From Croceivirga thetidis (GTDB taxonomy: Bacteria; Bacteroidota; Bacteroidia; Flavobacteriales; Flavobacteriaceae), in the NCBI RefSeq assembly GCF_012272815.1, contig NZ_JAAWWL010000002.1, forward strand, positions 1,456,280 through 1,520,279: a stretch of 64,000 bases of DNA. Direction: 5' to 3'. Shown here in pieces: positions 1 to 64,000 of this stretch. The notes below the pieces were generated by a model that did no database searches, was not told the DNA's origin, and worked only from the letters and a program-made list of their open reading frames with translations. Made by a program: the position numbers and the translations under genes. The number at the start of each line of letters is the position of its first letter. Within the stretch, counting starts at the first letter, position 1.

Positions 1-1442
1 TAGATGTTTCGAATTTCTTCATTTTCAAACACCTTATGCTGCATTGCCTTTTCGACATTCAAGATCTTACCCCTGAGTGGCAGAATAGCTTGAAAATTTC
101 TATCACGGCCCTGCTTAGCAGTACCGCCTGCAGAATCACCCTCTACCAAGAATACTTCACATTTGGTTGGGTCTTGTTCAGAGCAGTCCGAAAGCTTCCC
201 TGGCAATCCACCAACGCTCATTGGGTTCTTACGTTGAACCATTTCACGGGCTTTTGCCGCAGCATGGCGCGCCTGCGCGGCCAACTTCACCTTTTCTACA
301 ATTTGTTTCGCATCATCTGGATGCTCTTCCAAATAGTTGGTCAGCATTTCAGAAACAGCCTGACTGACCGCACTGGTAACTTCTCTGTTACCAAGTTTTG
401 TTTTAGTCTGCCCCTCGAATTGCGGTTCTGCAACTTTAACCGATACGATCGCAGTTAACCCCTCACGAAAATCATCGCCTGAAATTTCAAACTTCAACTT
501 ATCCAATAGGCCTGAGTTGTCGGCATACTTCTTTAAAGTACTCGTCAATCCTCGACGGAAGCCTGAAAGGTGAGTTCCACCTTCATGGGTATTGATATTG
601 TTCACATATGAATGCAGGTTTTCGGAGTAACCCGTATTGTAAATCATCGCAACCTCAACTGGAATACCGTTTTTCTCCCCTTCCATGGAGACCACACTTT
701 GAATAAGCGGGTCACGGGTTTCATCTAAAAACCGAATAAATTCCTTTAAACCTTCTTGCGAATGGAAAACTTCACCAATGAATTCCCCTTTCTCGTCTTT
801 ATTTCTTTTATCTGTAAGTGAGATTGTTATACCCTTGTTCAAATAGGCGAGCTCTCGCATACGATTGGAAAGGGTCTCATAGCTATATTCCGTGGTTTGG
901 GTAAAAATGGTATCGTCAGGAGTAAACGTAACGATTGTACCGGATTCTTTGGTTTCACCGACACTTTTTACTGGATATTGGGTTTTACCTCTTTCATATT
1001 CCTGCTCCCAAATTTTTCCTTCGCGATGAACAGTCGCCTTTAAATGACTTGATAACGCATTCACACAAGAAACACCGACACCGTGCAAACCACCGGAAAC
1101 TTTGTAAGAGTCCTTATCGAACTTTCCACCCGCCCCAATCTTGGTCATTACTACCTCAAGAGCAGATACTCCTTCTTTTTTATGCAATCCAACCGGTATA
1201 CCTCGACCATTATCCTGAACCGTAATTGAGTTGTCTTCATTGATGGTCACTTTGATGTTATCGCAGTGCCCACCCATGGCTTCATCAATAGAGTTATCGA
1301 CTACCTCATACACCAAATGGTGAAGACCACGCGTACCTACATCGCCAATGTACATTGAAGGACGCATTCTAACGTGTTCCATGCCCTCAAGGGCCTGTAT
1401 ACTATCCGCTGAATATTGTCCTTTTTTCTTCTCTTCGCTCAT
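1..1442 (-). CDS. gyrB: DNA gyrase subunit B, N-terminal part (runs off the window)
   Basis: ATPase subunit of DNA gyrase, which introduces negative supercoils in the cytoplasm together with GyrA. The leftward frame opens with ATG at 1442 and stays open to base 1, giving about 480 residues. In order it shows the GHKL ATPase motifs (NSIDEAMGG, DNGRGIPV, GGLHGVGVSCVNALS), the transducer domain, and the start of the Toprim domain (EGDSAGGTAKQGRDR, then LPLRGKILNVEKA). The rest of Toprim and the C-terminus lie outside the window. A perfect TAnnTTTG box about 40 bases upstream supports this start. ParE is the main alternative, but the QDNGRGIPV-type sequence and context fit GyrB better. Confidence 0.96.
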   Translation of the reverse strand, partial: MSEEKKKGQYSADSIQALEGMEHVRMRPSMYIGDVGTRGLHHLVYEVVDNSIDEAMGGHCDNIKVTINEDNSITVQDNGRGIPVGLHKKEGVSALEVVMTKIGAGGKFDKDSYKVSGGLHGVGVSCVNALSSHLKATVHREGKIWEQEYERGKTQYPVKSVGETKESGTIVTFTPDDTIFTQTTEYSYETLSNRMRELAYLNKGITISLTDKRNKDEKGEFIGEVFHSQEGLKEFIRFLDETRDPLIQSVVSMEGEKNGIPVEVAMIYNTGYSENLHSYVNNINTHEGGTHLSGFRRGLTSTLKKYADNSGLLDKLKFEISGDDFREGLTAIVSVKVAEPQFEGQTKTKLGNREVTSAVSQAVSEMLTNYLEEHPDDAKQIVEKVKLAAQARHAAAKAREMVQRKNPMSVGGLPGKLSDCSEQDPTKCEVFLVEGDSAGGTAKQGRDRNFQAILPLRGKILNVEKAMQHKVFENEEIRNI

Positions 1443-1481
1443 AATTTTATAGCTAGGTTTTATTGCAAAAATTAAATCTTA

Positions 1482-1489
1482 CAAATATA
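1482..1489 (-). promoter_or_regulatory. candidate -7 box of the gyrB promoter
   Basis: On the minus strand this reads TATATTTG, a perfect match to the Bacteroidota -7 consensus TAnnTTTG. It would give a leader of roughly 35 bases before the gyrB ATG. No TTG is seen at the expected -33 distance, so the call rests on the -7 box alone. Confidence 0.5.
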
Positions 1490-1546
1490 CCGAAAAGCCA
1501 GTGATTATGCAGCTTTGGTGCCTATCGGACTTGTTAAGTTATTAAC

Positions 1547-1576
1547 AAAAAAACGTTGATAAATCAACGTTTTTTT
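1547..1576 (-). terminator. rho-independent terminator after asnB
   Basis: Perfect 13-bp inverted repeat (1547-1559 with 1564-1576) around a 4-base loop. The A-run on one arm and T-run on the other form a terminator in either direction. It lies between the asnB stop and the gyrB promoter, so it probably separates these two leftward genes. Confidence 0.75.
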
Positions 1577-1626
1577 AACCTTTTTCAAAATTAGATAATT
1601 CGGACCCTAGCAAACCATTGAAAAGA

Positions 1627-1646
1627 CCCTTCGGCTTTACTCAGGG
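1627..1646. repeat. REP-like palindromic element, copy 1
   Basis: Imperfect palindrome of the form CCCTTCGRCTnnnCTCAGGG, followed by AATTCGAC. A second copy with the same trailing AATTCGAC lies at 32735-32754. Both are intergenic, as expected for short dispersed palindromes. No gene is associated with it. Confidence 0.55.
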
Positions 1647-1683
1647 TGAATTCGACCAGCAAGTTTCCACAAAAACTTGGGTC

Positions 1684-3351
1684 TTATTTCACATAGGCAT
1701 CTTCATGAACATTTGCCACTGCCCTACCTGAAGGATCATTCATGTTTTTAAAAGCTTCATCCCACTCTAGAGCAATTTGTGTACTACAAGCCACAGAAGC
1801 CTCCTGAGGCACGCTCAAAGCGGCTGCATCCGAAGGAAAATGTTCTTCGAAAATGGAACGATAATAATACTCTTCCTTACTAGTAGGGGTTTGTATAGGA
1901 AACTTGAAATGGGCATTTGCCAATTTCTCGTCGCTTATTTCCTCTTCTACCAAAGCTTTTAGTGTATCTATCCAACTGTAACCCACGCCATCTGAGAATT
2001 GCTCTTTCTGTCTCCAAGCTACACTTTCTGGAAGGTATTCCTCAAAGGCTTTTCGAACCACCCATTTCTCCATTCGTTCAGGAGTTATCATTTTGTCTTT
2101 AGGATTAATGCGCATTGCAACATCCATGAATTCCTTATCAAGAAAAGGAACCCGCCCCTCAATACCCCAGGCTGCTAGGGACTTGTTAGCACGCAAACAA
2201 TCGTACATGTGCAGTTTACTCAACTTGCGAACAGTCTCTTCGTGAAACTCCTTGTCATTAGGAGCTTTGTGAAAATATAGGTAGCCACCGAATAATTCAT
2301 CGGCACCTTCACCTGACAGTACCATCTTTATTCCCATTGATTTGATGACCCTTGCCATCAAATACATTGGCGTGCTCGCACGAATGGTAGTGATATCGTA
2401 AGTCTCTAGATTATAGATTACATCGCGTATGGCATCCAATCCTTCTTGAATGGTGAATTTTATCTCGTGATGCACCGTACCGATGTGGTCCGCAACTTTT
2501 TGGGCAGCTGCCAAATCAGGAGAGCCCTCCAATCCAACTGAGAAGGAATGCAATTGCGGCCACCAAGCCTCTTTGGTACCGCCACTTTCAACGCGCATTT
2601 GGGCATGTTTTTTAGCCAAGGCCGATGTTACCGAAGAATCAAGACCCCCCGACAATAAAACTCCGTAAGGTACGTCTGACATTAATTGTCTTTTAACTGC
2701 TGCCTCCAAGGCGTCATGAAGGTCTTGTATACTCGTTTCGTTTTCCTTAACAGCATCGTATTCCATCCAATCCCTTTCATACCATCTTACAAATTCACCT
2801 TTAGAACTGTGCATATAATGACCCGGAGGAAACAACTCTATCTTCGTACAAGTACCTTCAAGAGCCTTAAGTTCAGAAGCAACATAGAATGTTCCGTTTT
2901 CATCCCAGCCTATGTACAAGGGAATGATACCCATATGATCGCGAGCAATAAAGTATTCATCTTTTTCACTGTCATATATCGCAAAACCGAATATCCCATT
3001 CAACTCGTCAACAAAATCAACGCCTTTCTTTTGGTACAAGGCTAAGATAATTTCGCAGTCAGACTGAGTTTGAAAATCGTAATCTTCAAATTGGTCCCTA
3101 AGCTCCCTGTGATTATATATTTCACCATTGGCAGCTAAAATCAACTTGCCATCTGGACTGAACAAAGGCTGTTTACCCGAAGCGGGGTCTACAATTGCCA
3201 ATCGCTCATGGGCCATAATGGCATTTTCATTTGCATATATTCCACTCCAGTCAGGACCTCGATGCCTAACTTTTTTTGACATCTCCAATAATTGTGGCCT
3301 AAGGCTATCCGTACTTTCTTTCAAATCAAAGGCACATACAATTCCGCACAT
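1684..3351 (-). CDS. asnB: asparagine synthase (glutamine-hydrolysing), class B
   Basis: Makes asparagine from aspartate, ATP and glutamine in the cytoplasm. The 555-aa protein begins MCGIVCAF, so Cys2 is the glutaminase nucleophile once Met1 is removed. The N-terminal Ntn-hydrolase domain covers about residues 2-190 (RHRGPDWSG near 30, NGEIYNH near 75). The synthetase domain has the ATP pyrophosphatase loop SGGLDSS at 234-240 and the later SGEGADELFGGY motif. Length matches AsnB of the E. coli type (about 554 aa). It stands alone with its own terminator. The start is fixed because Cys must be residue 2. Confidence 0.96.
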   Translation of the reverse strand: MCGIVCAFDLKESTDSLRPQLLEMSKKVRHRGPDWSGIYANENAIMAHERLAIVDPASGKQPLFSPDGKLILAANGEIYNHRELRDQFEDYDFQTQSDCEIILALYQKKGVDFVDELNGIFGFAIYDSEKDEYFIARDHMGIIPLYIGWDENGTFYVASELKALEGTCTKIELFPPGHYMHSSKGEFVRWYERDWMEYDAVKENETSIQDLHDALEAAVKRQLMSDVPYGVLLSGGLDSSVTSALAKKHAQMRVESGGTKEAWWPQLHSFSVGLEGSPDLAAAQKVADHIGTVHHEIKFTIQEGLDAIRDVIYNLETYDITTIRASTPMYLMARVIKSMGIKMVLSGEGADELFGGYLYFHKAPNDKEFHEETVRKLSKLHMYDCLRANKSLAAWGIEGRVPFLDKEFMDVAMRINPKDKMITPERMEKWVVRKAFEEYLPESVAWRQKEQFSDGVGYSWIDTLKALVEEEISDEKLANAHFKFPIQTPTSKEEYYYRSIFEEHFPSDAAALSVPQEASVACSTQIALEWDEAFKNMNDPSGRAVANVHEDAYVK

Positions 3352-3562
3352 AATTCAAATAGTTTATTTCAAAATGAACCCCAAAGATGAACTGAATATT
3401 TCAAATAGTAAACATAATAGAACTATTGATTATATTTTTTAAATTTTTGCAGTATTCAAATATAAAAGTGTTAGCATAGCTGGATTAAAAAAAGGAAATA
3501 AGAACAATATGAAAGATGTTAAATTTTAACTTGATTTTAAAGTCTGTTGTAAGGGAAGCCCT

Positions 3563-3570
3563 TAGATTTG
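3563..3570 (+). promoter_or_regulatory. candidate -7 box upstream of the DUF2911 gene
   Basis: TAGATTTG matches TAnnTTTG exactly, 22 bases before the ATG at 3593. A TTG at 3547-3549 is closer than the usual spacing for a -33 element. Confidence 0.4.
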
Positions 3571-3592
3571 GACTCTAATAAAAAATAACACC

Positions 3593-4117
3593 ATGAAACG
3601 AATCATATTTAGTTTAGCGGTGCTTTTATGCGCCAGTCAAGTATCAGCTCAAGACTTTAAAGATTTGGATAAAAGTCCTGCTGATATCGCGGCCTTCCCA
3701 TCCAAGTACAACATCTCTGATAAACTAGTTCGAATTACCTACAGCAGACCTCAATTAAAGGGACGTGATGTTGCAGATTTAGCTCCAGCCGGAAAAGTAT
3801 GGAGAACAGGTGCGAATGAAGCTGCTGAAATTACTTTTTACAAGGATGCCAAAATTGGTGGTAAAAATGTAAAAGCCGGCACCTATTCTTTATTTACTAT
3901 ACCAGGTGAAGGGGAATGGGCTGTAATATTGAACAATAACCTCAACCAATGGGGTGCCTATAGTTATGAGAATGCAGCGGACGTATTGCGTGTGAAAGCC
4001 AAGGCAACAACATCTGATACTTCACTGGAAGCGTTTTCCGTTGCATTTGATGATGATGGAAATCTATTTATGGGATGGGGCAATGTACGAGTTGAAGTTC
4101 CTATGAGCTACCAATAG
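3593..4117 (+). CDS. DUF2911 domain secreted protein
   Basis: A 174-aa exported protein of the DUF2911 family, common in Bacteroidota and of unknown biochemical function. Residues 1-19 form a signal peptide ending ASQVSAQ. The mature part carries the family hallmarks: ITYSRPQLKGRDV, WRTGANEAAEITF, AGTYSLFTIPGEGEWAVI and a WG-containing C-terminal strand. It is probably periplasmic or surface-exposed. It is monocistronic, with its own -7 box and a strong terminator. The family assignment is secure; the role is unknown. Confidence 0.9.
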   Translation: MKRIIFSLAVLLCASQVSAQDFKDLDKSPADIAAFPSKYNISDKLVRITYSRPQLKGRDVADLAPAGKVWRTGANEAAEITFYKDAKIGGKNVKAGTYSLFTIPGEGEWAVILNNNLNQWGAYSYENAADVLRVKAKATTSDTSLEAFSVAFDDDGNLFMGWGNVRVEVPMSYQ

Positions 4118-4140
4118 AAATTTAAGGTTACCAAAGAAAT

Positions 4141-4172
4141 AAAAGAGGGTGTCTTTATAGACATCCTCTTTT
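4141..4172 (+). terminator. rho-independent terminator after the DUF2911 gene
   Basis: A 14-bp stem (4141-4154 with 4159-4172, one G-T pair) around loop TTAT, followed by a T-rich tract. It starts 23 bases after the stop codon. Confidence 0.8.
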
Positions 4173-4278
4173 GTTTTTATTCCACTTTAAACCTGATTTT
4201 TCCGCTTTACCTTGATTCTTTTGCTATAAAATCGGTCGATGGCTTCTTTTGCTGCATAATTCGAAAAGAAAGAAAGCC

Positions 4279-4722
4279 ATGAAAAAATTAGTTTGTTTTT
4301 TGTTTGTTTTTATCCTTGTAGTTTCCTGTTCAACAGAAGATACCGAGGAACAAATTCCGATAATAGAATCCACTCCTGAAATCAGTGAAAACCAAGACAC
4401 CTCTTCCAATCAGGGAGAAAATTCTGAAAATGAAAATCAGGAAAACGATGAAGGTAACGACGATGATGAGGAAACAACCAGTAGCACCATAAGCTTTGCC
4501 GCTAACATTCAGCCCATCATAAATAGCAATTGCACCACCTGTCATCAAGACCCACCAAGAAATGGCGCTCCATTTCCACTTTTGAATTTTGCCCAGGTAA
4601 GTAATGCAGCAGATTTGGTGTTGACTCAAGTAAGTGCTGGATTGATGCCCCCTTCTGGAAGGTTAGCCGATGAAGAAATTGCGTTGATTCAACAATGGGT
4701 TGATGATGGTACACCTGAATAA
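4279..4722 (+). CDS. lipoprotein with a single c-type haem motif
   Basis: A 147-aa predicted outer-membrane or periplasmic lipoprotein. The signal peptide ends in a lipobox (LVVSCS, Cys about residue 16). Next comes an acidic Glu/Asn/Asp/Ser-rich linker of about 55 residues, then a compact domain with CTTCHQDPP, a CxxCH haem-c site. A later GLMPPSG supplies a Met that could be the sixth haem ligand. The C-terminus (LIQQWVDDGTPE) is typical of single-haem domains in Bacteroidota lipoproteins. ATG at 4279 is chosen over an in-frame ATG at 4249 because it puts the signal peptide at the N-terminus and has AGAAAG just upstream. Likely an electron-transfer protein; partner unknown. Confidence 0.82.
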   Translation: MKKLVCFLFVFILVVSCSTEDTEEQIPIIESTPEISENQDTSSNQGENSENENQENDEGNDDDEETTSSTISFAANIQPIINSNCTTCHQDPPRNGAPFPLLNFAQVSNAADLVLTQVSAGLMPPSGRLADEEIALIQQWVDDGTPE

Positions 4723-4739
4723 ACACCTCATATCTTTCT

Positions 4740-4762
4740 AAGCCTCCCAAGGGAGGCTTTTA
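4740..4762 (+). terminator. rho-independent terminator after the haem lipoprotein gene
   Basis: Stem AAGCCTCCC (4740-4748) with GGGAGGCTT (4751-4759), a 2-base loop, then T residues. The tail overlaps the last codons of the convergent 45-aa lipoprotein gene, so this hairpin may serve both strands. Confidence 0.7.
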
Positions 4763-4897
4763 CTGTTGTGCACAGCCAATGACGTTACCGTCTAAATCAT
4801 AAACTTCTTCGGTATCAGGAGGACATGTATCCTTTTCACATGCAACCAATACGGAAAAAGTTAATGCAAAGAATAATAGAAATTTGTATTTGAACAT
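4760..4897 (-). CDS. 45-aa predicted lipoprotein
   Basis: Small leftward frame with ATG at 4897 and stop at 4760. It has a hydrophobic signal (KFLLFFALTFSVLVAC) with a clear lipobox at Cys20, then a mature part of only 26 residues rich in acidic residues and with two more Cys. The ATG directly follows the TGA of the upstream barrel gene with no gap, so translation is probably coupled to it. The family is not recognised. The lipobox and coupling make it likely to be real despite its size; it may be a small partner of the barrel protein. Confidence 0.6.
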   Translation of the reverse strand: MFKYKFLLFFALTFSVLVACEKDTCPPDTEEVYDLDGNVIGCAQQ

Positions 4898-5515
4898 TCA
4901 TCTAAATTTTGGCCAATAATTTAAATTAATGGAAATATTTCGATTTTTTGAAGTTATATCAGAATTGAAATTATTGACATCTATAAAACCTAAATCATAA
5001 CGGAATATTATACTAAATCGATTGACATTTAGTCCAAAACCAAATCTTCCTCCAAAGTCTATTTTTTTATTAGTATCGAATACGTCAATTGCTACTATAT
5101 CCTCATCTATGTATTTTCCTGAAATTAATTAACTTAAATAAGTTCCCATTTCTAAAACCGGACCAATTTTCTTTTTCTTTGAAGCTATCAGAAATGTAAT
5201 CGGAACTTCAATAAAGTTTAATTCAATTTTGGCTTCGCGAAGGTTGTTTGCTCGTTCATCTTCACCAAATCTATTGCTTCCTTTTTTAGTAAAATTGATA
5301 CCGGTTAGAAATAGTAAATTAGGATCCAACCGTTTAGTATAATTGATACCTAAGCTATAGCCAAATTTGTTCCCAAATTTTTCAAAATCATTTTCTCCAA
5401 CAATCCTTCCTTGTTTTTGGCTAGAAGAATTAATCCCAAATGAAAATCCTAAGTTTTGTCCTTTGAGAGAAAGTGGGCAGGCGAAAAGCAATAATAAAAT
5501 AGTAAACTTATTCAT
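4898..5515 (-). pseudogene. outer-membrane beta-barrel protein interrupted by one in-frame stop
   Basis: The first 128 codons (5515 to about 5132) encode a signal peptide (MNKFTILLLLFACPLSLKG) and a porin-like barrel start with glycine-rich strands. A TAA at 5131-5129 interrupts it after GTYLS. The same frame then continues without another stop for about 76 codons, with barrel-like strands (GGRFGFGLNVNRFSIIFRYD) ending in a typical C-terminal strand (ISINLNYWPKF) at 4898. The full frame of about 205 codons has the length of small Bacteroidota barrels. The gene is therefore either a recent nonsense pseudogene, or read through, or a sequencing error at one base. The 45-aa lipoprotein follows with no gap. 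Confidence 0.75.
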
Positions 5516-5647
5516 TTATGATTTCTGGGGTTAGAGCAATCCTAGATTATAACTATTGATAAAACATTTAAGGCTTTGCCAAGTACATTTCCCGATTTAA
5601 TCAAACCTATTCCTAATAATACGAAATCTTTAAAAAATTTATCCTGG

Positions 5648-5838
5648 TTATTTTACCTGTTCCACACCCATAAATACTTTTTCCGCTTTTAGTTTTGGTA
5701 TTTCCTGATCGGGAAGGTCATAATATCATTCCTGAGCATCGCAAAATCGGCTAGTTTTTCAACCTCCAGACTTCCTTTTTCGTCTTCCTCAAAATTTGAA
5801 TGGCTTTCCTAAATGGTCATGCCCTTCAAAATATTGTC
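5648..5838 (-). pseudogene. C-terminal remnant of an amidohydrolase (Amidohydro_3/YtcJ-like)
   Basis: The minus strand from 5838 encodes, with one stop and one frameshift, the conserved tail of exported amidohydrolases: DNILKGMTI, a TAG where the family often has Trp, then FEEDEKGSLEVEKLADF, a residual NDIMTF, a one-base shift near 5725, and PDQEIPKLKAEKVF to a stop at 5648. The KGSLEVxKLADF signature is diagnostic for metal-dependent amidohydrolases. No N-terminal part or metal-binding HxH is seen upstream to 6110, so most of the gene is gone. The rest of the 5516-6111 gap holds no gene I can support apart from the hairpin at 6027-6057. Confidence 0.7.
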
Positions 5839-6026
5839 ACACAAAAGGCATCCTATATTTTAAAACCAGGTACTGGTTATTATGCAAAGTTTTTCTTTAA
5901 ACACAAACTTTTATTATTTGCCATGTTTTCTTCCCCACCGTCGTTATAAACAATGCTTATGAGAAAAGGTTTTCTATAGAGCGAGATTCCCAAATTGGAA
6001 CATAAAGCCATTTGTTTTTAAATAAA

Positions 6027-6057
6027 AAACCCCTAACAATTAAATTGTTAGGGGTTT
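6027..6057 (-). terminator. rho-independent terminator after the first OmpA-family gene
   Basis: Near-perfect inverted repeat with arms 6027-6041 and 6043-6057 (core CCCCTAACAAT paired with ATTGTTAGGGG), flanked by A- and T-runs. It lies about 55 bases after the leftward stop at 6112. Confidence 0.75.
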
Positions 6058-6111
6058 AAAATTCTTCGTTTAGGGCGCTTTCTAACCCAAACAAACAATT
6101 GACTGTGGATA

Positions 6112-7197
6112 TTATTTTTCTTGATAATCGGTCATTACAAATTCAACACGACTGTTGGCAATACCCCCTGATTTTACGTTTCCATTACCCAATGGTTTAG
6201 TGTCTCCGATACCTTCCCATACAATTCGGTCATCACTTATTCCCATTTTTTTAAGGTAAAGCGCTACTGCCCTTGCTCTTAAAGAAGATATGAATTTATT
6301 GTATTCAGGGCTTCCCAAGCCATCAGAATGACCTGTTATCTTCATCTGTACTTCTGCATTTTCCTTTAAGTACTTAAAGATTTTTTCTGCACTTGCCCTT
6401 GCAGCCCTGTCCAATTCATAACCTTTTGGCTCAAATGGATTTCTTTCCATTACATAAATTTTGTCCTTTTCATAGTTGATTCTTGGAAGTTCTTCCATAT
6501 CAAAATCATCAATAAAATAGTAGGCAAAATCACTGGTACTAATTTGTTCCGGCGCTTTAATCAATTTGGTATCAATATTAGAATTGAAATTTCCGATTAG
6601 AATATGATTTTCAAACCCTTTGGCCTCAAACTCGGCGGTAAGGGTAATCCATTCTTCAGTATCTGACATTGATTTGTCGGCAGTTACAGCAACTTCATGA
6701 AATTGAAGACCCTCGACCAAATCCAACCTCGAACTCGTTAGCACTTTGCTATTTGGTATGTTCAATTTCTTGTTTACCAATACAATCGATAAATTCTTTA
6801 AGGCAAGCTTTGAAGTTTCGGCTAGGCTAACCTTAAATCTGATTTTGTAAGGGTGTTTTTCTCTAAGAGTTTTCGTGGTATTCAATTGTAAATACTCACG
6901 ATAATCATTCATGGCATACATGTAGGCACCTACATATCCATTTCCCTCCATTGGCTCTTGAACCCCTTTAAAATTGTTGGGAGCACTGTTGTCTTTGGCT
7001 AAGTGGGAATGAAAATAGTCTGTTGAACTAGATGTAGGCGAAGAGACATCCAATAAATTAAAGGATAAGGTCTTTTCACAATTATCGCATTCCTGAATTT
7101 CTTCAAATCCAGGATTCGTTATCAAATTCTGCGCAAAAAAAACATGGTTGCAAAAAAGCAATAGGGATAAAATACCCAAAGTAGTTTTTTGTTTCAT
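6112..7197 (-). CDS. OmpA-family outer-membrane protein, paralogue 1
   Basis: 361 aa. After a signal peptide (about 1-22, ending VFFAQ) comes a domain of about 200 residues beginning NLITNPGFEE, resembling a carbohydrate-binding-like beta-sandwich. The C-terminal OmpA/MotB domain covers about 240-357 (TGHSDGLGSPEYNKFISS, LRARAVALYLKKMGI, RIVWEGIGDTKPLG, NSRVEFVM). OmpA-C domains bind peptidoglycan noncovalently, so the protein likely tethers the outer membrane while presenting the sandwich domain. It is the most diverged of three paralogues here, sharing NL(I/V)xNPxFEE, DYREYxQ and SLAExS. It is separated from the other two by a rightward gene, so it is transcribed independently. Confidence 0.88.
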   Translation of the reverse strand: MKQKTTLGILSLLLFCNHVFFAQNLITNPGFEEIQECDNCEKTLSFNLLDVSSPTSSSTDYFHSHLAKDNSAPNNFKGVQEPMEGNGYVGAYMYAMNDYREYLQLNTTKTLREKHPYKIRFKVSLAETSKLALKNLSIVLVNKKLNIPNSKVLTSSRLDLVEGLQFHEVAVTADKSMSDTEEWITLTAEFEAKGFENHILIGNFNSNIDTKLIKAPEQISTSDFAYYFIDDFDMEELPRINYEKDKIYVMERNPFEPKGYELDRAARASAEKIFKYLKENAEVQMKITGHSDGLGSPEYNKFISSLRARAVALYLKKMGISDDRIVWEGIGDTKPLGNGNVKSGGIANSRVEFVMTDYQEK

Positions 7198-7398
7198 AGT
7201 GGATAAGATTTGTTGACGTCTACGTTAACGGAAGTAATTGCCCAAATCTTGTTTTTTCTATCCTACTTTGTTGTTTAACAGGGCATTTATGTTGTGAAAC
7301 GCTCGTTGTAATGGATTTTTTCACTTCATCGAATAAGCATATGGCGCCAACAATATTGACCTTTTGGATGCGTTCTACTACCCCAAATCTTACTAAAA

Positions 7399-7821
7399 AT
7401 GTTAAGACAAACTATACTTGTTGTGGTAGTTTTGTCCTGTTTTTCATGCCTTGCCCAGCACAAGGTAACAGGAACAATCGTGGACGAACTAGGCCTTCCG
7501 GTAAATAAAGCCAAGATTACCATGGAAGACTCCCCGACGGAAATTTTTACAGACTACCAGGGATCATTCTCCATTTCAAGTGAAACCGATTTTTATTGGA
7601 AAATCAAGATTTCTTGTGAGGGATTCTTAACAGAGACCTATTATGTTTTAGATGGAGGAAATGCAGGTAATATCACCCTGGCCTACGATATTGACCTCAA
7701 TAAACTGCTGGAAGACGGCAACGGTCTTAACTTGAATCGAAGGTTTGATTTTGAAGAGAAGGGTCAATTGGCATTCAGTTATTTAAAAAATGACCTTTTG
7801 AACTTCTCATTAAGACTCTAA
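7399..7821 (+). CDS. secreted carboxypeptidase-regulatory-like domain protein
   Basis: 140 aa. Signal peptide of about 19 residues (LVVVVLSCFSCLAQ), then a single CarboxypepD_reg-like beta-sandwich: HKVTGTIVDELGLPVNKAKI, TDYQGSFSIS, ISCEGFLTETY. This fold usually sits at the N-terminus of TonB-dependent receptors, but here it is free-standing. It is the only rightward gene among the three leftward OmpA paralogues. A lipobox is possible (SCFSC), but the QH after Ala suits signal peptidase I better. Partner unknown. Confidence 0.72.
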   Translation: MLRQTILVVVVLSCFSCLAQHKVTGTIVDELGLPVNKAKITMEDSPTEIFTDYQGSFSISSETDFYWKIKISCEGFLTETYYVLDGGNAGNITLAYDIDLNKLLEDGNGLNLNRRFDFEEKGQLAFSYLKNDLLNFSLRL

Positions 7822-7836
7822 TCGATTGTTTAAAAT

Positions 7837-8907
7837 TCAGTTGGATTTAAATATAAATTCAGCCCTTCTATTTTGTTTTCGTTGTTCTTCCGTTGAATTC
7901 TCCACCAAAGGCTTTGTACTGCCGTGCCCAAAGCAATGAATACGCTCCTTTTCAATTCCTTTCAAGACAAAAAAATCGGCAATACTATTGGCCCTAGATT
8001 TAGAAAGGTCGTTATTGTATTCATGTGAACCTAAGTCATCTGTATGCGCATGAATTTGTAATTGCAATTTTGGGGCTTCAAGAAGTCGTTCTAGAATACG
8101 TTCAAGCTCAAGTACGGCTTTAGGTGTCAATTCATATTTGTCAAAGTCAAAGTTTACATGTCTTAATACGTATAATGAATCTTTTTCCAGCCGGTCTGAA
8201 GGGCTGGTTTCTCCACCTATTTTTGTTAACCTCAAATTGTCAATATAGTAGTAGGCTCCTTTTTTACTTTGCCTTCGCTTAGTTTGCACTTTTCTCGTCA
8301 TTTTATTGTCACGTAAATTGCCAATCGAAAGGAAACGTTCAAAACCTTTGGCCCTAAACACCAATTTGACCTTGAACCAATTGCTTTTATTCTCATGAAA
8401 TTCATCATGCTGTACTTCAAAATATTGGAAACGTTGATTGGTCTTATACATTCTGCCTTTGGAAAGTACTTGCTTGGTGCTGCCCGAGAACTTGCCTTCA
8501 CTCAACACAATACCAAAATCCTTAATGGCAAAATCTGAGCCTTCGGCCAAACTCGCGTAAAATGAAAGTTCGTATTCCAAACCTTCTCTTAAGGTAAACC
8601 GCAACTGGTTTTGCACATACTCCCTGTAGTCTGCTGGAGCGTAAAAATAAATACCTGCATAAGCCCTACCATCAATGGGTTCTTGCTCACCATTGAAATT
8701 TTCGGGTGCACCCATGATAACGCTGCATTTATTGAAATAATCACTTGTACCCGCTGTAGGGGTACTCCAATACTTTACATGTTTTGAAAAAGTTCCAAGA
8801 GCGTTAGGGCAATCAATGAAGTCTTCAAAGCTTGGATTTTGCACCAAGTTTTGTGCAAAAACCGTGGTCGAAATCAAGAATATAAAAGTTTGAATGGCAA
8901 CTTTCAT
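7837..8907 (-). CDS. OmpA-family outer-membrane protein, paralogue 2
   Basis: 356 aa. Signal peptide 1-18 (ending TTVFAQ). The N-terminal domain begins NLVQNPSFEDFIDCPN and includes WSTPTAGTSDYFNKCS and APADYREYVQ. The C-terminal OmpA domain covers about 240-353 (NFDFDKYELTPKAV, IHAHTDDLGSHEYNNDLSKSRA, HCFGHGSTKPLVEN, NRRAEFIF), with the peptidoglycan-binding Asp and Arg positions (HTDD, NRRAEF) present. It follows paralogue 3 in the same direction after 83 bases, suggesting tandem duplication and possible co-transcription. Confidence 0.9.
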   Translation of the reverse strand: MKVAIQTFIFLISTTVFAQNLVQNPSFEDFIDCPNALGTFSKHVKYWSTPTAGTSDYFNKCSVIMGAPENFNGEQEPIDGRAYAGIYFYAPADYREYVQNQLRFTLREGLEYELSFYASLAEGSDFAIKDFGIVLSEGKFSGSTKQVLSKGRMYKTNQRFQYFEVQHDEFHENKSNWFKVKLVFRAKGFERFLSIGNLRDNKMTRKVQTKRRQSKKGAYYYIDNLRLTKIGGETSPSDRLEKDSLYVLRHVNFDFDKYELTPKAVLELERILERLLEAPKLQLQIHAHTDDLGSHEYNNDLSKSRANSIADFFVLKGIEKERIHCFGHGSTKPLVENSTEEQRKQNRRAEFIFKSN

Positions 8908-8990
8908 ATCTCAAAATTACTGATTGTGAGATTTTAAATGAAAGAGAGGTTGATTTTCAAATTCATTTAGCCCGTCTTGAATACCGCTAC

Positions 8991-10094
8991 TTAATTTTCA
9001 GAATCATCGTCGGCAATTACGGTAGAAGAAAAAGATTGTTTGCTTAACCTAAATTCAGCCCTTCGGTTTTCTTGTCTCCCTGCTGCACTTTCATTGGTTT
9101 GCTTAGGTTTTAGCTCACCATAGCCAATCCATTGTATTCTATTGCTTGGGAAGCCTTTGGCTATCAAATATTCCGAAATTGCCTTGGCTCTATTATTGGA
9201 TAAGGTTACGTTATAGTCAATGGCTCCGACATTATCGGTATGTGCCTGTATAGTTAAAAAAGAGTCTTTTTCTTCATTCAAGCGCAAATACAATCGATTT
9301 AAAATTTGTTTTGAAGCTTTTGTTAATTCAAAAGAGTCCGTTGCGAATTTCACGTCTTTTAGAACATAGGTTTTATCCATCTGAATATGTTCAAAACTTT
9401 GTTCACTTGGAATTTGGGTGACAGAAACCATATCTAAATAATAATAAGCCACCTCTTTTGAACCTTTTGATTTTCTGATACCCGTATGTTCGTCTGTATG
9501 AAAATTACCTATAAGTATATAATTTTCAGTGCCTTTCGCTACTATTTCTGTTTCAAGTTTAACCCAATCATCAGTATTCAAAAAATACTTGTAATTTTTG
9601 ATACTGGAAAGATTCATCACTTTTTTCTCCTCCCTTAATTGTTTCAACTTTAAGAACTTTTCATCGTTGGTTTTCAGTTGATTTTCAGAAAAAAGAACAT
9701 TAATTTCATTTAGACCATACTTAGAGGATTCGGCCAAACTTATATAAAATGAAACAGCATATTTCTTACCTCTTTCAAGGGTAGATTTCAATTCGCCTTG
9801 TATATACTCCCTGTAATTGTTAGGAGCTTTTAAATAAAACCCAACATAACCATTTCCGAACTTAACCGCTTGATTACCCACAAAATTTTGAGGTATGCTT
9901 GCCGTATCGCTACAACTATTAAAATAATCTGTGGTACCTAAAGTAGGAGCACTCCAACCTATAGTATCTTCAGATAGGTTACTGATTTTCTCTGGACACT
10001 TTATAAATTCCTCAAAGCTTGGATTAATTACAAGGTTCTGACCTAAAAGAATAAGCGGGGTAATAAATAGAACAAAGAGGTATTTTAGTTTCAA
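8991..10094 (-). CDS. OmpA-family outer-membrane protein, paralogue 3
   Basis: 367 aa. Signal peptide about 1-18 (LFVLFITPLILLGQ), then the same N-terminal domain (NLVINPSFEEFIKCPE, APTLGTTDYFNSCS, APNNYREYIQ) and a C-terminal OmpA domain (AHTDNVGAIDYNVTLSNNRA, IQWIGYGELKPKQTNES, ENRRAEFRLS). The start is a TTG codon at 10094; no ATG gives a complete signal peptide. It is closest to paralogue 2, which lies directly downstream. The final 15 residues after the OmpA domain are polar and acidic. Confidence 0.88.
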   Translation of the reverse strand: MKLKYLFVLFITPLILLGQNLVINPSFEEFIKCPEKISNLSEDTIGWSAPTLGTTDYFNSCSDTASIPQNFVGNQAVKFGNGYVGFYLKAPNNYREYIQGELKSTLERGKKYAVSFYISLAESSKYGLNEINVLFSENQLKTNDEKFLKLKQLREEKKVMNLSSIKNYKYFLNTDDWVKLETEIVAKGTENYILIGNFHTDEHTGIRKSKGSKEVAYYYLDMVSVTQIPSEQSFEHIQMDKTYVLKDVKFATDSFELTKASKQILNRLYLRLNEEKDSFLTIQAHTDNVGAIDYNVTLSNNRAKAISEYLIAKGFPSNRIQWIGYGELKPKQTNESAAGRQENRRAEFRLSKQSFSSTVIADDDSEN

Positions 10095-10240
10095 AGCAAA
10101 AAAGTATAGCCCTTAATTTAGCAACTATTCTTTACTTCAAATTTGTAATATCGGTCGGAAACCGTGTAGCATAGACCAATCGGATTTATCTTTCTACAAA
10201 TACTAAAAGATTTTAGCAGAGAAAACTATCCTTCAACGCT

Positions 10241-11983
10241 TTAGAAATCAAATTTATAAGAAGCTCCTGCCAATGCTTGAAAGCCTTGAACCCTGAAATT
10301 GTACCAGCGCTGGTAGTTGTTATTCGCAATATTGCTCATGCGAGCAAATATGGACAATTGGTCATTAAACCGATACCCCAAATGCGCATTGGCATCGAAG
10401 AATCCTTCCAAGGTAACGGTTTCAGATGGAAACTCATTTGGTAAAACACTCTCAATTACGATAGCCCTCAAATCTTCCCGTTCACCAACATAGAATAGAT
10501 TAGCCCCGAAGAACCACTGTTTCCCTATTTGGTAATCCATAAATAACGAACCTTTTAATTGTGGTAGGTTCCAAGCTGGATTATCCGTTTCCGTGTTAAA
10601 AGAGTAGAATTCTGCATTGAGACCTAGAGTGAAATCGCGATTGACATCAACGTTCAATTCCCCAAAAAAGCCGATGGTTTTTAGGTCGTCATAAAATACC
10701 TGAAACGAGTTTCCGTATGCGTAACCCTCCTCACTTCTAAAAAGGTTTTGAGGATTTAAAAGAAACAATGGTTTTCTATTCTCGGTGACATAAGAAGCCT
10801 TTACATTATACCCAAGATTTGGTAACAATTGTCCCTTTAGCCCGACGTAACCGTTGTACTGGGTATCAGTAGGCTGAATTAAAAGTGTTGGGGAGACATA
10901 TGGATTATCACCTACCAATTCATAATAAGAGTTTTGATGAAGGTCACCTTCCAATCCGCCGTAGGCAATGACGGTTTCATCAACCAAACGGTAGGACGCC
11001 GTTATAGCAGGATAGATATAAAAATTACCATTGTTGTTCTCCAAATCCATTCCATAAACAAAATTGGCCCCTAGATTTACTGAAAGCTCATTACGTAGGA
11101 TAAGGATGCTTGGATTAAGTGCAAATTGAGCGAATCCGTACGAGTTTTCACCAGTATTTTGGGTTTGGTTCAGATTCGAATTTTTAAAAGTACCTCCAAC
11201 ATAATCCAATCGACCGTCAATTGTTATCCACTCTTCTGCAATAGGTAGTTCAGCCGATGGTGAAATGATTGCTCTATTTTCAAAAGACTCCGTTGCATCC
11301 CAGAACCTTCTAAGTACCAATTCACCCCCTGTAAATGGTGAGTCTTCTAGATTAAGGTGGGCCTTGGCCTGCCCCATGAAATAATTCTGTGTCTCGTCTA
11401 TCGCCAATACCTGGTCTTGGGTAAAAGCACCACTTTCCAAACCGTACCAATTGTATAGTTTATGTTCTAAGCCTACGCTAGCACCCCAATCCAAATCACG
11501 GGTTCTTTTGGTGTAGGAAACGTCCAAATCAGTATTGTAGAAATTTGTTTCCAAAGGCGTGGTAGCAATATCGCCTCGTGAAGAATGATGGGTCAATCCA
11601 ACATCAAAAAAATCTTCTCGTCTATTTATTTCGCGGCTGGTGTAGAAATCAACCAAAGCATTATTAAAGTTTCCTAATCCAATGGATGCATAGGAATTGT
11701 AAAGCGTAGGCGGGGGTGTCTTTTCCACTGTTGCAGCTTTACCCTTAGCTGGTGTAAATGTTGAAGCAACCGGCACCGAAAATATGCTGTATGTTATGGG
11801 TTTCTTCTGTAGTACAATGGAATCGTTCATTTTCGGCGACAACTTAATCTTAAAGGCATCAGAAACGGTAGGGGAATACGATTTGGTAACCGTTACCGTT
11901 TCAGTGCCAATGTCATTGGTCTCTTGGGCAAAAACCCGACCAATAAGGCTCAAAAGTACTAGAGTGAAGAGGTATTTTTTCAT
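10241..11983 (-). CDS. TonB-receptor-like outer-membrane barrel without a plug
   Basis: 580 aa from the ATG at 11983, chosen because it begins a signal peptide (KKYLFTLVLLSLIGRVFAQ); an in-frame upstream ATG at 12037 would overlap the TPR gene and bury the signal. After ETVTVTKSYSPTVSDAFKI the protein goes directly into aromatic-rich barrel strands and ends in a C-terminal strand with Phe (GASYKFDF). There is no recognisable plug domain, so it is receptor-like rather than a full TonB-dependent transporter. The upstream TPR gene ends 16 bases before it, so the two form an operon. The substrate is unknown; a structural pairing of TPR protein and barrel is plausible. Confidence 0.85.
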   Translation of the reverse strand: MKKYLFTLVLLSLIGRVFAQETNDIGTETVTVTKSYSPTVSDAFKIKLSPKMNDSIVLQKKPITYSIFSVPVASTFTPAKGKAATVEKTPPPTLYNSYASIGLGNFNNALVDFYTSREINRREDFFDVGLTHHSSRGDIATTPLETNFYNTDLDVSYTKRTRDLDWGASVGLEHKLYNWYGLESGAFTQDQVLAIDETQNYFMGQAKAHLNLEDSPFTGGELVLRRFWDATESFENRAIISPSAELPIAEEWITIDGRLDYVGGTFKNSNLNQTQNTGENSYGFAQFALNPSILILRNELSVNLGANFVYGMDLENNNGNFYIYPAITASYRLVDETVIAYGGLEGDLHQNSYYELVGDNPYVSPTLLIQPTDTQYNGYVGLKGQLLPNLGYNVKASYVTENRKPLFLLNPQNLFRSEEGYAYGNSFQVFYDDLKTIGFFGELNVDVNRDFTLGLNAEFYSFNTETDNPAWNLPQLKGSLFMDYQIGKQWFFGANLFYVGEREDLRAIVIESVLPNEFPSETVTLEGFFDANAHLGYRFNDQLSIFARMSNIANNNYQRWYNFRVQGFQALAGASYKFDF

Positions 11984-11999
11984 GATGTTCTCGTTTGGA

Positions 12000-14900
12000 T
12001 CAGTTCTGATTGATTGATGAATTGGTTTGTGCTTCACGTGATTTTATCAACGCCAACTCTCCTTGGGCATTGGCCGTGATTTCGGGGTATTCAGAAAAAT
12101 TCTCAATTACACTTTCTAGGATATAGGTCGCCTGAAACACATCACCCAGAGCGTAAAAATTCTTAGCCATGATGACCAAACCTTTACCACCCCATTGTTT
12201 ATAGGCTGCATAGTCTTTAGCTAATTTCTGAATGGCTGTATTTGAGCCGTCATAATTACCATTCTTGTTCTTGAAATAACCGTCATAGTACCAAGCTTCT
12301 GCCGCTGTTTCTCCGGAAGCAATTTTCTTAACCTCTGCGAAAGCAGTTTCAGCCAATTGCTCATTACCCGTCTCAATGGCTGAACGGGCAATCATAATTT
12401 GGGCATCGCTTCTAATTCTATTATCGATTTTGGGCGCATTCAAAACTTTTTCTGCATAGGATAAGGTTTGTTGATAATCCTTTTTCCCATAGTACCCCTT
12501 CATCAAATTTGATAAAGCGAAGGTTCGGTTCTGACTAATCTCAGCTTCTTGCTCTAAACGAAGCAGATAAGGGAAAGCGGCATCATACTGATTCTGGCCT
12601 ACATATATTTCACAGACCCGGGTCAAGGCTTGTTCTGTATATTCACCATTGCTATTGGCCACGGTTTTAAAATGCAACAAGGCATTATTTTTTTCACCCT
12701 TTGCAAAATACAACTGGGCCAAATTGAAACTTACTTTAGTGGCTTGTACGCCATTAGGAAATTCCTTCAAGTAATCCTCATAACCTCGTATTGCAGCTTC
12801 TGAATTTCCTTCAACATACTTTTGTTCTGCGGCTTCGAAGCTGGCATTTTCCAGTTCAGAATCAGAGACCTCAACGAAATCAAGGTTTCTGGCCCAAGCG
12901 GCATATTCACTGACCCGACCCATATCTACATATACCAATTTTGCCTGACCCACAGCTTGTTTCGCCTCTTGGGTATTGGGGTACTCGCTTACAACACTCT
13001 TGAATTTTTGTAAGGCCTGTTCATTCCTGTTGGCATTATAATGTACAAGCCCTTGGCGAAGCATGGCCCTAGGAGCGAATTTACTTCTGCTGTATTCAGA
13101 AATCAACTGATCATAGGTTTCCAAACCCAACTGTTCATTTCCTTTTTTTACTTGCGTATTCGCTAATTCAAATAAGGCATCATCTCTATATGATGATTTA
13201 GGGTTGTAATTCAAAAAACTGCTCAATTCTTCAATTTCCTTAGTGTCGTTTCCTAAAAAGCCATAACTAATCGCCTTTTGAAAAGCTGCATAATCGCGCT
13301 CTGCACCGTTCATTTTTGAAGCTTTTTCATATGCTGCTATTGCGTTTTTATAGCTACTCGTTACGAAGTATCCATCGCCCAACCGGACATAGCTATCAGC
13401 AACCATATCTTGACTAGCGTCAATAGTATTGGTCACATTTTTAAAAAATGGAACGGATTTCTTATACTCTTTTAACTTAAAATGACAATAACCGAGACTG
13501 TAATCCAAATTTTTAAACTCTTCTAAATCCTTGGATTTTGAGTTCCTCTTAAAATCTTGATACACCTCAATTGCTGCTTTAAAACGGTTTAAGTTAAAGG
13601 CTGATTCTGCTTTCCAGAATTGTGCTCGAGCTTTAAATTGTTGGTTCTCCCCTTTCTTAAGGGATTTTGAAAAACGAGCTATTGCTCCCTCGTAGTCCCC
13701 ATCCATGAAGAGTTCGACCCCTCTGTAAAAGGCGACTTTTTGGTAGGTTTCAGGGCTGGCGAATTCTTCATTCTCTTCGAGAAGCTCCATGGCCCCTTCA
13801 AAATTGCGAGAGGTAATATAAGAATCGACAAGTAAGTTCTGTATTTCATTTTGATGTTCATCATTCGGGTATTTTTCCAAATAGGCCATCATTACTTCAG
13901 GCACCGGCTCATAGGCATTACCTATTTCGTAACTCAATCTTGCATAATTCAACCATGCGTCTTTCTCAATATCAGCATTGAATTCCATTTGAGAAGCATT
14001 TCGAAATGCATTCAAGGCTTCTGATTTCTTATCAAGTTTTAAATAGCATTCCGCCAAATGGTAGTAGGCATTTTGGGCAACCCCATTGTTCCCGTCAATT
14101 ATTTTGTTGAATTGCCCAATTGCCTGTTCATAATTATCAAGCTTGTAGTAACTATATCCCAAGAAATAAAAATCAGTATTGCTGAATCTTCCTCGCTTAC
14201 CTTGGTATTGCTTCAAGAAAGGTATGGCCTCTTGATACTGTTGTAGATTGAAATAACTTTCCCCAATAATTTTGTTCAGTTCTGATTGTTCCCTTCGGTC
14301 AGCCTTTGACATTTGTTTTTTTGCCATGTCAATGGCAGTTTCAAAATTTCCTGATTTAAAATTCAGGTCGGCCTGATAGTAAGCCAATTTTTCTTCAAGA
14401 ACTTTAGGATCATTTATTTGGTCAAAACTTTCGTTCGCTGTTGCGTAATCGTCCTGCTCATAAGCTATATACCCCAAATAGTATTTTGCTTGACTACCAA
14501 ATTTTTCAGAATCGCGAACCTTACCCAAATACTTTTCGGCCTCTTCTGGTCTTTTTGACGAATAGTACGCATAGCCCGTATTGAAGTTAAATCGCTCCAA
14601 ATCGCTATTTGCCATTGAAGCCTGATCTACTTTTTTGTACCACTTTAGGGCATTAGGATATTTACCGGTTTCAAAATAATAGTCGCCCACATCCATAAAT
14701 GCAGAGTTTCGCTTGGTAGAAGTAGGATACCGTTCTACAAAATCCTCCATTTTTTGGTCTGCACCGCGTTGTCCCAAACGAATAGCAGCATTCGCTGAAT
14801 AGTAGGCACTGTTAGCTTGGGTCTCATAGTCCTTTGTCGAGGCATTCACCTCATCAAAAAGAACTTGTGCAGCCTGATATTGCTGATTGTTATAAAGGGC

Positions 14901-15011
14901 CAGGGCGTCCTGAAATTGTTTTCGTTCGTGCTGATATACTTCCGTTGCCTGAGCAAATCCGTTTGAAATAACAAATATGACCAACGAAAAAAAGGAAAGC
15001 TTTCTTTTCAT
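12000..15011 (-). CDS. large periplasmic tetratricopeptide-repeat protein
   Basis: 1003 aa with a signal peptide (about 1-20, FFSLVIFVISNGFAQ). Almost the whole mature length is a TPR solenoid: repeated units such as ALKWYKKVDQA, NYEQAIGQFNKIIDGN, EALNAFRNASQ, KAIEVYQDFKRNSKSKDL and AIAAYEKASKM recur every 34-37 residues to the end. No catalytic domain is visible. It is probably a periplasmic scaffold. It is the first gene of a two-gene operon with the barrel protein, and similar TPR/barrel pairs are common in flavobacteria. The 316 bases to ftsE on the right hold the divergent promoters. Confidence 0.88.
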   Translation of the reverse strand: MKRKLSFFSLVIFVISNGFAQATEVYQHERKQFQDALALYNNQQYQAAQVLFDEVNASTKDYETQANSAYYSANAAIRLGQRGADQKMEDFVERYPTSTKRNSAFMDVGDYYFETGKYPNALKWYKKVDQASMANSDLERFNFNTGYAYYSSKRPEEAEKYLGKVRDSEKFGSQAKYYLGYIAYEQDDYATANESFDQINDPKVLEEKLAYYQADLNFKSGNFETAIDMAKKQMSKADRREQSELNKIIGESYFNLQQYQEAIPFLKQYQGKRGRFSNTDFYFLGYSYYKLDNYEQAIGQFNKIIDGNNGVAQNAYYHLAECYLKLDKKSEALNAFRNASQMEFNADIEKDAWLNYARLSYEIGNAYEPVPEVMMAYLEKYPNDEHQNEIQNLLVDSYITSRNFEGAMELLEENEEFASPETYQKVAFYRGVELFMDGDYEGAIARFSKSLKKGENQQFKARAQFWKAESAFNLNRFKAAIEVYQDFKRNSKSKDLEEFKNLDYSLGYCHFKLKEYKKSVPFFKNVTNTIDASQDMVADSYVRLGDGYFVTSSYKNAIAAYEKASKMNGAERDYAAFQKAISYGFLGNDTKEIEELSSFLNYNPKSSYRDDALFELANTQVKKGNEQLGLETYDQLISEYSRSKFAPRAMLRQGLVHYNANRNEQALQKFKSVVSEYPNTQEAKQAVGQAKLVYVDMGRVSEYAAWARNLDFVEVSDSELENASFEAAEQKYVEGNSEAAIRGYEDYLKEFPNGVQATKVSFNLAQLYFAKGEKNNALLHFKTVANSNGEYTEQALTRVCEIYVGQNQYDAAFPYLLRLEQEAEISQNRTFALSNLMKGYYGKKDYQQTLSYAEKVLNAPKIDNRIRSDAQIMIARSAIETGNEQLAETAFAEVKKIASGETAAEAWYYDGYFKNKNGNYDGSNTAIQKLAKDYAAYKQWGGKGLVIMAKNFYALGDVFQATYILESVIENFSEYPEITANAQGELALIKSREAQTNSSINQN

Positions 15012-15225
15012 TTTATATAGGTGTTCCGATTGATTTTGAATCTGATATTAAAAATCCGGTTTAATTGGTTCAGACCACCACAAAGGGTGTTGTCTTTAAA
15101 ACAGAATCTTATTTAGTGTAGAAGTTTTTCCAAATTCATTAAGATAACGTCAAAATTCGCGCCAAAGTATTTTGTTCCTCAATTCAATCAGCAAGAATTC
15201 GAATTTATGTTTCTTTTTTGAGTTG

Positions 15226-15233
15226 TATTTTTG
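15226..15233 (+). promoter_or_regulatory. candidate -7 box upstream of ftsE
   Basis: TATTTTTG matches TAnnTTTG exactly and would give a leader of about 90 bases before the ftsE ATG at 15328. No -33 TTG is seen at the usual distance. The remainder of the 15012-15327 gap shows nothing else I can name. Confidence 0.4.
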
Positions 15234-15327
15234 ATGAAGTCTGGGATTCTTGTTTTCTTATTAGCAATCAAAACTACTAAATAGAGATATGCACCTCGGA
15301 CTAATAAAAACTTGAAACCCAAATAAA

Positions 15328-16011
15328 ATGCCCGAAACCATTGTAAAACTTCAAGACGTTGCCATTTTTCAAGAAGACAATTTGATTTTGAGCAATATCA
15401 CCATGAAGGTGGAAAAAGGGGAATTCGTATACATCATCGGAAAAACTGGTAGTGGTAAAAGTAGCTTTATGAAAACCCTTTATGGGGATTTACCCTTACG
15501 CGATGGTGAAGGCCATGTAGTAGATTTTGATTTGGGTAAAATGGTTGAGGATGATATTCCTTTTTTAAGACGAAAACTTGGAATTGTTTTTCAAGATTTT
15601 AAGCTTCTGCCCGATAGAAATGTAAACAACAATTTAAAGTTTGTGCTAAAGGCCACTGGTTGGACGGATGATTCTAAAATGGCGGAAAAGATTGAAGAGG
15701 TATTGGATAAGGTTGATATGAAAACAAAGGGTTTTAAATTCCCTCATGAGCTTTCAGGAGGCGAACAACAACGTATAGCGATTGCAAGGGCACTTTTGAA
15801 TGATCCCGAACTGATTTTGGCAGATGAGCCTACGGGAAATCTTGACCCTCAGACCAGCGTTGAAGTCATGAAGGTACTTCAGGAAATCAATAAAAGTGGT
15901 CGAACCATAATTATGGCAACCCACGATTATGCGTTGATTTTAAAGTTTCCACAGAAAACAATTAAATGCGATAACAGTAAAATGTTCGAAGTTGTACAAC
16001 GTGCGGTCTAA
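15328..16011 (+). CDS. ftsE: cell-division ABC ATPase FtsE
   Basis: 227-aa ATPase partner of FtsX, which couples divisome activity to peptidoglycan hydrolases at the septum. Walker A GKTGSGKS is at 38-45, Q-loop FQDFKLLPDRN near 88-98, signature LSGGEQQR at 142-149, Walker B LILADE at 162-167 and switch ATHD near 200. FKLLPDRNVNNN after the Q-loop is the FtsE version of this segment. ftsX is not adjacent. Other small ABC ATPases (LolD) are the alternative; the short form without a LolC/E neighbour favours FtsE. Confidence 0.88.
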   Translation: MPETIVKLQDVAIFQEDNLILSNITMKVEKGEFVYIIGKTGSGKSSFMKTLYGDLPLRDGEGHVVDFDLGKMVEDDIPFLRRKLGIVFQDFKLLPDRNVNNNLKFVLKATGWTDDSKMAEKIEEVLDKVDMKTKGFKFPHELSGGEQQRIAIARALLNDPELILADEPTGNLDPQTSVEVMKVLQEINKSGRTIIMATHDYALILKFPQKTIKCDNSKMFEVVQRAV

Positions 16012-16104
16012 TTTTGCGTTATGGTATTGAAAACCACCTCACAAACTACAAAGTAGGCCTCATTAAATCTTTTTTATTTCTTTTGTTAAAATTTAATCTG
16101 TTCT

Positions 16105-16866
16105 ATGGAACTCTTAGGTATTGATATCGGCGGATCAGGTATGAAAGCTGCACTGGTGAATGCTGAAACAGGTGAAATGTTATCTGAACGTCACCGAATC
16201 CCAACTCCAACCTCAAAAAAACCAAAAGAAATGGCTAAGGTCATAAAACAATTGGCCGACCATTTCGAATACAAAGGAGCAATTGGTTGTGGATTTCCGA
16301 CAATCGTAAAAAACGGAGTTTGCACCTCACCCGGAAATCTTCATAAAAGCTGGGTCGGTGTGAATGTTGAAGAACTCTTTACTCGTGTCAGTGGCAGGGA
16401 AATTACCGTAATCAACGATGCTGATGCCGCTGGTTATGCCTCAATGAATTATGGTGTTGGCAGAGGAAAAGAAGGATTGGTCATTTTTGTGACGGTGGGT
16501 ACTGGTCTTGGTAGTGGAGCTTTTTTTAATGGTAAGCTTTTACCAAACTTTGAGTTAGGACAAATACCCTATAAGAAATTCGAAAAAATAGAGCTTTGGG
16601 CTTCTTCAAGATCTCGCGAGCAAGAGGGTCTATCCTATGATAAATGGGGAAAACGATTCAACAAATTTCTCGGCTTGGTAGAATTGTTGATCAATCCTGA
16701 TTTAATAATTGTCGGTGGAGGAATTTCCAAAAAATGGCATGAATTTGAACACCGAATCAATATTAATACCGAAGTGATTAAAGCTGAATTAATGAACCAT
16801 GCTGGAATCATTGGGGCAGCATCAGCCTGCCTACATGAAAAGCATCATGGGCATTTGCAGCTTTAA
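16105..16866 (+). CDS. ppgK: polyphosphate-glucose phosphotransferase-like ROK kinase
   Basis: 253-aa sugar kinase of the ROK fold, cytoplasmic. The N-terminal phosphate loop is GIDIGGSGMKAALV (5-18), followed by FPTIVKNGVC, the catalytic-Asp motif INDADAAGYA (about 107-116), TVGTGLGSGAFFNGKL and the C-terminal LIIVGGGISKKW. Length and the absence of the ROK zinc motif (CxCGxxGC) fit the short polyphosphate glucokinase class, which uses polyphosphate or ATP to make glucose-6-phosphate. It follows ftsE by 93 bases and converges on typA with only three bases between stops. Which phosphate donor is used cannot be decided from sequence. Confidence 0.82.
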   Translation: MELLGIDIGGSGMKAALVNAETGEMLSERHRIPTPTSKKPKEMAKVIKQLADHFEYKGAIGCGFPTIVKNGVCTSPGNLHKSWVGVNVEELFTRVSGREITVINDADAAGYASMNYGVGRGKEGLVIFVTVGTGLGSGAFFNGKLLPNFELGQIPYKKFEKIELWASSRSREQEGLSYDKWGKRFNKFLGLVELLINPDLIIVGGGISKKWHEFEHRININTEVIKAELMNHAGIIGAASACLHEKHHGHLQL

Positions 16867-16869
16867 ACT

Positions 16870-18666
16870 TTACTCCTTATTTCTTTTTCGATCTACTTCC
16901 TTCAAATAAATTTTACGAAGGCGTAAGTGGTTTGGTGTAACTTCAACCAATTCATCTTTTTGGATGTATTCGAGTGCCTCTTCTAACGAAAATTTGATTG
17001 CGGGTACAATCTTTGCTTTATCATCTGCACCTGCCGAACGTACGTTTGATAATTTCTTGGTTTTCGTCACATTGATTGTCATATCGTCTTGACGGCTGTT
17101 CTCACCAATTACCTGGCCTTCATAAATATCCTCTCCTGGATCAATGAAGAACTTACCACGTTCTTGTAATTTGTCAATGGAATATGGAATTGCAGTTCCA
17201 TTTTCCATGGAAACCAAAGAACCATTAATACGACCTGCTATCTCACCTTTGTAAGGCTGATATTCTAAAAATCGATGCGCCATTATAGCCTCACCCGCAG
17301 TTGCTGTCAGCAATTGGTTACGTAAACCAATAATACCTCGAGAAGGAATAATGAATTCACACAACATTCTAGAACCTTTGGCCTCCATACTCACCATCTC
17401 TCCTTTACGGATTGATACCATCTCGACGGCTTTACCAGAAACTTCTTCAGGTAAATCAATGGACAGTTGTTCTACCGGTTCGCATTTTTGCCCTTCTATT
17501 TCCTTGATGATTACTTGGGGTTGCCCAATCTGCAATTCATAACCCTCACGGCGCATGGTTTCAATCAATACGGATAAGTGCAAAACGCCACGGCCAAAGA
17601 CCATGAATTTGTCAGCACTATCGGTTTCTTCAACTCGCAATGCTAAGTTCTTTTCAAGTTCTTTTTCAAGACGTTCTTTTATATGACGAGAGGTAACAAA
17701 CTTACCGTCCTTACCAAAGAAAGGGCTATCATTAATAGTAAAAAGCATACTCATGGTAGGCTCATCAATGGCAATGGTTTTCAATGCTTCCGGATTTTCA
17801 AAATCCGCAACAGTATCCCCAATTTCAAAACCTTCCATTCCAACCAATGCACAGATATCACCTGTCTGTACTTCTTGAACCTTTTTACGGCCCAATCCAT
17901 CAAAAACAAAAACTTCCTTAATTTTCGACTTCACACGTGAACCATCTCGTTTGACCAATGTCACCTGTTGCCCTTCCTTCAAAGTTCCACGGGTTAATCG
18001 ACCGATGGCAATACGACCGGTAAATGAAGAAAAATCCAACGACGTAATCAACATCTGGGTACTCCCTGTTGATGGTTCGAATTCAGGAACATGCTCCAAC
18101 ACCATATCCAACAAGGGTGAAATATCCTCATTCGGTTTTTGCCAATCTTCACTCATCCAACCCTGTTTTGCAGAACCATAAACTGTAGGGAAATCCAACT
18201 GCCATTCTTCAGCTCCCAACTCGAACATTAGGTCAAAGACCTTCTCATGAACTTCCTCAGGCGTACAGTTTTCTTTATCGACCTTATTAATAACAACGCA
18301 AGGTTTCAGACCCAAATCAATTGCCTTTTGCAGTACAAAACGTGTTTGAGGCATCGGTCCCTCAAAGGCATCGACCAATAATAACACCCCATCGGCCATG
18401 TTCAATACTCGTTCTACCTCGCCACCAAAATCGGCGTGCCCAGGAGTATCGATAATGTTGATTTTTGTATCCTTATAGACCACAGAAACATTTTTTGAAA
18501 CGATGGTAATTCCCCTTTCACGTTCCAAATCATTATTGTCCAGTATTAAGTCTCCCTTGTTTTCATTTTCACGAAACAATTGACAATGAAACATGATTTT
18601 GTCTACCAAAGTGGTCTTACCGTGATCGACGTGAGCAATAATGGCAATATTTTTAATCTTCTGCAT
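16870..18666 (-). CDS. typA: ribosome-associated translational GTPase TypA/BipA
   Basis: 598-aa translational GTPase that binds the 70S ribosome and aids assembly and stress adaptation. It has G1 AHVDHGKTT (11-19), the switch region RERGITI, G3 DTPGH, G4 NKVD, then EF-G-like domains II, III and V ([42 protein letters not shown]) and the BipA-specific C-terminal domain ([28 protein letters not shown]). ATG at 18666 is chosen over the upstream frame start at 18780, because a textbook promoter lies between them and conserved homology begins [16 protein letters not shown]. Confidence 0.96.
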
Positions 18667-18684
18667 GGCCTTATTTTGAGGGCG

Positions 18685-18714
18685 CAAAGGTACTGTTAAA
18701 TCATAGAGTAACAA
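18685..18714 (-). promoter_or_regulatory. typA promoter
   Basis: On the minus strand, TTG (18714-18712), a 19-base spacer, then TACCTTTG (18692-18685). This is an exact match to the Bacteroidota -33/-7 arrangement TTG-N19-TAnnTTTG. It places transcription start near 18680, giving a 14-base leader, and rules out the upstream in-frame start. Confidence 0.75.
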
Positions 18715-18768
18715 GTTGGTAATGAAAATTTTATTGCCAATTGACCATGAAGTGAATATGACGCATAC

Positions 18769-18805
18769 AAAAATGGCCACCTAAATAGAATAGATGACCA
18801 TTTTT
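18769..18805 (-). terminator. probable terminator after the acidic lipoprotein gene
   Basis: Inverted repeat AAAAATGG (18769-18776) with CCATTTTT (18798-18805), 60 bases after the leftward stop. The stem is short and the loop long (21 bases), so the call is tentative. Confidence 0.4.
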
Positions 18806-18864
18806 CACTCTCTTACCCCTACTCAATTGCACACGAATAGTTGTAATCCGCATGCAATTTATTA

Positions 18865-19956
18865 CTAGCCATTACAATTGCGCACAAGGATAGCTTTATT
18901 GTTCTCGTCTATCACCAATTGTAAGGTATTGCCATCAGCGCTGAATTCAAAATTCCAAATACCACTAAAATGAGATGCCTCCGATGGATTTATTTGTAAT
19001 TGGCAAGTTTCAGATAACGAACCCCAGGATCCAAAAGATTCACTTATTTCGTTGGCTGTACCTGTAAATCGCATCATATCCATAGAGCCATCAGTATTGA
19101 ATTTTACTAATGTATTGTTGCTTGTATAACTAATTGTTTCATCATTTCCGTCCCGAACAAAACTTTCAATCCTAAAATGACAACTGGTCAAGAATATTCT
19201 TTGCATGTCACCAAGACAGTTTGGAGAATAATCCGTGCCTTCATTGGTAGATTCATCGGTACTCTCATTACCGCTTTCGGTCGAACCCTCTTCTTCGTTG
19301 GTTGTTCCCTCTTCACTGTTGTTATTGGTTTCATCCTCAGATGAAGAAGTATCTTCCCCACTATTATTTTCTTCAGTGTTATTTTCCTCACCATTTTCTG
19401 ATTCATTATTGCTTTCAGAATTCGGGTCTTCATCTTCACTGCTCCCATTATCTTCTTCACTGCCAGAGTTTTCATTTTCCTCCTCCGTATTGCCAGTATT
19501 TTCCTCTTCGTTAGAATCTCCATTTGAAGAGCTGGAATTGTCATTTTCTGAATTGGAATCTTCTGAGTTAGCACCCTCTGAAGAAGAAACTTCTTCATCT
19601 TCGATAGCATCCAAAGTATAGGTAAAACAAGCCGTTGAACCATCGCAACCTGGTAGCTCGACCATAAGACAAAACTGCGTTTCACCAACTTTTGGACTCC
19701 AGTTTAATCGCGCAGATGAATCTCCAGAAATTTCGTGTTTTTCATCTTGTTCTTCAACGATCCAGGTGTAGGTCGCGCCTTCAATAGATGACAAAAGTTC
19801 ATCGGCCACTACCATAATATCGGAGCCCGGCTCTACTTCTTCATTAAGCACAAGATTAAAGTCCATACATTCAGTTTGAACTTCGTCTTTTTCACATGAA
19901 GCAATTGATACTAATAACAGGAATAGGTATAAGGGATTGAATTTCCTTAGAAGCAT
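18865..19956 (-). CDS. lipoprotein with an acidic low-complexity linker and lipocalin-like C-terminus
   Basis: 363 aa. The signal peptide ends with a lipobox (LLVSIASC, Cys about 21). Residues about 30-115 form a small beta domain (ATYTWIVEEQD, TQFCLMVELPGCDGSTACF). Residues about 120-245 are almost entirely Glu, Ser, Asn, Asp, Gly and Thr, a disordered, strongly acidic spacer. The C-terminal 115 residues (CLGDMQRIF, TSNNTLVKFNTDGSM, FSGIWNFEFSADGNTL) resemble a lipocalin-like or calycin domain with paired Cys. Such spacers usually hold a binding domain away from the outer membrane. The function is not known. It stands alone. Confidence 0.8.
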   Translation of the reverse strand: MLLRKFNPLYLFLLLVSIASCEKDEVQTECMDFNLVLNEEVEPGSDIMVVADELLSSIEGATYTWIVEEQDEKHEISGDSSARLNWSPKVGETQFCLMVELPGCDGSTACFTYTLDAIEDEEVSSSEGANSEDSNSENDNSSSSNGDSNEEENTGNTEEENENSGSEEDNGSSEDEDPNSESNNESENGEENNTEENNSGEDTSSSEDETNNNSEEGTTNEEEGSTESGNESTDESTNEGTDYSPNCLGDMQRIFLTSCHFRIESFVRDGNDETISYTSNNTLVKFNTDGSMDMMRFTGTANEISESFGSWGSLSETCQLQINPSEASHFSGIWNFEFSADGNTLQLVIDENNKAILVRNCNG

Positions 19957-20138
19957 TTCAAGTAGGTTTTAGAGGCGAGATTTGGGGTACTCAACCAGTT
20001 ATTTGATGCAAAGCAATGAATTCTTCCATTGATATGTCAAAAAAGTCGTTTGAACGGCTCAGATATCGGATTAAAGGAATAATTACACAAATTTTATTGT
20101 AAGAATTGTATTTCAATTTCTCACAAACAACACTTGTA

Positions 20139-22538
20139 TTAATTTGCTATCCTGTCTTGAGCATCCTGAATTCCGGTATTTCTTTTGCGTGCTTTTTTGA
20201 TTTCATTTCGTCCGAAATCATAAGTTAGCGCAAAGGCAACTTGTCGGCTATCGCTGCCACCAGTTCCATTTATGAATAGATCCCCAAATTGTGTTACCCC
20301 TCTCCATGGGGAAGTAAACAAAATATCATTGAACGAAAGGCGCGCCGTGAATCGATTATCAAAGAGTTTTTGTTGAAAGGCAACGTTTAATGAACCAAGG
20401 GATTTTGTTTGATACGTACCCCCCCAGATAGATGGTGAACTATACCAACCGGAAACCTCCATTCTTAGCTTCTTTGATAGGTTAAAAGTGTTTTGGGCAT
20501 AAAAACTCAAGGTTTCTTGACGTACGGGTAAAAACTCATCGCTGGTTGCTGTAAAATCACTGATGTAGGCATTTAAACTAAAATAAACATTCCACCATTC
20601 GTATATCTTTTTGGGGTACGAAATACCCAGGTTATACACTTCTTGGTCCGCCACATTTAAGGTGGTCAAGAAATTAGTGGTTTGCGTATCAGCTATCGTA
20701 ACTTGAGCAAAAAAATCGGTGACCTTACTATAGCTAATTGAAGTGGTTAGTCGATAGTTAAAGGTATGCGACAACTTCAAATTATTAGTGTACTGTGGTT
20801 GCAAAAACGGGTTGCCCTTGCTGAAGGAAAGCTCATCCAATTGGTATTCAAACGGATTTAGTGATTGGTAATTAGGTCGTTGAATTCTACGACTGTAGGT
20901 CAGTGCAAATTGATTCTTTCGGTTCAAATGATAGGTTAGGCCTCCTGAAGGGAAAAAGTCAGTGTAATTGCGCTGAACCCTATCGTCGGCATTTTGCTGT
21001 TCGCTGGTCAAAATACCGTCAGAATCAGTATTCTCAACCCTTAAACCAAATTGTAGATTCCATTTTCCCCATTTACGATTGTAATTGAAATAGGCTGCAT
21101 TGATATTTTCTTGGTATTCAAATTGGTTACTTTGATTGGTATCTAGAACATTTTGTCCGTTTAGTTGATTGAAGAAGTCAAAAGTATTATCCGTATTGAT
21201 GTATGAGAGTTTAAACCCTACACCCAGTTTTCCCTTTAAGAAATTTTGTTCATAATCCGCCTGTATGGTGGCAATGTTTATATCAATTGGGGTTTCCTGA
21301 AAAGTAATTCGCTCACTTAGAACCTGTGACTCATCTCCATTAAAATAAGTGTTCGGCTGTAAGGCATCCCTTTCGCTATTGTAACGACCATAATCAAAAT
21401 CCACATTTATGGAATGCCCTAAGGTATCGGCATATTTATAATTTAAATTGGCATTTATGTTATAGGAGGTATTTTGTCTTTGGTTCAATGCTACGAGCAC
21501 ACTATCATTTTGTATCGCACCTACGTCCCTAATCGGAGTTCGAGTGGTTGAATTGGTAAAGCCATTATTGAAGTTTCCATTTACAATGGTACCAATGGTA
21601 TGTTTAGAGTTGATATAATAATCATAACCCAATTTAATATTGTTGGTATTGCGATCATAAATGCTCGAAGAGCGCGAATCAAATTGGGTGCCAAACTGAC
21701 TGCGCAACAAGTCTATAAACCCAGTACTTTTTCCGAATCGGTTGCTATAAGTACCATAAAAATTTCCCTTTTTTTCGCGGTTGTTAAAGTTGAGGCTTGA
21801 GTTCGTACGCCCAAAATCACCGACTGTTATGCCCGAAGTAAACGAACCATTGGTACCAAGACTTTTATCCTTTTTGAGTTTTATATTAATGATTCCGGCA
21901 TTACCTGCTGCATCATATTTTGAAGAGGGTTGGGTGATTATTTCCACGGCCTCAATATCAGTCGCCTGTAGGCTTTCTAAAAAATTTATCAAATCCTCCC
22001 CTTGAAGTATCGACAATTTTCCATCAATAAAAATTTGCACACCTGTCTTTCCCTCAACAATAAAACTACCTCCGTTATCTACAATGACTCCTGGTGCTTT
22101 TCGTAAAAGTTCAAAGGCACTGGTTCCAGTTGCATTGATGGTATTTTCAACATTAAAAACCGTTTTGTCGGCTAATACTTGTACCATTGGCTTTTCAGAC
22201 ACCACCGTTACTTCCTCCAAATTTTGTGCTTGAGAACTTAGATTAATGATTCCTAAATCCAAAACATCTCCTTTGTATGTTATAGCCCTCGAAAAATCCG
22301 CATAGCCAATATTGGTAATCTTCAATATGTATTGTCCGGGTGCAATCCCTTCGAATTTAAAAACGCCATGGTCTGCCGTAATTGTTGCTTTTACCAAACT
22401 TGAATCTTGTGGGCTGTTAAGCATTACTGCTGCAAAGATTACCGGCTCATCGTTTTCTTCAACGACCTTACCACTAATGGTTTGGGCGCTCAAGGTGATG
22501 CTGAATACTAAAAGAAGTGAAGTAACTAAGTTTTTCAT
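20139..22538 (-). CDS. TonB-dependent receptor of the CarboxypepD_reg/OMP_b-brl_3 type
   Basis: 799 aa from ATG 22538, which starts the signal peptide MKNLVTSLLLVFSITLSAQ. Then follow a CarboxypepD_reg domain (TISGKVVEENDEPVIFAAV, about 20-105), a plug domain (about 120-225; GTSAFELLRKAPGVIVDNGG, YDAAGNAGIINIKLKK) and a large barrel. It lacks an obvious N-terminal TonB-box segment of the SusC kind and ends without a long tail. This subclass is common in Bacteroidota for siderophores, peptides or unknown ligands. It is monocistronic and diverges from a LytS/LytT pair 287 bases away, which might sense a related signal; that is inference. Confidence 0.9.
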   Translation of the reverse strand: MKNLVTSLLLVFSITLSAQTISGKVVEENDEPVIFAAVMLNSPQDSSLVKATITADHGVFKFEGIAPGQYILKITNIGYADFSRAITYKGDVLDLGIINLSSQAQNLEEVTVVSEKPMVQVLADKTVFNVENTINATGTSAFELLRKAPGVIVDNGGSFIVEGKTGVQIFIDGKLSILQGEDLINFLESLQATDIEAVEIITQPSSKYDAAGNAGIINIKLKKDKSLGTNGSFTSGITVGDFGRTNSSLNFNNREKKGNFYGTYSNRFGKSTGFIDLLRSQFGTQFDSRSSSIYDRNTNNIKLGYDYYINSKHTIGTIVNGNFNNGFTNSTTRTPIRDVGAIQNDSVLVALNQRQNTSYNINANLNYKYADTLGHSINVDFDYGRYNSERDALQPNTYFNGDESQVLSERITFQETPIDINIATIQADYEQNFLKGKLGVGFKLSYINTDNTFDFFNQLNGQNVLDTNQSNQFEYQENINAAYFNYNRKWGKWNLQFGLRVENTDSDGILTSEQQNADDRVQRNYTDFFPSGGLTYHLNRKNQFALTYSRRIQRPNYQSLNPFEYQLDELSFSKGNPFLQPQYTNNLKLSHTFNYRLTTSISYSKVTDFFAQVTIADTQTTNFLTTLNVADQEVYNLGISYPKKIYEWWNVYFSLNAYISDFTATSDEFLPVRQETLSFYAQNTFNLSKKLRMEVSGWYSSPSIWGGTYQTKSLGSLNVAFQQKLFDNRFTARLSFNDILFTSPWRGVTQFGDLFINGTGGSDSRQVAFALTYDFGRNEIKKARKRNTGIQDAQDRIAN

Positions 22539-22825
22539 GACTGTTCGTTTTTTGATTACGAGGCAAATGTGGCGCAATCCATTTAAACTTAAAATGGATA
22601 GCCGACGGGTTGCCCTATTTGCAGATGAATTGACCTGGGCCATTCAGCTTATTAGGGGACCACTTGTCGTTGTTGTATACTCAAAAAATTAGCTTTAGTT
22701 ACTTGTTAAAGAAATTTTAAGGTGCAGAATATTCAATAATGGTCCATCCGTCAGTGTATAGGTCAATTCATCGATGACCATGCATTGATTTGGTCAAGAA
22801 GTCTTTAAATTCAATTCAAATTTAA

Positions 22826-23887
22826 ATGATGAACAGAATAGTTATTTGGGGAATTCGCGTAAAAGAACTGCTTGCACTGCTCGTACTTTATATTTTCTCT
22901 TCATGGGCATACCATATAGTTATATGGTTGAATTACCCCTTGGAAAAACGTTCAAAACTTGAACTCTTTAATCTCGTCGCATATATGGATAGCAGTGGAC
23001 TACAGTACATTGTATTCTTTTTATTCACCATACCCATTTGGTGGTTCATTTTTCGGGGACTTCGAAAAGAATCCTTATGGGTTCGAATTTCCGCTCATCT
23101 AGTACTCCTTCCTTCTTTTGTTTTGTTATCTAAATATGCTTATTACAATATTGCAGAATTCGTAGGTCTTTATCATTTAAATGGTTCAGGGGAAATATGG
23201 GATATTTACATCCCTGCCCTCTTTTATCAAATTCAATTTGCAATTTTTCATGTATATGAGTACTTCATTGAAAATCAGAAAAAACTCAAGCTGCAGGGCG
23301 AACTTAGACAAGCAGCCCTGAAAAGTGAACTGGCTGCAATAAAAGCACAGCTCAATCCCCATTTCCTTTATAATGTATTTAATACCATAAACGCATCGGT
23401 ACCGCCAAAACAAGAAAAAACCAGGAGGATGATTGCGACCCTTTCCGATTTATTTCGCTATCAATTAAAAGCTTCTAAAAAAGAACTTGTAAGCCTTGAG
23501 GAAGAGCTTGAATTCGTTAAAAACTACCTCGAACTTGAAAAAGCCCGTTTTGAAGAACGATTGAACATTAAAATCGATGTGCCTCAAAACTTGTATTCAG
23601 AGAAAATACCGCCAATGTTATTGCAGCCCTTAGTCGAAAATTCGGTAAAACATGGCATATCAAACACTTTACAGGGCGGTGAAATTTCAATTTCTATTTT
23701 TAAAGAAGAGGGGAAACTAAAATTCGAGATTGCGGATACTGGAAAAGGAGTTACAGATAAAAAAAGTTTGTTTGGTAAAGGGATAGGTCTAAGCAATACC
23801 CAACTACGATTGCAAAAAATGTATCAAAGTCAGCTGGAAATATTAGACAATCACCCACAAGGTTTAAAAATTAGATTTGCCATATGA
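22826..23887 (+). CDS. LytS-family sensor histidine kinase
   Basis: 353 aa. About four hydrophobic membrane segments occupy residues 10-145, then a short coiled coil, the His_kinase (PF06580) box AQLNPHFLYNVFNTI with the phospho-acceptor His near 185, and a HATPase domain (LLQPLVENSVKHGI; FEIADTGKGV; GIGLSNTQLRLQKMY). All catalytic boxes are intact. ATG at 22826 is followed at once by a second ATG; either could be used. The stop overlaps the response regulator start (ATGA), so the two are translationally coupled. Confidence 0.92.
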   Translation: MMNRIVIWGIRVKELLALLVLYIFSSWAYHIVIWLNYPLEKRSKLELFNLVAYMDSSGLQYIVFFLFTIPIWWFIFRGLRKESLWVRISAHLVLLPSFVLLSKYAYYNIAEFVGLYHLNGSGEIWDIYIPALFYQIQFAIFHVYEYFIENQKKLKLQGELRQAALKSELAAIKAQLNPHFLYNVFNTINASVPPKQEKTRRMIATLSDLFRYQLKASKKELVSLEEELEFVKNYLELEKARFEERLNIKIDVPQNLYSEKIPPMLLQPLVENSVKHGISNTLQGGEISISIFKEEGKLKFEIADTGKGVTDKKSLFGKGIGLSNTQLRLQKMYQSQLEILDNHPQGLKIRFAI

Positions 23888-24606
23888 AAAAGGTGCTCAT
23901 TGCTGATGATGAAAACTCTGGTCGCAAACTTATCAAGGAGTATCTGGAAGACTTTCCAAATCTGGTCCTTATAGCCGAAGTAAACAATGGGGTTGATGCC
24001 ATTTCCGAGATAAACCGTTTTAAACCGGATTTAGTCTTTTTAGACATTCAAATGCCTGGTAAGACCGGTTTTGAAGTCTTAACCTATTTGGAAGAACTGC
24101 CTGATATTATTTTTTCAACGGCCTACGATGAATATGCCTTAAAAGCATTTGAAGTTCATGCAGTCGATTATTTATTAAAACCCTACACAAAAGAACGGTT
24201 TAAATCGGCCATAGAAAGGCTTAACGGTGATAATCAAAAATTGGGCAACCTCACTGAATCGTTGATAATGGATAAAACCGAGTATCCGTCAAGGGTTTTG
24301 GTCAACAAAAGCAAAAAACTGATTACCATAGCTGTAGACGAAATTCAATGGGTTGAGGCTTATGGTGATTACTCTAAACTTCATGTTGGACAAGACATTT
24401 TACTAAGCAATTTTGGAATTTCTGATTTGGAACAAAAACTTAGCCCTCAAAAATTTCTTAGGGTCCATCGTTCCTCTATTATCAATTTGGACAAGGTTAA
24501 GGAATTGAACAAATACGGAAAAAGTTACGACGTCACCATGCTAAATGAAGAGGTTGTCCGTGTCAGTCGTGGCTACATGGAGGCCATAAAGAAAATCATG
24601 TTGTAG
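23884..24606 (+). CDS. LytTR-family response regulator
   Basis: 240 aa. Receiver domain about 1-120 with acidic pocket DDE (8-10), phospho-acceptor Asp54 in FLDIQMPG and Lys in LLKPYT. The C-terminal LytTR DNA-binding domain covers about 140-240 (IQWVEAYGDYSKLHV, FLRVHRSSIINLDKV, VSRGYMEAIKKI). It pairs with the preceding kinase through an ATGA overlap. The next genes encode small outer-membrane proteins and may be targets, but no LytTR direct repeats were confirmed. Confidence 0.94.
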   Translation: MKKVLIADDENSGRKLIKEYLEDFPNLVLIAEVNNGVDAISEINRFKPDLVFLDIQMPGKTGFEVLTYLEELPDIIFSTAYDEYALKAFEVHAVDYLLKPYTKERFKSAIERLNGDNQKLGNLTESLIMDKTEYPSRVLVNKSKKLITIAVDEIQWVEAYGDYSKLHVGQDILLSNFGISDLEQKLSPQKFLRVHRSSIINLDKVKELNKYGKSYDVTMLNEEVVRVSRGYMEAIKKIML

Positions 24607-24610
24607 GCCT

Positions 24611-25201
24611 TTAGTTCTTGATTTGAAAGTTCGAATTTTTCTTTTTTCGTTTCGTGGCCACCCATCCAAAAGTAATATGGACCATAGGACCATGACCATT
24701 TAACAGTCCATCACCACGCATATAACCATAGCCCACTTCAGCGTTTATATTGAATCCTTTACGGTTGGTTCGTTGTATACCATAAACGCCTCCATAAAAC
24801 GCAAAGGCCCAATCGCCCGTATCTGGCATATTGTCAATAAGCTGTAAGGGTTCAAAGAAAATTGATCGTGCGGCAGCAATATAGTTCGCTGAATTCCCCA
24901 CCACATTCTTATTGATATCCAATCGTTGATTAAAATTATGGTAATAACGTAATCTTAAATGCCATGAATATCCGAAAGTATATCCCTCTTGATAGGTGGC
25001 AAAAGCCGGAGTAAAACTGGTGGATGCTGTTACATTTCGAATAATGCCAATTTCATAACGAAAACCAGGACCCAGCAAGTTAACCGTAAATTGATGCCGT
25101 TCTAGATTGATGATGCCGATACCTTTTTCTTGAATTCGCTGTGCCTGTAATGGAGCAATAAATAGCACACTAATAATTGGAATTAGGAATAGGTTGCGCA
25201 T
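24611..25201 (-). CDS. small outer-membrane barrel protein, paralogue A
   Basis: 196 aa with a signal peptide (about 1-20, ISVLFIAPLQAQ). The mature protein is a run of alternating aromatic strands (LRYYHNFNQRLD, GNSANYIAA, FYGGVYGIQRTNRKGFNIN, GYGYMR). It is clearly paralogous to the protein at 26020-26577, sharing RYYHNFN, GNSxNYxA and GxVYGIQR. It probably forms an 8-stranded barrel. Family not named with confidence. It converges on the LytTR gene with four bases between stops. Confidence 0.7.
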   Translation of the reverse strand: MRNLFLIPIISVLFIAPLQAQRIQEKGIGIINLERHQFTVNLLGPGFRYEIGIIRNVTASTSFTPAFATYQEGYTFGYSWHLRLRYYHNFNQRLDINKNVVGNSANYIAAARSIFFEPLQLIDNMPDTGDWAFAFYGGVYGIQRTNRKGFNINAEVGYGYMRGDGLLNGHGPMVHITFGWVATKRKKKNSNFQIKN

Positions 25202-25270
25202 TTCAGTTGATTTGAAACTGAAAAATAGTGAAATGCGCTAGGGTGCCTTGAAGTTTAAGAAAAGTTTAAT

Positions 25271-25918
25271 TCAGGGGTTTGGTTCTTGATTTTCAAGAAA
25301 CTTGGTGATTACCTCGGCACAATCTTTATACTTTTCTTGTTTTGCAACCAAGGCATACCTATAAGAACCCAGAATATTATTGAACAACTTATTTTCAAAA
25401 ATTTTACGACTTGGCGCTTGAGAATTGTATAAATCAGCATTGGACTTTAAGTATTCATAATATTCATTTGCACCTTCAAAAGACCTTAATTGAACTGATT
25501 CCGTCCAATCGTAATAACCATAAAGGGAAACAATCCTCTTTTTCTCCTCAAAGTCCAAAAAACGAATGTCACCACTTTCAGTTAGGGTAGTGTACGCATT
25601 TTTACGAATGTAAAAATATCCTGAATCGTCAAATAGCTTTAATGCCATTTGCTTTAGTATTTCTGACTCTGCGCCATTCTTTATAAGCATGGTCATTGAA
25701 TCAAGAGTTTCAATACTTGAAGCAACCGCCTTTTGCGCATACCGGAGTGAATATTGATTAGACTTGGTTTCCTCCAGTAAAAAAGTGCGGTGCTCCGCGA
25801 GGTTTTCTTCAAGCTTCCTATTCTCAGAACATTTATCCAGTTGAAAGGCAATAAGAATACCGATGATTACCACAAAAAATTCTAGGGAATGGTTTAACCA
25901 ATCTATTTTCTTTTTCAT
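25271..25918 (-). CDS. single-pass membrane protein, DUF6090-like
   Basis: 215 aa. Basic N-terminus (MKKKIDWLNHSLEF), one membrane helix (FVVIIGILIAFQLD, about 15-28), then an alpha-helical periplasmic or cytoplasmic part with HRTFLLEETKSN, NAYTTLTESGDIRFLD and a C-terminal coiled region. The layout of a short helix followed by WxxEN/ExxL-type helices and TTLxxSGD resembles the DUF6090 family of Bacteroidota. That is recognition by pattern only. Function unknown. It sits between two paralogous barrel genes in the same direction. Confidence 0.65.
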   Translation of the reverse strand: MKKKIDWLNHSLEFFVVIIGILIAFQLDKCSENRKLEENLAEHRTFLLEETKSNQYSLRYAQKAVASSIETLDSMTMLIKNGAESEILKQMALKLFDDSGYFYIRKNAYTTLTESGDIRFLDFEEKKRIVSLYGYYDWTESVQLRSFEGANEYYEYLKSNADLYNSQAPSRKIFENKLFNNILGSYRYALVAKQEKYKDCAEVITKFLENQEPNP

Positions 25919-26019
25919 TCGATTGAAACTTTACCTTCTGAAGGTATAAAATCTTCATTGAACATGCATCAGTTTCAGTTTGTCCCAAAGCAAATTGTTG
26001 AGTTATAATAAGGTTCTAA

Positions 26020-26577
26020 TTATCGACCTATACACCAACGTTTTTCGCTGACAATCCAACCAATACTTAGGTTTATAATTGGTTGAATTCCACCTCTAAA
26101 TGGTCCAACATAATAACCTGCTCCAGCATCTATTGAAAAACTGAAACCGGAATTGAAACTGCGTTGAATTCCATAAACCAGACCTCCATATCCGTGAATC
26201 CCATCAACGGGGCGATTGTCCACTAACCTTGCATCAGGTGAAAAAACAGCTACGGAAGGGGCCAGATAATTACCGGAATTGCCATATATCTGGCGACCCC
26301 TTTGGTAACGTCCATTAAAATTATGGTAATACCGATTTTGTAGGGTAATTGCAGGAAAGAAGTCATAGTCTTCAATGGCATTCTCAGAAGCCGGTTCAAT
26401 GCTGGCTTGCCAGGCTACCCTTAAATCAAGTGTGCTGTTGACACCCAAGGCCATTTCATACTCCACACCAGGATTTATGGCATTGATTTTAAATTGCCGT
26501 AGTTCGCAATTTTTACCGAACTGGGCCAGGGTTAATTGAAGGGAAAATAGCCCAAGTAGCAAGAACAACTTTTGCAT
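26020..26577 (-). CDS. small outer-membrane barrel protein, paralogue B
   Basis: 185 aa, signal peptide about 1-18 (LLLGLFSLQLTLAQ). It shares the strand pattern of paralogue A: NRYYHNFNGRY, GNSGNYLAPS, GGLVYGIQRSFNSGFSFS, GAGYYVG. The C-terminus (CIGR) is unlike a normal barrel end. The two paralogues flank the DUF6090-like gene, suggesting duplication. It diverges from kdsA. Confidence 0.7.
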   Translation of the reverse strand: MQKLFLLLGLFSLQLTLAQFGKNCELRQFKINAINPGVEYEMALGVNSTLDLRVAWQASIEPASENAIEDYDFFPAITLQNRYYHNFNGRYQRGRQIYGNSGNYLAPSVAVFSPDARLVDNRPVDGIHGYGGLVYGIQRSFNSGFSFSIDAGAGYYVGPFRGGIQPIINLSIGWIVSEKRWCIGR

Positions 26578-26624
26578 AGTAGGTAATTCAGGACATACCT
26601 ATAACACCTGCGACAGTAAAATAG

Positions 26625-26632
26625 TATTTTTG
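26625..26632 (+). promoter_or_regulatory. candidate -7 box of kdsA
   Basis: TATTTTTG is an exact TAnnTTTG match ending 15 bases before the ATG at 26648. Its position excludes an in-frame TTG at 26630 as the start codon. Confidence 0.5.
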
Positions 26633-26647
26633 CAAAAATTTCTTTTG

Positions 26648-27466
26648 ATGGATTTAGCCAAGATTCCGCAATTAAAACATACCGATTCAAACAACTTTTT
26701 CCTGCTTTCTGGACCCTGTGCCATTGAGGGTGAAGATATGGCCCTGCGTATTGCTGAGCATATTGTGGAAGTTACCCAAAAGTTGAAAATTCCTTATGTG
26801 TTTAAAGGAAGCTTCAAAAAAGCGAACCGAAGCAGAATCGATTCATTCACTGGAATTGGTGATGAAAAAGCCTTAAAAATCCTGAGAAAAGTATCAGAAA
26901 CTTTTGAAGTACCTACCATAACGGATATTCATGAGAAATCAGACGCAGCTATGGCCGCAGAGTATGTAGATGTGCTCCAAATACCTGCTTTTTTAGCTCG
27001 ACAAACCGACCTTTTAGTGGCCGCCTCTGAAACTGGTAAGGTCGTGAATATAAAAAAGGGCCAATTTATGAGTCCTGAAAGTATGAAGCATGCCGTGACC
27101 AAAATTACTGAAACGGGCAATGAACAGGCCATGATTACAGAGCGCGGCACCATGTTCGGCTATCAAGATATGGTGGTCGATTTTCGGGGCATTCCTACGA
27201 TGAAGCAATACGCTCCGGTGGTATTGGATGTTACCCATTCCCTACAGCAGCCCAACCAATCCTCGGGCGTGACTGGTGGTCGACCTGCACTTATTGGCAC
27301 CATGGCCAAGGCCGGAATTGCAGCGGGAGTGGATGGCTTATTTATGGAAACGCACTTTGACCCGGCAAACGCCAAAAGTGATGGGGCCAATATGCTTGAT
27401 TTAAGTCTGCTGGAAAGATTGTTGACGGATTTGGTGGCGTTGCGCCAGGTAGTGAGTGGATTCTAA
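26648..27466 (+). CDS. kdsA: 3-deoxy-8-phosphooctulonate (KDO-8-P) synthase
   Basis: 272 aa. Condenses phosphoenolpyruvate with arabinose-5-phosphate to KDO-8-phosphate, a committed step for lipopolysaccharide inner core, in the cytoplasm. It shows GPCAIEGED near 28-36, FKGSFKKANRSR near 57-68, TDIHE near 92-96, a KKGQFMSPESM segment and ERGTMFGYQDMVVDFR. The residue after KANRSR and the C-terminal METHFDP-type motif fit KdsA rather than a DAHP synthase. The gene stands alone between a divergent barrel gene and a convergent DUF1801 gene. Confidence 0.95.
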   Translation: MDLAKIPQLKHTDSNNFFLLSGPCAIEGEDMALRIAEHIVEVTQKLKIPYVFKGSFKKANRSRIDSFTGIGDEKALKILRKVSETFEVPTITDIHEKSDAAMAAEYVDVLQIPAFLARQTDLLVAASETGKVVNIKKGQFMSPESMKHAVTKITETGNEQAMITERGTMFGYQDMVVDFRGIPTMKQYAPVVLDVTHSLQQPNQSSGVTGGRPALIGTMAKAGIAAGVDGLFMETHFDPANAKSDGANMLDLSLLERLLTDLVALRQVVSGF

Positions 27467-27834
27467 TTACGCTTATAAAAACCTTTGTGTTTTAAACTGT
27501 GTACCTCCTCAAGCACCTCAACCAAAATTTCATCATTGATTTCTTCGAGGGTTTGATATCGAAATGATTTAACCACTTTTCGCTTTTCAGAATACATCAG
27601 TTCAACATGTTTGGTCAAATGGGCCGAGTTCCAAAATGCGATATCCACAAACTTTCCTTTGTGTGAGGCATTCAAATAACACATAGGATGCTTCTCCGCA
27701 TAAAAACAGGGTATCCCCCATTTATATTTCATATTTACATCTGGAACAACGACTTCAATTACCGACCGTAGATGTAATAACATGCTTCGATACGGTTCCG
27801 GTTGGTTTAAGATATATTCCTCAGCTGGGTTCAT
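27463..27834 (-). CDS. DUF1801 (YdhG-like) protein
   Basis: 123 aa from ATG 27834; the in-frame extension to 27876 overlaps the neighbouring promoter and lacks homology. The start MNPAEEYILNQPEPYRSML, the core MKYKWGIPCFY and AFWNSAHL with a C-terminal YQTLEEINDEILVEVLEE are typical of DUF1801 (PF08818), a SAUGI-like alpha/beta fold with unknown biochemical role. Its stop overlaps the kdsA stop by four bases. Confidence 0.88.
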   Translation of the reverse strand: MNPAEEYILNQPEPYRSMLLHLRSVIEVVVPDVNMKYKWGIPCFYAEKHPMCYLNASHKGKFVDIAFWNSAHLTKHVELMYSEKRKVVKSFRYQTLEEINDEILVEVLEEVHSLKHKGFYKRN

Positions 27835-27890
27835 ACTTACAAGGTAATTGCATTTTATCGAAAAAAGTAACCACAATTGGAAAATATATA

Positions 27891-27919
27891 TTTACTTTGT
27901 TTTTCAAAGTACTTTTAAA
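27891..27919 (+). promoter_or_regulatory. operator/promoter copy 1, upstream of the membrane-protein gene
   Basis: Contains ACTTTG (27894-27899), a 5-base spacer and CAAAGT (27905-27910), a perfect dyad, followed by ACTTTTAAA. A 29-base copy differing at a single position lies at 28839-28867 upstream of creD. The 5' arm also forms a TTACTTTG box, one mismatch from TAnnTTTG, so a bound repressor would cover the promoter. The winged-helix protein encoded between the two copies is the natural candidate to bind it. Confidence 0.65.
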
Positions 27920-28540
27920 ATGGACTCTAAAAAATACATTGAAGATATTTCCCAAATAAAAGACATGATGAAACGCTCCTCGCGTTTTTTGTCACTCAGT
28001 GGTTTGTCAGGAATCATGGCCGGTTTATATGCCATTGGCGGAGCGGTCATTGCTTATTTCTTTCTGTTTCCTGCAAGAGGGGAATACTTGACCTTGCACA
28101 GCTGGAACTTTAAAATGACCATTGTATTACTCCTAAGTGTGGCAATCTTAAGTATTATAACCGGATTTCTACTGACAACCAGAAAAGCACGTAAGAACAA
28201 TGAAAAAATATGGGATGAAACTACACGCAGGTTGCTATTTCATTTTCTGGTACCCCTAATGACCGGTGGTATTTATATTCTGATCAAACTTAACAGTCAA
28301 CATTATGGGCTTACAGCTTCATTGATGTTGATATTTTATGGCTTGGCCCTATTGAATTCCTCAAAATACACCTTATCTAATGTGCAATATCTGGGCTTAG
28401 CAGAAATCGTTCTTGGTCTTATTTGCGCCGCTTTTCCTGGTTACGGGTTTTGGTTTTGGGTAATCGGTTTTGGTTTACTTCATGTTATTTACGGAAGTCT
28501 TATTTATATTCGGGAAGAGCGTAGCAAAACATGGGCCTGA
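27920..28540 (+). CDS. multi-pass membrane protein of the creD cluster
   Basis: 206 aa from ATG 27920, nine bases after the operator dyad; the in-frame extension from 27848 would include the promoter. A soluble N-terminus (SKKYIEDISQIKDMMKRSSR) is followed by about six membrane helices (LSGLSGIMAGLYAIGGAVIA, IVLLLSVAILSIITGFLL, LMTGGIYILI and others). No pocket or catalytic motif is recognised. Its last ten bases overlap the start of the winged-helix regulator, so the two are translationally coupled. Confidence 0.78.
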   Translation: MDSKKYIEDISQIKDMMKRSSRFLSLSGLSGIMAGLYAIGGAVIAYFFLFPARGEYLTLHSWNFKMTIVLLLSVAILSIITGFLLTTRKARKNNEKIWDETTRRLLFHFLVPLMTGGIYILIKLNSQHYGLTASLMLIFYGLALLNSSKYTLSNVQYLGLAEIVLGLICAAFPGYGFWFWVIGFGLLHVIYGSLIYIREERSKTWA

Positions 28541-28824
28541 TTGATAACATCAACAAAATTTTTGACCACCGTATTCGGCTGGGAATCATGTCTATCTTGA
28601 TTGTGAACGACAAAGTGGAATTCAATCGGTTAAAAGAATTGTTGGAAGTCACTGATGGTAATTTGGCGAGTCATACCAAAAAGCTTGAGGAAGCCGAATA
28701 CATTAAAATTGAAAAGTCATTTGTGGGCAAAAAGCCCAATACAAAATACATGGCTACTAGAGTAGGTAAAAACGCATTCAAGAAGCATATTGAAGCCCTT
28801 GAAAAACTATTAAACAAGAATTAA
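28531..28824 (+). CDS. winged-helix transcriptional regulator (HTH_27-like)
   Basis: 97-aa single-domain regulator. It begins MGLIDNINKIFDHRIRLGIM, with a recognition helix LKELLEVTDGNLASHTKKLE and a wing at KIEKSFVGKKPNTKYMAT. This short MarR/ArsR-like type (PF13601 pattern) has no metal-binding Cys. It is coupled to the membrane-protein gene by a 10-base overlap and is followed by creD, and both transcripts start at copies of the same dyad. It is therefore the probable autoregulating repressor of this cluster (inference). Confidence 0.85.
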   Translation: MGLIDNINKIFDHRIRLGIMSILIVNDKVEFNRLKELLEVTDGNLASHTKKLEEAEYIKIEKSFVGKKPNTKYMATRVGKNAFKKHIEALEKLLNKN

Positions 28825-28838
28825 AAAAATTTTACTCA

Positions 28839-28867
28839 TTTACTTTGTATTTCAAAGTACTTTTAAA
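28839..28867 (+). promoter_or_regulatory. operator/promoter copy 2, upstream of creD
   Basis: ACTTTG (28842-28847), spacer TATTT, CAAAGT (28853-28858), then ACTTTTAAA. It matches copy 1 at 28 of 29 positions and gives creD its own promoter, nine bases before the GTG start. Confidence 0.65.
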
Positions 28868-28875
28868 CTATTATT

Positions 28876-30243
28876 GTGGAGATTATAAGAAAACAACGAT
28901 TCGGAAACTGGTTTAGAACATCGATAACTGCTAGAATGTTAGCCGTGGGATTTATATTGATTGTCTTACTCATTCCCTTAAGTTTTGTAAAAGGATTGAT
29001 TCGCGAACGAGGTGCGCGCCAACATGAGGTCATTCGTGAAATAAATCAAAAATGGGGTAATGAGGTTGTGCTCTATGGACCAATACTTAGGATTCCTTAT
29101 AAAACATATACCGAGAAACGCACCTATGATGAAAAGTCAAAAACATATTTAAAGACCTATGAAGATGTGCTTCATACCGCTTACTTTTTTCCTGCATCCT
29201 TCAAAGCTGAATGCAAGATAGACACTGAACCTCTTGAACGTGGCATTTATGAATCTGTAGTCTATTCATCGGATATAGCTATGAATGGCACCTTTACTAA
29301 TTTCGATTTTTCACAAGAAGATATTCCTGAAAAAGACATCCTCTGGGAAAAGGCCTCTATTATTTTCAAGACTTCCAATCTAAAGGGAATTCAAGACGAA
29401 TTGGTAGTTACCTTGGGGGACGAACATATGGTATTGAAACCTAAGTTTGATGATAATTATCTGAGTCTTTTGTCAAGTGGATATCTTAAAAAGCTCAAAT
29501 CAATAAAAGATGCTGAGATTGAATTTCGATTAAATCTTAAGGTAAATGGCAGTGAGCAACTAAAGTTTATTCCTGTTGGTAAAGAGACCAAAGTCTCGAT
29601 GATTTCTGATTGGCACTCCCCTAGTTTTACTGGTAATTTTCTACCCGATGATAAAACCAAGAAAATAAGTGAAAATGGCTTTCAGGCCAATTGGAAAGTA
29701 CTGGAGACCAATCGCCAGTTCGGCCAACAGTTTTTTGACCAATTACCCGATTTGACAGCCTTCGCCTTTGGCACCAATCTTATCATACCTATTGACGATT
29801 ACCAAAAAACAGAACGTACGAGCAAATACGGATTGATGATTATTGGTTTGACCCTCTTTGTCTTTCTTATGATTCAAATTATCAGTAAAATAGACATTCA
29901 TCCTTTTCAATATTTGATGATAGGTTTGGCGTTGGTAATGTTTTACACGCTCTTACTCTCTATTTCTGAACATCAGAATTACCTAGTAGCTTACTTGATA
30001 GCAGGTGTTTCAGTAGTGATGCTAATCACCTTGTATTCTCGAACTATTTTAAAGAACAAAAAATTTCCGCTTTTTATTTTCGGTTCAATGACCGCACTAT
30101 ACGGTTTCATATTTGTCATTATTCAGCTTGAAAACTATGCCCTTTTGGTGGGAAGTATTGGTCTCTTTGTAATACTGGCCATCATTATGTTCACCTCTAA
30201 ACGAATTGATTGGTCAGGTCAACAAGCTAGCCTTGCCCAGTAA
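28876..30243 (+). CDS. creD: CreD-like inner-membrane protein
   Basis: 455 aa. Helix 1 near 18-40 (MLAVGFILIVLLIPLSFVKG), then RERGARQHEVIREINQKWGNEVVLYGPILRIPYK, the CreD family hallmark (PF06123). A periplasmic beta-rich region covers about 60-310, followed by about five C-terminal helices. CreD (inner-membrane protein, colicin E2 tolerance/beta-lactam response in other bacteria) has no established enzymatic role. The start is GTG at 28876, just after the second operator copy; no ATG fits. Bacteroidota often place creD next to a small winged-helix gene, as here. Confidence 0.9.
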   Translation: MEIIRKQRFGNWFRTSITARMLAVGFILIVLLIPLSFVKGLIRERGARQHEVIREINQKWGNEVVLYGPILRIPYKTYTEKRTYDEKSKTYLKTYEDVLHTAYFFPASFKAECKIDTEPLERGIYESVVYSSDIAMNGTFTNFDFSQEDIPEKDILWEKASIIFKTSNLKGIQDELVVTLGDEHMVLKPKFDDNYLSLLSSGYLKKLKSIKDAEIEFRLNLKVNGSEQLKFIPVGKETKVSMISDWHSPSFTGNFLPDDKTKKISENGFQANWKVLETNRQFGQQFFDQLPDLTAFAFGTNLIIPIDDYQKTERTSKYGLMIIGLTLFVFLMIQIISKIDIHPFQYLMIGLALVMFYTLLLSISEHQNYLVAYLIAGVSVVMLITLYSRTILKNKKFPLFIFGSMTALYGFIFVIIQLENYALLVGSIGLFVILAIIMFTSKRIDWSGQQASLAQ

Positions 30244-30250
30244 TTAATCG

Positions 30251-30274
30251 AATCCGGTCAACTCTGGCCGGATT
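30251..30274 (+). terminator. probable terminator after creD
   Basis: Inverted repeat AATCCGG (30251-30257) with CCGGATT (30268-30274), followed by TTAAATTT. It starts seven bases after the creD stop. Confidence 0.5.
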
Positions 30275-30294
30275 TAAATTTATCATTTGACGTT

Positions 30295-30936
30295 ATGCAA
30301 CTTGTTGTTCCGATTATACGCTATTATCGTATGCCTTTATTGCTCCTCGGGTTTTGTCTTGGGCTTATTTTTATTCGGCTATTGGTTTCCGGGTCTTTTT
30401 TCTTTGGCTTTCTCGCTTGGAATCTAATCTTAGCAATTATTCCCTATCTGATTACACAAACCGTTATGTTTTATGGCATTTACAGAATACCAAAGGCTTT
30501 TCAAATTTTGTTGTTTCTGTTTTGGCTGCTCTTTTTACCAAATGCCCCTTATCTCATAACCGATTTGGTTCATTTGCACAGCTCTTTTGCTGACCAACGT
30601 TGGCTTGATCTTTTTATCGTATTTGTTTTTGCGCTAACAGGTTGGCTTTTTGGCTTGCTCAGTCTTCTGGATTTCAATCAATTTATTAGGACCCGTATTG
30701 TTTCAAGGGCAAGTGACCTGATACTTATCGTAATTTGTTTTACAACAGGTTACGGTCTGTATTTGGGACGGTTTCTTCGATTCAACTCATGGGATATTGT
30801 ATTTAAAACGGAAACCTTATTGAGGGAAATGGCAATCAGTTTTGCAAAACCATATGTTTGGTTGATGACCCTAGCGTTTGGGTCATTTTTATGTCTATCC
30901 TTTTGGTTTTTAAAATGGGTGAAGGAAGATTCTTAA
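30295..30936 (+). CDS. DUF1361 membrane protein
   Basis: 213-aa polytopic membrane protein with about six helices. The family pattern is seen in FLAWNLILAIIPYLITQ, LFWLLFLPNAPYLITDLVHL and DLFIVFVFALTGWLFGLLSL. DUF1361 (PF07099) has no known function. The start follows the creD terminator by 20 bases, so independent transcription is likely, though read-through is possible. Confidence 0.88.
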   Translation: MQLVVPIIRYYRMPLLLLGFCLGLIFIRLLVSGSFFFGFLAWNLILAIIPYLITQTVMFYGIYRIPKAFQILLFLFWLLFLPNAPYLITDLVHLHSSFADQRWLDLFIVFVFALTGWLFGLLSLLDFNQFIRTRIVSRASDLILIVICFTTGYGLYLGRFLRFNSWDIVFKTETLLREMAISFAKPYVWLMTLAFGSFLCLSFWFLKWVKEDS

Positions 30937-30955
30937 AATGAACAAAAGAATTTAT

Positions 30956-31237
30956 TTAAGCCAAACTAAGATTTTTGGCCCCATTGAAGATGGTATCAAA
31001 TCTGTCAGCCATGGAATTCAAATAGTTAACCGGTGTATCTTGGGCCATATATACCTCCGCAGTCTCAACATAAACATCAAAATGAAATGCGGCAAAATTT
31101 TCATCACTGTGCTCATCATCATCAAATTGTTCCAATAAAAATTTAATGATACGTGGCCTCAGCTGATATTCTAAGTCTATACAGCGCTTGCGTTGGTGAT
31201 GGTCGGCTTCTCTAGTATATATCCAATTAAACGTCAC
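30956..31237 (-). CDS. 93-aa protein of unknown family
   Basis: Leftward frame from a GTG at 31237. The protein is hydrophilic and helix-forming (READHHQRKRCIDLEYQLR, IIKFLLEQFDDDEHSDEN), with no signal or membrane segment. The reading frame is open for 26 further codons upstream and abuts the TGA of the alanine-dehydrogenase-like gene in the same frame, but no ATG, GTG or TTG lies in that extension. The extension (QQFVERQPTFSTFQTHLVRQ) looks protein-like, so the true start may be a rare codon or the N-terminus may be lost. Family not recognised. Confidence 0.55.
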   Translation of the reverse strand: MTFNWIYTREADHHQRKRCIDLEYQLRPRIIKFLLEQFDDDEHSDENFAAFHFDVYVETAEVYMAQDTPVNYLNSMADRFDTIFNGAKNLSLA

Positions 31238-31315
31238 TTGTCTAACTAAATGAGTTTGGAAAGTACTAAATGTTGGCTGTCGTTCAACGAATTGTTGATA
31301 ACTATGAACAACTAA

Positions 31316-32521
31316 TCAAATTTCGCCATCAACATAATCTTGTAGATAGAGATACCTACTTGTAAGTGCAGCATTCTGAGTCATCAAGGCTCTAGCCAAA
31401 ACCCCTTCTTCATCTTGATTAAAAAATGCCGGAATTACTGCTTTTACAAATGCCCCACCAAAGCCGTTACTGGCGTCTCTAGGAAGTTCTGCTGGCAAAT
31501 TATCAACTGCCATAACCGCAATGGCTTCTTCATTTCTATAGTCCACCACAGATTCATTTTCCGGGTGATAGCCATAAATCGGGTCTGCTATTGTTGATGG
31601 TTGAATGGTAGTGGCTACTGGGCCATCAATATCACAGCTGATATCGGCCACGACCTTTATGTTGAATTCAGGATGTTTGGCGTCTTCACGGGTATATAGA
31701 TATGGAGCCCCGTCTCCATAAAAATGTCCTGCAATATAAAAATCAGTCACTTTGGCGAAACGAAAGAAATTCGATTTATACTCCTCTGGGTGTGCAAAAA
31801 AATCGGCTTTGTTACCGCGAACACCATCCTTTCTTTTGTTGTATTCTGAGGCATCAATCTGGCAATAGACTGGCTCGTCAAACGCTTCGGATAAGTATTC
31901 CGCCACATTGACTTTTTTCAATTTCATAGCATCCAACATTTCTTTGGCACCATTGCCTACCCTACCCTTGCCCGTCAACAAGATTTTGATGCTGGGAAGC
32001 TTGATTTTATTCAACTCGCTTATCAATTCGGCTTGGTCTTTTAAATCTTCAGCTTTGGGTAAGTCAAACAACTTAAATTTGAGTCCGTAAGCACGAATTC
32101 CATTATACGCTCCAACAATACCTGCATATCGACCAAAAGCGACTAAACGTTGGCCCTTTTGGTTGGTAATGACCTCATGATCGTAGAGTTCAATATTCTT
32201 TTCTAGAATTGCTAGCAGCAAATTGCGGTTGTAAGGCTGCTTTTTTATGGTATGGGAAAAGAAAAAATATTTTTTATTCGGAATAAGCGCTTCTATAGGC
32301 ACTTCTTTGACTCCTAGGAGCACATCGCACTCATGCATTTTGCTCGCCACCTCAATACCCGCATCTCGGTATTCTTGGTCTGAAAACACCCGAATATCAG
32401 AAGGTTCCACAATGATTTCAGCTTTTGGAAACTTGCTTATGACTTCTTGACAGAGTTGAGGGGATAAGACCACCCTTTTATCAGGAGGATTCTTGCGTTC
32501 TTTTATGATTCCGAACTTCAT
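31316..32521 (-). CDS. alanine/saccharopine-dehydrogenase-like NAD(P) oxidoreductase
   Basis: 401 aa of the AlaDH/PNT superfamily. The N-terminal AlaDh_PNT_N domain (KFGIIKERKNPPDKRVVLSP; catalytic-type Lys in ERKNPPDKRV) is followed by GRYAGIVGAYNGI, a Rossmann segment ILLTGKGRVGNGAKEM near 180-195, and VVADISCDIDGPVATTIQPS. The DISCDIDG(P) signature and overall length are close to lysine-forming saccharopine dehydrogenases and flavobacterial alanine-dehydrogenase-like enzymes. Substrate (alanine, saccharopine or lysine) cannot be settled by eye. It lies at the right end of a leftward pair with the 93-aa gene. Confidence 0.8.
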   Translation of the reverse strand: MKFGIIKERKNPPDKRVVLSPQLCQEVISKFPKAEIIVEPSDIRVFSDQEYRDAGIEVASKMHECDVLLGVKEVPIEALIPNKKYFFFSHTIKKQPYNRNLLLAILEKNIELYDHEVITNQKGQRLVAFGRYAGIVGAYNGIRAYGLKFKLFDLPKAEDLKDQAELISELNKIKLPSIKILLTGKGRVGNGAKEMLDAMKLKKVNVAEYLSEAFDEPVYCQIDASEYNKRKDGVRGNKADFFAHPEEYKSNFFRFAKVTDFYIAGHFYGDGAPYLYTREDAKHPEFNIKVVADISCDIDGPVATTIQPSTIADPIYGYHPENESVVDYRNEEAIAVMAVDNLPAELPRDASNGFGGAFVKAVIPAFFNQDEEGVLARALMTQNAALTSRYLYLQDYVDGEI

Positions 32522-32604
32522 ATTTAGCTTGGTATACTTATTGAACTAAAATACAGGGAATGGCAAGGTTGGGCAAACTTTTTCGGGCATTGACCAATAA
32601 AAGT

Positions 32605-32696
32605 TAACTTTGCCGCCCGCGTTAGGGATTGAGGTAAATACCATGTATGGCCGAAAGCCCGACCATCTGAAGCGAATGTGGAAGATGGGAACGCAC
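32605..32696 (+). ncRNA. candidate small structured RNA with its own promoter
   Basis: A perfect -7 box TAACTTTG (32605-32612) is followed six bases later by GCGTT (32619-32623), which pairs with AACGC (32690-32694) to close the element. Inside are nested hairpins: GGTA/TACC (about 32633-32642), GGC/GCC around CGAAA (about 32649-32659) and CCATC/GATGG (about 32663-32687). There is no open frame of note. The opening GCGTTAGGGATTG and the closing AGCCCGACC resemble a recurrent flavobacterial intergenic element; I cannot name the family with certainty (Flavo-1 is one possibility). Confidence 0.45.
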
Positions 32697-32734
32697 AAAT
32701 GATCTTTGAAAATAAAATGAGAATGTGTTTTAGG

Positions 32735-32754
32735 CCCTTCGACTACGCTCAGGG
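32735..32754. repeat. REP-like palindromic element, copy 2
   Basis: CCCTTCGACTACGCTCAGGG, with the flanking G and C extending the palindrome to 22 bases, then AATTCGAC. It matches the element at 1627-1646 and lies between the candidate small RNA and ssrA. Confidence 0.6.
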
Positions 32755-32796
32755 CATAATTCGACTACGTAAATTGCAAATTTACTGTCTCATTAT

Positions 32797-33193
32797 GGGG
32801 CCGACTGGTTTTGACAGCGAGACCAATGGCATTGTAAGCATGTCGAGCTATGGGAATGATGCTCGTTAATTCAATATCCCACACTTTTAAATGGCGAGTC
32901 TAACTACGCTTTAGCTGCTTAATCGACTGAATTATAGTAAGTCTTAGCCTAGTCGCGCGAGGCGCGAAAGCTGAATGTTCCTGAATAGCCCTTGTTGACG
33001 GCGATTCATTTAGGAGCACCATAAAAGTCAACACCGGATTGTTTGTGCTTCGGTAACAGTCCTAAACTAAAGAAGCTAAGCGTACGATTGGCAGTCTTAG
33101 GTCGGTCGTACGTCGACAACCAAACTAAGACTAAGCATGTAGAAAGCTCTGTTATTGCTTGTTTGGACGAGGGTTCGAATCCCTCCGGCTCCA
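32797..33193 (+). ncRNA. ssrA: transfer-messenger RNA (tmRNA)
   Basis: About 397 nt. The 5' end GGGGCCGACTGGTTTTGAC pairs with the 3' CGGCTCC (33186-33192) to form the alanine acceptor stem; A33193 is the discriminator and the terminal CCA is not encoded. The T-arm GGGTTCGAATCCC precedes it. The tag reads GESNYALAA (32892-32918) followed by TAA (32919-32921), a typical Bacteroidota degradation tag. tmRNA rescues stalled ribosomes and tags the truncated protein for proteolysis. Confidence 0.96.
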
Positions 33194-33199
33194 CTTCAT

Positions 33200-33224
33200 A
33201 AGCCACCTCAATGGTGGCTTTTTT
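33200..33224 (+). terminator. rho-independent terminator after ssrA
   Basis: AAGCCACC (33200-33207) pairs with GGTGGCTT (33213-33220), then a T-run. It begins seven bases after the mature tmRNA 3' end. Confidence 0.8.
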
Positions 33225-33225
33225 C

Positions 33226-33575
33226 GTTACGCCGTAGTGATTTGAAGTCCAGCGCGGTAGGCTCGCTCCTTCTCTAAAAAGGTCTTCCAGACCTTTTCCT
33301 TACGCTCGGCCGTCTCCGGCTCCACAATCACTCACAACTGCCCAATGGCAAGAACATAATAAACCCATCAAGTTTACTTGAATGGGTTTTGTTGTTTCTT
33401 GGTATCAATTTTAGAAAAGTTGGCAGTTTTATTTGGAGTATGGGAGTCAATGGGAAGGGAGTCAGCCAATGCCCTTGACTTCAAGCAGGTCGACTTAAAA
33501 GGTTAGATTTATCTAGTAATTTTAATTCTATGCTCTTGCTTACAACCACTATCTTTAATTAGAAAACCCAACCCC
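33226..33575. other. non-coding stretch with hairpins and a partial repeat of the tmRNA 3' end
   Basis: No gene is supported. It holds a perfect 9-bp hairpin (AAAAGGTCT 33277-33285 with AGACCTTTT 33289-33297), an exact 12-base copy of the tmRNA 3' terminus (CTCCGGCTCCAC, 33314-33325; original 33183-33194) and a terminator-like hairpin at 33361-33392 (AAACCCAT...ATGGGTTT). A weak -7-like TATCTTTA at 33550-33557 precedes the DUF2188 gene. Confidence 0.5.
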
Positions 33576-33860
33576 ATGTCAAAAGGCAAATCTTGGCTCC
33601 GAACATTAATTGAACTCGTTGAAGTCTTTTTGGATAGTTCAAAAAAAAACAACCGAGCTCGAACCTGGCATCAGCATGTGGTTCCATACGAAGAAGGATG
33701 GGCCGTACGGAGAGAAGGCAATAAACGTATCACAAGCAAACACCGAAAGCAGAGCACGGCCATTCGTAAGGCGAAAACTTTAGCTAAGAAATACAAGGCC
33801 GATGTAATAATTCATCGGGCAAGTGGGGGTATTCGGGAGCGTATCAGCTACTCTGAATAA
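33576..33860 (+). CDS. DUF2188 protein
   Basis: 94 aa, basic (many Lys and Arg). The C-terminal 65 residues match DUF2188 (PF09954): WHQHVVPYEEGWAVRREGNKR, TAIRKAKTLAKKYKADVIIHR and a final GGIRERISY. Small and cytoplasmic, with unknown function. Its N-terminal 30 residues are a helix-rich leader. It stands alone near ssrA. Confidence 0.85.
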   Translation: MSKGKSWLRTLIELVEVFLDSSKKNNRARTWHQHVVPYEEGWAVRREGNKRITSKHRKQSTAIRKAKTLAKKYKADVIIHRASGGIRERISYSE

Positions 33861-34148
33861 TTAGTGAATTTAGTTCCTGAACATTAGGATATATTAACTG
33901 CTAAACTCCGCTTGATAACTTCATGAACAATGCTATCCTAGATATTCAACAATACAATAGACATTCAGGCCTGAATCCCGTTTGGTTCTTACCTAAAAGA
34001 GTTTATTGTTATCACTTAAATTTATTAGGTGATTCAATAAATAAAACAACTTTTTTTACGTTTAAAATTTCTCCTGTATTACTGATTAATCGAGGGTGAA
34101 TACTAATTATTGCATTTTCAATTAAACACAATTAACCAACAACCAACA

Positions 34149-37100
34149 ATGCGTCTGCTACTTTTTACAATCCTTTCTTTTCTATTTGTTCAAAATTTAC
34201 GTTCACAAGAAGAGCTACCAAAAATTGATTATAAAGAGGTTTCCGCTAAAGCAGAAAAATTCGTTGAGAGTGGAGAATATCAAAAAGTAATTGATGAACT
34301 GAACAAAATCAATCCAAACGACAGTATTTATGCCGATGCGCTTTTATCTAAATCCTTTTATGCCCTTCAATTAAAAGATTATCCATTGGCAATGCAATAT
34401 GCTGAGGAAGGTTTGGCCCTGCCATTTGGAGAAAACAAAGAAGCTTTTTATCAGAATTATGGGGTCGCCCTTATTAATAACGAATCCTACGAAGAGGCTA
34501 TATCTAGCTTTAATTCGGCTTTACTCGAATTTCCTAAAAATTACAAACTAAGGTATAATCTAGGGGTCGCACATGAGTACTCAGGAGATATAAAAAATGC
34601 GGTTCTGGCATACGAGGAGTCAATCTTTCTTAATCCACTTTACAAAAAACCGTATTCCCAACTTGGTGGGCTATGCGCCAAAAACGGATTGGTTTCCCAA
34701 GCATTGTTATGTTACAATATGTACTTGCTGGTTAGCCCAGAAGGTTCCTTTAGTTCTTTAAAATACATCAACGATTTTGCTTCGGCCCCAACTGAAATTG
34801 AAAATAAACTTGAAGGGGGCATTTCAAATATTGATGGTGAATTTGAAGAACTTGATTTGATATTATCAAGTGGTCTTGCCTTAAATAATGATTACGAAAC
34901 GGGAAATAAAATAGAAATAGCGCTTGTAAAACAAAACCATGCATTACTAAATCAAATTTCGGAAGTTACTGTAGAGAATGGGTTTTGGGGTGATAAAGTA
35001 ATTCCATTGTTCAAATGGATAAATGATAACGGTTATTTCGATTTATTCACCTATACCATCAATTATGATATCCAAAATGAGAAATTCAAAGCTATTATTG
35101 AAAAAAACGAAGAAGAAATAGTTGAATTCTATAATGCTTTCAAAAAAAAATGGATAGAACTCAATCAAGATTATTTGAATAAAACTGGGAATAACAAAAT
35201 TATAGTAAATGGGTACTTTGATGAATACTTTCAAGGAATTGGAAAACTTGAAAATGAAAAATTAGTTGGCCAATGGGAATTTTATAATGAAAATGGGAGT
35301 GTAAAAAGCAAAGGGGAATTTGATAGTTCTGGGCAACGCATAAATAATTGGACTTGGTTTAATGCAGATGGTAGTATAAATGAAACTTCAACTTATGTAA
35401 ATGGCAATCTTGAAGGTCCAAATAAGGGCTACTACCCCAATGGAAAACCAATGTTCGAAGCAACTTATCAAGATGACGATTTGAATGGCCACTACTCCTA
35501 TTTTAATAATAAAGGTGCCCAAACACAATCAAAGTATTTCAAAAATGGTGTGCTTGATGGAATGTATGAGTCTTACTTCCCGGTTGGTTCAAAAATTAAG
35601 GAATACCAGATTCCATATTCTGATGGTAAAATCGAAGGAGAAGTAACGCAGTATTTTATAACCGGTGATACCTTATTGAATGTAAATTTCAAAGCTGGAA
35701 AACGTCACGGAATTGAAACTAGTTACTTCATCACAGGGAATAAAAGTGGTATCTCAAAATATAGTGAGGGTGAACTGAACGGTCCTTACTTGGTGTATTA
35801 TCCGAACGGACAAATAAAATCAGAAGGGAACACCAAAAGCGATTATTACGAAGGCCCGTACACTGAATACTATTCAAATGGTAATCTCAAATCAAGTTAT
35901 AACTACGACGAAGGTGTTATAAATGGGCTGTACAAAGTCTATGATCGTGATGGCAAATTACATTACGAATATGAGTATCGAAAAAATGAAGTAATCGCTT
36001 ATACCTTTTTTGATAAAGACGGTAATATCATTAAAGAAGCCCGTAAAAAAGGAGGTGAATTCTTTTATGAAGAATATTCTCCTTTTGGAGTCAAAATGAC
36101 GGAAGGACTTTATGATATTAAAGGCGGTAAAATTGGAGAATGGAAATACTACAGTAATAATGGGGTTCTCAGCGCCACCTGTACGTACAAGGACAATCTA
36201 CTTGACGGAAAATACACTTCCTATCATAGCTCTGGTGAATTACTTTCAATTTCTCATTATTCAGAAAACGTAATTGACGGGTATTACAAAGAGTTTTATC
36301 CGAATGGGCAATTATACATGCAAGGATGGTATAAGAACGGAAAGGAATTTGGTGAATGGAGGTTCTATTACAAAGACGGCACTATGTACTCAAAGAATTT
36401 TTACCATAAGGGCCAATTACATGGTAACCAGGTATATTTTGGAGTTGAGGGCCAACCTAGTTCAACGAATACCTACAGGTTTGGCGAGCTAATAAAGCAG
36501 GTTTATTTTAAATCAAACGGCCAAGTTTTACAAGAAATTGACCACAACGCTTTTCCAGCAGATACCACATTGGTGTTCTATTATGAAAACAAAGAACCCC
36601 AAATAAGAACAACATACTCTTACGGTGTTCAAAACGGCCCATTTATGTATTTGGATTTCTATGGAAATACATTGCAAAAAGGCAACTATCTAAATGGTGA
36701 AAAACATGGGGAGTGGATTACTTTTCATGAAAATGGTCAAGTCTTGAATAAGACGAACTATCTAAATGGAAAAGAACATGGAGATTACGAACGATTTAAT
36801 GATGATGGCATTCTGCAAGAGGAAGGTATTTATAATCTCGGTGAATTATCTGGCGAATGGAAAACTTACGACAAAAAGGGACGCTTATCCTACACCAATA
36901 ATTACAGTATGGGATTACTTCACGGTACTCGAAAATTTTATGATGGCCCTGATAATCTAGAATTAATTCGTCATTATGAATACGACCGTGTTATAGGCTA
37001 TAGCTATCTAGATTCCAATGGTACGGAAATTGCAATGGTTCCATTGAAAAACGAGACAGGCAATGTGACCTCGTATTTTCAAAATGGTAAAATTTCTAGG

Positions 37101-37436
37101 GAAATGACCTATAAAAATGGAGTCTTCGATGGTAAATACCTTGACTATTATCCAACAGGCCAAATGGAGTCGGATATTAACTATAAGTACGGGAAATACC
37201 ATGGTAAACGCACACAGTTTTTCGAAAATGGGAATTTAGAGTTGGAAGAGGTCTATCTAATGGACGATTTGCACGGCCCCTATAAAGCCTATTATCAAAA
37301 TGGAAAACTAAAAGAAGAAGGCAATTATAAGAACGGCAGTAAAACAGGTGTATGGCGATACTATGATGAATCTGAAAAAAAATCCAAAGAAGAAACTTAT
37401 TTTAATGGTGCTGTTGTGACTTCTAAGCAATTTTAA
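34149..37436 (+). CDS. large secreted TPR + MORN-repeat (YwqK-like) protein
   Basis: 1095 aa from ATG 34149, which starts a signal peptide (LLLFTILSFLFVQNLRSQ); the in-frame ATG at 34110 gives none. Residues about 25-230 hold TPR repeats (YADALLSKSFYALQLKDYPL, EEAISSFNSALLEFPKN, KNAVLAYEESIFLNP). From about 345 to the end there are some thirty repeats of the MORN/YwqK type, about 23 residues each, with the core (D/E)Gxxxx(Y/F)xxxGxxxxxxxYxxGxxxG. MORN sheets often bind membranes or serve as scaffolds. Two bases separate its stop from the transglutaminase gene. Family-level function unknown. Confidence 0.85.
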   Translation: MRLLLFTILSFLFVQNLRSQEELPKIDYKEVSAKAEKFVESGEYQKVIDELNKINPNDSIYADALLSKSFYALQLKDYPLAMQYAEEGLALPFGENKEAFYQNYGVALINNESYEEAISSFNSALLEFPKNYKLRYNLGVAHEYSGDIKNAVLAYEESIFLNPLYKKPYSQLGGLCAKNGLVSQALLCYNMYLLVSPEGSFSSLKYINDFASAPTEIENKLEGGISNIDGEFEELDLILSSGLALNNDYETGNKIEIALVKQNHALLNQISEVTVENGFWGDKVIPLFKWINDNGYFDLFTYTINYDIQNEKFKAIIEKNEEEIVEFYNAFKKKWIELNQDYLNKTGNNKIIVNGYFDEYFQGIGKLENEKLVGQWEFYNENGSVKSKGEFDSSGQRINNWTWFNADGSINETSTYVNGNLEGPNKGYYPNGKPMFEATYQDDDLNGHYSYFNNKGAQTQSKYFKNGVLDGMYESYFPVGSKIKEYQIPYSDGKIEGEVTQYFITGDTLLNVNFKAGKRHGIETSYFITGNKSGISKYSEGELNGPYLVYYPNGQIKSEGNTKSDYYEGPYTEYYSNGNLKSSYNYDEGVINGLYKVYDRDGKLHYEYEYRKNEVIAYTFFDKDGNIIKEARKKGGEFFYEEYSPFGVKMTEGLYDIKGGKIGEWKYYSNNGVLSATCTYKDNLLDGKYTSYHSSGELLSISHYSENVIDGYYKEFYPNGQLYMQGWYKNGKEFGEWRFYYKDGTMYSKNFYHKGQLHGNQVYFGVEGQPSSTNTYRFGELIKQVYFKSNGQVLQEIDHNAFPADTTLVFYYENKEPQIRTTYSYGVQNGPFMYLDFYGNTLQKGNYLNGEKHGEWITFHENGQVLNKTNYLNGKEHGDYERFNDDGILQEEGIYNLGELSGEWKTYDKKGRLSYTNNYSMGLLHGTRKFYDGPDNLELIRHYEYDRVIGYSYLDSNGTEIAMVPLKNETGNVTSYFQNGKISREMTYKNGVFDGKYLDYYPTGQMESDINYKYGKYHGKRTQFFENGNLELEEVYLMDDLHGPYKAYYQNGKLKEEGNYKNGSKTGVWRYYDESEKKSKEETYFNGAVVTSKQF

Positions 37437-37438
37437 GA

Positions 37439-39361
37439 ATGAAGAAAAATCTATTGACCATACTTTTTTTAGGCTTGGTTTTTGGGCTTAACGCCCAGCA
37501 ACTTGAACAGCTAAATCGATTACAAGAAACCTATCCGAATGCCAATCGCATTCGTGTGAACCAAGAAGAGGTTATCACACTAGAAATTGTAGATGGAGAA
37601 ATAAAGGTTGACCAAACAACAATTGAAGAAGAACTTTACCTGAGTAAAAGTGCAACCTACAATTCAAAGCAATCCATAAATTATTCGAGTTTCTTCCATT
37701 TGAAACAGATAGAAGCCAAAAACACCAACTGGATAAACGGAAAGCCACAGTCAGTTAAGGTAGAGGATTTTAAGGTTAAAGACGATTTGGAATCTTCTTT
37801 TTACGATGATAACAAGACGGTAAATTTTATATATCCGAACTTAGAAAAAGGGTCAAAAACGTATTTGAAATATTCATATGATATTAAAAATCCCAGGTTT
37901 TTGAGTTCTTTCTATTTTGGCAGCTATCTCCCGATTACCAATAGTAAACTTAAGCTCATTGTTGACAACGGTATCGAATTAAGTTTCAAAAGTTTCAACC
38001 TTGAAGGACTGGATATTAAGTTTGAAAAGGAGAAAAAACGAAAACAAACAATCTATACTTGGACCAGCTCAAGTGTTCCGGATTATAAATTCGAAGAGAA
38101 TTCGCCAAACGGTCGCACAATTCTGCCACATGTAATCCCTGTTATAACGTCATTTACAGTCGACGGTAAAACAACCAAACTTGCTGATTCTGTTGATGAC
38201 TTATACAAGTGGTATTTTTCTCTAACAGAAGAAGTGCGTTCTGAAAAACCTTCACCAGAACTCGTTAGCACCGTTAAGGAAATCACTAAAAACTGTACAA
38301 GCGACTATGAAAAGGTGAGCGCAATTTACGAATGGGTCCAACGAAATATAAAGTACATCGCTTTTGAATATGCTCTGGGCGGTTTTGTTCCAAGATTCGC
38401 CAACGATGTTTTTGCAAAGAAATACGGAGATTGTAAAGACAATAGCAGTTTACTGTACGCAATGCTTAAAATTGCTGGCCTTAAGGGGTATTTTACTTGG
38501 ATAGGCACCAGAGATTTGCCCTATTCATACAGTGATTTACCCACTCCACTGTCCGATAACCATATGATATTAACTTGGAAGAATGGTGCTAATACATACT
38601 TTCTAGATGCCACGGGCAGGTATGCAAATTTGATGCAACCAACTTCTTTTATTCAAGGTAAGGAAGCCTTAATAGGCATAGATTCAAATGAATTTTTAAT
38701 TGAAACCGTGCCCCTATTGCCTGCAACATCCAATGCTATAGTTGACAAGTCTTCTGTTACCTTAAATGGAAACAATCTTGAAGGTAGTTCTAATGCAATA
38801 GTGACCGGCTTTCAAAAAGTCAATTGCTTCTACGGTTTAGAGAACATGACTACAGAAGAGAAAACCTTAAGCTATTTTAATAGCCTGTTGGAAAAAGGAA
38901 ACAACAGCTTTCTAATTTCAAAGTTTCAAGTCACGAATGAATTCGATTACTATGAACCCTTTGAAATAGCTTACGATTTTGAAATTAAAAATGCCGTTAA
39001 TCATTATGGGAATGAAACTTACGTCAATCTCAATTTAAATCAAGATCTCTACAAATTTGCAACCAAAAGGAATAGAAAGAATGCTTTGGAGTTTGACTAT
39101 TTGGAAAAAAAACAATTTCAAACCGAATTTATCATTCCTGAAGAATACAAGATTGATTACTTGCCTTCAAATTTCGCCCTAGATAACGAGTTTTTTAACT
39201 CTTCAATAGCTTACGAAGTTGAAAATGGAAAGATTAAATACACCCATCAATTCGAGCTTAAAAAAATAATCATTCCTGCAGAATCCCTAAAAGAATACAA
39301 TGACAATCTAAACAAGGTAAATAAGGCCTTTCAAGAAGTTATTGTTTTAGTAGAAGATTAA
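37439..39361 (+). CDS. secreted DUF3857 / transglutaminase-like protein, intact triad
   Basis: 640 aa with signal peptide (1-20, LFLGLVFGLNAQ). The DUF3857 beta-domain covers about 40-235. The transglutaminase-like domain has YGDCKDNSSLLYAML with Cys332, DNHMI with His375 and FLDATG with Asp390, a complete papain-like triad. A C-terminal beta region (DUF2569-type tail absent) runs from 440. Such proteins are taken to be cysteine peptidases or crosslinkers of envelope proteins. It is the second gene of the operon, with stop/start gaps of 2 and 6 bases. Confidence 0.87.
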   Translation: MKKNLLTILFLGLVFGLNAQQLEQLNRLQETYPNANRIRVNQEEVITLEIVDGEIKVDQTTIEEELYLSKSATYNSKQSINYSSFFHLKQIEAKNTNWINGKPQSVKVEDFKVKDDLESSFYDDNKTVNFIYPNLEKGSKTYLKYSYDIKNPRFLSSFYFGSYLPITNSKLKLIVDNGIELSFKSFNLEGLDIKFEKEKKRKQTIYTWTSSSVPDYKFEENSPNGRTILPHVIPVITSFTVDGKTTKLADSVDDLYKWYFSLTEEVRSEKPSPELVSTVKEITKNCTSDYEKVSAIYEWVQRNIKYIAFEYALGGFVPRFANDVFAKKYGDCKDNSSLLYAMLKIAGLKGYFTWIGTRDLPYSYSDLPTPLSDNHMILTWKNGANTYFLDATGRYANLMQPTSFIQGKEALIGIDSNEFLIETVPLLPATSNAIVDKSSVTLNGNNLEGSSNAIVTGFQKVNCFYGLENMTTEEKTLSYFNSLLEKGNNSFLISKFQVTNEFDYYEPFEIAYDFEIKNAVNHYGNETYVNLNLNQDLYKFATKRNRKNALEFDYLEKKQFQTEFIIPEEYKIDYLPSNFALDNEFFNSSIAYEVENGKIKYTHQFELKKIIIPAESLKEYNDNLNKVNKAFQEVIVLVED

Positions 39362-39367
39362 AAAGAC

Positions 39368-41335
39368 ATGAAAAATAAAGCCATCCTACTTATTAGTTTT
39401 CTGTGTATTGCATTTAATGCCCCAGCACAAGAAATACTGCAAATATTATCGTATGACTGGGCCAGTAAACCCGTTTACGAAAAACCTTCAGGTGATTTTG
39501 ACATTTTTGGCATTAAGGAAAAACAACTGATATACTTTGATTATGAAGGAGGTGATTTAACCGAACATTATCTTGAACACAAGGTAGTTTGGTTGAATTC
39601 CGATGAAAAAATTGAAGAGTACAACAAAGTTTATTTGCCCTACGCAGATGGCTCTAATCTAAAGGTGAGCAAAGCCCGTGTAATCACTCCCAACAATTCA
39701 ATAATTGACCTGGATAAGACCAAAATTTTTACCTCAAAAGATGAAGAAACTGGTCAGCAATATAAATACTTTGCTTTTGAGGGTTTAGAAAAGGGAAGTT
39801 TTATTGAGTATTTGTATGTCGCCCAACAAAAACCCGATTACAACGGAACCCGAATCAAGCTACAATCAACTTATCCAAAAAAAGAAGTTGATTTTGAACT
39901 GGTGAGCCCTAAAAATCTATTATTTGCTTCTAAAAGTTTTAATGGTTTACCGGAGGCCAATAGAGATAGTTTACCCAACGGAAATAACAGATGGAATTTA
40001 AAGGTCGAAAATATGGATGGTCTTGAAAAAGAGGATCAGTCGGCACACTCGGCCTATTTGGGTCAAATCATCTATAAGCTGGATTCGAACACTGCTACAA
40101 AAGGAAAAAATTTAACCTCTTACGCCAATGTTTCCCAGAATTTATATGCCTTTTATTACAAGGATATTGATAAGAAAGTTGATGGTCTTCTTGATAAATT
40201 CATTAAAGAAAATAACTTGGCAAATGGAGAAAACGAAGATGCTACTTTAAGTATGCTTGACAACTATCTTAAGACCACTATTTTTCTAACTGAAGGTAAT
40301 GACCCTGGTTTGAGCAACACGATTTCAATTTTGGAAAATAAAGTCGCTAATCGCCGTGGTATTGTTCAATTGTACGTTCAATTGTTCTCAAAATTGGGAA
40401 TAAAGAATGAAATGGTGTTGACCTCAGACCGCAACAATGTAAAGTTCGACCCCGAATTTGAATCCTATAGTTTTTTGAATAATTTTCTCTTTTACTTTCC
40501 AAACACCAAGAAATTCCTTGCTCCAAATGTTCAAGAAAACAGATATGGTTTTCCTCCAATTGAGTTTACCGACAATTATGGTTTATTCATTAAAGAAGTC
40601 AAGTTGGGCAGTAATAAATCCGCCATTGGAAAAATAAAATATATTGATGCTGTTGAGGCAGAATTAAATGTTGATGTAATGGACATTAAAGTATCATTTG
40701 ATGAAAATGATATTACCAAAACCAATATTCAACTTAATCGAAGTTTCTCAGGTTACAATGCCATGTATTTTCAGCCTTTTATGAATCTGATGCCCAAGGA
40801 AACAAAAGAAGAGCTGGTTGATCAGTTTGCCAAGACCATGCATGAGGATATACAAATTATTTCAAAAGATATTCAAAACGGTGAACCAGAATCGTTTGGT
40901 AAAAAGCCAATAGTTTTTTCCTATGAAATAGAAGCCGATGTATTCATGGAAAAAGCTGGTAGAAAACACTTGTTTAAATTGGGTGACCTCATCGGGCCTC
41001 AAATTGAAATGTACCAAGATAAAAAACGCAAATTACCCCTTGAAAGTCAGTATGAACGTACATACTATCGAAATATCACCATAGAAATACCTAAGGGCTA
41101 TAAGGTTGTAAACCCAGAAGATATAACTATCGATTATAAAATTGAAAAAGATGGAGAGTTGCTCTTCTTTTTTGATTCAAGCTATACGCTAAAGGATAAT
41201 CTTTTGAGTATCAAGGCAGATGAGCAATACAATACAAATATTGTTTATCCTGAAATCTTAGAGGGTTACCGTCAAGTTATTAATGGTGCTGCAGATTTTA
41301 ATAAGATAAAGCTGATTTTTGAACAGGAACAATAG
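39368..41335 (+). CDS. secreted DUF3857 protein with a degenerate transglutaminase domain
   Basis: 655 aa, signal peptide about 1-20 (ISFLCIAFNAPAQ). It parallels the upstream gene: a DUF3857 region about 45-250 and a transglutaminase-fold region about 290-400. There the Cys segment reads NRRGIVQLYVQLFSKLGI, where the neighbour has GDCKDNSSLLYAML; the His position reads LNNFLFYF and the Asp position FLAPN. All three catalytic residues are absent, so it is likely a non-catalytic partner. A C-terminal beta region follows. Last gene of the operon. Confidence 0.82.
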   Translation: MKNKAILLISFLCIAFNAPAQEILQILSYDWASKPVYEKPSGDFDIFGIKEKQLIYFDYEGGDLTEHYLEHKVVWLNSDEKIEEYNKVYLPYADGSNLKVSKARVITPNNSIIDLDKTKIFTSKDEETGQQYKYFAFEGLEKGSFIEYLYVAQQKPDYNGTRIKLQSTYPKKEVDFELVSPKNLLFASKSFNGLPEANRDSLPNGNNRWNLKVENMDGLEKEDQSAHSAYLGQIIYKLDSNTATKGKNLTSYANVSQNLYAFYYKDIDKKVDGLLDKFIKENNLANGENEDATLSMLDNYLKTTIFLTEGNDPGLSNTISILENKVANRRGIVQLYVQLFSKLGIKNEMVLTSDRNNVKFDPEFESYSFLNNFLFYFPNTKKFLAPNVQENRYGFPPIEFTDNYGLFIKEVKLGSNKSAIGKIKYIDAVEAELNVDVMDIKVSFDENDITKTNIQLNRSFSGYNAMYFQPFMNLMPKETKEELVDQFAKTMHEDIQIISKDIQNGEPESFGKKPIVFSYEIEADVFMEKAGRKHLFKLGDLIGPQIEMYQDKKRKLPLESQYERTYYRNITIEIPKGYKVVNPEDITIDYKIEKDGELLFFFDSSYTLKDNLLSIKADEQYNTNIVYPEILEGYRQVINGAADFNKIKLIFEQEQ

Positions 41336-41401
41336 TCTGTCTGAAATACTCGTAATACCTCCTAAGGGTTAAGTTATCCGGATATTCTATCTAGAAAGTC
41401 A

Positions 41402-43141
41402 CTAGGTCAAACCAATAAAACTATTCGGATTGATACTTGCCAACTGTTCCCATTTCTCTGGGGTTAATTGATTTTGCATATCAATCCAATATGCTTTTTC
41501 AGTTTTCTGGTTGCTCACGACGTAAAAGTCAGTTCCGAAAAGGATACGTTTATTGACTTTCTTATTGTTCATTAATTCTGAAAGCAGATTCACGTATTGG
41601 GTATCATGGGTGGTATAACTCACATCTGAATAAACATTCTCAAATTCAATGAGCATACTGGTTATCAAACTAAACCAATCGCTATAATGCCAATGTGCAT
41701 AAAGATTACCCAGTTTAGGCAGTTCGTTTTTTAAGTTCAACGCAACCGCAGGTCTATAAACCAATTCGTTGGCTACTTGTTGTCGGTCTTTTTCCAAAAA
41801 GCGATCCCAATTTTCCGCTCCGCCATAGTGGGCTAGATTAATTTTTAACCCTTTCAAATCCCTTTTTAACTCTCCATCTTCATAACCGAATAGATCATTT
41901 AAATCTTGGTCTTGATATACATCCAAAACCTGTTTCAAAAAATGGGGCATCAACAAACAGCAGTAGTTTAGCGGATGGGTAAAGTTGGCCTGAAATTCTT
42001 TATTGGGTACCTGGGTCAATCGAAGATTTGCTATCACTTGATTATTTGCCTCCTTGGTTCCCGTTATAACTTCGTTGAAAATAGGGTGACGGTCCCATGC
42101 CTTTTTCTTATTGCCACGATAAAAAATAGGTCCAACAGAGCAATGTGTCGTAATTGGAATTTTATTCTGCACACAATACAACCACAAAGGCAGTAATTCT
42201 TTATCAAAAGGGTAATAACCCAATGCTGGATAAATCTTGATGCCACAAGCTCCCCTATCCAAGTATTCAGCCAGTTTGCATGGTTTCAAGGTAATTTTAT
42301 CCGGATTGCTGGCATCATAGTCAAAAAAAGGTTGGCTCGGGTCTTGTTGGGCAATTCTTCTTGGATCTACAAAAACAAAAGGGAAAAGTGTTTCTCTATT
42401 CTTCGATTTCAACTCCATCAACTTAGCCATCTGCACCAAATAAGGTTGCTTTACCGAACCGGCATTCATGAACTCCATATCCATTGGTAGTACAACAAAC
42501 TTGCTTTTAGGAGGGTATTGTTGCTGTAATTTGCTGAAAATGTAGCTCATACCATTCTTACCAGCACCCTTAGAAAAATCGAGAATTTTTAAATACCGCA
42601 AAAGGTACTCCAGCTGCTCTTTGCCCACCATTTTTTGTAAACGCTTTTTCAGTACTTGGTAAATGGACTTTCGAATATGACCGAATATCAAGGCCAGGAC
42701 CAGCAATACAAAAAACTGATTCCAACCGGTCTCAATCTTCGGCATAAACCCTAAATAGTTTTCAAAAATTGGATATACCCATTTTCCGATTGTGGTTGTA
42801 TCTAAAAGTGGATATAACCAAATCAATAAGTAATATGCAAAAATTGCCGTTGTGACCCATCGAAAAAGGCCATAGAAAAAATTAAATAGAGGGTTTCGAA
42901 CAAAAAACATTTTTGTCTTGTAGGCTGACCAACTTCGATTGCGTTCAGCATAGGTGTATTCTTTTTTGCCCAAGTTGCGGAACCAAGTAATTGTACGTAT
43001 CAAAAAACCAGTACCCAACAGTACATAAAAAGGCCAGACCACAATTTTCTTCGCCAAATATTTCGGCACATGGTCTTTAGTGAAAATATGGGCATGGATA
43101 TTAAAAATAGGGGTCTCCCTTTCTTGAATTTGGTCTGGCAT
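41402..43141 (-). CDS. amidohydrolase-family protein with an inserted membrane domain
   Basis: 579 aa. The N-terminal metal-binding motif NIHAHIF (His16, His18) is followed not by the rest of the barrel but by about 130 residues with three or four hydrophobic helices (about 32-54, 83-112, 139-156). The Amidohydro_2-like TIM barrel resumes after about 190: FVVLPMDMEFMNAG, CGIKIYPALGYYPFDKE, PITTHCSVGP (metal His), INLAHYGGAENW (His) and ILFGTDFYV (Asp). All five typical ligands are present. The active domain therefore faces the membrane, probably the cytoplasmic side. Substrate unknown. Its membrane architecture is unusual for the superfamily. Confidence 0.82.
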   Translation of the reverse strand: MPDQIQERETPIFNIHAHIFTKDHVPKYLAKKIVVWPFYVLLGTGFLIRTITWFRNLGKKEYTYAERNRSWSAYKTKMFFVRNPLFNFFYGLFRWVTTAIFAYYLLIWLYPLLDTTTIGKWVYPIFENYLGFMPKIETGWNQFFVLLVLALIFGHIRKSIYQVLKKRLQKMVGKEQLEYLLRYLKILDFSKGAGKNGMSYIFSKLQQQYPPKSKFVVLPMDMEFMNAGSVKQPYLVQMAKLMELKSKNRETLFPFVFVDPRRIAQQDPSQPFFDYDASNPDKITLKPCKLAEYLDRGACGIKIYPALGYYPFDKELLPLWLYCVQNKIPITTHCSVGPIFYRGNKKKAWDRHPIFNEVITGTKEANNQVIANLRLTQVPNKEFQANFTHPLNYCCLLMPHFLKQVLDVYQDQDLNDLFGYEDGELKRDLKGLKINLAHYGGAENWDRFLEKDRQQVANELVYRPAVALNLKNELPKLGNLYAHWHYSDWFSLITSMLIEFENVYSDVSYTTHDTQYVNLLSELMNNKKVNKRILFGTDFYVVSNQKTEKAYWIDMQNQLTPEKWEQLASINPNSFIGLT

Positions 43142-43357
43142 AACGGTTGTTGTTTATTGGAGGAAGAACTTAAATTTAAAGTAAATAATTTAGAATCAAT
43201 TACTTGAAGACCATTAAGATCTACAATTCAAGTTACTTTGCCTTTGTTTTACTTAGGTCTTTTCTCACAATACAGAAAATGGTACCGATTGTACAAATTA
43301 ACACGCCGATTGTGTTTAGCTGAACTAACTTTTTACTTCAATTCTTAAACACTGGTC

Positions 43358-43783
43358 ATGGAGAACAAACAATTTCCTTACAAAACATTGATTTGGGCCT
43401 TGGTAGCCCTAGTTGCCCTATTCCTGTTCAAAACGCAGATTGCAGGCTTATTGGAAGATAGTGAAGAGGTTAATGTCTTCGGTATTGGCATAAAGGTTTC
43501 AAAAGACGAATCGGATAAACTTCTTTTGGCCCAGAATGAATTCAGGGATAAAGAGGAGGAACTCAATCAAAAAATTGAACAACAAGAGGTGGTCATGGAT
43601 TCCTTGAATGCCTTGGCCAAAAACTTGGCTGGAGAAATTCAGGGGTGCCAAGCCGCCCAATCTACTGCAGTTAAATTGAATTCAAATATTCGAATGTTGG
43701 AAAATTTAAATGGCACCATAAAAAGGGAACAAGTTGAACTTAAGGACTATCAAATCATCCAAAGGAAATCTTCCCTAAATTAA
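43358..43783 (+). CDS. membrane-anchored coiled-coil protein
   Basis: 141 aa. Short N-terminus, one membrane helix (about 9-26, LIWALVALVALFLFKTQIAG), then a segment EEVNVFGIGIKVSKDES and a long heptad coiled coil (about 45-141; FRDKEEELNQKIEQQEVV). No enzyme motif. It precedes the subtilase by 21 bases in the same direction and is likely the membrane sensor or anchor of that cassette. Family not recognised. Confidence 0.72.
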   Translation: MENKQFPYKTLIWALVALVALFLFKTQIAGLLEDSEEVNVFGIGIKVSKDESDKLLLAQNEFRDKEEELNQKIEQQEVVMDSLNALAKNLAGEIQGCQAAQSTAVKLNSNIRMLENLNGTIKREQVELKDYQIIQRKSSLN

Positions 43784-43804
43784 AGTACTCAAAACATAGT
43801 TCTG

Positions 43805-45955
43805 ATGTCAAAAAAGAAAAAATCCATCAAGGAGCTGGGTAACTATTCTAAAGTTTATGCCAAGCTCCGCATGATTGCCAATGGCAGTAATGAGGTCAAT
43901 GCAATACGATCCATAACCAATCAATGTATCGCCGTAAGGGATACAATTCTTAAACCGGAAGCCTATAAAAATGTGACCAATCAAATGGCACAGAATATTT
44001 CTTTGGCACCCGAAACGGAAATTTCTATCGACGAACTCTCCCCCAAAGTAAAAGAGCCCACGAGAACCCAACTTAAAAAGGGTAGCATTGATGACAACCC
44101 TCCAAATGCCATTCAAGCCAATGTGTATATCGAACTTAAATCCAGTAGCAGTTGGAATGATGTCCTTAATGATCTTAAAAAAAATAAAGAGAAAAGCGAT
44201 TTTAAGTCACACATTACCAACGTCCGACAACTCGGAAATACGGTAAAAGCGACCATCATTCTTGATTATTTAAAAGTTTTGGCCAGCAGTGAGCATATTG
44301 TGGGTATAGAGGGTACCCAATCGATATTGACACCACCATTGACCTTGGCCCCAACCGCGACCAGTTTGAAACCTAAAAAATTTACCTTTGATCAAGAGCT
44401 GCCCAAATTCGACCATAGCAATGTTATCATTGGTATTATTGACGTTGGAGGATTTGATTACGCACATCCCGACTTTCTTGACGCTCAAGGAAAAACCCGT
44501 TTTCTGGCCATTTGGGACCAGGGTGGTGACCATAGACCTTCACCGAAAAAGTCCTTAAATGGTTTTGAGGGTATGGATTATGGGAGCTTACTTTTAAAGG
44601 AACATATGGACCAAGCTATCAATGATGCACCAAACATTGGTGTACCCGTAAAAGCATTGGAACCGCAATCACAAGAATTTGAATCCTCACATGCTACGCA
44701 TGTGGCCAGTATTGCTGCAGGAAATTCAGGAGTTTGTTCCGAGGCCGATATTTTAGGTGTGCTTATTTCTTTGCCTCCAGTGGATAACGACCGAGCCAAA
44801 TCGTTTACCGATTCTTCACGAATTTCCGATGCAGTGGATTTTTTATTGGAGTATGCCAAAGAACAGAGTAAACCCATTTCAATAAATATCAGTCTCGGTA
44901 CCAATGGCCATGCACATGACGGTAGTGCAGGCGTAAGCCGCTGGATTGATAATCAATTGACTGTTGATGGCCGTTGCGTATGTGTTGCCGCAGGTAATGC
45001 CGGACAGGAAAAGGGTTTGACACCTGATGATTTTGGGTACATCATGGGCCGAATCCATACCTCGGGAAAGATTTCGAACAAAGGGCTTTCCATTGATTTG
45101 GAATGGCAGGTTATCGGTAATGGCATCAGTGACATTTCTGAAAACGAGCTCGAGATTTGGTATGAACCCCAAGACCGTTTTTCAATTATGGTCAAACCAC
45201 CAGGTGAGGACTGGATAGGTCCTATTAAACCGCAACAGTTTATTGAAAACCAACAGCTGGATGATTTTTCGTTTCTCAGCGTTTACAACAAGATTTATCA
45301 CGAGGCGAACGGCAACAATTATATTGCGGTTTATTTGAGCCCCAACCTCAACCCCCAAAAAGTGGTAGGCATCAAATCAGGATTATGGAAGGTACGTTTG
45401 ATAGGCGATGAAATTCGAGATGGCAATTTTGATGCTTGGATAGAACGGGACGACCCAGTACGCCGAGTTCAAAATTTTTGGAGTTTCCCTTCCTTTTTTA
45501 CCGAGAAAACCAATGTCGACAACAAATCAATTAACTCCTTGGCCTGTGGACATAACGTCATCGCCGTTGGAAACTTTGATACCAACAATGACCTTATCAA
45601 TATTACGAGCAGTCAAGGTCCATCTCGAGATAACCGGAAAAAACCAGAAATAGTTGGTCCTGGCACTAATATTGTCGCTGCAAACGGCTTTGCAGGTAGT
45701 AATAACTTATGGACGGCGAAAACAGGCACCAGCATGGCGAGTCCTTACGTTTGCGGAGTTGCTGGACTTTTATTGGCGCTACAACCGAGATTAACCTCAT
45801 CACAAATAGCAGGAATTTTAAAACGAACTGCTTCACCAATTACGGGATTGAATTACGATTGGAAAAACGATACCGGTTTTGGACTCATAAATAGCGAAGC
45901 CTGTATTCAAGAGGCCATGCTATTAGCGAATTTCGAAGACATTACAGCAAACTAA
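43805..45955 (+). CDS. cytoplasmic subtilisin-like serine protease (S8)
   Basis: 716 aa without signal peptide or membrane segment, hence probably cytoplasmic, which is unusual for S8 enzymes. Residues 1-200 form an N-terminal domain not recognised. The protease has Asp213 (GIIDVGGFDYAHPDF), His296 (SSHATHVASIA), oxyanion Asn398 (VAAGNAG) and Ser643 (KTGTSMASPYVCGVAG), all intact, with a beta insertion about 410-550 before the Ser motif. Ten bases separate its stop from the MBL gene. A role in regulated proteolysis within this three-gene cassette is inference. Confidence 0.9.
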   Translation: MSKKKKSIKELGNYSKVYAKLRMIANGSNEVNAIRSITNQCIAVRDTILKPEAYKNVTNQMAQNISLAPETEISIDELSPKVKEPTRTQLKKGSIDDNPPNAIQANVYIELKSSSSWNDVLNDLKKNKEKSDFKSHITNVRQLGNTVKATIILDYLKVLASSEHIVGIEGTQSILTPPLTLAPTATSLKPKKFTFDQELPKFDHSNVIIGIIDVGGFDYAHPDFLDAQGKTRFLAIWDQGGDHRPSPKKSLNGFEGMDYGSLLLKEHMDQAINDAPNIGVPVKALEPQSQEFESSHATHVASIAAGNSGVCSEADILGVLISLPPVDNDRAKSFTDSSRISDAVDFLLEYAKEQSKPISINISLGTNGHAHDGSAGVSRWIDNQLTVDGRCVCVAAGNAGQEKGLTPDDFGYIMGRIHTSGKISNKGLSIDLEWQVIGNGISDISENELEIWYEPQDRFSIMVKPPGEDWIGPIKPQQFIENQQLDDFSFLSVYNKIYHEANGNNYIAVYLSPNLNPQKVVGIKSGLWKVRLIGDEIRDGNFDAWIERDDPVRRVQNFWSFPSFFTEKTNVDNKSINSLACGHNVIAVGNFDTNNDLINITSSQGPSRDNRKKPEIVGPGTNIVAANGFAGSNNLWTAKTGTSMASPYVCGVAGLLLALQPRLTSSQIAGILKRTASPITGLNYDWKNDTGFGLINSEACIQEAMLLANFEDITAN

Positions 45956-45965
45956 ACACCTAACT

Positions 45966-47291
45966 ATGCAACTTATCATATTTCGTTCTTCAAAAGGAGA
46001 TTCACTGCTCATCTCAAACCCAATTGGTGATGGGAAAAACACCAATATTTTGGTCGATGGTGGTATGAAGTCAAGTTTCAACGCATCAGTGGCACCCTAT
46101 CTGAACAAAGAGATACAACAAAAAGGGGAAGTAGTCGACCTATTATGTGTTTCCCATATTGATGACGACCATATTGTGGGCATTATTGCGCTTATGGAAT
46201 TATTGACCGAATGGCGGGTGTACAACCACCATAAAAGCAACCCGAATTCCACGGCCAATGTCAAAAAACCAAAGATTGTTGAACCACCAACTATCAACTC
46301 TATTTGGCATAACTCTTTTGCAGAGGCTTATGATTTGGGGGAATCCCTTCCACAAATTGCAAACGCCTTGCAAAATGTAGAGCAAATGACCTCAGAACAT
46401 TTGAAAAATGACCTTTTTCATCGAGTGAGTCATAAGGCAACAAGCATCAAGAAGGGCATCATATTATCCCAACGCATTGACCCAGACCAATTGAATATTC
46501 CTTTAAACCCAGAATACAATGGTCGTGTGGTCAAATGCAACCAACGTACCGTTAGTAAAAACGAACATGCAGTCGGTAATATCAACCTTTCGGTCATCGG
46601 CCCGTTTCAAGCAGACCTGACTGACCTAAAGGAAAAATGGGAGAAATGGGAAAAGGCCCATGCCGAAGAACTTAAAGAATTTTTCGCCGATTTGAGCGTG
46701 AGTGCTATCAACCAACCTTTAAGTTTGGAGCAGCTTTCGCAGCTATTAATTAATAGTGGCACCCTGGGTGATCGAGATGAAGTCTCCATACCCAACTTGG
46801 CCTCCATCATGTTTTTAGCAGAGGCTGACGGGTCAACTATTCTAATGACAGGTGATGGCCATTCTGATGACATTTTAAAAGGACTCGCCAAGAACGAAAA
46901 ACTGAATGCCAATGGTGGGCTGCATGTGAATGTGCTTAAGGTACAGCACCATGGGGCCGAGGCTAATATCGATTTAGCATTTTGTAAAAAAATTACAGCT
47001 GACCATTATGTGTTTTGCGGTAATGGTACCCATCATAACCCTGAAGAAGCGGTTTTGGAAGTCATTTACAAATCACGGGCCGGTGAAGCCAATGAAAAAA
47101 GTCCAAACCCAGAAGTGGAACAACCTTTTACCTTTTGGTTTAATGCCAACCCCAAAGACTCTCTAACGGAAAATCAGGAAAAACACCTTAAAAAGATTGA
47201 AAAATTAGTCAAGGAATTTAAGGAGGACCACGCCAATTTTCATTTTAAGTTTATGCCCAAGAATGAGCATTTTATGGTGATTGGGGTTTAG
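45966..47291 (+). CDS. ComEC/Rec2-like metallo-beta-lactamase-fold hydrolase
   Basis: 441 aa, cytoplasmic. Ferric/zinc-site motifs of the MBL fold: N-terminal strand DGG at 31-33, HIDDDH at 64-69 (HxDxDH form as in ComEC), then TGDGHSDD, VLKVQHHGAEANID and FCGNGTHHNPEE. A helical insertion (about 170-270) separates the two halves of the fold. It lacks the membrane domains of ComEC. Such soluble MBLs occur as effectors or regulators in predicted conflict systems, but the substrate (nucleic acid, nucleotide or other) is not known. Last gene of the cassette. Confidence 0.85.
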   Translation: MQLIIFRSSKGDSLLISNPIGDGKNTNILVDGGMKSSFNASVAPYLNKEIQQKGEVVDLLCVSHIDDDHIVGIIALMELLTEWRVYNHHKSNPNSTANVKKPKIVEPPTINSIWHNSFAEAYDLGESLPQIANALQNVEQMTSEHLKNDLFHRVSHKATSIKKGIILSQRIDPDQLNIPLNPEYNGRVVKCNQRTVSKNEHAVGNINLSVIGPFQADLTDLKEKWEKWEKAHAEELKEFFADLSVSAINQPLSLEQLSQLLINSGTLGDRDEVSIPNLASIMFLAEADGSTILMTGDGHSDDILKGLAKNEKLNANGGLHVNVLKVQHHGAEANIDLAFCKKITADHYVFCGNGTHHNPEEAVLEVIYKSRAGEANEKSPNPEVEQPFTFWFNANPKDSLTENQEKHLKKIEKLVKEFKEDHANFHFKFMPKNEHFMVIGV

Positions 47292-47309
47292 TCTTTTTTA
47301 ATGTGTTTT

Positions 47310-47882
47310 TTAAATGTTGGGATTTAGTTTATTTTCTATTAGTTCCACAAGGCTTTTTAATTCTGAAACATCTTCTCTAACACGAGACAAATCAAAATCC
47401 AATCCATATTCATCGATTTCTCTATCTGAACTAGTCAAACCATTATTACTTGTTGTAAATCTTCTATGGAGGTTTAATTCCCTGTCAATAGTTCTTGGTC
47501 GAACAATTCGAAACAAGAACAAAGTATAAAGAACTATGGCTATTAAAACGCAACTAGGAATAATAATCACTCCAGCGCCAATTGCAATTAGAAAATTAGT
47601 AACGCGATTATCAAATATCTCGGAAGCATCATTGTGATATGCTTCATGACAATGGTTCCAACCATCAACTGGGTAAAATGTGAAGTCAATTATGTTTTCA
47701 AACCAACGCCAATACCAGGGCACTCCTTGAGACTCATAGGGTTTATAATAATGATTGTAAAAACCCACTCTAGCCGATACCGTATTATCAGGGTTTCCTC
47801 CGGCTATTGCATTACCTAATTGGTCAATAGAAACAAATAGGTTTGAAACATATTTCCAGAGGCTTGATTTACTTGTTAGCAT
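47310..47882 (-). CDS. membrane protein with a (G)GNPDxTxSARxG...HCxxA motif
   Basis: 190 aa. The N-terminal cytoplasmic part has LGNAIAGGNPDNTVSARVGF, WRWFENIIDFTFY and GWNHCHEAYHND, then one strong membrane helix (about 97-127) and a C-terminal coiled region (VSELKSLVELIENKLN). The GGxPDxTxSAR/ID/HCxxA pattern resembles small proteins I associate with phages, but this is memory, not a search. Convergent with the MBL gene, 18 bases between stops. The upstream gene at 47907-48983 is in the same direction, 24 bases away. Confidence 0.65.
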   Translation of the reverse strand: MLTSKSSLWKYVSNLFVSIDQLGNAIAGGNPDNTVSARVGFYNHYYKPYESQGVPWYWRWFENIIDFTFYPVDGWNHCHEAYHNDASEIFDNRVTNFLIAIGAGVIIIPSCVLIAIVLYTLFLFRIVRPRTIDRELNLHRRFTTSNNGLTSSDREIDEYGLDFDLSRVREDVSELKSLVELIENKLNPNI

Positions 47883-47906
47883 TCCTTCAAGTGTTTTAGT
47901 GCTTAA

Positions 47907-48983
47907 TTATAATTTAAAAAGTGAATATCCAAGGCCAATACCCAACCACATCCTATTCTGATAGTCCCATTCATCTCTCGATTGGCCTCTTGCATGATCT
48001 AGACCAACAAAAACTCCAAAATTAAAATTGTCAATGGCATACATAATTCCACCTCCTAGAGTTAGGGCGCCTACCGTTCGATTAATATCTGTATCAAGAT
48101 TCGGATTTAAACTTCTGGCATTATTTGTATTAGCATTATTCAAGGCGACTGGAGTAAAACCTAAAATAAAACTTCCTGTTAACTTCCAAGTAGTCGTTTT
48201 AAATTCATTCCCTTTTGAAGGTCTAGCGAATCTGGTATTACCGTAAGAAAGTCCAAATGCAGCATTTATATTAAAGTTTGCTGAAAATTCCTCAATTCGT
48301 TTGAACTCTGAATTCCCAGTGGCAGCAATAGGAACATTAGTTCTCTTGGTCCTATATTTTATGGGAATGACAATAGGATTAAAGCTAACCTCCCAAAAGC
48401 CAAGCCACTCATGATTAAATGGTTCAATATTTATAACATAATCATTGTTATCAGCTCGTGCATCTGAAATAAACTTCCATTTCTCATTATTTATAAAAAG
48501 ACTTGAAATGTTGGATTTTGTAGAGTCGAGTTTATTGTTTATTATTTTTTCAGCCCGTGATGTTTCGGTATTTTTTGAATTATTTAATTTTTGATTCCTA
48601 ATTCTTCGTGGCAATTTTGGTATGGCTTTTAAAGTTCCATTTTTTTGAGTTTCAATGTAAAAGTTTCTTCTTCCATTCCAATCAGCTTCGGTTTGAGCAG
48701 GCCAGCTGTTCATTTTCAAGTATGGAATATCTATTAATAGTGTATCGTAAAGTGTGAGATTACCCTTTTCTATTTTCTTAACCGCAATTTTTCCTAGAAG
48801 AGGATTCATGGATTTTATTAGTGCTTTTTTTTCCTTTTCTGTTAAAGAATCAAATCTAAGTTTGGTTATTACCTTAACATCATTGGCCTTTAAACGATAT
48901 ACCCGCTTGTATTGTTCTTGTCCGAAGGCGGCAATTACAAACTGTAAACAAAAAATTAATGACAGAATTCTAAAAGCTTTCAT
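47907..48983 (-). CDS. secreted protein with an outer-membrane-barrel-like C-terminus
   Basis: 358 aa, signal peptide about 1-21 (LIFCLQFVIAAFGQ). The first 160 residues are polar (VYRLKANDVKVITKLRF) with a basic stretch PRRIRNQKLNN. The C-terminal 190 residues show Gly/aromatic strands (NINAAFGLSYGNTRF, TVGALTLGGGIMYAIDNFNFG, GIGLGYSLFKL) typical of small barrels. Family not recognised. It heads a likely two-gene unit with the membrane protein downstream. Confidence 0.65.
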   Translation of the reverse strand: MKAFRILSLIFCLQFVIAAFGQEQYKRVYRLKANDVKVITKLRFDSLTEKEKKALIKSMNPLLGKIAVKKIEKGNLTLYDTLLIDIPYLKMNSWPAQTEADWNGRRNFYIETQKNGTLKAIPKLPRRIRNQKLNNSKNTETSRAEKIINNKLDSTKSNISSLFINNEKWKFISDARADNNDYVINIEPFNHEWLGFWEVSFNPIVIPIKYRTKRTNVPIAATGNSEFKRIEEFSANFNINAAFGLSYGNTRFARPSKGNEFKTTTWKLTGSFILGFTPVALNNANTNNARSLNPNLDTDINRTVGALTLGGGIMYAIDNFNFGVFVGLDHARGQSRDEWDYQNRMWLGIGLGYSLFKL

Positions 48984-49091
48984 TACCTCAATTTGTATAT
49001 AGTTACCATTAGGTGGTTATTCAATAAATTTCATAATACCAAAAATGATGTGTAGTTTGCTTCTAAGCAATACCCATTTTTGGGGATTTTC

Positions 49092-49706
49092 TCAAAACTC
49101 ATACTTCTTTTCCACTGCATAGCGTAACAACTCCCCTGCTCCGCTTAAACCTAGCTTGCGAATCATGTTTTTTCGGTGGGTATCAACGGTGCTTTTACCA
49201 ATAAATAATTCATCTGCAATTTGGTGCGAAGTATGGCCCTTGGCAATCAATTGCAAAATTTCTCGCTCTCGAGTAGAAAGAACACTTTTAGAGCTGTTTT
49301 TCTCGGCCTCTTGGACTACGATTTTTTTGTCATAATATGTCTTGCCAGAGGCGACGGTGCGAATCGCTTCTAAAACTACATCTAGGCTGCTGTTTTTAAT
49401 AATATAACCTTGAGCTCCGGCAGCTAACATCTGTTTTACCGCACCTTCTTGGTCAAACATAGTAAAGGCAACCACCTTGGTATGCGGTAACTCTTTCAAA
49501 ATGGTTTTGGTGGCTTCAATACCATCGAGTTTGGGCATTCGAATATCACATAGCACTACTTTTGGTTGCTTTAGGCGTACCAATTTGAGTAATTCTTCAC
49601 CATCATTGGCTTGGCCAATTACCTTGATGTCCTCTTCGTATTTTACATAGGATTTGATACCATCAATTAAGGCTTGGTGGTCTTCGGCTATTGCAACGGT
49701 TATCAT
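49092..49706 (-). CDS. NarL/FixJ-type response regulator
   Basis: 204 aa. Receiver domain about 1-120 with EDH at 8-10, Asp54 in LCDIRMPK and a Lys in IIKNSSLD. The C-terminal LuxR-type HTH is at about 140-200 (LSTREREILQLIAKGHTSHQIADELF; only the core is quoted: STREREIL, IAKGHTSHQIAD, STVDTHRKNMIRKL). Its start overlaps the kinase stop by four bases, so it is co-translated with the upstream kinase. Confidence 0.94.
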   Translation of the reverse strand: MITVAIAEDHQALIDGIKSYVKYEEDIKVIGQANDGEELLKLVRLKQPKVVLCDIRMPKLDGIEATKTILKELPHTKVVAFTMFDQEGAVKQMLAAGAQGYIIKNSSLDVVLEAIRTVASGKTYYDKKIVVQEAEKNSSKSVLSTREREILQLIAKGHTSHQIADELFIGKSTVDTHRKNMIRKLGLSGAGELLRYAVEKKYEF

Positions 49707-51568
49707 ACAGGAATATCGATTAAAATGGAGGTACCCTTACCCATAACACTGTCAACCGTAAAGCTACCTTCCAAATGTTCCACACGTTTTTCAATATTCG
49801 TTAAACCCATACCAGATTTGGCAAGATTTAATTTTGACCTGTCAAAACCTTTGCCATTATCTTCAACAATGATATTTAAATTGTCTTCATATTGGGTCAG
49901 TTGAATAGTTACCTTTGTTGCCTCTGCGTGTTTAATAGCATTGGCCACCAATTCTTGTACCATACGAAATATGGAAAGCTCCAAAGAGTTCTCCAGGCGT
50001 TCGCCTAAACCAAAATCTTCAACCGAAACTTCCAACGCATTTGTTTCTGTAATAGTTTTTGCCATTTTCTGAATGGCAGCCAACAAACCTTGGTCACTCA
50101 TTACACCTGAGTTTTTGCTATGTGCCATTCCACGGATTTTTTGATAGGCCTCATCTAGTAGTTTTTGGGCATTTTTAAGCGCAGGGTCTTTTCTGCTAAT
50201 TTTCGCATTGTCGAAGTGCAGTTTAATTGTCGCCATAAGACTGCCTAAATCATCGTGGAGTTCTCCAGCAACCTTTTGGCGTTCTTTTTCTTGGCCGGCA
50301 ATCATAGCATCAATGCTTACCAATTCTTGATCTTTTAAAAGATTTTCGACACGTTGTTGCTTAAGTACTGCTTCTTGTTCTGCCAGTTGGCGTTTTTTCG
50401 TGGTGTTTTTTTGAAGGAATACAGCTGTAATCGAACCGATGACCAATAATGAAATAGCAATAATCAAATAATTCTGGTTTGTCTTTCTTCTATTATCAAG
50501 ACGAAGCTTATCGTTTTTTAATTTTTCGGTTTCATTCTCGATAGATAAAAGACTTGATTCTAAAGAGTTTTTTTTTGCATCCCATTTATACTCGCTTTTA
50601 ATAGACTTATCCAAATAATAGTATGCAGAATCGAACCGTTCAGATTTGTTAAAAATCCATGAAGCTAATCGTTCGTCGTAATAATTATCCCTTGGTCCAA
50701 CTGAATATTTCTTCGATTCATTTAAATAAATTAAAGCTGAATCTAATTCTGACTTTAAATAAAATATACTTGAAAGTTGCCAAAAAGTAGTGGCATATTT
50801 TTTACGCTGAAACTTCTTGTCAAACAAACTATTTGCCTTGTGCATATAAATTAACGAGTTCTCGAAGTCACTTTTCAACTTTGCTTGGATTGCCTTACTA
50901 TAATAGTATTCTGCTTTCCACAGATTATTTTCTGGGACCCTAGCAAATAATGAATCTAGTTTAGTTAATCTTTCAATTCTTTCGGCTTTATAATTTAAAT
51001 TGGAATCTTCCTTTGAATTTAGATCAACTTCAAATAAAGCGATTACCAATGCATCGGTAAAATCGGACTCTACTTCTTTTAAATGATTTAAATATGGAGT
51101 ATACTTTTCTTTGTCAAGAAAAATTTCCTGTTTAAGTAGTTCCAACATGCTAATCAAAGAGAACTTTAAGCACTCTTTCAGTTCTAAATCATCTGCAAGT
51201 TTTATGGCTTTTGAAAAGTTCTGATATGCAATCAGTTTTGTTTCCGATGGGTCATTTACATTCTGATATCCTTCAATTAAGTAATATATAAAGTCATCCT
51301 TACTACCTTTAATTTTATTGTCATTTTTAATATTGAGACTTTTACCTGAATAGGTAAGAATAAATTTTTCAACTAATTTGTTTTCATCCCAATTCTGCGG
51401 TGTTTCAATCATAAAATTGAGGACCTTTTTATCCTTTCTTTTTAAAGCACGGAAAAGGTCTTCAATAGAAAATTCGTTTTTTCGAGAATTATATTCTTCT
51501 GAGGGTAAAGCTGCATTTAAAAAATGCAGCTTACAAAAGATTAGAATTAAAGGAATTATTTTGTTCAC
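49703..51568 (-). CDS. NarX-type sensor histidine kinase with a periplasmic/TPR-like sensor
   Basis: 621 aa. N-terminal signal/helix, a helical TPR-like sensor region to about 350 (YYSKAIQAKLKSDFENSL, SALIYLNESKK), a coiled coil, a membrane helix near 375-393 (LIIAISLLVIGSITAVF), a HisKA_3 domain (GELHDDLGSLMATIKLHF with the phospho-His in ELHDD) and a HATPase (MVQELVANAIKHAEA; VEDNGKGFD; GMGLTNIEKR). Sensors of this shape are typical of Bacteroidota two-component pairs. The kinase is upstream of the regulator. Confidence 0.92.
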   Translation of the reverse strand: MNKIIPLILIFCKLHFLNAALPSEEYNSRKNEFSIEDLFRALKRKDKKVLNFMIETPQNWDENKLVEKFILTYSGKSLNIKNDNKIKGSKDDFIYYLIEGYQNVNDPSETKLIAYQNFSKAIKLADDLELKECLKFSLISMLELLKQEIFLDKEKYTPYLNHLKEVESDFTDALVIALFEVDLNSKEDSNLNYKAERIERLTKLDSLFARVPENNLWKAEYYYSKAIQAKLKSDFENSLIYMHKANSLFDKKFQRKKYATTFWQLSSIFYLKSELDSALIYLNESKKYSVGPRDNYYDERLASWIFNKSERFDSAYYYLDKSIKSEYKWDAKKNSLESSLLSIENETEKLKNDKLRLDNRRKTNQNYLIIAISLLVIGSITAVFLQKNTTKKRQLAEQEAVLKQQRVENLLKDQELVSIDAMIAGQEKERQKVAGELHDDLGSLMATIKLHFDNAKISRKDPALKNAQKLLDEAYQKIRGMAHSKNSGVMSDQGLLAAIQKMAKTITETNALEVSVEDFGLGERLENSLELSIFRMVQELVANAIKHAEATKVTIQLTQYEDNLNIIVEDNGKGFDRSKLNLAKSGMGLTNIEKRVEHLEGSFTVDSVMGKGTSILIDIPV

Positions 51569-51619
51569 ACGGAACCAAATTAAAAAGTTGTCTTATCCAA
51601 AAGGTTTTAATTCATTTCC

Positions 51620-52192
51620 TTAGAGCAATATAAGTGAAGTAATTTTACACACCCCCGACGCTGCGGTCTCCATGTGTGGATCATCGTGCACTATTTCTTC
51701 AATTTTAGTATCCATTCTTTCTCTTGGAGAAATCGCGGCACCATCACGTTCATAAAACTCACTATCAAGACAATGATTAAATAAATGTTGCGTCAAAGGA
51801 TCCCCACTTTGATAAAAGCTATGAAGTTGCCTATTCACATCCATTTCAACAATATTTGTTAAATCTGCGTCTTCACAATCAACAGTAAGCTCCTTACCAT
51901 TGCCATGAACCCCATAGAATGCGGAAAGATGTAATGTCAACTTTGCCTTGCCACCATCCAATTCAAAGGAAGTTCTTGTAGCATCTAATAAGCCGAGATT
52001 ATATAAGCCCTTATAGTTTACCAAAGTTAATTTCATAGATTTCAGCAAACTTCCGTTAAATTCCAACTTGGCACTAACAGCGAAAAAAGTTCCATATAAC
52101 TGACTTGCATAAATTACTTGGTGATTCGTGGAATCACTCTTGTTGAGGTTCAATTTAAATGGAGTAACGTCTTTAAGAATTTCTAAACTCAT
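51620..52192 (-). CDS. 190-aa protein of unknown family
   Basis: No signal peptide or membrane helix. The N-terminal 115 residues are beta-rich (GTFFAVSAKLEFNGSLLKSM, GKAKLTLHLSAFYGVHGNG); the remaining part contains HLFNHCLDSEFYERDGA and ends hydrophobically (GVCKITSLILL). It lies 51 bases upstream of the kinase gene in the same direction, so it may be part of that unit. I do not recognise it. Confidence 0.55.
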   Translation of the reverse strand: MSLEILKDVTPFKLNLNKSDSTNHQVIYASQLYGTFFAVSAKLEFNGSLLKSMKLTLVNYKGLYNLGLLDATRTSFELDGGKAKLTLHLSAFYGVHGNGKELTVDCEDADLTNIVEMDVNRQLHSFYQSGDPLTQHLFNHCLDSEFYERDGAAISPRERMDTKIEEIVHDDPHMETAASGVCKITSLILL

Positions 52193-52611
52193 AGTTAAAT
52201 TAGTTTTTTGGTTTTGTCAAATTTGATTTTAATAATGAAACAAATAAATCCCCATTCCTAGGGATTTTTTACCAATGCAGAAAGAAGATATGTAAGGAAA
52301 GAAATGGTTAGCTGTAAAAAGATAGCTACCAAGTTTGATTTTAACAAATCATCCTCAGTAATTCTCTTAAATTTCAAAGAATTCTGTAAGAAAAAAAGTA
52401 TTCTTAATCCTTTTCTTACACTATTTCAATCAAAATACCCAGAAGTAGGTATAGTCCAACCTGCCTACCCATTTTACATTTGTTGTATCATTTGAGTTAG
52501 TTAGTTGGAGGGTTAGCACAAAACACTAACCTAAAATTTCAAGCCCTTTAGTAGTAATCAAGATTGTCTTGGGGGAGGCAGTTGCGATGAATCCAAAGGG
52601 CTTGAATTTTG
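52193..52611. other. 420-base intergenic region with three hairpins
   Basis: No gene is supported here. Hairpin 1: AAATCCC (52246-52252) with GGGATTT (52261-52267). Hairpin 2: GGTTAG (52511-52516) with CTAACC (52526-52531). Hairpin 3: a 16-17-bp inverted repeat (52533-52549 with 52595-52610, one bulge) around a 45-base loop, ending directly before a TTACTTTG box at 52612-52619. Hairpins 2 and 3 are back to back, which suggests a structured RNA or palindromic element. Confidence 0.45.
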
Positions 52612-52623
52612 TTACTTTGTAGT

Positions 52624-53982
52624 GTGCTTTATACCATCATCGACATTGAGACCACGGGCAACGGCCTTAAGGGCAATAAAATCACTGAGATTTCCATTTT
52701 TAAATTTGATGGAGAACAAGTAGTTGATGAGTTTACCTCATTGGTAAATCCCCAATGTCCTATTCCATTTTTTATCACCGGGCTAACCGGTATCGATGAC
52801 CAAACCGTGGCCAAGGCGCCCATCTTTGAAGAAATTGCTCCTAAGGTTTTAGAGCTAACCGAAGACTGCATTTTTGTGGCCCATGCCGTGAATTTTGATT
52901 ATGGGGTTATTAAAGAAGAGTTTCGCCAATTGGGTGTAGACTTCGTTCGCAAAAAATTGTGCACGGTGCGCTTATCCCGAAAATTGATTCCTGGCTTACG
53001 GTCCTACAGTTTGGGTAAATTGTGTTCGGCCATCAACATCCCCATTACCGACCGCCATCGCGCCCGAGGTGATGCCCATGCCACCGTCTTGTTATTTCAA
53101 CAACTCTTGCAAAAACCAGACTCCGAAAAAGTCATTGCCACCTTTCTCAATGCCCGCAGTCAAGAGGCTACCTTACCTCCGAACTTGGATAGGGCTGTCA
53201 TCAATGGCCTTCCCAATCAACCCGGAGTGTATTATTTCTATGGTAAAAACCAGGAAATCATTTATGTCGGTAAAGCTAAAAACCTAAAAAAACGGGTACT
53301 TGGGCATTTTTACGATAAATCAGAGCACGAAATTCGGCTTTGTAGAGAAATTGAACATATTGAATATACACTCTCTGGCAGTGAAATCATTGCCCTATTG
53401 ATGGAATCGGCAGCTATTAAAAAAAACTGGCCTAAATACAATCGCGCACAGAAACGACGGGTCAAGCAATACGGCATTTTCAGTTATGAAGACCGCCGGG
53501 GACTTATCCATCTAGGGTACGGCCCACTTTCAAAAACCACTTCGCCTCTTCAGGTTTTTAATTCAGTAACCGATTGTCGTGCCTTTTTGACTTCGGTTTG
53601 CAATGCGTATTCCTTATGCCCGAAATACTGCCAGTTGTTGGATTCCAAAATCGAATGTTCTAAGAACATGGTTTTTGAATGCTCAGGTGTTTGCGAAAAC
53701 AAAGAGTCAGTTCAAGATTACAATGAGCGGGCAGCTCAGGCACTTTTAGCCCTTCGTAAAAAAGAGGAAACCCTGTTTTTAAAAGAAAAAGGCCGTACCC
53801 CAGAGGAAGATGCCATTCTGTACTTGAAAGACGGCCAATACATGGGTTATGGGTTTGTACCAAAAACGGCCACAATTTCAACTGATGCCGATTTGGAACC
53901 TTTTATCGAATTGCAAACAAATACTCGTGAAACCCAGTTGTTGGTCGAATCGTACTTACAGAAAAGTGCTGTTGTGATTTAA
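52624..53982 (+). CDS. DnaQ-type exonuclease fused to a GIY-YIG (UvrC-N-like) nuclease
   Basis: 452 aa. The N-terminal DEDDh 3'-5' exonuclease (about 1-165) has IIDIETTGNG, VAHAVNFDY and HRARGDAHATVLLF, with the DEDD residues present. The GIY-YIG domain (about 195-285) has GVYYFYGKNQEIIYVGKAKNLKKRV and a C-terminal UvrC-like region. This fusion is known from Bacteroidota and is presumed to act in DNA repair or processing. The GTG at 52624 is preferred over a TTG at 52609 since the exonuclease motif I needs the preceding strand MLYTIIDIE and a -7-like TTACTTTG lies 5 bases upstream. That would make the message nearly leaderless. Confidence 0.85.
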   Translation: MLYTIIDIETTGNGLKGNKITEISIFKFDGEQVVDEFTSLVNPQCPIPFFITGLTGIDDQTVAKAPIFEEIAPKVLELTEDCIFVAHAVNFDYGVIKEEFRQLGVDFVRKKLCTVRLSRKLIPGLRSYSLGKLCSAINIPITDRHRARGDAHATVLLFQQLLQKPDSEKVIATFLNARSQEATLPPNLDRAVINGLPNQPGVYYFYGKNQEIIYVGKAKNLKKRVLGHFYDKSEHEIRLCREIEHIEYTLSGSEIIALLMESAAIKKNWPKYNRAQKRRVKQYGIFSYEDRRGLIHLGYGPLSKTTSPLQVFNSVTDCRAFLTSVCNAYSLCPKYCQLLDSKIECSKNMVFECSGVCENKESVQDYNERAAQALLALRKKEETLFLKEKGRTPEEDAILYLKDGQYMGYGFVPKTATISTDADLEPFIELQTNTRETQLLVESYLQKSAVVI

Positions 53983-54024
53983 CCGCATTAAATGCGTAAA
54001 TTACTTTAATCAACCAAATAGCTT

Positions 54025-55074
54025 ATGCTTTTTAAAAATTCAAAACCTTATATAGGCTTTGACGACAGACCATTGATTGTGGCAGGAGTCATAATCAACT
54101 CTCTCGTAGCCATATCTATCTTTTACCAAGGTGCAATTTTTAAAGTTGACTTTAACGTGTTTCTATACAAAGGACTTGAGTACCTGATAGTGGTTTCGGT
54201 AATTTGGATTGTTCTCAGAAATATATTTCTCTACAATAAAATTCGATTTCCTGGCCCAAAAAACAGAAGAAAAAGGTGGCTTTACTTACCAATACTAATA
54301 GTACCTTTTCTAGTCATCATCTATTTATACGTTTATCACATTCAACCTCTATTTCATTTTGTGATGCCTGGTTACCAAAACCCATCGCTAGCCCGAATAC
54401 TAATGACCGGTTTCACCATTCTTGTTATAGATGTAGCCGTCTACACCATTCTCATCTACATCTATGAGCTCAACAGTGCAAAGATCATGGAAGAAAGCTT
54501 AAAAAAGGAAAACGCCATAAGCGAATTAAAGGCATTAAAAAATCAACTAAGTCCCCACTTTCTTTCGAATAGCTTGACGACCTTGCTTTTTCTTATTGAT
54601 TACGATACCGAGAAGAGCAAGGAGTTTGCGTTGAATCTGGCCTCGGTCTACAATAAACTTTTAGATTTCTCGGATAAAGATTTGATTTCAATCAAAGATG
54701 AAATGGCCTACATCGCAGAATATACCGAACTGTTGCATAGTAGGTTTGACCCCAACCTCAACATCGAAATCGATTTACCAGACAGCATCTACCAAAAGAA
54801 AATTGTGCCCTTGTCCCTTCAGGTCGGCGTTGAAAATGCAGTAAAACACAATGTGGTTTCTAAATTGAAGCCTTTGAAAATATCCATTACCAAAAACGGC
54901 CAACATATCTTGATTACAAATAATTTTCAACCAAAAGGTAGTGTATCCGACCGTAATGGAATCGGAATTAGCAACCTTAAAAAAAGGTATCAGTTGTTAA
55001 CAGAAAAAGAACTTTTAATTGAGAAAAGTGACGAAAGCTTCATACTTAAAATCCCAATAATTGAGCTTACCTAA
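54025..55074 (+). CDS. LytS-family sensor kinase, first of a tandem pair
   Basis: 349 aa. About four membrane helices in residues 15-145, then the histidine box NQLSPHFLSNSLTTLL (His near 181, with Ser where Phe is usual) and a HATPase (LSLQVGVENAVKHNVV; NGIGISNLKKRYQLL). The DxGxG G1 box is replaced by ITNNFQP, as in many flavobacterial kinases of this type. It closely resembles the next gene, e.g. LLFLID/LHLID and KSKEFALNLASVYNKLL. A 132-base gap follows. Confidence 0.9.
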   Translation: MLFKNSKPYIGFDDRPLIVAGVIINSLVAISIFYQGAIFKVDFNVFLYKGLEYLIVVSVIWIVLRNIFLYNKIRFPGPKNRRKRWLYLPILIVPFLVIIYLYVYHIQPLFHFVMPGYQNPSLARILMTGFTILVIDVAVYTILIYIYELNSAKIMEESLKKENAISELKALKNQLSPHFLSNSLTTLLFLIDYDTEKSKEFALNLASVYNKLLDFSDKDLISIKDEMAYIAEYTELLHSRFDPNLNIEIDLPDSIYQKKIVPLSLQVGVENAVKHNVVSKLKPLKISITKNGQHILITNNFQPKGSVSDRNGIGISNLKKRYQLLTEKELLIEKSDESFILKIPIIELT

Positions 55075-55206
55075 AGCACTCATATTGGTATTTTGAAGGT
55101 GTCCAAAAGCTAATAAATTCAACTTGAATCCAACCTACATGTAGAGTCAGAAAATATGCATATTCGATAAATGCTTAAATTACGATAACTAAACTGATCT
55201 GACTGC

Positions 55207-56289
55207 ATGTTATTTAAAAATCAAAAGCCAATCCTTGGCTTTGATGACCGTTTATTGGTTATAATCGGCGTATTGCTGAATACCCATACGGTAATGGCAA
55301 TATATTACACTTCGGCCTTTTTCACGATACCTTTTAAACCATACATTACCCGATGGTTCGGAGAGTTTCTAGTAGTACTTGCCCTCTGGCTGGTCATACG
55401 ATGGTTATATCTCGTATTACTAAAAAAATCTCCAGGCCTTAAAAATCAAAAAAAACGGTTCTTAATTATTCCGCTGTTATTGATTCCGTATTTCATTATT
55501 TCTTTCTTCTACATTTATCTTGTACAACCATATTTTAGTTGGGAATATGAACAATTCACTGAGCCATTGGTGGCTGTGCAAATCATAACTGGCATAATTA
55601 CCTTTTTTGTTGATATTGGTGTTTATGAAGGATTGCATTTGTTTGTCGAGTTGAAGGACACTCACATTAAAGAAGAAAAACTTTTAAAGGAAAAGTCCAG
55701 CGCCGAATTGATGGTCTTTAAAAATCAAATGGACCCACACTTCCTTTTTAATTCCTTGACCACCATCTTACATTTAATCGACACTGATAGTGAAAGGGCT
55801 AAGAAGTACGTCTACAAACTTTCTGAAGTTTATAAAGGATTACTGCAAAACAATAGTCAAAATTTAATTGAACTCAAGGAAGAGATTTACAGTACAAAAG
55901 TATATTCAGAACTGGTAAACGAACGTTTTGGAAACAATTTAAACGTAGATTTTGAAGTTAGTAAGGAAGACTTAAAACGGATGATTGTACCTTTTTCCTT
56001 ACAGGTAGCTGTAGAAAATGCTATCAAGCATAATGTAATTTCAAACAAAAAGCCACTCACGATTAGAGTATTTACTGATAATGAGTATCTTATCGTTGAA
56101 AACAGTCTTCAACTAAAAAAACTGGATAAAAATCAGGAGGGTTTTGGGTTGAAAAATATTTCGGAACAATATAAATTGCTCTCGGATAAAGCAATCATAG
56201 TTGAAGAGAATCAGAATACTTTTGTGCTGAAGCTTCCTCTATTGGGGACGAAGACAAAGAAAAGGAGAAAAGTATTGGCCAATCGATAA
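55207..56289 (+). CDS. LytS-family sensor kinase, second of a tandem pair
   Basis: 360 aa. Same plan as the gene before it: hydrophobic helices (about 15-150), histidine box NQMDPHFLFNSLTTILHLI and HATPase (FSLQVAVENAIKHNVI; EGFGLKNISEQYKLL), ending KRRKVLANR. Its G1 box is likewise VENSLQ. The gene starts 132 bases after the first kinase and directly abuts the response regulator (stop 56289, start 56290). Confidence 0.92.
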   Translation: MLFKNQKPILGFDDRLLVIIGVLLNTHTVMAIYYTSAFFTIPFKPYITRWFGEFLVVLALWLVIRWLYLVLLKKSPGLKNQKKRFLIIPLLLIPYFIISFFYIYLVQPYFSWEYEQFTEPLVAVQIITGIITFFVDIGVYEGLHLFVELKDTHIKEEKLLKEKSSAELMVFKNQMDPHFLFNSLTTILHLIDTDSERAKKYVYKLSEVYKGLLQNNSQNLIELKEEIYSTKVYSELVNERFGNNLNVDFEVSKEDLKRMIVPFSLQVAVENAIKHNVISNKKPLTIRVFTDNEYLIVENSLQLKKLDKNQEGFGLKNISEQYKLLSDKAIIVEENQNTFVLKLPLLGTKTKKRRKVLANR

Positions 56290-57081
56290 ATGTCAAAATT
56301 GCGTATGAATCGACCGCTAAAATTAGTGTTGGTAGAGGACGAACCTGTATCCAACGCCTATTTAAGAAAGCAACTTAAATCAACCGATATTCCATTTGAG
56401 ATAATCAAAGAACTGGATAGTGTTTCAGATGCCGTACTCTTTTTTGAAAGTGCTCCGGAAATTGATTTAATATTCATGGACATTCATCTAGGCGATGGCA
56501 ATTGTTTCGACTTGTTGAGCGAAGTGGAGTTGAAAACACCGATTATCTTTTGTACCACCTACGACAATTATGCCATCAAGGCCTTTAAATACAACAGCAT
56601 TGATTATTTGTTAAAGCCAACCAATAGCGAGGATGTAAAAAATGCGCTCGAGAAGTTTCTTGAAATTCGCAGGGAAGACGAGGATTCTTACTTGGCACGA
56701 ATCGATTCGATGATGAAGTCGTTAAAAGAACCACGCTACAAAAAACGGTTTTTGATTCGGAAAAACAACCACCAAGAAATTGTCGACATCATTGATGTTA
56801 TCTGTTTCTATTCTGAAGATGGCCAAAGCTATTTGGCCCATCGCAATGGTGAACTATTCGCAATTGATTTTACACTGGAACGACTGGAAGATTTGATTGA
56901 CCCCAATGTATTTTTCAGAATCAATAGAAAGGCCATGATCAACATTGATGCCATTAAATCGGTCGAAGACTATTTCAACAGTAGACTTAAGGTCTTTTTG
57001 GTAAATGACATGGATTTTGACCTTTTGGTAAGTCGTAACCGCGTAAAGGAATTTAAGGGTTGGTTAAAGGGCCTAGGGTAG
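56290..57081 (+). CDS. LytTR-family response regulator
   Basis: 263 aa. Receiver about 8-130 with EDE at 16-18, Asp64 in FMDIHLGDG and Lys in LLKPTN. LytTR DNA-binding domain about 155-255 (VICFYSEDGQSYLAHR, FFRINRKAMINIDAI, VSRNRVKEFKGW). It is the only receiver for two adjacent kinases, so it probably integrates both. Abuts the second kinase gene with no gap. Confidence 0.94.
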   Translation: MSKLRMNRPLKLVLVEDEPVSNAYLRKQLKSTDIPFEIIKELDSVSDAVLFFESAPEIDLIFMDIHLGDGNCFDLLSEVELKTPIIFCTTYDNYAIKAFKYNSIDYLLKPTNSEDVKNALEKFLEIRREDEDSYLARIDSMMKSLKEPRYKKRFLIRKNNHQEIVDIIDVICFYSEDGQSYLAHRNGELFAIDFTLERLEDLIDPNVFFRINRKAMINIDAIKSVEDYFNSRLKVFLVNDMDFDLLVSRNRVKEFKGWLKGLG

Positions 57082-57082
57082 G

Positions 57083-57181
57083 CTATTTTTTCTTCATTTT
57101 ACGGTACATACGAGCAACAAATACCAACCAAATAACAAATATTAGGGAGACTAAAATCGAGTACACTAAGATAAATTCCAT
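57083..57181 (-). CDS. 32-aa single-helix membrane protein
   Basis: ATG at 57181 overlaps the TAA of the next upstream gene (TAATG), a coupling signal. It has one hydrophobic helix (ILVYSILVSLIFVIWLVFVA) and a basic tail (RMYRKMKKK). Too short to classify. The coupling and clean helix argue it is real. Confidence 0.6.
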   Translation of the reverse strand: MEFILVYSILVSLIFVIWLVFVARMYRKMKKK

Positions 57182-57363
57182 TAATCTCTATGCTTAAGGT
57201 AATTCATAAAACCTAAAATGGTCGGTGCCCAGAACGCGATAAAAATGGCGTCCATCTTGTTTCCTCTTAGGAAAAGTACTTCAGAGACGATGATGATTGA
57301 AACCACCACCAGGAGTAATACGCAATTCATCACCCCTACTCTTTCAATAAAATCTTTGAACAT
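57181..57363 (-). CDS. 60-aa two-helix membrane protein
   Basis: Two hydrophobic segments (about 8-30, CVLLLVVVSIIIVSEVLF; about 36-55, AIFIAFWAPTILGFM) with a basic C-terminus (YLKHRD). It forms a two-gene unit with the 32-aa protein through a one-base stop/start overlap. No family recognised. Confidence 0.6.
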   Translation of the reverse strand: MFKDFIERVGVMNCVLLLVVVSIIIVSEVLFLRGNKMDAIFIAFWAPTILGFMNYLKHRD

Positions 57364-57465
57364 TTAGTGCTACTCGTAATAACTTTTACTCAAATATAGC
57401 CAATAAATAGGTTCAAATGTTAAAAAAATTGTGATTTTTTTAACGGTTTTGTTTAATGTTTCAGT

Positions 57466-57500
57466 AAAAAGCCCTCTTCAATAAAAAGAGGGCCTTTCTT
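57466..57500 (-). terminator. rho-independent terminator after aceA
   Basis: GCCCTCTT (57472-57479) pairs with AAGAGGGC (57487-57494), 7-base loop, with A/T runs on both sides. It lies about 40 bases past the aceA stop. Confidence 0.75.
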
Positions 57501-57535
57501 AGCAAAAAACCAAACCAACTAGAAATCGAAGGTTT

Positions 57536-58813
57536 TTAAAATTGGGCAGTCTCTGTGCTACCTTTCATAGCTACAGTACTTGCCGTTCCTGAAGTGACAA
57601 TATTTTGAACACTGTCAAAATAAGAGGTTCCGACAAAGCCCTGATGTTTCACGGCATTGAAGCCATCTTTTTGCAGTGCAAATTCACGTTGCTGCAATTC
57701 TGAATAACCGGCCATACCCCTTTCCTTATAAGATTTTGACAACTCGAACATACTGGTATTCAAAGCATGGAATCCTGCAAGGGTAATAAACTGGAATTTA
57801 TACCCCATAGCTGCCAATTCCTCGCGGAATGTTTCCATTTCCTTCTCTGATAATTTTGCTGCCCAATTGAAGGACGGGGAGCAGTTATAGGCCAACATTT
57901 TGTTGGGATAAACCGCATGAATGGCTTCAGCAAATTTTCGCGCCTCGGTCAAATCAGGGGTGGAAGTCTCCAACCAGATCAAGTCGGCAAAGGGTGCGTA
58001 ACTCAATCCTCTATCAATACCCTGCTCCAATCCATTTTTGACATAAAAGAACCCTTCAGGGGAACGCTCCCCAGTGATGAACTTATGGTCTCTTTCATCA
58101 ATATCACTGGTCAACAGATTGGCTGCATCGGCATCAGTTCTAGCTATGATTACGGTGGGTACGCCCATAACATCAGAAGCCAAACGTGCAGCAACGAGCT
58201 TATTCACCGCCTCTTGAGTCGGCACCAATACCTTTCCACCTAAATGCCCACATTTTTTAGCAGAACTCAATTGGTCTTCAAAATGAACCCCTGCCGCTCC
58301 ACTCTCAATCATGGATTTCATTAGTTCAAAGGCATTTAAATTACCCCCGAAGCCTGCCTCTGCATCGGCAACAATTGGTACCAAATAGTCCTTTTTATTT
58401 TCGTCTTTGTTTACGGACTGTATCTGATCTCTACGCAATAATGCATTATTAATCCGTTTGACCACCATAGGAACACTATTCGCAGGATACAAGGATTGGT
58501 CAGGATACATCTCACCGGCTAAATTGGCATCAGCAGCCACTTGCCACCCACTAAGATAAATAGCTTCCAGACCAGCCTCTACCTCTTGAATGGCTTGGTT
58601 GCCTGTCAGGGCTCCCAAACCAGCTACAAAATCTTGACTTTTCAATTGCTTCCATAGCTTTTCAGCGCCCATTTTTGCAATTGAATATTCGATGTTATAG
58701 GAGCCTCTCAAGGTGACCACTTCTTCTGCAGTATACGGTCTTTCAATACCTTTCCACCTAGGGTTTACCGTCCAATCGGAAACCAATTCTTGAATTTTCT
58801 CCTTTTTTTCCAT
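57536..58813 (-). CDS. aceA: isocitrate lyase
   Basis: 425 aa. Splits isocitrate into glyoxylate and succinate, the first step of the glyoxylate shunt, in the cytoplasm. It shows the Mg-binding/active-site region [11 protein letters not shown] near 148-158, the diagnostic [14 protein letters not shown] with the catalytic Cys near 188, ARTDADAA and NCSPSFNW. The length is that of class I bacterial enzymes. It follows aceB after 93 bases, in the same direction, with a terminator beyond. Confidence 0.96.
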
Positions 58814-58906
58814 ACTATTGAATTTTAGAAATTTAATTTCATCCCAAGTTATGTTCGCCCATGCTTGGGATTTTTTGTTAATGATTATTTGTAAAGCGTA
58901 GCTTAA

Positions 58907-60505
58907 TTAGATTTGTTGATAAGCGTCAAGGGTTAAAAACTCCTTGAATTCCCTGTCGGTCACTAGTTGATGAAACAACTCAAAGGCCTTTTCGAATTGG
59001 GTGTTTCGCATATTGCCCTCTCCAACAAGGTGACGTATTTTCTCGGTTTCTTCATTAAAGAACCTTTGGTATAAATCATTGGTAAAACGGCGTTGGTCAT
59101 CAAGTAAAACTTCATATTTACGCCATTGCCAAACCTGGGTTCTTGAAATCTCGGCCGTCGCCGCATCTTCCATTAAATTATATAGTGCCACGCAACCATT
59201 TCCGCGCAACCAGGCCTCTAAATAAAGAATACCCACATTGATGTTTTTTCGAATCCCTTCTTCGGTAATCGTTCCTTCGGGAATAGAAATCAAATCCTCT
59301 TCAGAAATAGCATCGTTCTCTCGCATCACGTCAAGCTGATTTTCTTCTTGCATGTATTTATCAAATACCGTTTTTGCAATTTGAACCAATGCAGGATGTG
59401 CGACCCAAGTGCCATCATGTCCATTTTTGACCTCGCGTTCCTTATCCAACTTAACTTTCTCCAAGGCAGCTGCATTTGCCGTTGGATTATCTTTTATTGG
59501 AATTTGGGCAGCCATGCCGCCCATAGCATGAATACCTCTTTTGTGGCAGCGCTGAATAACCAGTCTGGAGTAGGCATCCATAAATGGTGCGGTCATCGTA
59601 ACCTGATCTCTATTGGGCAAAATGAACTCCCTGTGGTTTCTGAATTTCTTGATGTAAGAGAAAATGTAATCCCATCGCCCACAATTTAAGCCCACAATGT
59701 GGTTCTTGAGTTCATATATGATCTCATCCAGCTGAAAGCTAGCTGTAATGGTTTCTATTAGTACCGTAGCTTTGAAAGTACCAACGGGAATACCCATGTA
59801 TTCTTCAGTAAAGGTAAAGACCTCGTCCCACCATCTCGCCTCTAAATAGTGTTCCAATTTCGGAAGGTAGAAATAGGGTGCTGAACGTCTTGCACGGAGA
59901 ACTTCAGTGTTATGGAATACATATAGTCCGAAGTCTATTAAACTACCTGATGCTTCCTTTCCATTGATAATCAAATGGCGTTCATTAAGGTGTAATCCCC
60001 TTGGTCGAACCAAGAGAACGGCCACCTCATTATTTAAGGAATAGGACTTGTCCTTCTTTGGGTCGTAATAACTTATCGTACGCTTATTGGCATCCAATAA
60101 GTTTTGTTGACCCTGCATGCAATTGTCCCAAGTAGGTGAATTGCTATCCTCAAAGTCGGCCATAAAGGTTTTGGCGCCTGAATTGAGAGCATTAATTACC
60201 ATTTTGCGTTCCACCGGTCCGGTAATTTCCACTCTACGGTCTCTTAGGTCTTGAGGGATATAAGCCGCGTGCCAATCCTCATCCCTTGTAAATTTTGTTT
60301 CCTCTGGAAAGGAAGGAAATATACCCAAATCAAATCTAGACTGCTGCCTATCACGTTCTTCCAATAATTGTAGTCGTCCCTTATCGAAACGTGTGTGAAG
60401 CGCCACTAAAAACTCAAGGGCCTCATCGGTCAATAACTCAGGATAGTAATTTATTACCCCTTCTGAAAACTGTAGGTTCAACACCCGATTTAATAATTCC
60501 TCCAT
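58907..60505 (-). CDS. aceB: malate synthase A
   Basis: 532 aa. Condenses glyoxylate with acetyl-CoA to malate. The TIM-barrel active-site motifs are RPRGLHLNERH, IETITASFQLDEI, GLNCGRWDYIFSY and, near the C-terminus, the catalytic-Asp region MEDAATAEISRTQVWQW. It is the first gene of aceB-aceA. On the minus strand a TAATCTTG box with a TTG about 20 bases further upstream may be its promoter. The start ATG at 60505 is directly opposite the regulator. Confidence 0.96.
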   Translation of the reverse strand: MEELLNRVLNLQFSEGVINYYPELLTDEALEFLVALHTRFDKGRLQLLEERDRQQSRFDLGIFPSFPEETKFTRDEDWHAAYIPQDLRDRRVEITGPVERKMVINALNSGAKTFMADFEDSNSPTWDNCMQGQQNLLDANKRTISYYDPKKDKSYSLNNEVAVLLVRPRGLHLNERHLIINGKEASGSLIDFGLYVFHNTEVLRARRSAPYFYLPKLEHYLEARWWDEVFTFTEEYMGIPVGTFKATVLIETITASFQLDEIIYELKNHIVGLNCGRWDYIFSYIKKFRNHREFILPNRDQVTMTAPFMDAYSRLVIQRCHKRGIHAMGGMAAQIPIKDNPTANAAALEKVKLDKEREVKNGHDGTWVAHPALVQIAKTVFDKYMQEENQLDVMRENDAISEEDLISIPEGTITEEGIRKNINVGILYLEAWLRGNGCVALYNLMEDAATAEISRTQVWQWRKYEVLLDDQRRFTNDLYQRFFNEETEKIRHLVGEGNMRNTQFEKAFELFHQLVTDREFKEFLTLDAYQQI

Positions 60506-60631
60506 GACGTATTGTTTTGTTGTTACAAGATTAGATCAAAACCAAATACAAAACAAGCGAACGTTCGCTAAATTATACTATTTCGCTATTTTTATGAAAT
60601 TCGCAAATAATCGTACTTTTGTTTGCGAAAA
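60506..60631. promoter_or_regulatory. divergent aceB/regulator intergenic region with palindromic operators
   Basis: AGCGAACGTTCGCT (60556-60569) is a perfect 14-base palindrome. A second inverted repeat, TTCGCAAA (60600-60607) with TTTGCGAA (60622-60629), shares the TTCGC half-site. The regulator's perfect -7 box TACTTTTG (60614-60621) lies between the arms of the second repeat. This is what a divergently transcribed, autoregulated operator would look like. Confidence 0.65.
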
Positions 60632-62107
60632 ATGGAAGAGGACTATATCAAACTTGTTTTTGGGCTTAAACTCAAACAGCAACGACTTAAAAAAGAGCTA
60701 TCGCTTTTTGGCCTTTCAAAACTGACAGGCCTTTCAAAATCGTATCTCAACGAAATCGAAAAGGGGAAGAAATATCCCAAGACTGATAAGATTGCCTTGC
60801 TTGCAGAGAAATTGGAAGTACCCTACGACAGTATGGTTTCCTTGAAGCTTGATAAGAACCTAGCCCCAGTAGGTGAATTGTTGCAATCAAAGATTTTAAA
60901 AGAGTTGCCCCTTGAGCTTTTCGGAGTAAAAGAGAGTGATTTAATTGATATCGTGGCCAACGCACCAACCAAGGTCAATGCCTTTATCAGTACCATCATA
61001 GAAATTGCCAAACACTACAACTTTGGCCGAGAAAGTTTTTACCTGGCTTCTGTACGTTCTTTTCAAGAAGCCAACAACAACTTTTTTCCTGATTTGGAAA
61101 AAGCAGTAATAGACTTCGCCAAGGGCTATCATATAGATTTAAAAAACTCAGTCTCTTCAAAGGAACTAGAAGAAATCCTTATTGAAGAATATGGTTATAC
61201 CATAAACAATGAGGATTTACGGAAACATCAAGAGTTAGACAATCTTCGTTCCGTATTTATACCAAAGACGAAAACCCTTTTGATTGCAGGTCATATTGAT
61301 GAGGCACAGCGCAGTTTTATCTATGCCAAAGAAATTGGTTATAATTTCTTGAAAATTACTGAAAGGCTCTACACGTTTACTTGGATTAAATTCGAGAATT
61401 TCGACCAAGTCCTCAATAATTTCTACGCTTCTTATTTTGCAGGGGCCTTATTGATTCCGCGTAAGTTGCTCAAAACACACATTGATAGATTTCTCGGGAA
61501 ACCAAAATTCGATAAAACATTCTTAACCGGCATAAAGAACAATTACAATGCCTCTCCAGAATCGCTGTATCAGCGCTTAACGAATATTCTGCCCAACGAT
61601 TATTTATTGGAAAATCTTTTCTTTCTTCGATTCAGTCATAAAGAAGACAGCGACCGGTTTGACATTACAAAGGAATTGCATTTAACGCATCAGCATTCAC
61701 CCCATGGTAATGAAATAGATGAAAAATACTGTCGCCGATGGGTTTCCATTCGGGTGCTGCAAGAAATTTCGAAATCAAAGGTAGACCACCATATGGATGT
61801 TCAAATATCGCATTACCCCTCCGATGGACTTTCTTACCTTATAATGGCCTCAGCAACCAAAGACCCTTTTAAAGATGGCGAATACCGAAGCGTTAGTTTA
61901 GGACTTCTGATAAACGACCAACTTCGAAAAAAAGTAAAGTTTTTAGATGACCCAAAACTAAAAACCATTGATGTGGGTGTAACCTGTGAACGCTGTAATA
62001 TAGAAAACTGCGAGGTACGACAGCGACCTCCTAAAATTTTATCAAAACTCGAAAAGAATCGAAAAACAGCTCAAGTCGTTAATAGTCTTTACGAAAAGTT
62101 CGGTTAA
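60632..62107 (+). CDS. RamB/ScfR-like transcriptional regulator of the glyoxylate shunt
   Basis: 491 aa from ATG 60632. The N-terminal Cro/C1 HTH is at about 8-65 (LKQQRLKKELSLFGLSKLTG, LSKSYLNEIEKGKKYPKTDK). The C-terminal region has an ImmA/IrrE-like segment (IAGHIDEAQRSFIYAKEIGY) and a Cys cluster GVTCERCNIENCEVR, the zinc-binding-type signature of the DUF2083 ScfR/RamB family. In other bacteria such proteins control acetate, propionate or glyoxylate genes and sense short-chain acyl-CoA. Divergence from aceB-aceA and the palindromes at 60556-60629 support the same job here. Confidence 0.88.
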   Translation: MEEDYIKLVFGLKLKQQRLKKELSLFGLSKLTGLSKSYLNEIEKGKKYPKTDKIALLAEKLEVPYDSMVSLKLDKNLAPVGELLQSKILKELPLELFGVKESDLIDIVANAPTKVNAFISTIIEIAKHYNFGRESFYLASVRSFQEANNNFFPDLEKAVIDFAKGYHIDLKNSVSSKELEEILIEEYGYTINNEDLRKHQELDNLRSVFIPKTKTLLIAGHIDEAQRSFIYAKEIGYNFLKITERLYTFTWIKFENFDQVLNNFYASYFAGALLIPRKLLKTHIDRFLGKPKFDKTFLTGIKNNYNASPESLYQRLTNILPNDYLLENLFFLRFSHKEDSDRFDITKELHLTHQHSPHGNEIDEKYCRRWVSIRVLQEISKSKVDHHMDVQISHYPSDGLSYLIMASATKDPFKDGEYRSVSLGLLINDQLRKKVKFLDDPKLKTIDVGVTCERCNIENCEVRQRPPKILSKLEKNRKTAQVVNSLYEKFG

Positions 62108-62883
62108 AACTGAGGGTGTAATTTCACCTTAAATACCTTAGGCTCATCTCCTAAATATTCAAATCCCTCGTGAAGTTTATGTTGTTCCACAGCATAGGGA
62201 TAAAACGAAATTGGTTCAATACAAACCATGTTTCGTACTTCGGTCCAACACATGAAATTTCCGAAACCTTCAGTTGATATGGTTAGCTCTCTTTCGTCTA
62301 CCAATGTGATTTCCTCACAATTGGCCACCTCAAAAGCTCGACTACCAACGGCCAAAACCTCATCCAACGAAATTTCTTTCTCAAATGTTTTAATTGTAGG
62401 ATTTTCAGCTTGCAATTTAAAAGCTGGGTGATAGCCCAACATTAGTGGCATATCTCGTTCACCTGAAATTGTGAACGAAATTTCAAGGCCATCTGCAAGC
62501 AAGTTAAATCTTTTTTCAAATGAAAAACTAAAGGGCCATACCAGCCATTGCTTTGGAGATTTCTCAGGATACTTTGAATTTTTTATTGGTGTACCTGCCT
62601 TGTATTCCTTTTTAAATATCGCAGAAGTTGTAGTCTGCGCTATTAGCTCATATGGAAATTGCCGTAACAATCCGTGTTGGTCTTGAATGGCGGTGCCTCT
62701 TGAAACCTGAACTTGAAAACCTGCCTCATTGACTGGCCCAATGATTGGAAACATTTCAGTGTCGGCACTACCCCAACCAGGACTTCCTTTCTGGTGAATG
62801 TATTCATTGGCATTTACAACATAGCCCACAAGTTCACCTGCATCAATACGCGTCGTTTGGTTTTCTAAAACAAGTTCTACCAT
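62104..62883 (-). CDS. aldose 1-epimerase-like protein
   Basis: 259 aa with the galactose-mutarotase fold. It shows a start of beta-strands (LVLENQTTRIDAGELVGYVV), WGSADTEMFPIIG, QHGLLRQFPYEL, LMLGYHPAFKLQ (GxHPxF, catalytic His) and VCIEPISFYPYAVE with the catalytic Glu. The variant without a long N-terminal extension is typical of the YihR/GalM-like group acting on free sugars. Sugar specificity unknown. Stop overlaps the regulator's stop by four bases. Confidence 0.85.
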   Translation of the reverse strand: MVELVLENQTTRIDAGELVGYVVNANEYIHQKGSPGWGSADTEMFPIIGPVNEAGFQVQVSRGTAIQDQHGLLRQFPYELIAQTTTSAIFKKEYKAGTPIKNSKYPEKSPKQWLVWPFSFSFEKRFNLLADGLEISFTISGERDMPLMLGYHPAFKLQAENPTIKTFEKEISLDEVLAVGSRAFEVANCEEITLVDERELTISTEGFGNFMCWTEVRNMVCIEPISFYPYAVEQHKLHEGFEYLGDEPKVFKVKLHPQF

Positions 62884-62927
62884 TTGTTAATTACCAAGAT
62901 TTGATTAAAATATTTAAAAAAGTAATC

Positions 62928-63908
62928 TTATTCGATGTACCCCATTTTTCGCATCCAATCGTCGTTATACATCTTTCCGACATAGCGGCTACCGTGGTCA
63001 TGAAAAAGAACGACGACAACATCATCTTCACCAAAATGTTCTTTTAATTGTAAAACTCCTTTGATTGCAGCACCAGCTGAGTTGCCCAAAAACATACCTT
63101 CTTCCTTGGATAAACGTTGGGTATAAACTGCGGCATCTTTGTCCGTAACCTTGGTAAAACCATCGATAATATCAAAGTTTACATTCTTCGGAAGTATATC
63201 TTCACCAATTCCTTCGGTCACATAGGGATAAATCTCCTTCTCATCAAAAATCCCTGTTTCATGGTATTTTTTGAAAACCGAACCATAGGTATCTACGCCC
63301 CAAACTTTTACGTTAGGGTTTTGCTCCTTTAAGTATTTACCAACCCCTGAGATGGTTCCGCCAGTTCCTACACCAACAACGAAGTGGGTAACCTTGCCAT
63401 CGGTTTGTTCCCAAATTTCTGGCCCAGTACTTAAGTAATGACCTTTGGTGTTTGAAGGATTGTCATATTGGTTTACATACCATGCATTTGGTGTCTCCTC
63501 ACCTAATCTTTTTGCAGTGGAATAGTAACTCCTTGGGTCTTCAGGGGCAACATCGGTCGGGCAAACATGAACCTCACTGCCTACCGCCTTTAGAATATCG
63601 ACTTTCTCTTTGGATTGTTTGTCCGTGGTTACACAAATCATCTTATAGCCCTTAACAATTGCCGCTAGGGCCAAACCCATACCTGTATTACCTGAAGTAC
63701 CTTCGACTATGGTACCACCTGGTTTGAGTCTTCCATCAGCTTCAGCGTCCTCAACCATTTGCAAGGCCATGCGATCCTTTACCGAATTTCCGGGATTAAA
63801 AGTTTCGTATTTAGCTAGGACCAAACAAGGTAGTTCAGCGGTAAGTTTGTTCAATTTCACCAAAGGGGTTTTACCGATTGTCCCCAATATATTTTCAGCG
63901 TATTCCAT
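62928..63908 (-). CDS. cysteine-synthase/cystathionine-beta-synthase-like PLP enzyme
   Basis: 326 aa. Fold-type II PLP enzyme. NPGNSVKDRMAL carries the catalytic Lys (near 45), TSGNTGMG binds substrate, GTGGTISGVGKYLK binds the PLP phosphate, and GMFLGNSAGAAIKG ends the core. A C-terminal tail (VVLFHDHGSRYVGKMYND) is that of CBS-type enzymes, but the two CBS regulatory domains often found next are absent. ATG 63908 is preferred to GTG 63911. A perfect TAAATTTG box lies only five bases upstream, so the mRNA may be leaderless. It may make cystathionine from serine and homocysteine, or cysteine from O-acetylserine. Confidence 0.87.
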   Translation of the reverse strand: MEYAENILGTIGKTPLVKLNKLTAELPCLVLAKYETFNPGNSVKDRMALQMVEDAEADGRLKPGGTIVEGTSGNTGMGLALAAIVKGYKMICVTTDKQSKEKVDILKAVGSEVHVCPTDVAPEDPRSYYSTAKRLGEETPNAWYVNQYDNPSNTKGHYLSTGPEIWEQTDGKVTHFVVGVGTGGTISGVGKYLKEQNPNVKVWGVDTYGSVFKKYHETGIFDEKEIYPYVTEGIGEDILPKNVNFDIIDGFTKVTDKDAAVYTQRLSKEEGMFLGNSAGAAIKGVLQLKEHFGEDDVVVVLFHDHGSRYVGKMYNDDWMRKMGYIE

Positions 63909-63913
63909 CACTG

Positions 63914-63921
63914 CAAATTTA
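63914..63921 (-). promoter_or_regulatory. candidate -7 box of the CBS-like gene
   Basis: TAAATTTG on the minus strand, an exact TAnnTTTG match ending five bases before the ATG at 63908. If used, transcription would start at or beside the start codon. Confidence 0.5.
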
Positions 63922-64000
63922 ATGCTTTGCTTATGGATAACTGACTTACTTCTATCTTAGATTCTCGTACTATTCAAACTTAATGGCCTTAACAGGAGCA

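Follow-up and report, generated by a model that had tools for sequence, protein, structure and literature searches.

A three-gene locus of Croceivirga thetidis encodes a TPR and MORN repeat protein (P1), a transglutaminase-like protein with an intact catalytic triad (P2) and a catalytically dead paralogue of the latter (P3). On balance, we consider it somewhat probable that the trio constitutes a periplasmic cysteine-type enzyme, its dedicated pseudoenzyme and a scaffold of fixed length, where both the association of the proteins and the scaffold role are what we infer from the evidence below.

Layout of the locus and predicted export

The locus lies on the forward strand of the window, i.e. 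the whole stretch of 64,000 nucleotides analysed, with the following features:

34149..37436, + strand: P1 gene, 1095 aa, TPR + MORN_2 protein; start ATG at 34149
34149..34205, + strand: putative N-terminal export signal of P1, from sequence (residues 1–19, Gln at 20)
34230..35168, + strand: helical (TPR-type) part of P1 (residues 28–340; Pfam and AlphaFold2 model)
35169..37430, + strand: MORN beta-sheet part of P1 (residues 341–1094; Pfam, AlphaFold2 model and alignments)
37439..39361, + strand: P2 gene, 640 aa, predicted DUF3857 + transglutaminase-like enzyme
37646..38080, + strand: DUF3857 domain of P2 (residues 70–214; Pfam)
38270..38623, + strand: transglutaminase-like core of P2 (residues 278–395; Pfam match 278–348, extended to include the triad)
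38432–38434, 38561–38563 and 38606–38608, + strand: P2 triad codons Cys332, His375 and Asp390
39368..41335, + strand: P3 gene, 655 aa, DUF3857 + catalytically dead transglutaminase-like protein
39575..40015, + strand: DUF3857 domain of P3 (residues 70–216; Pfam)
40115..40567, + strand: dead transglutaminase-like domain of P3 (about residues 250–400; alignment and structure match)
40352–40354, 40481–40483 and 40520–40522, + strand: P3 triad equivalents R329 (Cys), N372 (His) and A385 (Asp)

Coordinates and reading frames of all three genes were correct in the original prediction, and its observation as a whole—a repeat protein in an operon with an active and a dead paralogue—is confirmed, while its interpretation is partly supported. 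The gaps it had given, 2 bases from the P1 stop to the P2 start and 6 bases from P2 to P3, have the right sizes, but only two exist where three were counted. Translation of P1 from an alternative TTG start (34110) would place 13 more residues ahead of the signal segment. A promoter scan returned 34 sites compared with 28.8 (sd 5.7) in shuffles, and a terminator scan 3 compared with 4.9.

P1, P2 and P3 alike carry a hydrophobic segment at the N-terminus, and Gln occupies the inferred +1 position in 52/52 P1 (Gln20), 51/54 P2 and 53/63 P3 rows, in agreement with the Bacteroidetes Q-rule (PMC5837995). Judged by these two sequence features, all three proteins would be exported, as originally proposed. 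No type IX C-terminal sorting domain model, a class presumably included in the NCBIfam library, was found among the NCBIfam matches of P1, P2 or P3 up to E 0.1, and a reading of the proteins as type IX cargo gained no support.

An intact enzyme and its dead twin

P2 matched DUF3857 (56.2 bits; cut-off 24.6) and Transglut_core (38.3 bits; cut-off 23) in Pfam, and the complete Cys332-His375-Asp390 triad noted earlier proved invariant in 54/54 aligned rows. P3, for which DUF3857 was the only Pfam match, has the same fold by model (mean pLDDT 91.5), so that the description of a shared layout without any of the three catalytic residues held. At the Cys and His positions, none of the 63 aligned P3 rows has Cys or His, respectively, and the Asp is retained in two. 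Because the sole Cys of the C. thetidis protein is residue 13, within the signal segment, the mature chain has none and a relocated Cys triad is impossible there; the 63-row alignment agrees, with Cys in never more than 20 rows at any column.

P3 is not decaying. Selection on it is about as strong as on P2 (median dN/dS 0.085 and 0.081, respectively; 17 pairs each, 2 of 19 having been dropped for undefined dS), the median for P1 being 0.142 (19 pairs). Conservation in P2 is highest in the catalytic core (0.82 vs. 0.66 and 0.58), whereas in P3 it is lowest in the domain matching that core (0.58 vs. 0.67 and 0.65) and has shifted to the flanking domains. Distances among enzymes and among dead twins correlated closely over 29 chosen loci (r 0.967; 0/2000 shuffles as high), although plain vertical inheritance of neighbours also predicts such a correlation and the rows for this mirror-tree test, as for the trees below, were chosen by type from the loci at hand.

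As a cysteine-type enzyme, which its sequence suggests it to be, P2 is at least as likely to be a peptidase as a transglutaminase. In the original picture, P2 is a true transglutaminase crosslinking proteins of the envelope, P1 its repeat substrate and P3 a regulator. This picture draws on the Transglut_core match and appears quite improbable to us: the superfamily also comprises proteases, N-acetyltransferases and others (PMC4866520), the sole solved relative found by sequence (PDB 3kd4; a weak match to P2, E 0.00088) is named a putative protease, and a part of M1 aminopeptidases is similar to the DUF3857 region of modelled P3, albeit with a middling Z of about 9 and alongside other structures, e.g. 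4g2a at 10.7.

A repeat protein of nearly constant length

The proposed substrate of that enzyme, P1, matched MORN_2 (E 1.1e-51, 167.1 bits; cut-off 29.6), with 10 stretches passing individually, and TPR_2 (E 1.7e-06). Its AlphaFold2 model (mean pLDDT 90.2) consists of helices from residue 28 to 340, followed by 62 strands over residues 350–1094; as these form 31 pairs, the earlier count of about thirty MORN-like repeats after a TPR region is correct. MORN length and repeat number are nearly constant: the MORN part spans 739–748 aa in 52 close orthologues and 731–742 aa in 32 of 39 wider rows, across families in which P1 identity is 21–40%. With its repeats and its high lysine content (8.9% in the MORN part), P1 could in principle suit a crosslinking enzyme, but only three Gln columns of the MORN part are kept in ≥80% of the 52 rows, which lends the substrate role little support. 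Of the two roles first offered for P1, substrate or scaffold, we thus prefer the scaffold, since it better fits the near-constant length. Assignment of P1 to the LIC20035-family adhesins (NF033566) was rejected at 117.9 bits against an NCBIfam cut-off of 250.

Conservation and loss of the trio

The order P1-P2-P3 was kept in 72 of the 80 named loci that P3 had retrieved, and also in 32 of the 40 wider ones retrieved via P1, these coming from 21 families as counted by the family codes of the search tool. The trio is hence present in many Bacteroidia and conserved as a unit beyond a single strain. Within the host's family, the same 12 of 149 genomes possess full-length P1 (>600 bits), P2 (>500 bits) and P3 (>500 bits). 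Flanking genes, three on each side of 72 trio loci, included no family recurring in more than 9 loci, and a functional clue from neighbours was rejected on this ground. That the three genes are functionally unrelated, joined only by shared transcription and inheritance, would accord with their separation in some lineages and with the lack of a known phenotype, but it is very improbable given an order constant over 21 families at such low P1 identity, the absence of equally persistent neighbours and the identical presence sets. An anti-phage defence reading was also dismissed, with no match for any of the three proteins in PADLOC-DB 2.0.0 at E 0.001; a plasmid collection held two matches to P3.

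Partial sets are found as well. In the host's family, P1 is commonly missing beside a P2-P3 pair (12 loci, L044–L053, L055 and L058); L047, the one locus of this clade tested by Pfam, has genes for an AMP-binding and a MenC protein on its two sides, surroundings that we read as housekeeping rather than as a functional clue. Five genomes have P1 but neither P2 nor P3, and P3 alone is retained, without P2, in three (G055, G136 and G149, the first two being 84–86% complete assemblies). At L107, all that is left of P1 is a MORN fragment of 159 aa, and P2 is split between two frames; P3 stays open in a single frame, the ORF found lacking roughly the 40 N-terminal residues. P3 accompanies an A/B-type P2 in 27 of the 28 genomes of the host's family that carry the latter, the other one (G066) being cut by a contig end, and 26 of 28 with full-length P3 have P2. 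Retention of this kind would be expected if P3 were the core binding protein and P2 and P1 add-ons, with P2 processing or loading the ligand of P3 rather than being regulated by it. We regard this reading as fairly unlikely, given that independent losses are few, two of them in incomplete assemblies, and that P1 is the remaining gene in five other genomes; therefore, no single loss order holds everywhere. As to the suggestion that the active and inactive proteins form a regulated complex, neighbourhood, selection and co-divergence speak for a lasting partnership, whereas genomes with P3 but no P2, or with P1 alone, speak against simple regulation by the dead twin.

Pairing and origin of the dead twins

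Several types of enzyme/dead-twin pair recur across Bacteroidota. In the host's family, the dead twin adjoins the enzyme in 17 of 18 uncut loci, the exception being L202, in a rank-ordered set (the next 20 unseen P2-type matches, with three at contig ends left out) that is the fairer one for this family. Outside it, 7 of 16 enzyme clusters of the complement set lack an adjacent dead twin (L209, L210, L214, L215, L216, L218 and L219); L209–L228 come from previously unfetched phylum matches, of which not every remaining one was taken, and L211 stayed unclassified in these counts though long frames are present. Three lone dead copies were also seen. A broader count is biased: its 68 active copies, of which 67 adjoin a dead copy and one is cut by a contig end, and its 11 dead-only clusters come from loci that derive from P3 matches or were partly picked as close-lying match pairs. 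Universal pairing is ruled out by the lone enzymes.

In a 63-row tree, one branch (96/89) split 33 dead from 30 active rows. An alternative tree uniting the A/B/C enzymes and their dead twins in a single group was nevertheless not rejected (p-AU 0.211), such that a single origin of all dead twins was not upheld, and once seven lone enzymes and ten further rows are included, deep branching loses resolution. Our claim is limited to an old age for the two large dead clades.

A proposed periplasmic system

In the reading that we favour, an enzyme with its dedicated pseudoenzyme and a scaffold, the locus would be this genome's version of an old periplasmic system of three genes that occurs across the class. 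P2 would act as a cysteine-type amide-bond enzyme, be it a peptidase, amidase or transamidase. P3, a probable pseudoenzyme derived from an old P2 paralogue and kept by strong selection, would most likely pair with P2 or the substrate of P2 via its DUF3857 and C-terminal domains, and P1, as an exported TPR and MORN scaffold of near-fixed length, may position the pair or tie it to a further partner. More speculatively, and rather unlikely in our estimate, P1 might be a strut or ruler on the scale of the periplasm, bearing the enzyme and pseudoenzyme, which as a pair would cleave or form peptide bonds at the envelope. Its 31 MORN repeats could then measure roughly 28 nm, scaled from the 25-nm TbMORN1(2–15) dimer (about 28 repeats), and the trio would therefore be a new machine sensing or setting envelope spacing in Bacteroidia.

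Enzyme/pseudoenzyme pairs are known elsewhere. Here, such a pair recurs across a phylum, its dead member selected about as strongly as the intact paralogue beside it, and the trio adds a protein of about 31 MORN repeats, its length almost frozen despite sequence divergence. If the three proteins work as one unit, they would make up a previously undescribed system in the periplasm of a major phylum, and genomes retaining only P3 or only P1 make its logic accessible to genetics.

Comparison with known systems

No description of the trio was found in open-access full text, a search in which MORN and transglutaminase were not queried together and subscription papers lay mostly outside. DUF3857 turned up there in a single paper. 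Among solved structures, BDI_1141 of Parabacteroides distasonis (PDB 3kd4, titled "putative protease"), a protein of the DUF3857/transglutaminase type, shares the overall fold of the P3 model (residues 43–653; Z 19.7, rmsd 4.2, 477 aligned, target 505, 13% identity). The transglutaminase-like domain of Rad4/XPC, a nuclear DNA-repair protein, is inactive and serves binding; that protein is not known to carry DUF3857. This domain (8ebv_H) resembles residues 250–429 of the P3 model (Z 10.4, rmsd 3.3, 147 aligned). An inactive bacterial transglutaminase with seven annotated transmembrane helices, whose disruption raised vesicle production, is dead like P3. Unlike that protein, P3 carries DUF3857, adjoins an active paralogue and lacks any strongly hydrophobic stretch beyond residue 30, where no 19-residue window reached a hydropathy of 1.6 (best 0.71). 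For P1, the top Foldseek ranks were large Rhs/teneurin beta-repeat structures at very low TM-scores. Foldseek also matched P1 to MORN1 of trypanosomes and apicomplexans, which forms an extended MORN beta sheet and whose TbMORN1(2–15) dimer measures about 25 nm in length by EM (PMC7725318); MORN1 is eukaryotic, has about 15 repeats, and its solved pieces span about 200 residues of P1.

Gene layout and predicted structures

The trio comprises three genes with intergenic gaps of 2 and 6 bases:

34149–37436, + strand: P1, TPR and MORN protein
37439–39361, + strand: P2, DUF3857/transglutaminase-like enzyme
39368–41335, + strand: P3, catalytically dead paralogue of P2 ("dead twin")

Profile searches identified TPR and MORN_2 in P1, DUF3857 and Transglut_core (together with a sub-threshold DUF3858 match) in P2, and DUF3857 as the sole match in P3; a DUF3857 search of the genome found no third such gene (two matches). 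All three proteins start with a hydrophobic stretch and carry Gln at +1, the Bacteroidetes Q-rule (PMC5837995).

The P1 model (mean pLDDT 90.2) consists of a helical part and then 62 strands forming 31 pairs, in line with the roughly thirty MORN-like repeats originally predicted after the TPR region. The P3 model (mean pLDDT 91.5) aligned over residues 43–653 to 3kd4, the DUF3857/transglutaminase-type structure of Parabacteroides distasonis BDI_1141 (Z 19.7), and over shorter parts to the XPC chain of 8ebv (residues 250–429, Z 10.4) and transglutaminase 4xz7 (residues 266–418, Z 9.0). As the search tool rates Z scores of ~9–10 as middling, the weight rests on the 3kd4 match.

At 43805–47291 of the window, a subtilase-family gene and, after a 10-base gap, a metallo-beta-lactamase-fold gene matching PADLOC models for LmuA (E 1.4e-49), RTasMBL and Avs1a form a candidate defence pair.

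Conservation of the trio

The order P1–P2–P3 was kept in 72 of 80 loci found with P3 (with broken P1 and P2 frames in one, L145); six others carried P2–P3 without P1 and two P3 alone, each group including one locus at a contig end (L138 and L131, respectively). In a family sample of 149 genomes, one per genus, full-length P1 occurred in 12, and the identical 12 hold the closest P2 and P3, split in G016 over two contigs (P1–P2 and P3). Six loci of this set are the same DNA as loci among the 80, and the two sets therefore overlap rather than being independent. Searched more widely with P1 as query (E 1e-50), the class sample gave matches in 38 of 246 other genomes and the order sample in 7 of 195 others. 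At 32 of the 40 wider loci fetched, spanning 21 family codes including the window's own, P1 is followed by an active and then a dead copy; two loci were cut by contig ends (L229, L264), and one (L234) held P1 and P2 with P3 elsewhere in the genome. P1 alone was present at five (L235, L238, L240, L250, L260), in whose genomes neither P2 nor P3 was found. The trio is real and conserved, and its order is not unique to this strain. Full-text searches of an open-access library turned up no description of it. In one genome, a P2–P3 pair directly precedes a full P1–P2–P3 set (L043:6012–17283).

Two of the P1-only loci, L250 and L260, resemble L238 in layout (judged by eye) and belong to one family with L238 and L249. 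Since a TerB/DnaJ-domain gene (Pfam) follows the trio in L249 vs. P1 directly in L238, a clean loss or gain of the P2–P3 pair seems to have taken place in this family.

Active and dead copies

Alignments comprised the window plus sampled frames of the P3-found loci (P2 53/75, P3 62/80, P1 51/71). The complete triad ascribed to P2 was identical in 54/54 rows. Likewise, the predicted absence of catalytic residues from P3 held: across 63 rows its Cys position never held Cys and was Glu in 39, its His position (column 372, aligned with His375 of P2) held Asp (41 rows), Glu (19) or Asn (3), and its Asp position mostly held Ser (41 rows) or Ala (15), with Asp itself kept in 2; the mature window P3 is entirely Cys-free. 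None of the dead copies of the 32 wider trios had Cys in the catalytic column; two (L249, L261) had His in the His column in a quick alignment. The frequent replacement of Cys and His by acidic residues points to remodelling of the pocket more than to random decay. Some dead twins (L172, L181, L182, L185, L160, L212) carry S-H-D, i.e. Ser for Cys with His and Asp kept, and may have serine-type activity.

Pairing of an enzyme with a dead twin recurs across the phylum. Active copies (C-H-D or C-H-E) adjoin one or two Cys-less copies in family and phylum loci, a selection biased toward finding pairs; in a fairer, rank-ordered set, a dead twin lay beside the enzyme in 17/18 uncut family loci, and outside the family 9/16 enzyme clusters of a complement set were paired and 7/16 were not. 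Active and dead members form separate, well-supported clades, and their distances correlate (r 0.967, 29 loci); the dead lineage may have arisen once or repeatedly, as a tree test did not reject the alternative grouping (AU p 0.211). A Persicobacter sp. JZB09 plasmid (L269:5891–9740) encodes two DUF3857 proteins in tandem, one of them active-type, and no P1 match was found in that stretch. A short hypothetical protein of 188 residues on Aureibacter tunicatorum plasmid pAT1 (L270:7983–8546) matches only P3 residues 478–653 (34.6%), so this C-terminal domain may also exist alone.

Full-length P3 was found in 28 family genomes, 26 of which have P2; of the 28 with A/B-type P2, 27 have P3 and the remaining one (G066) is cut at a contig end. 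P3 occurs without P2 in G055 and G136 (1.4–1.5 Mb genomes, 84–86% complete), and G149 (L142) retains P3 and its neighbour genes with P1 and P2 missing. Going by these few cases, P3 probably does more than regulate P2.

Selective constraint and P1 length

Among 19 non-overlapping close pairs from 71 trio loci, median dN/dS was 0.142 for P1 (all 19 pairs); for P2 and P3 it was 0.081 and 0.085, each over 17 pairs after two with undefined dS were left out. These values are rough, given that many dS were near or above 1. In P3, conservation has shifted away from the former catalytic domain, which scores 0.58, and towards DUF3857 (0.67) and the C-terminal part (0.65). P2 shows the opposite pattern (core 0.82, DUF3857 0.66, C-terminal part 0.58).

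The stretch matching window P1 residues 350–1094 (745 aa) measured 739–748 aa in 52 rows. In 39 wider frames (21–40% identity to the window), that matching residues 350–1085 (736 aa) measured 731–742 aa in 32 and 749–762 aa in seven, i.e. ~13–26 extra aa or up to one repeat. A TbMORN1(2–15) dimer of ~28 repeats is described as ~25 nm long by EM (PMC7725318). Scaled from this, the 31 P1 repeats would be ~28 nm if straight. Such a length is comparable to the width of the periplasm.

Possible function and known systems

The superfamily is reported to include proteases, acetyltransferases, phytochelatin synthases and transglutaminases (PMC4866520). In structure comparison, the DUF3857 part resembles, among other matches, part of M1 aminopeptidases (middling Z), and 3kd4 is titled 'putative protease'; on these grounds, a peptidase is no less likely than a crosslinker. 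In another bacterium, a dead transglutaminase whose architecture differs from that of P3 is reported to affect vesicle formation (PMC12096838).
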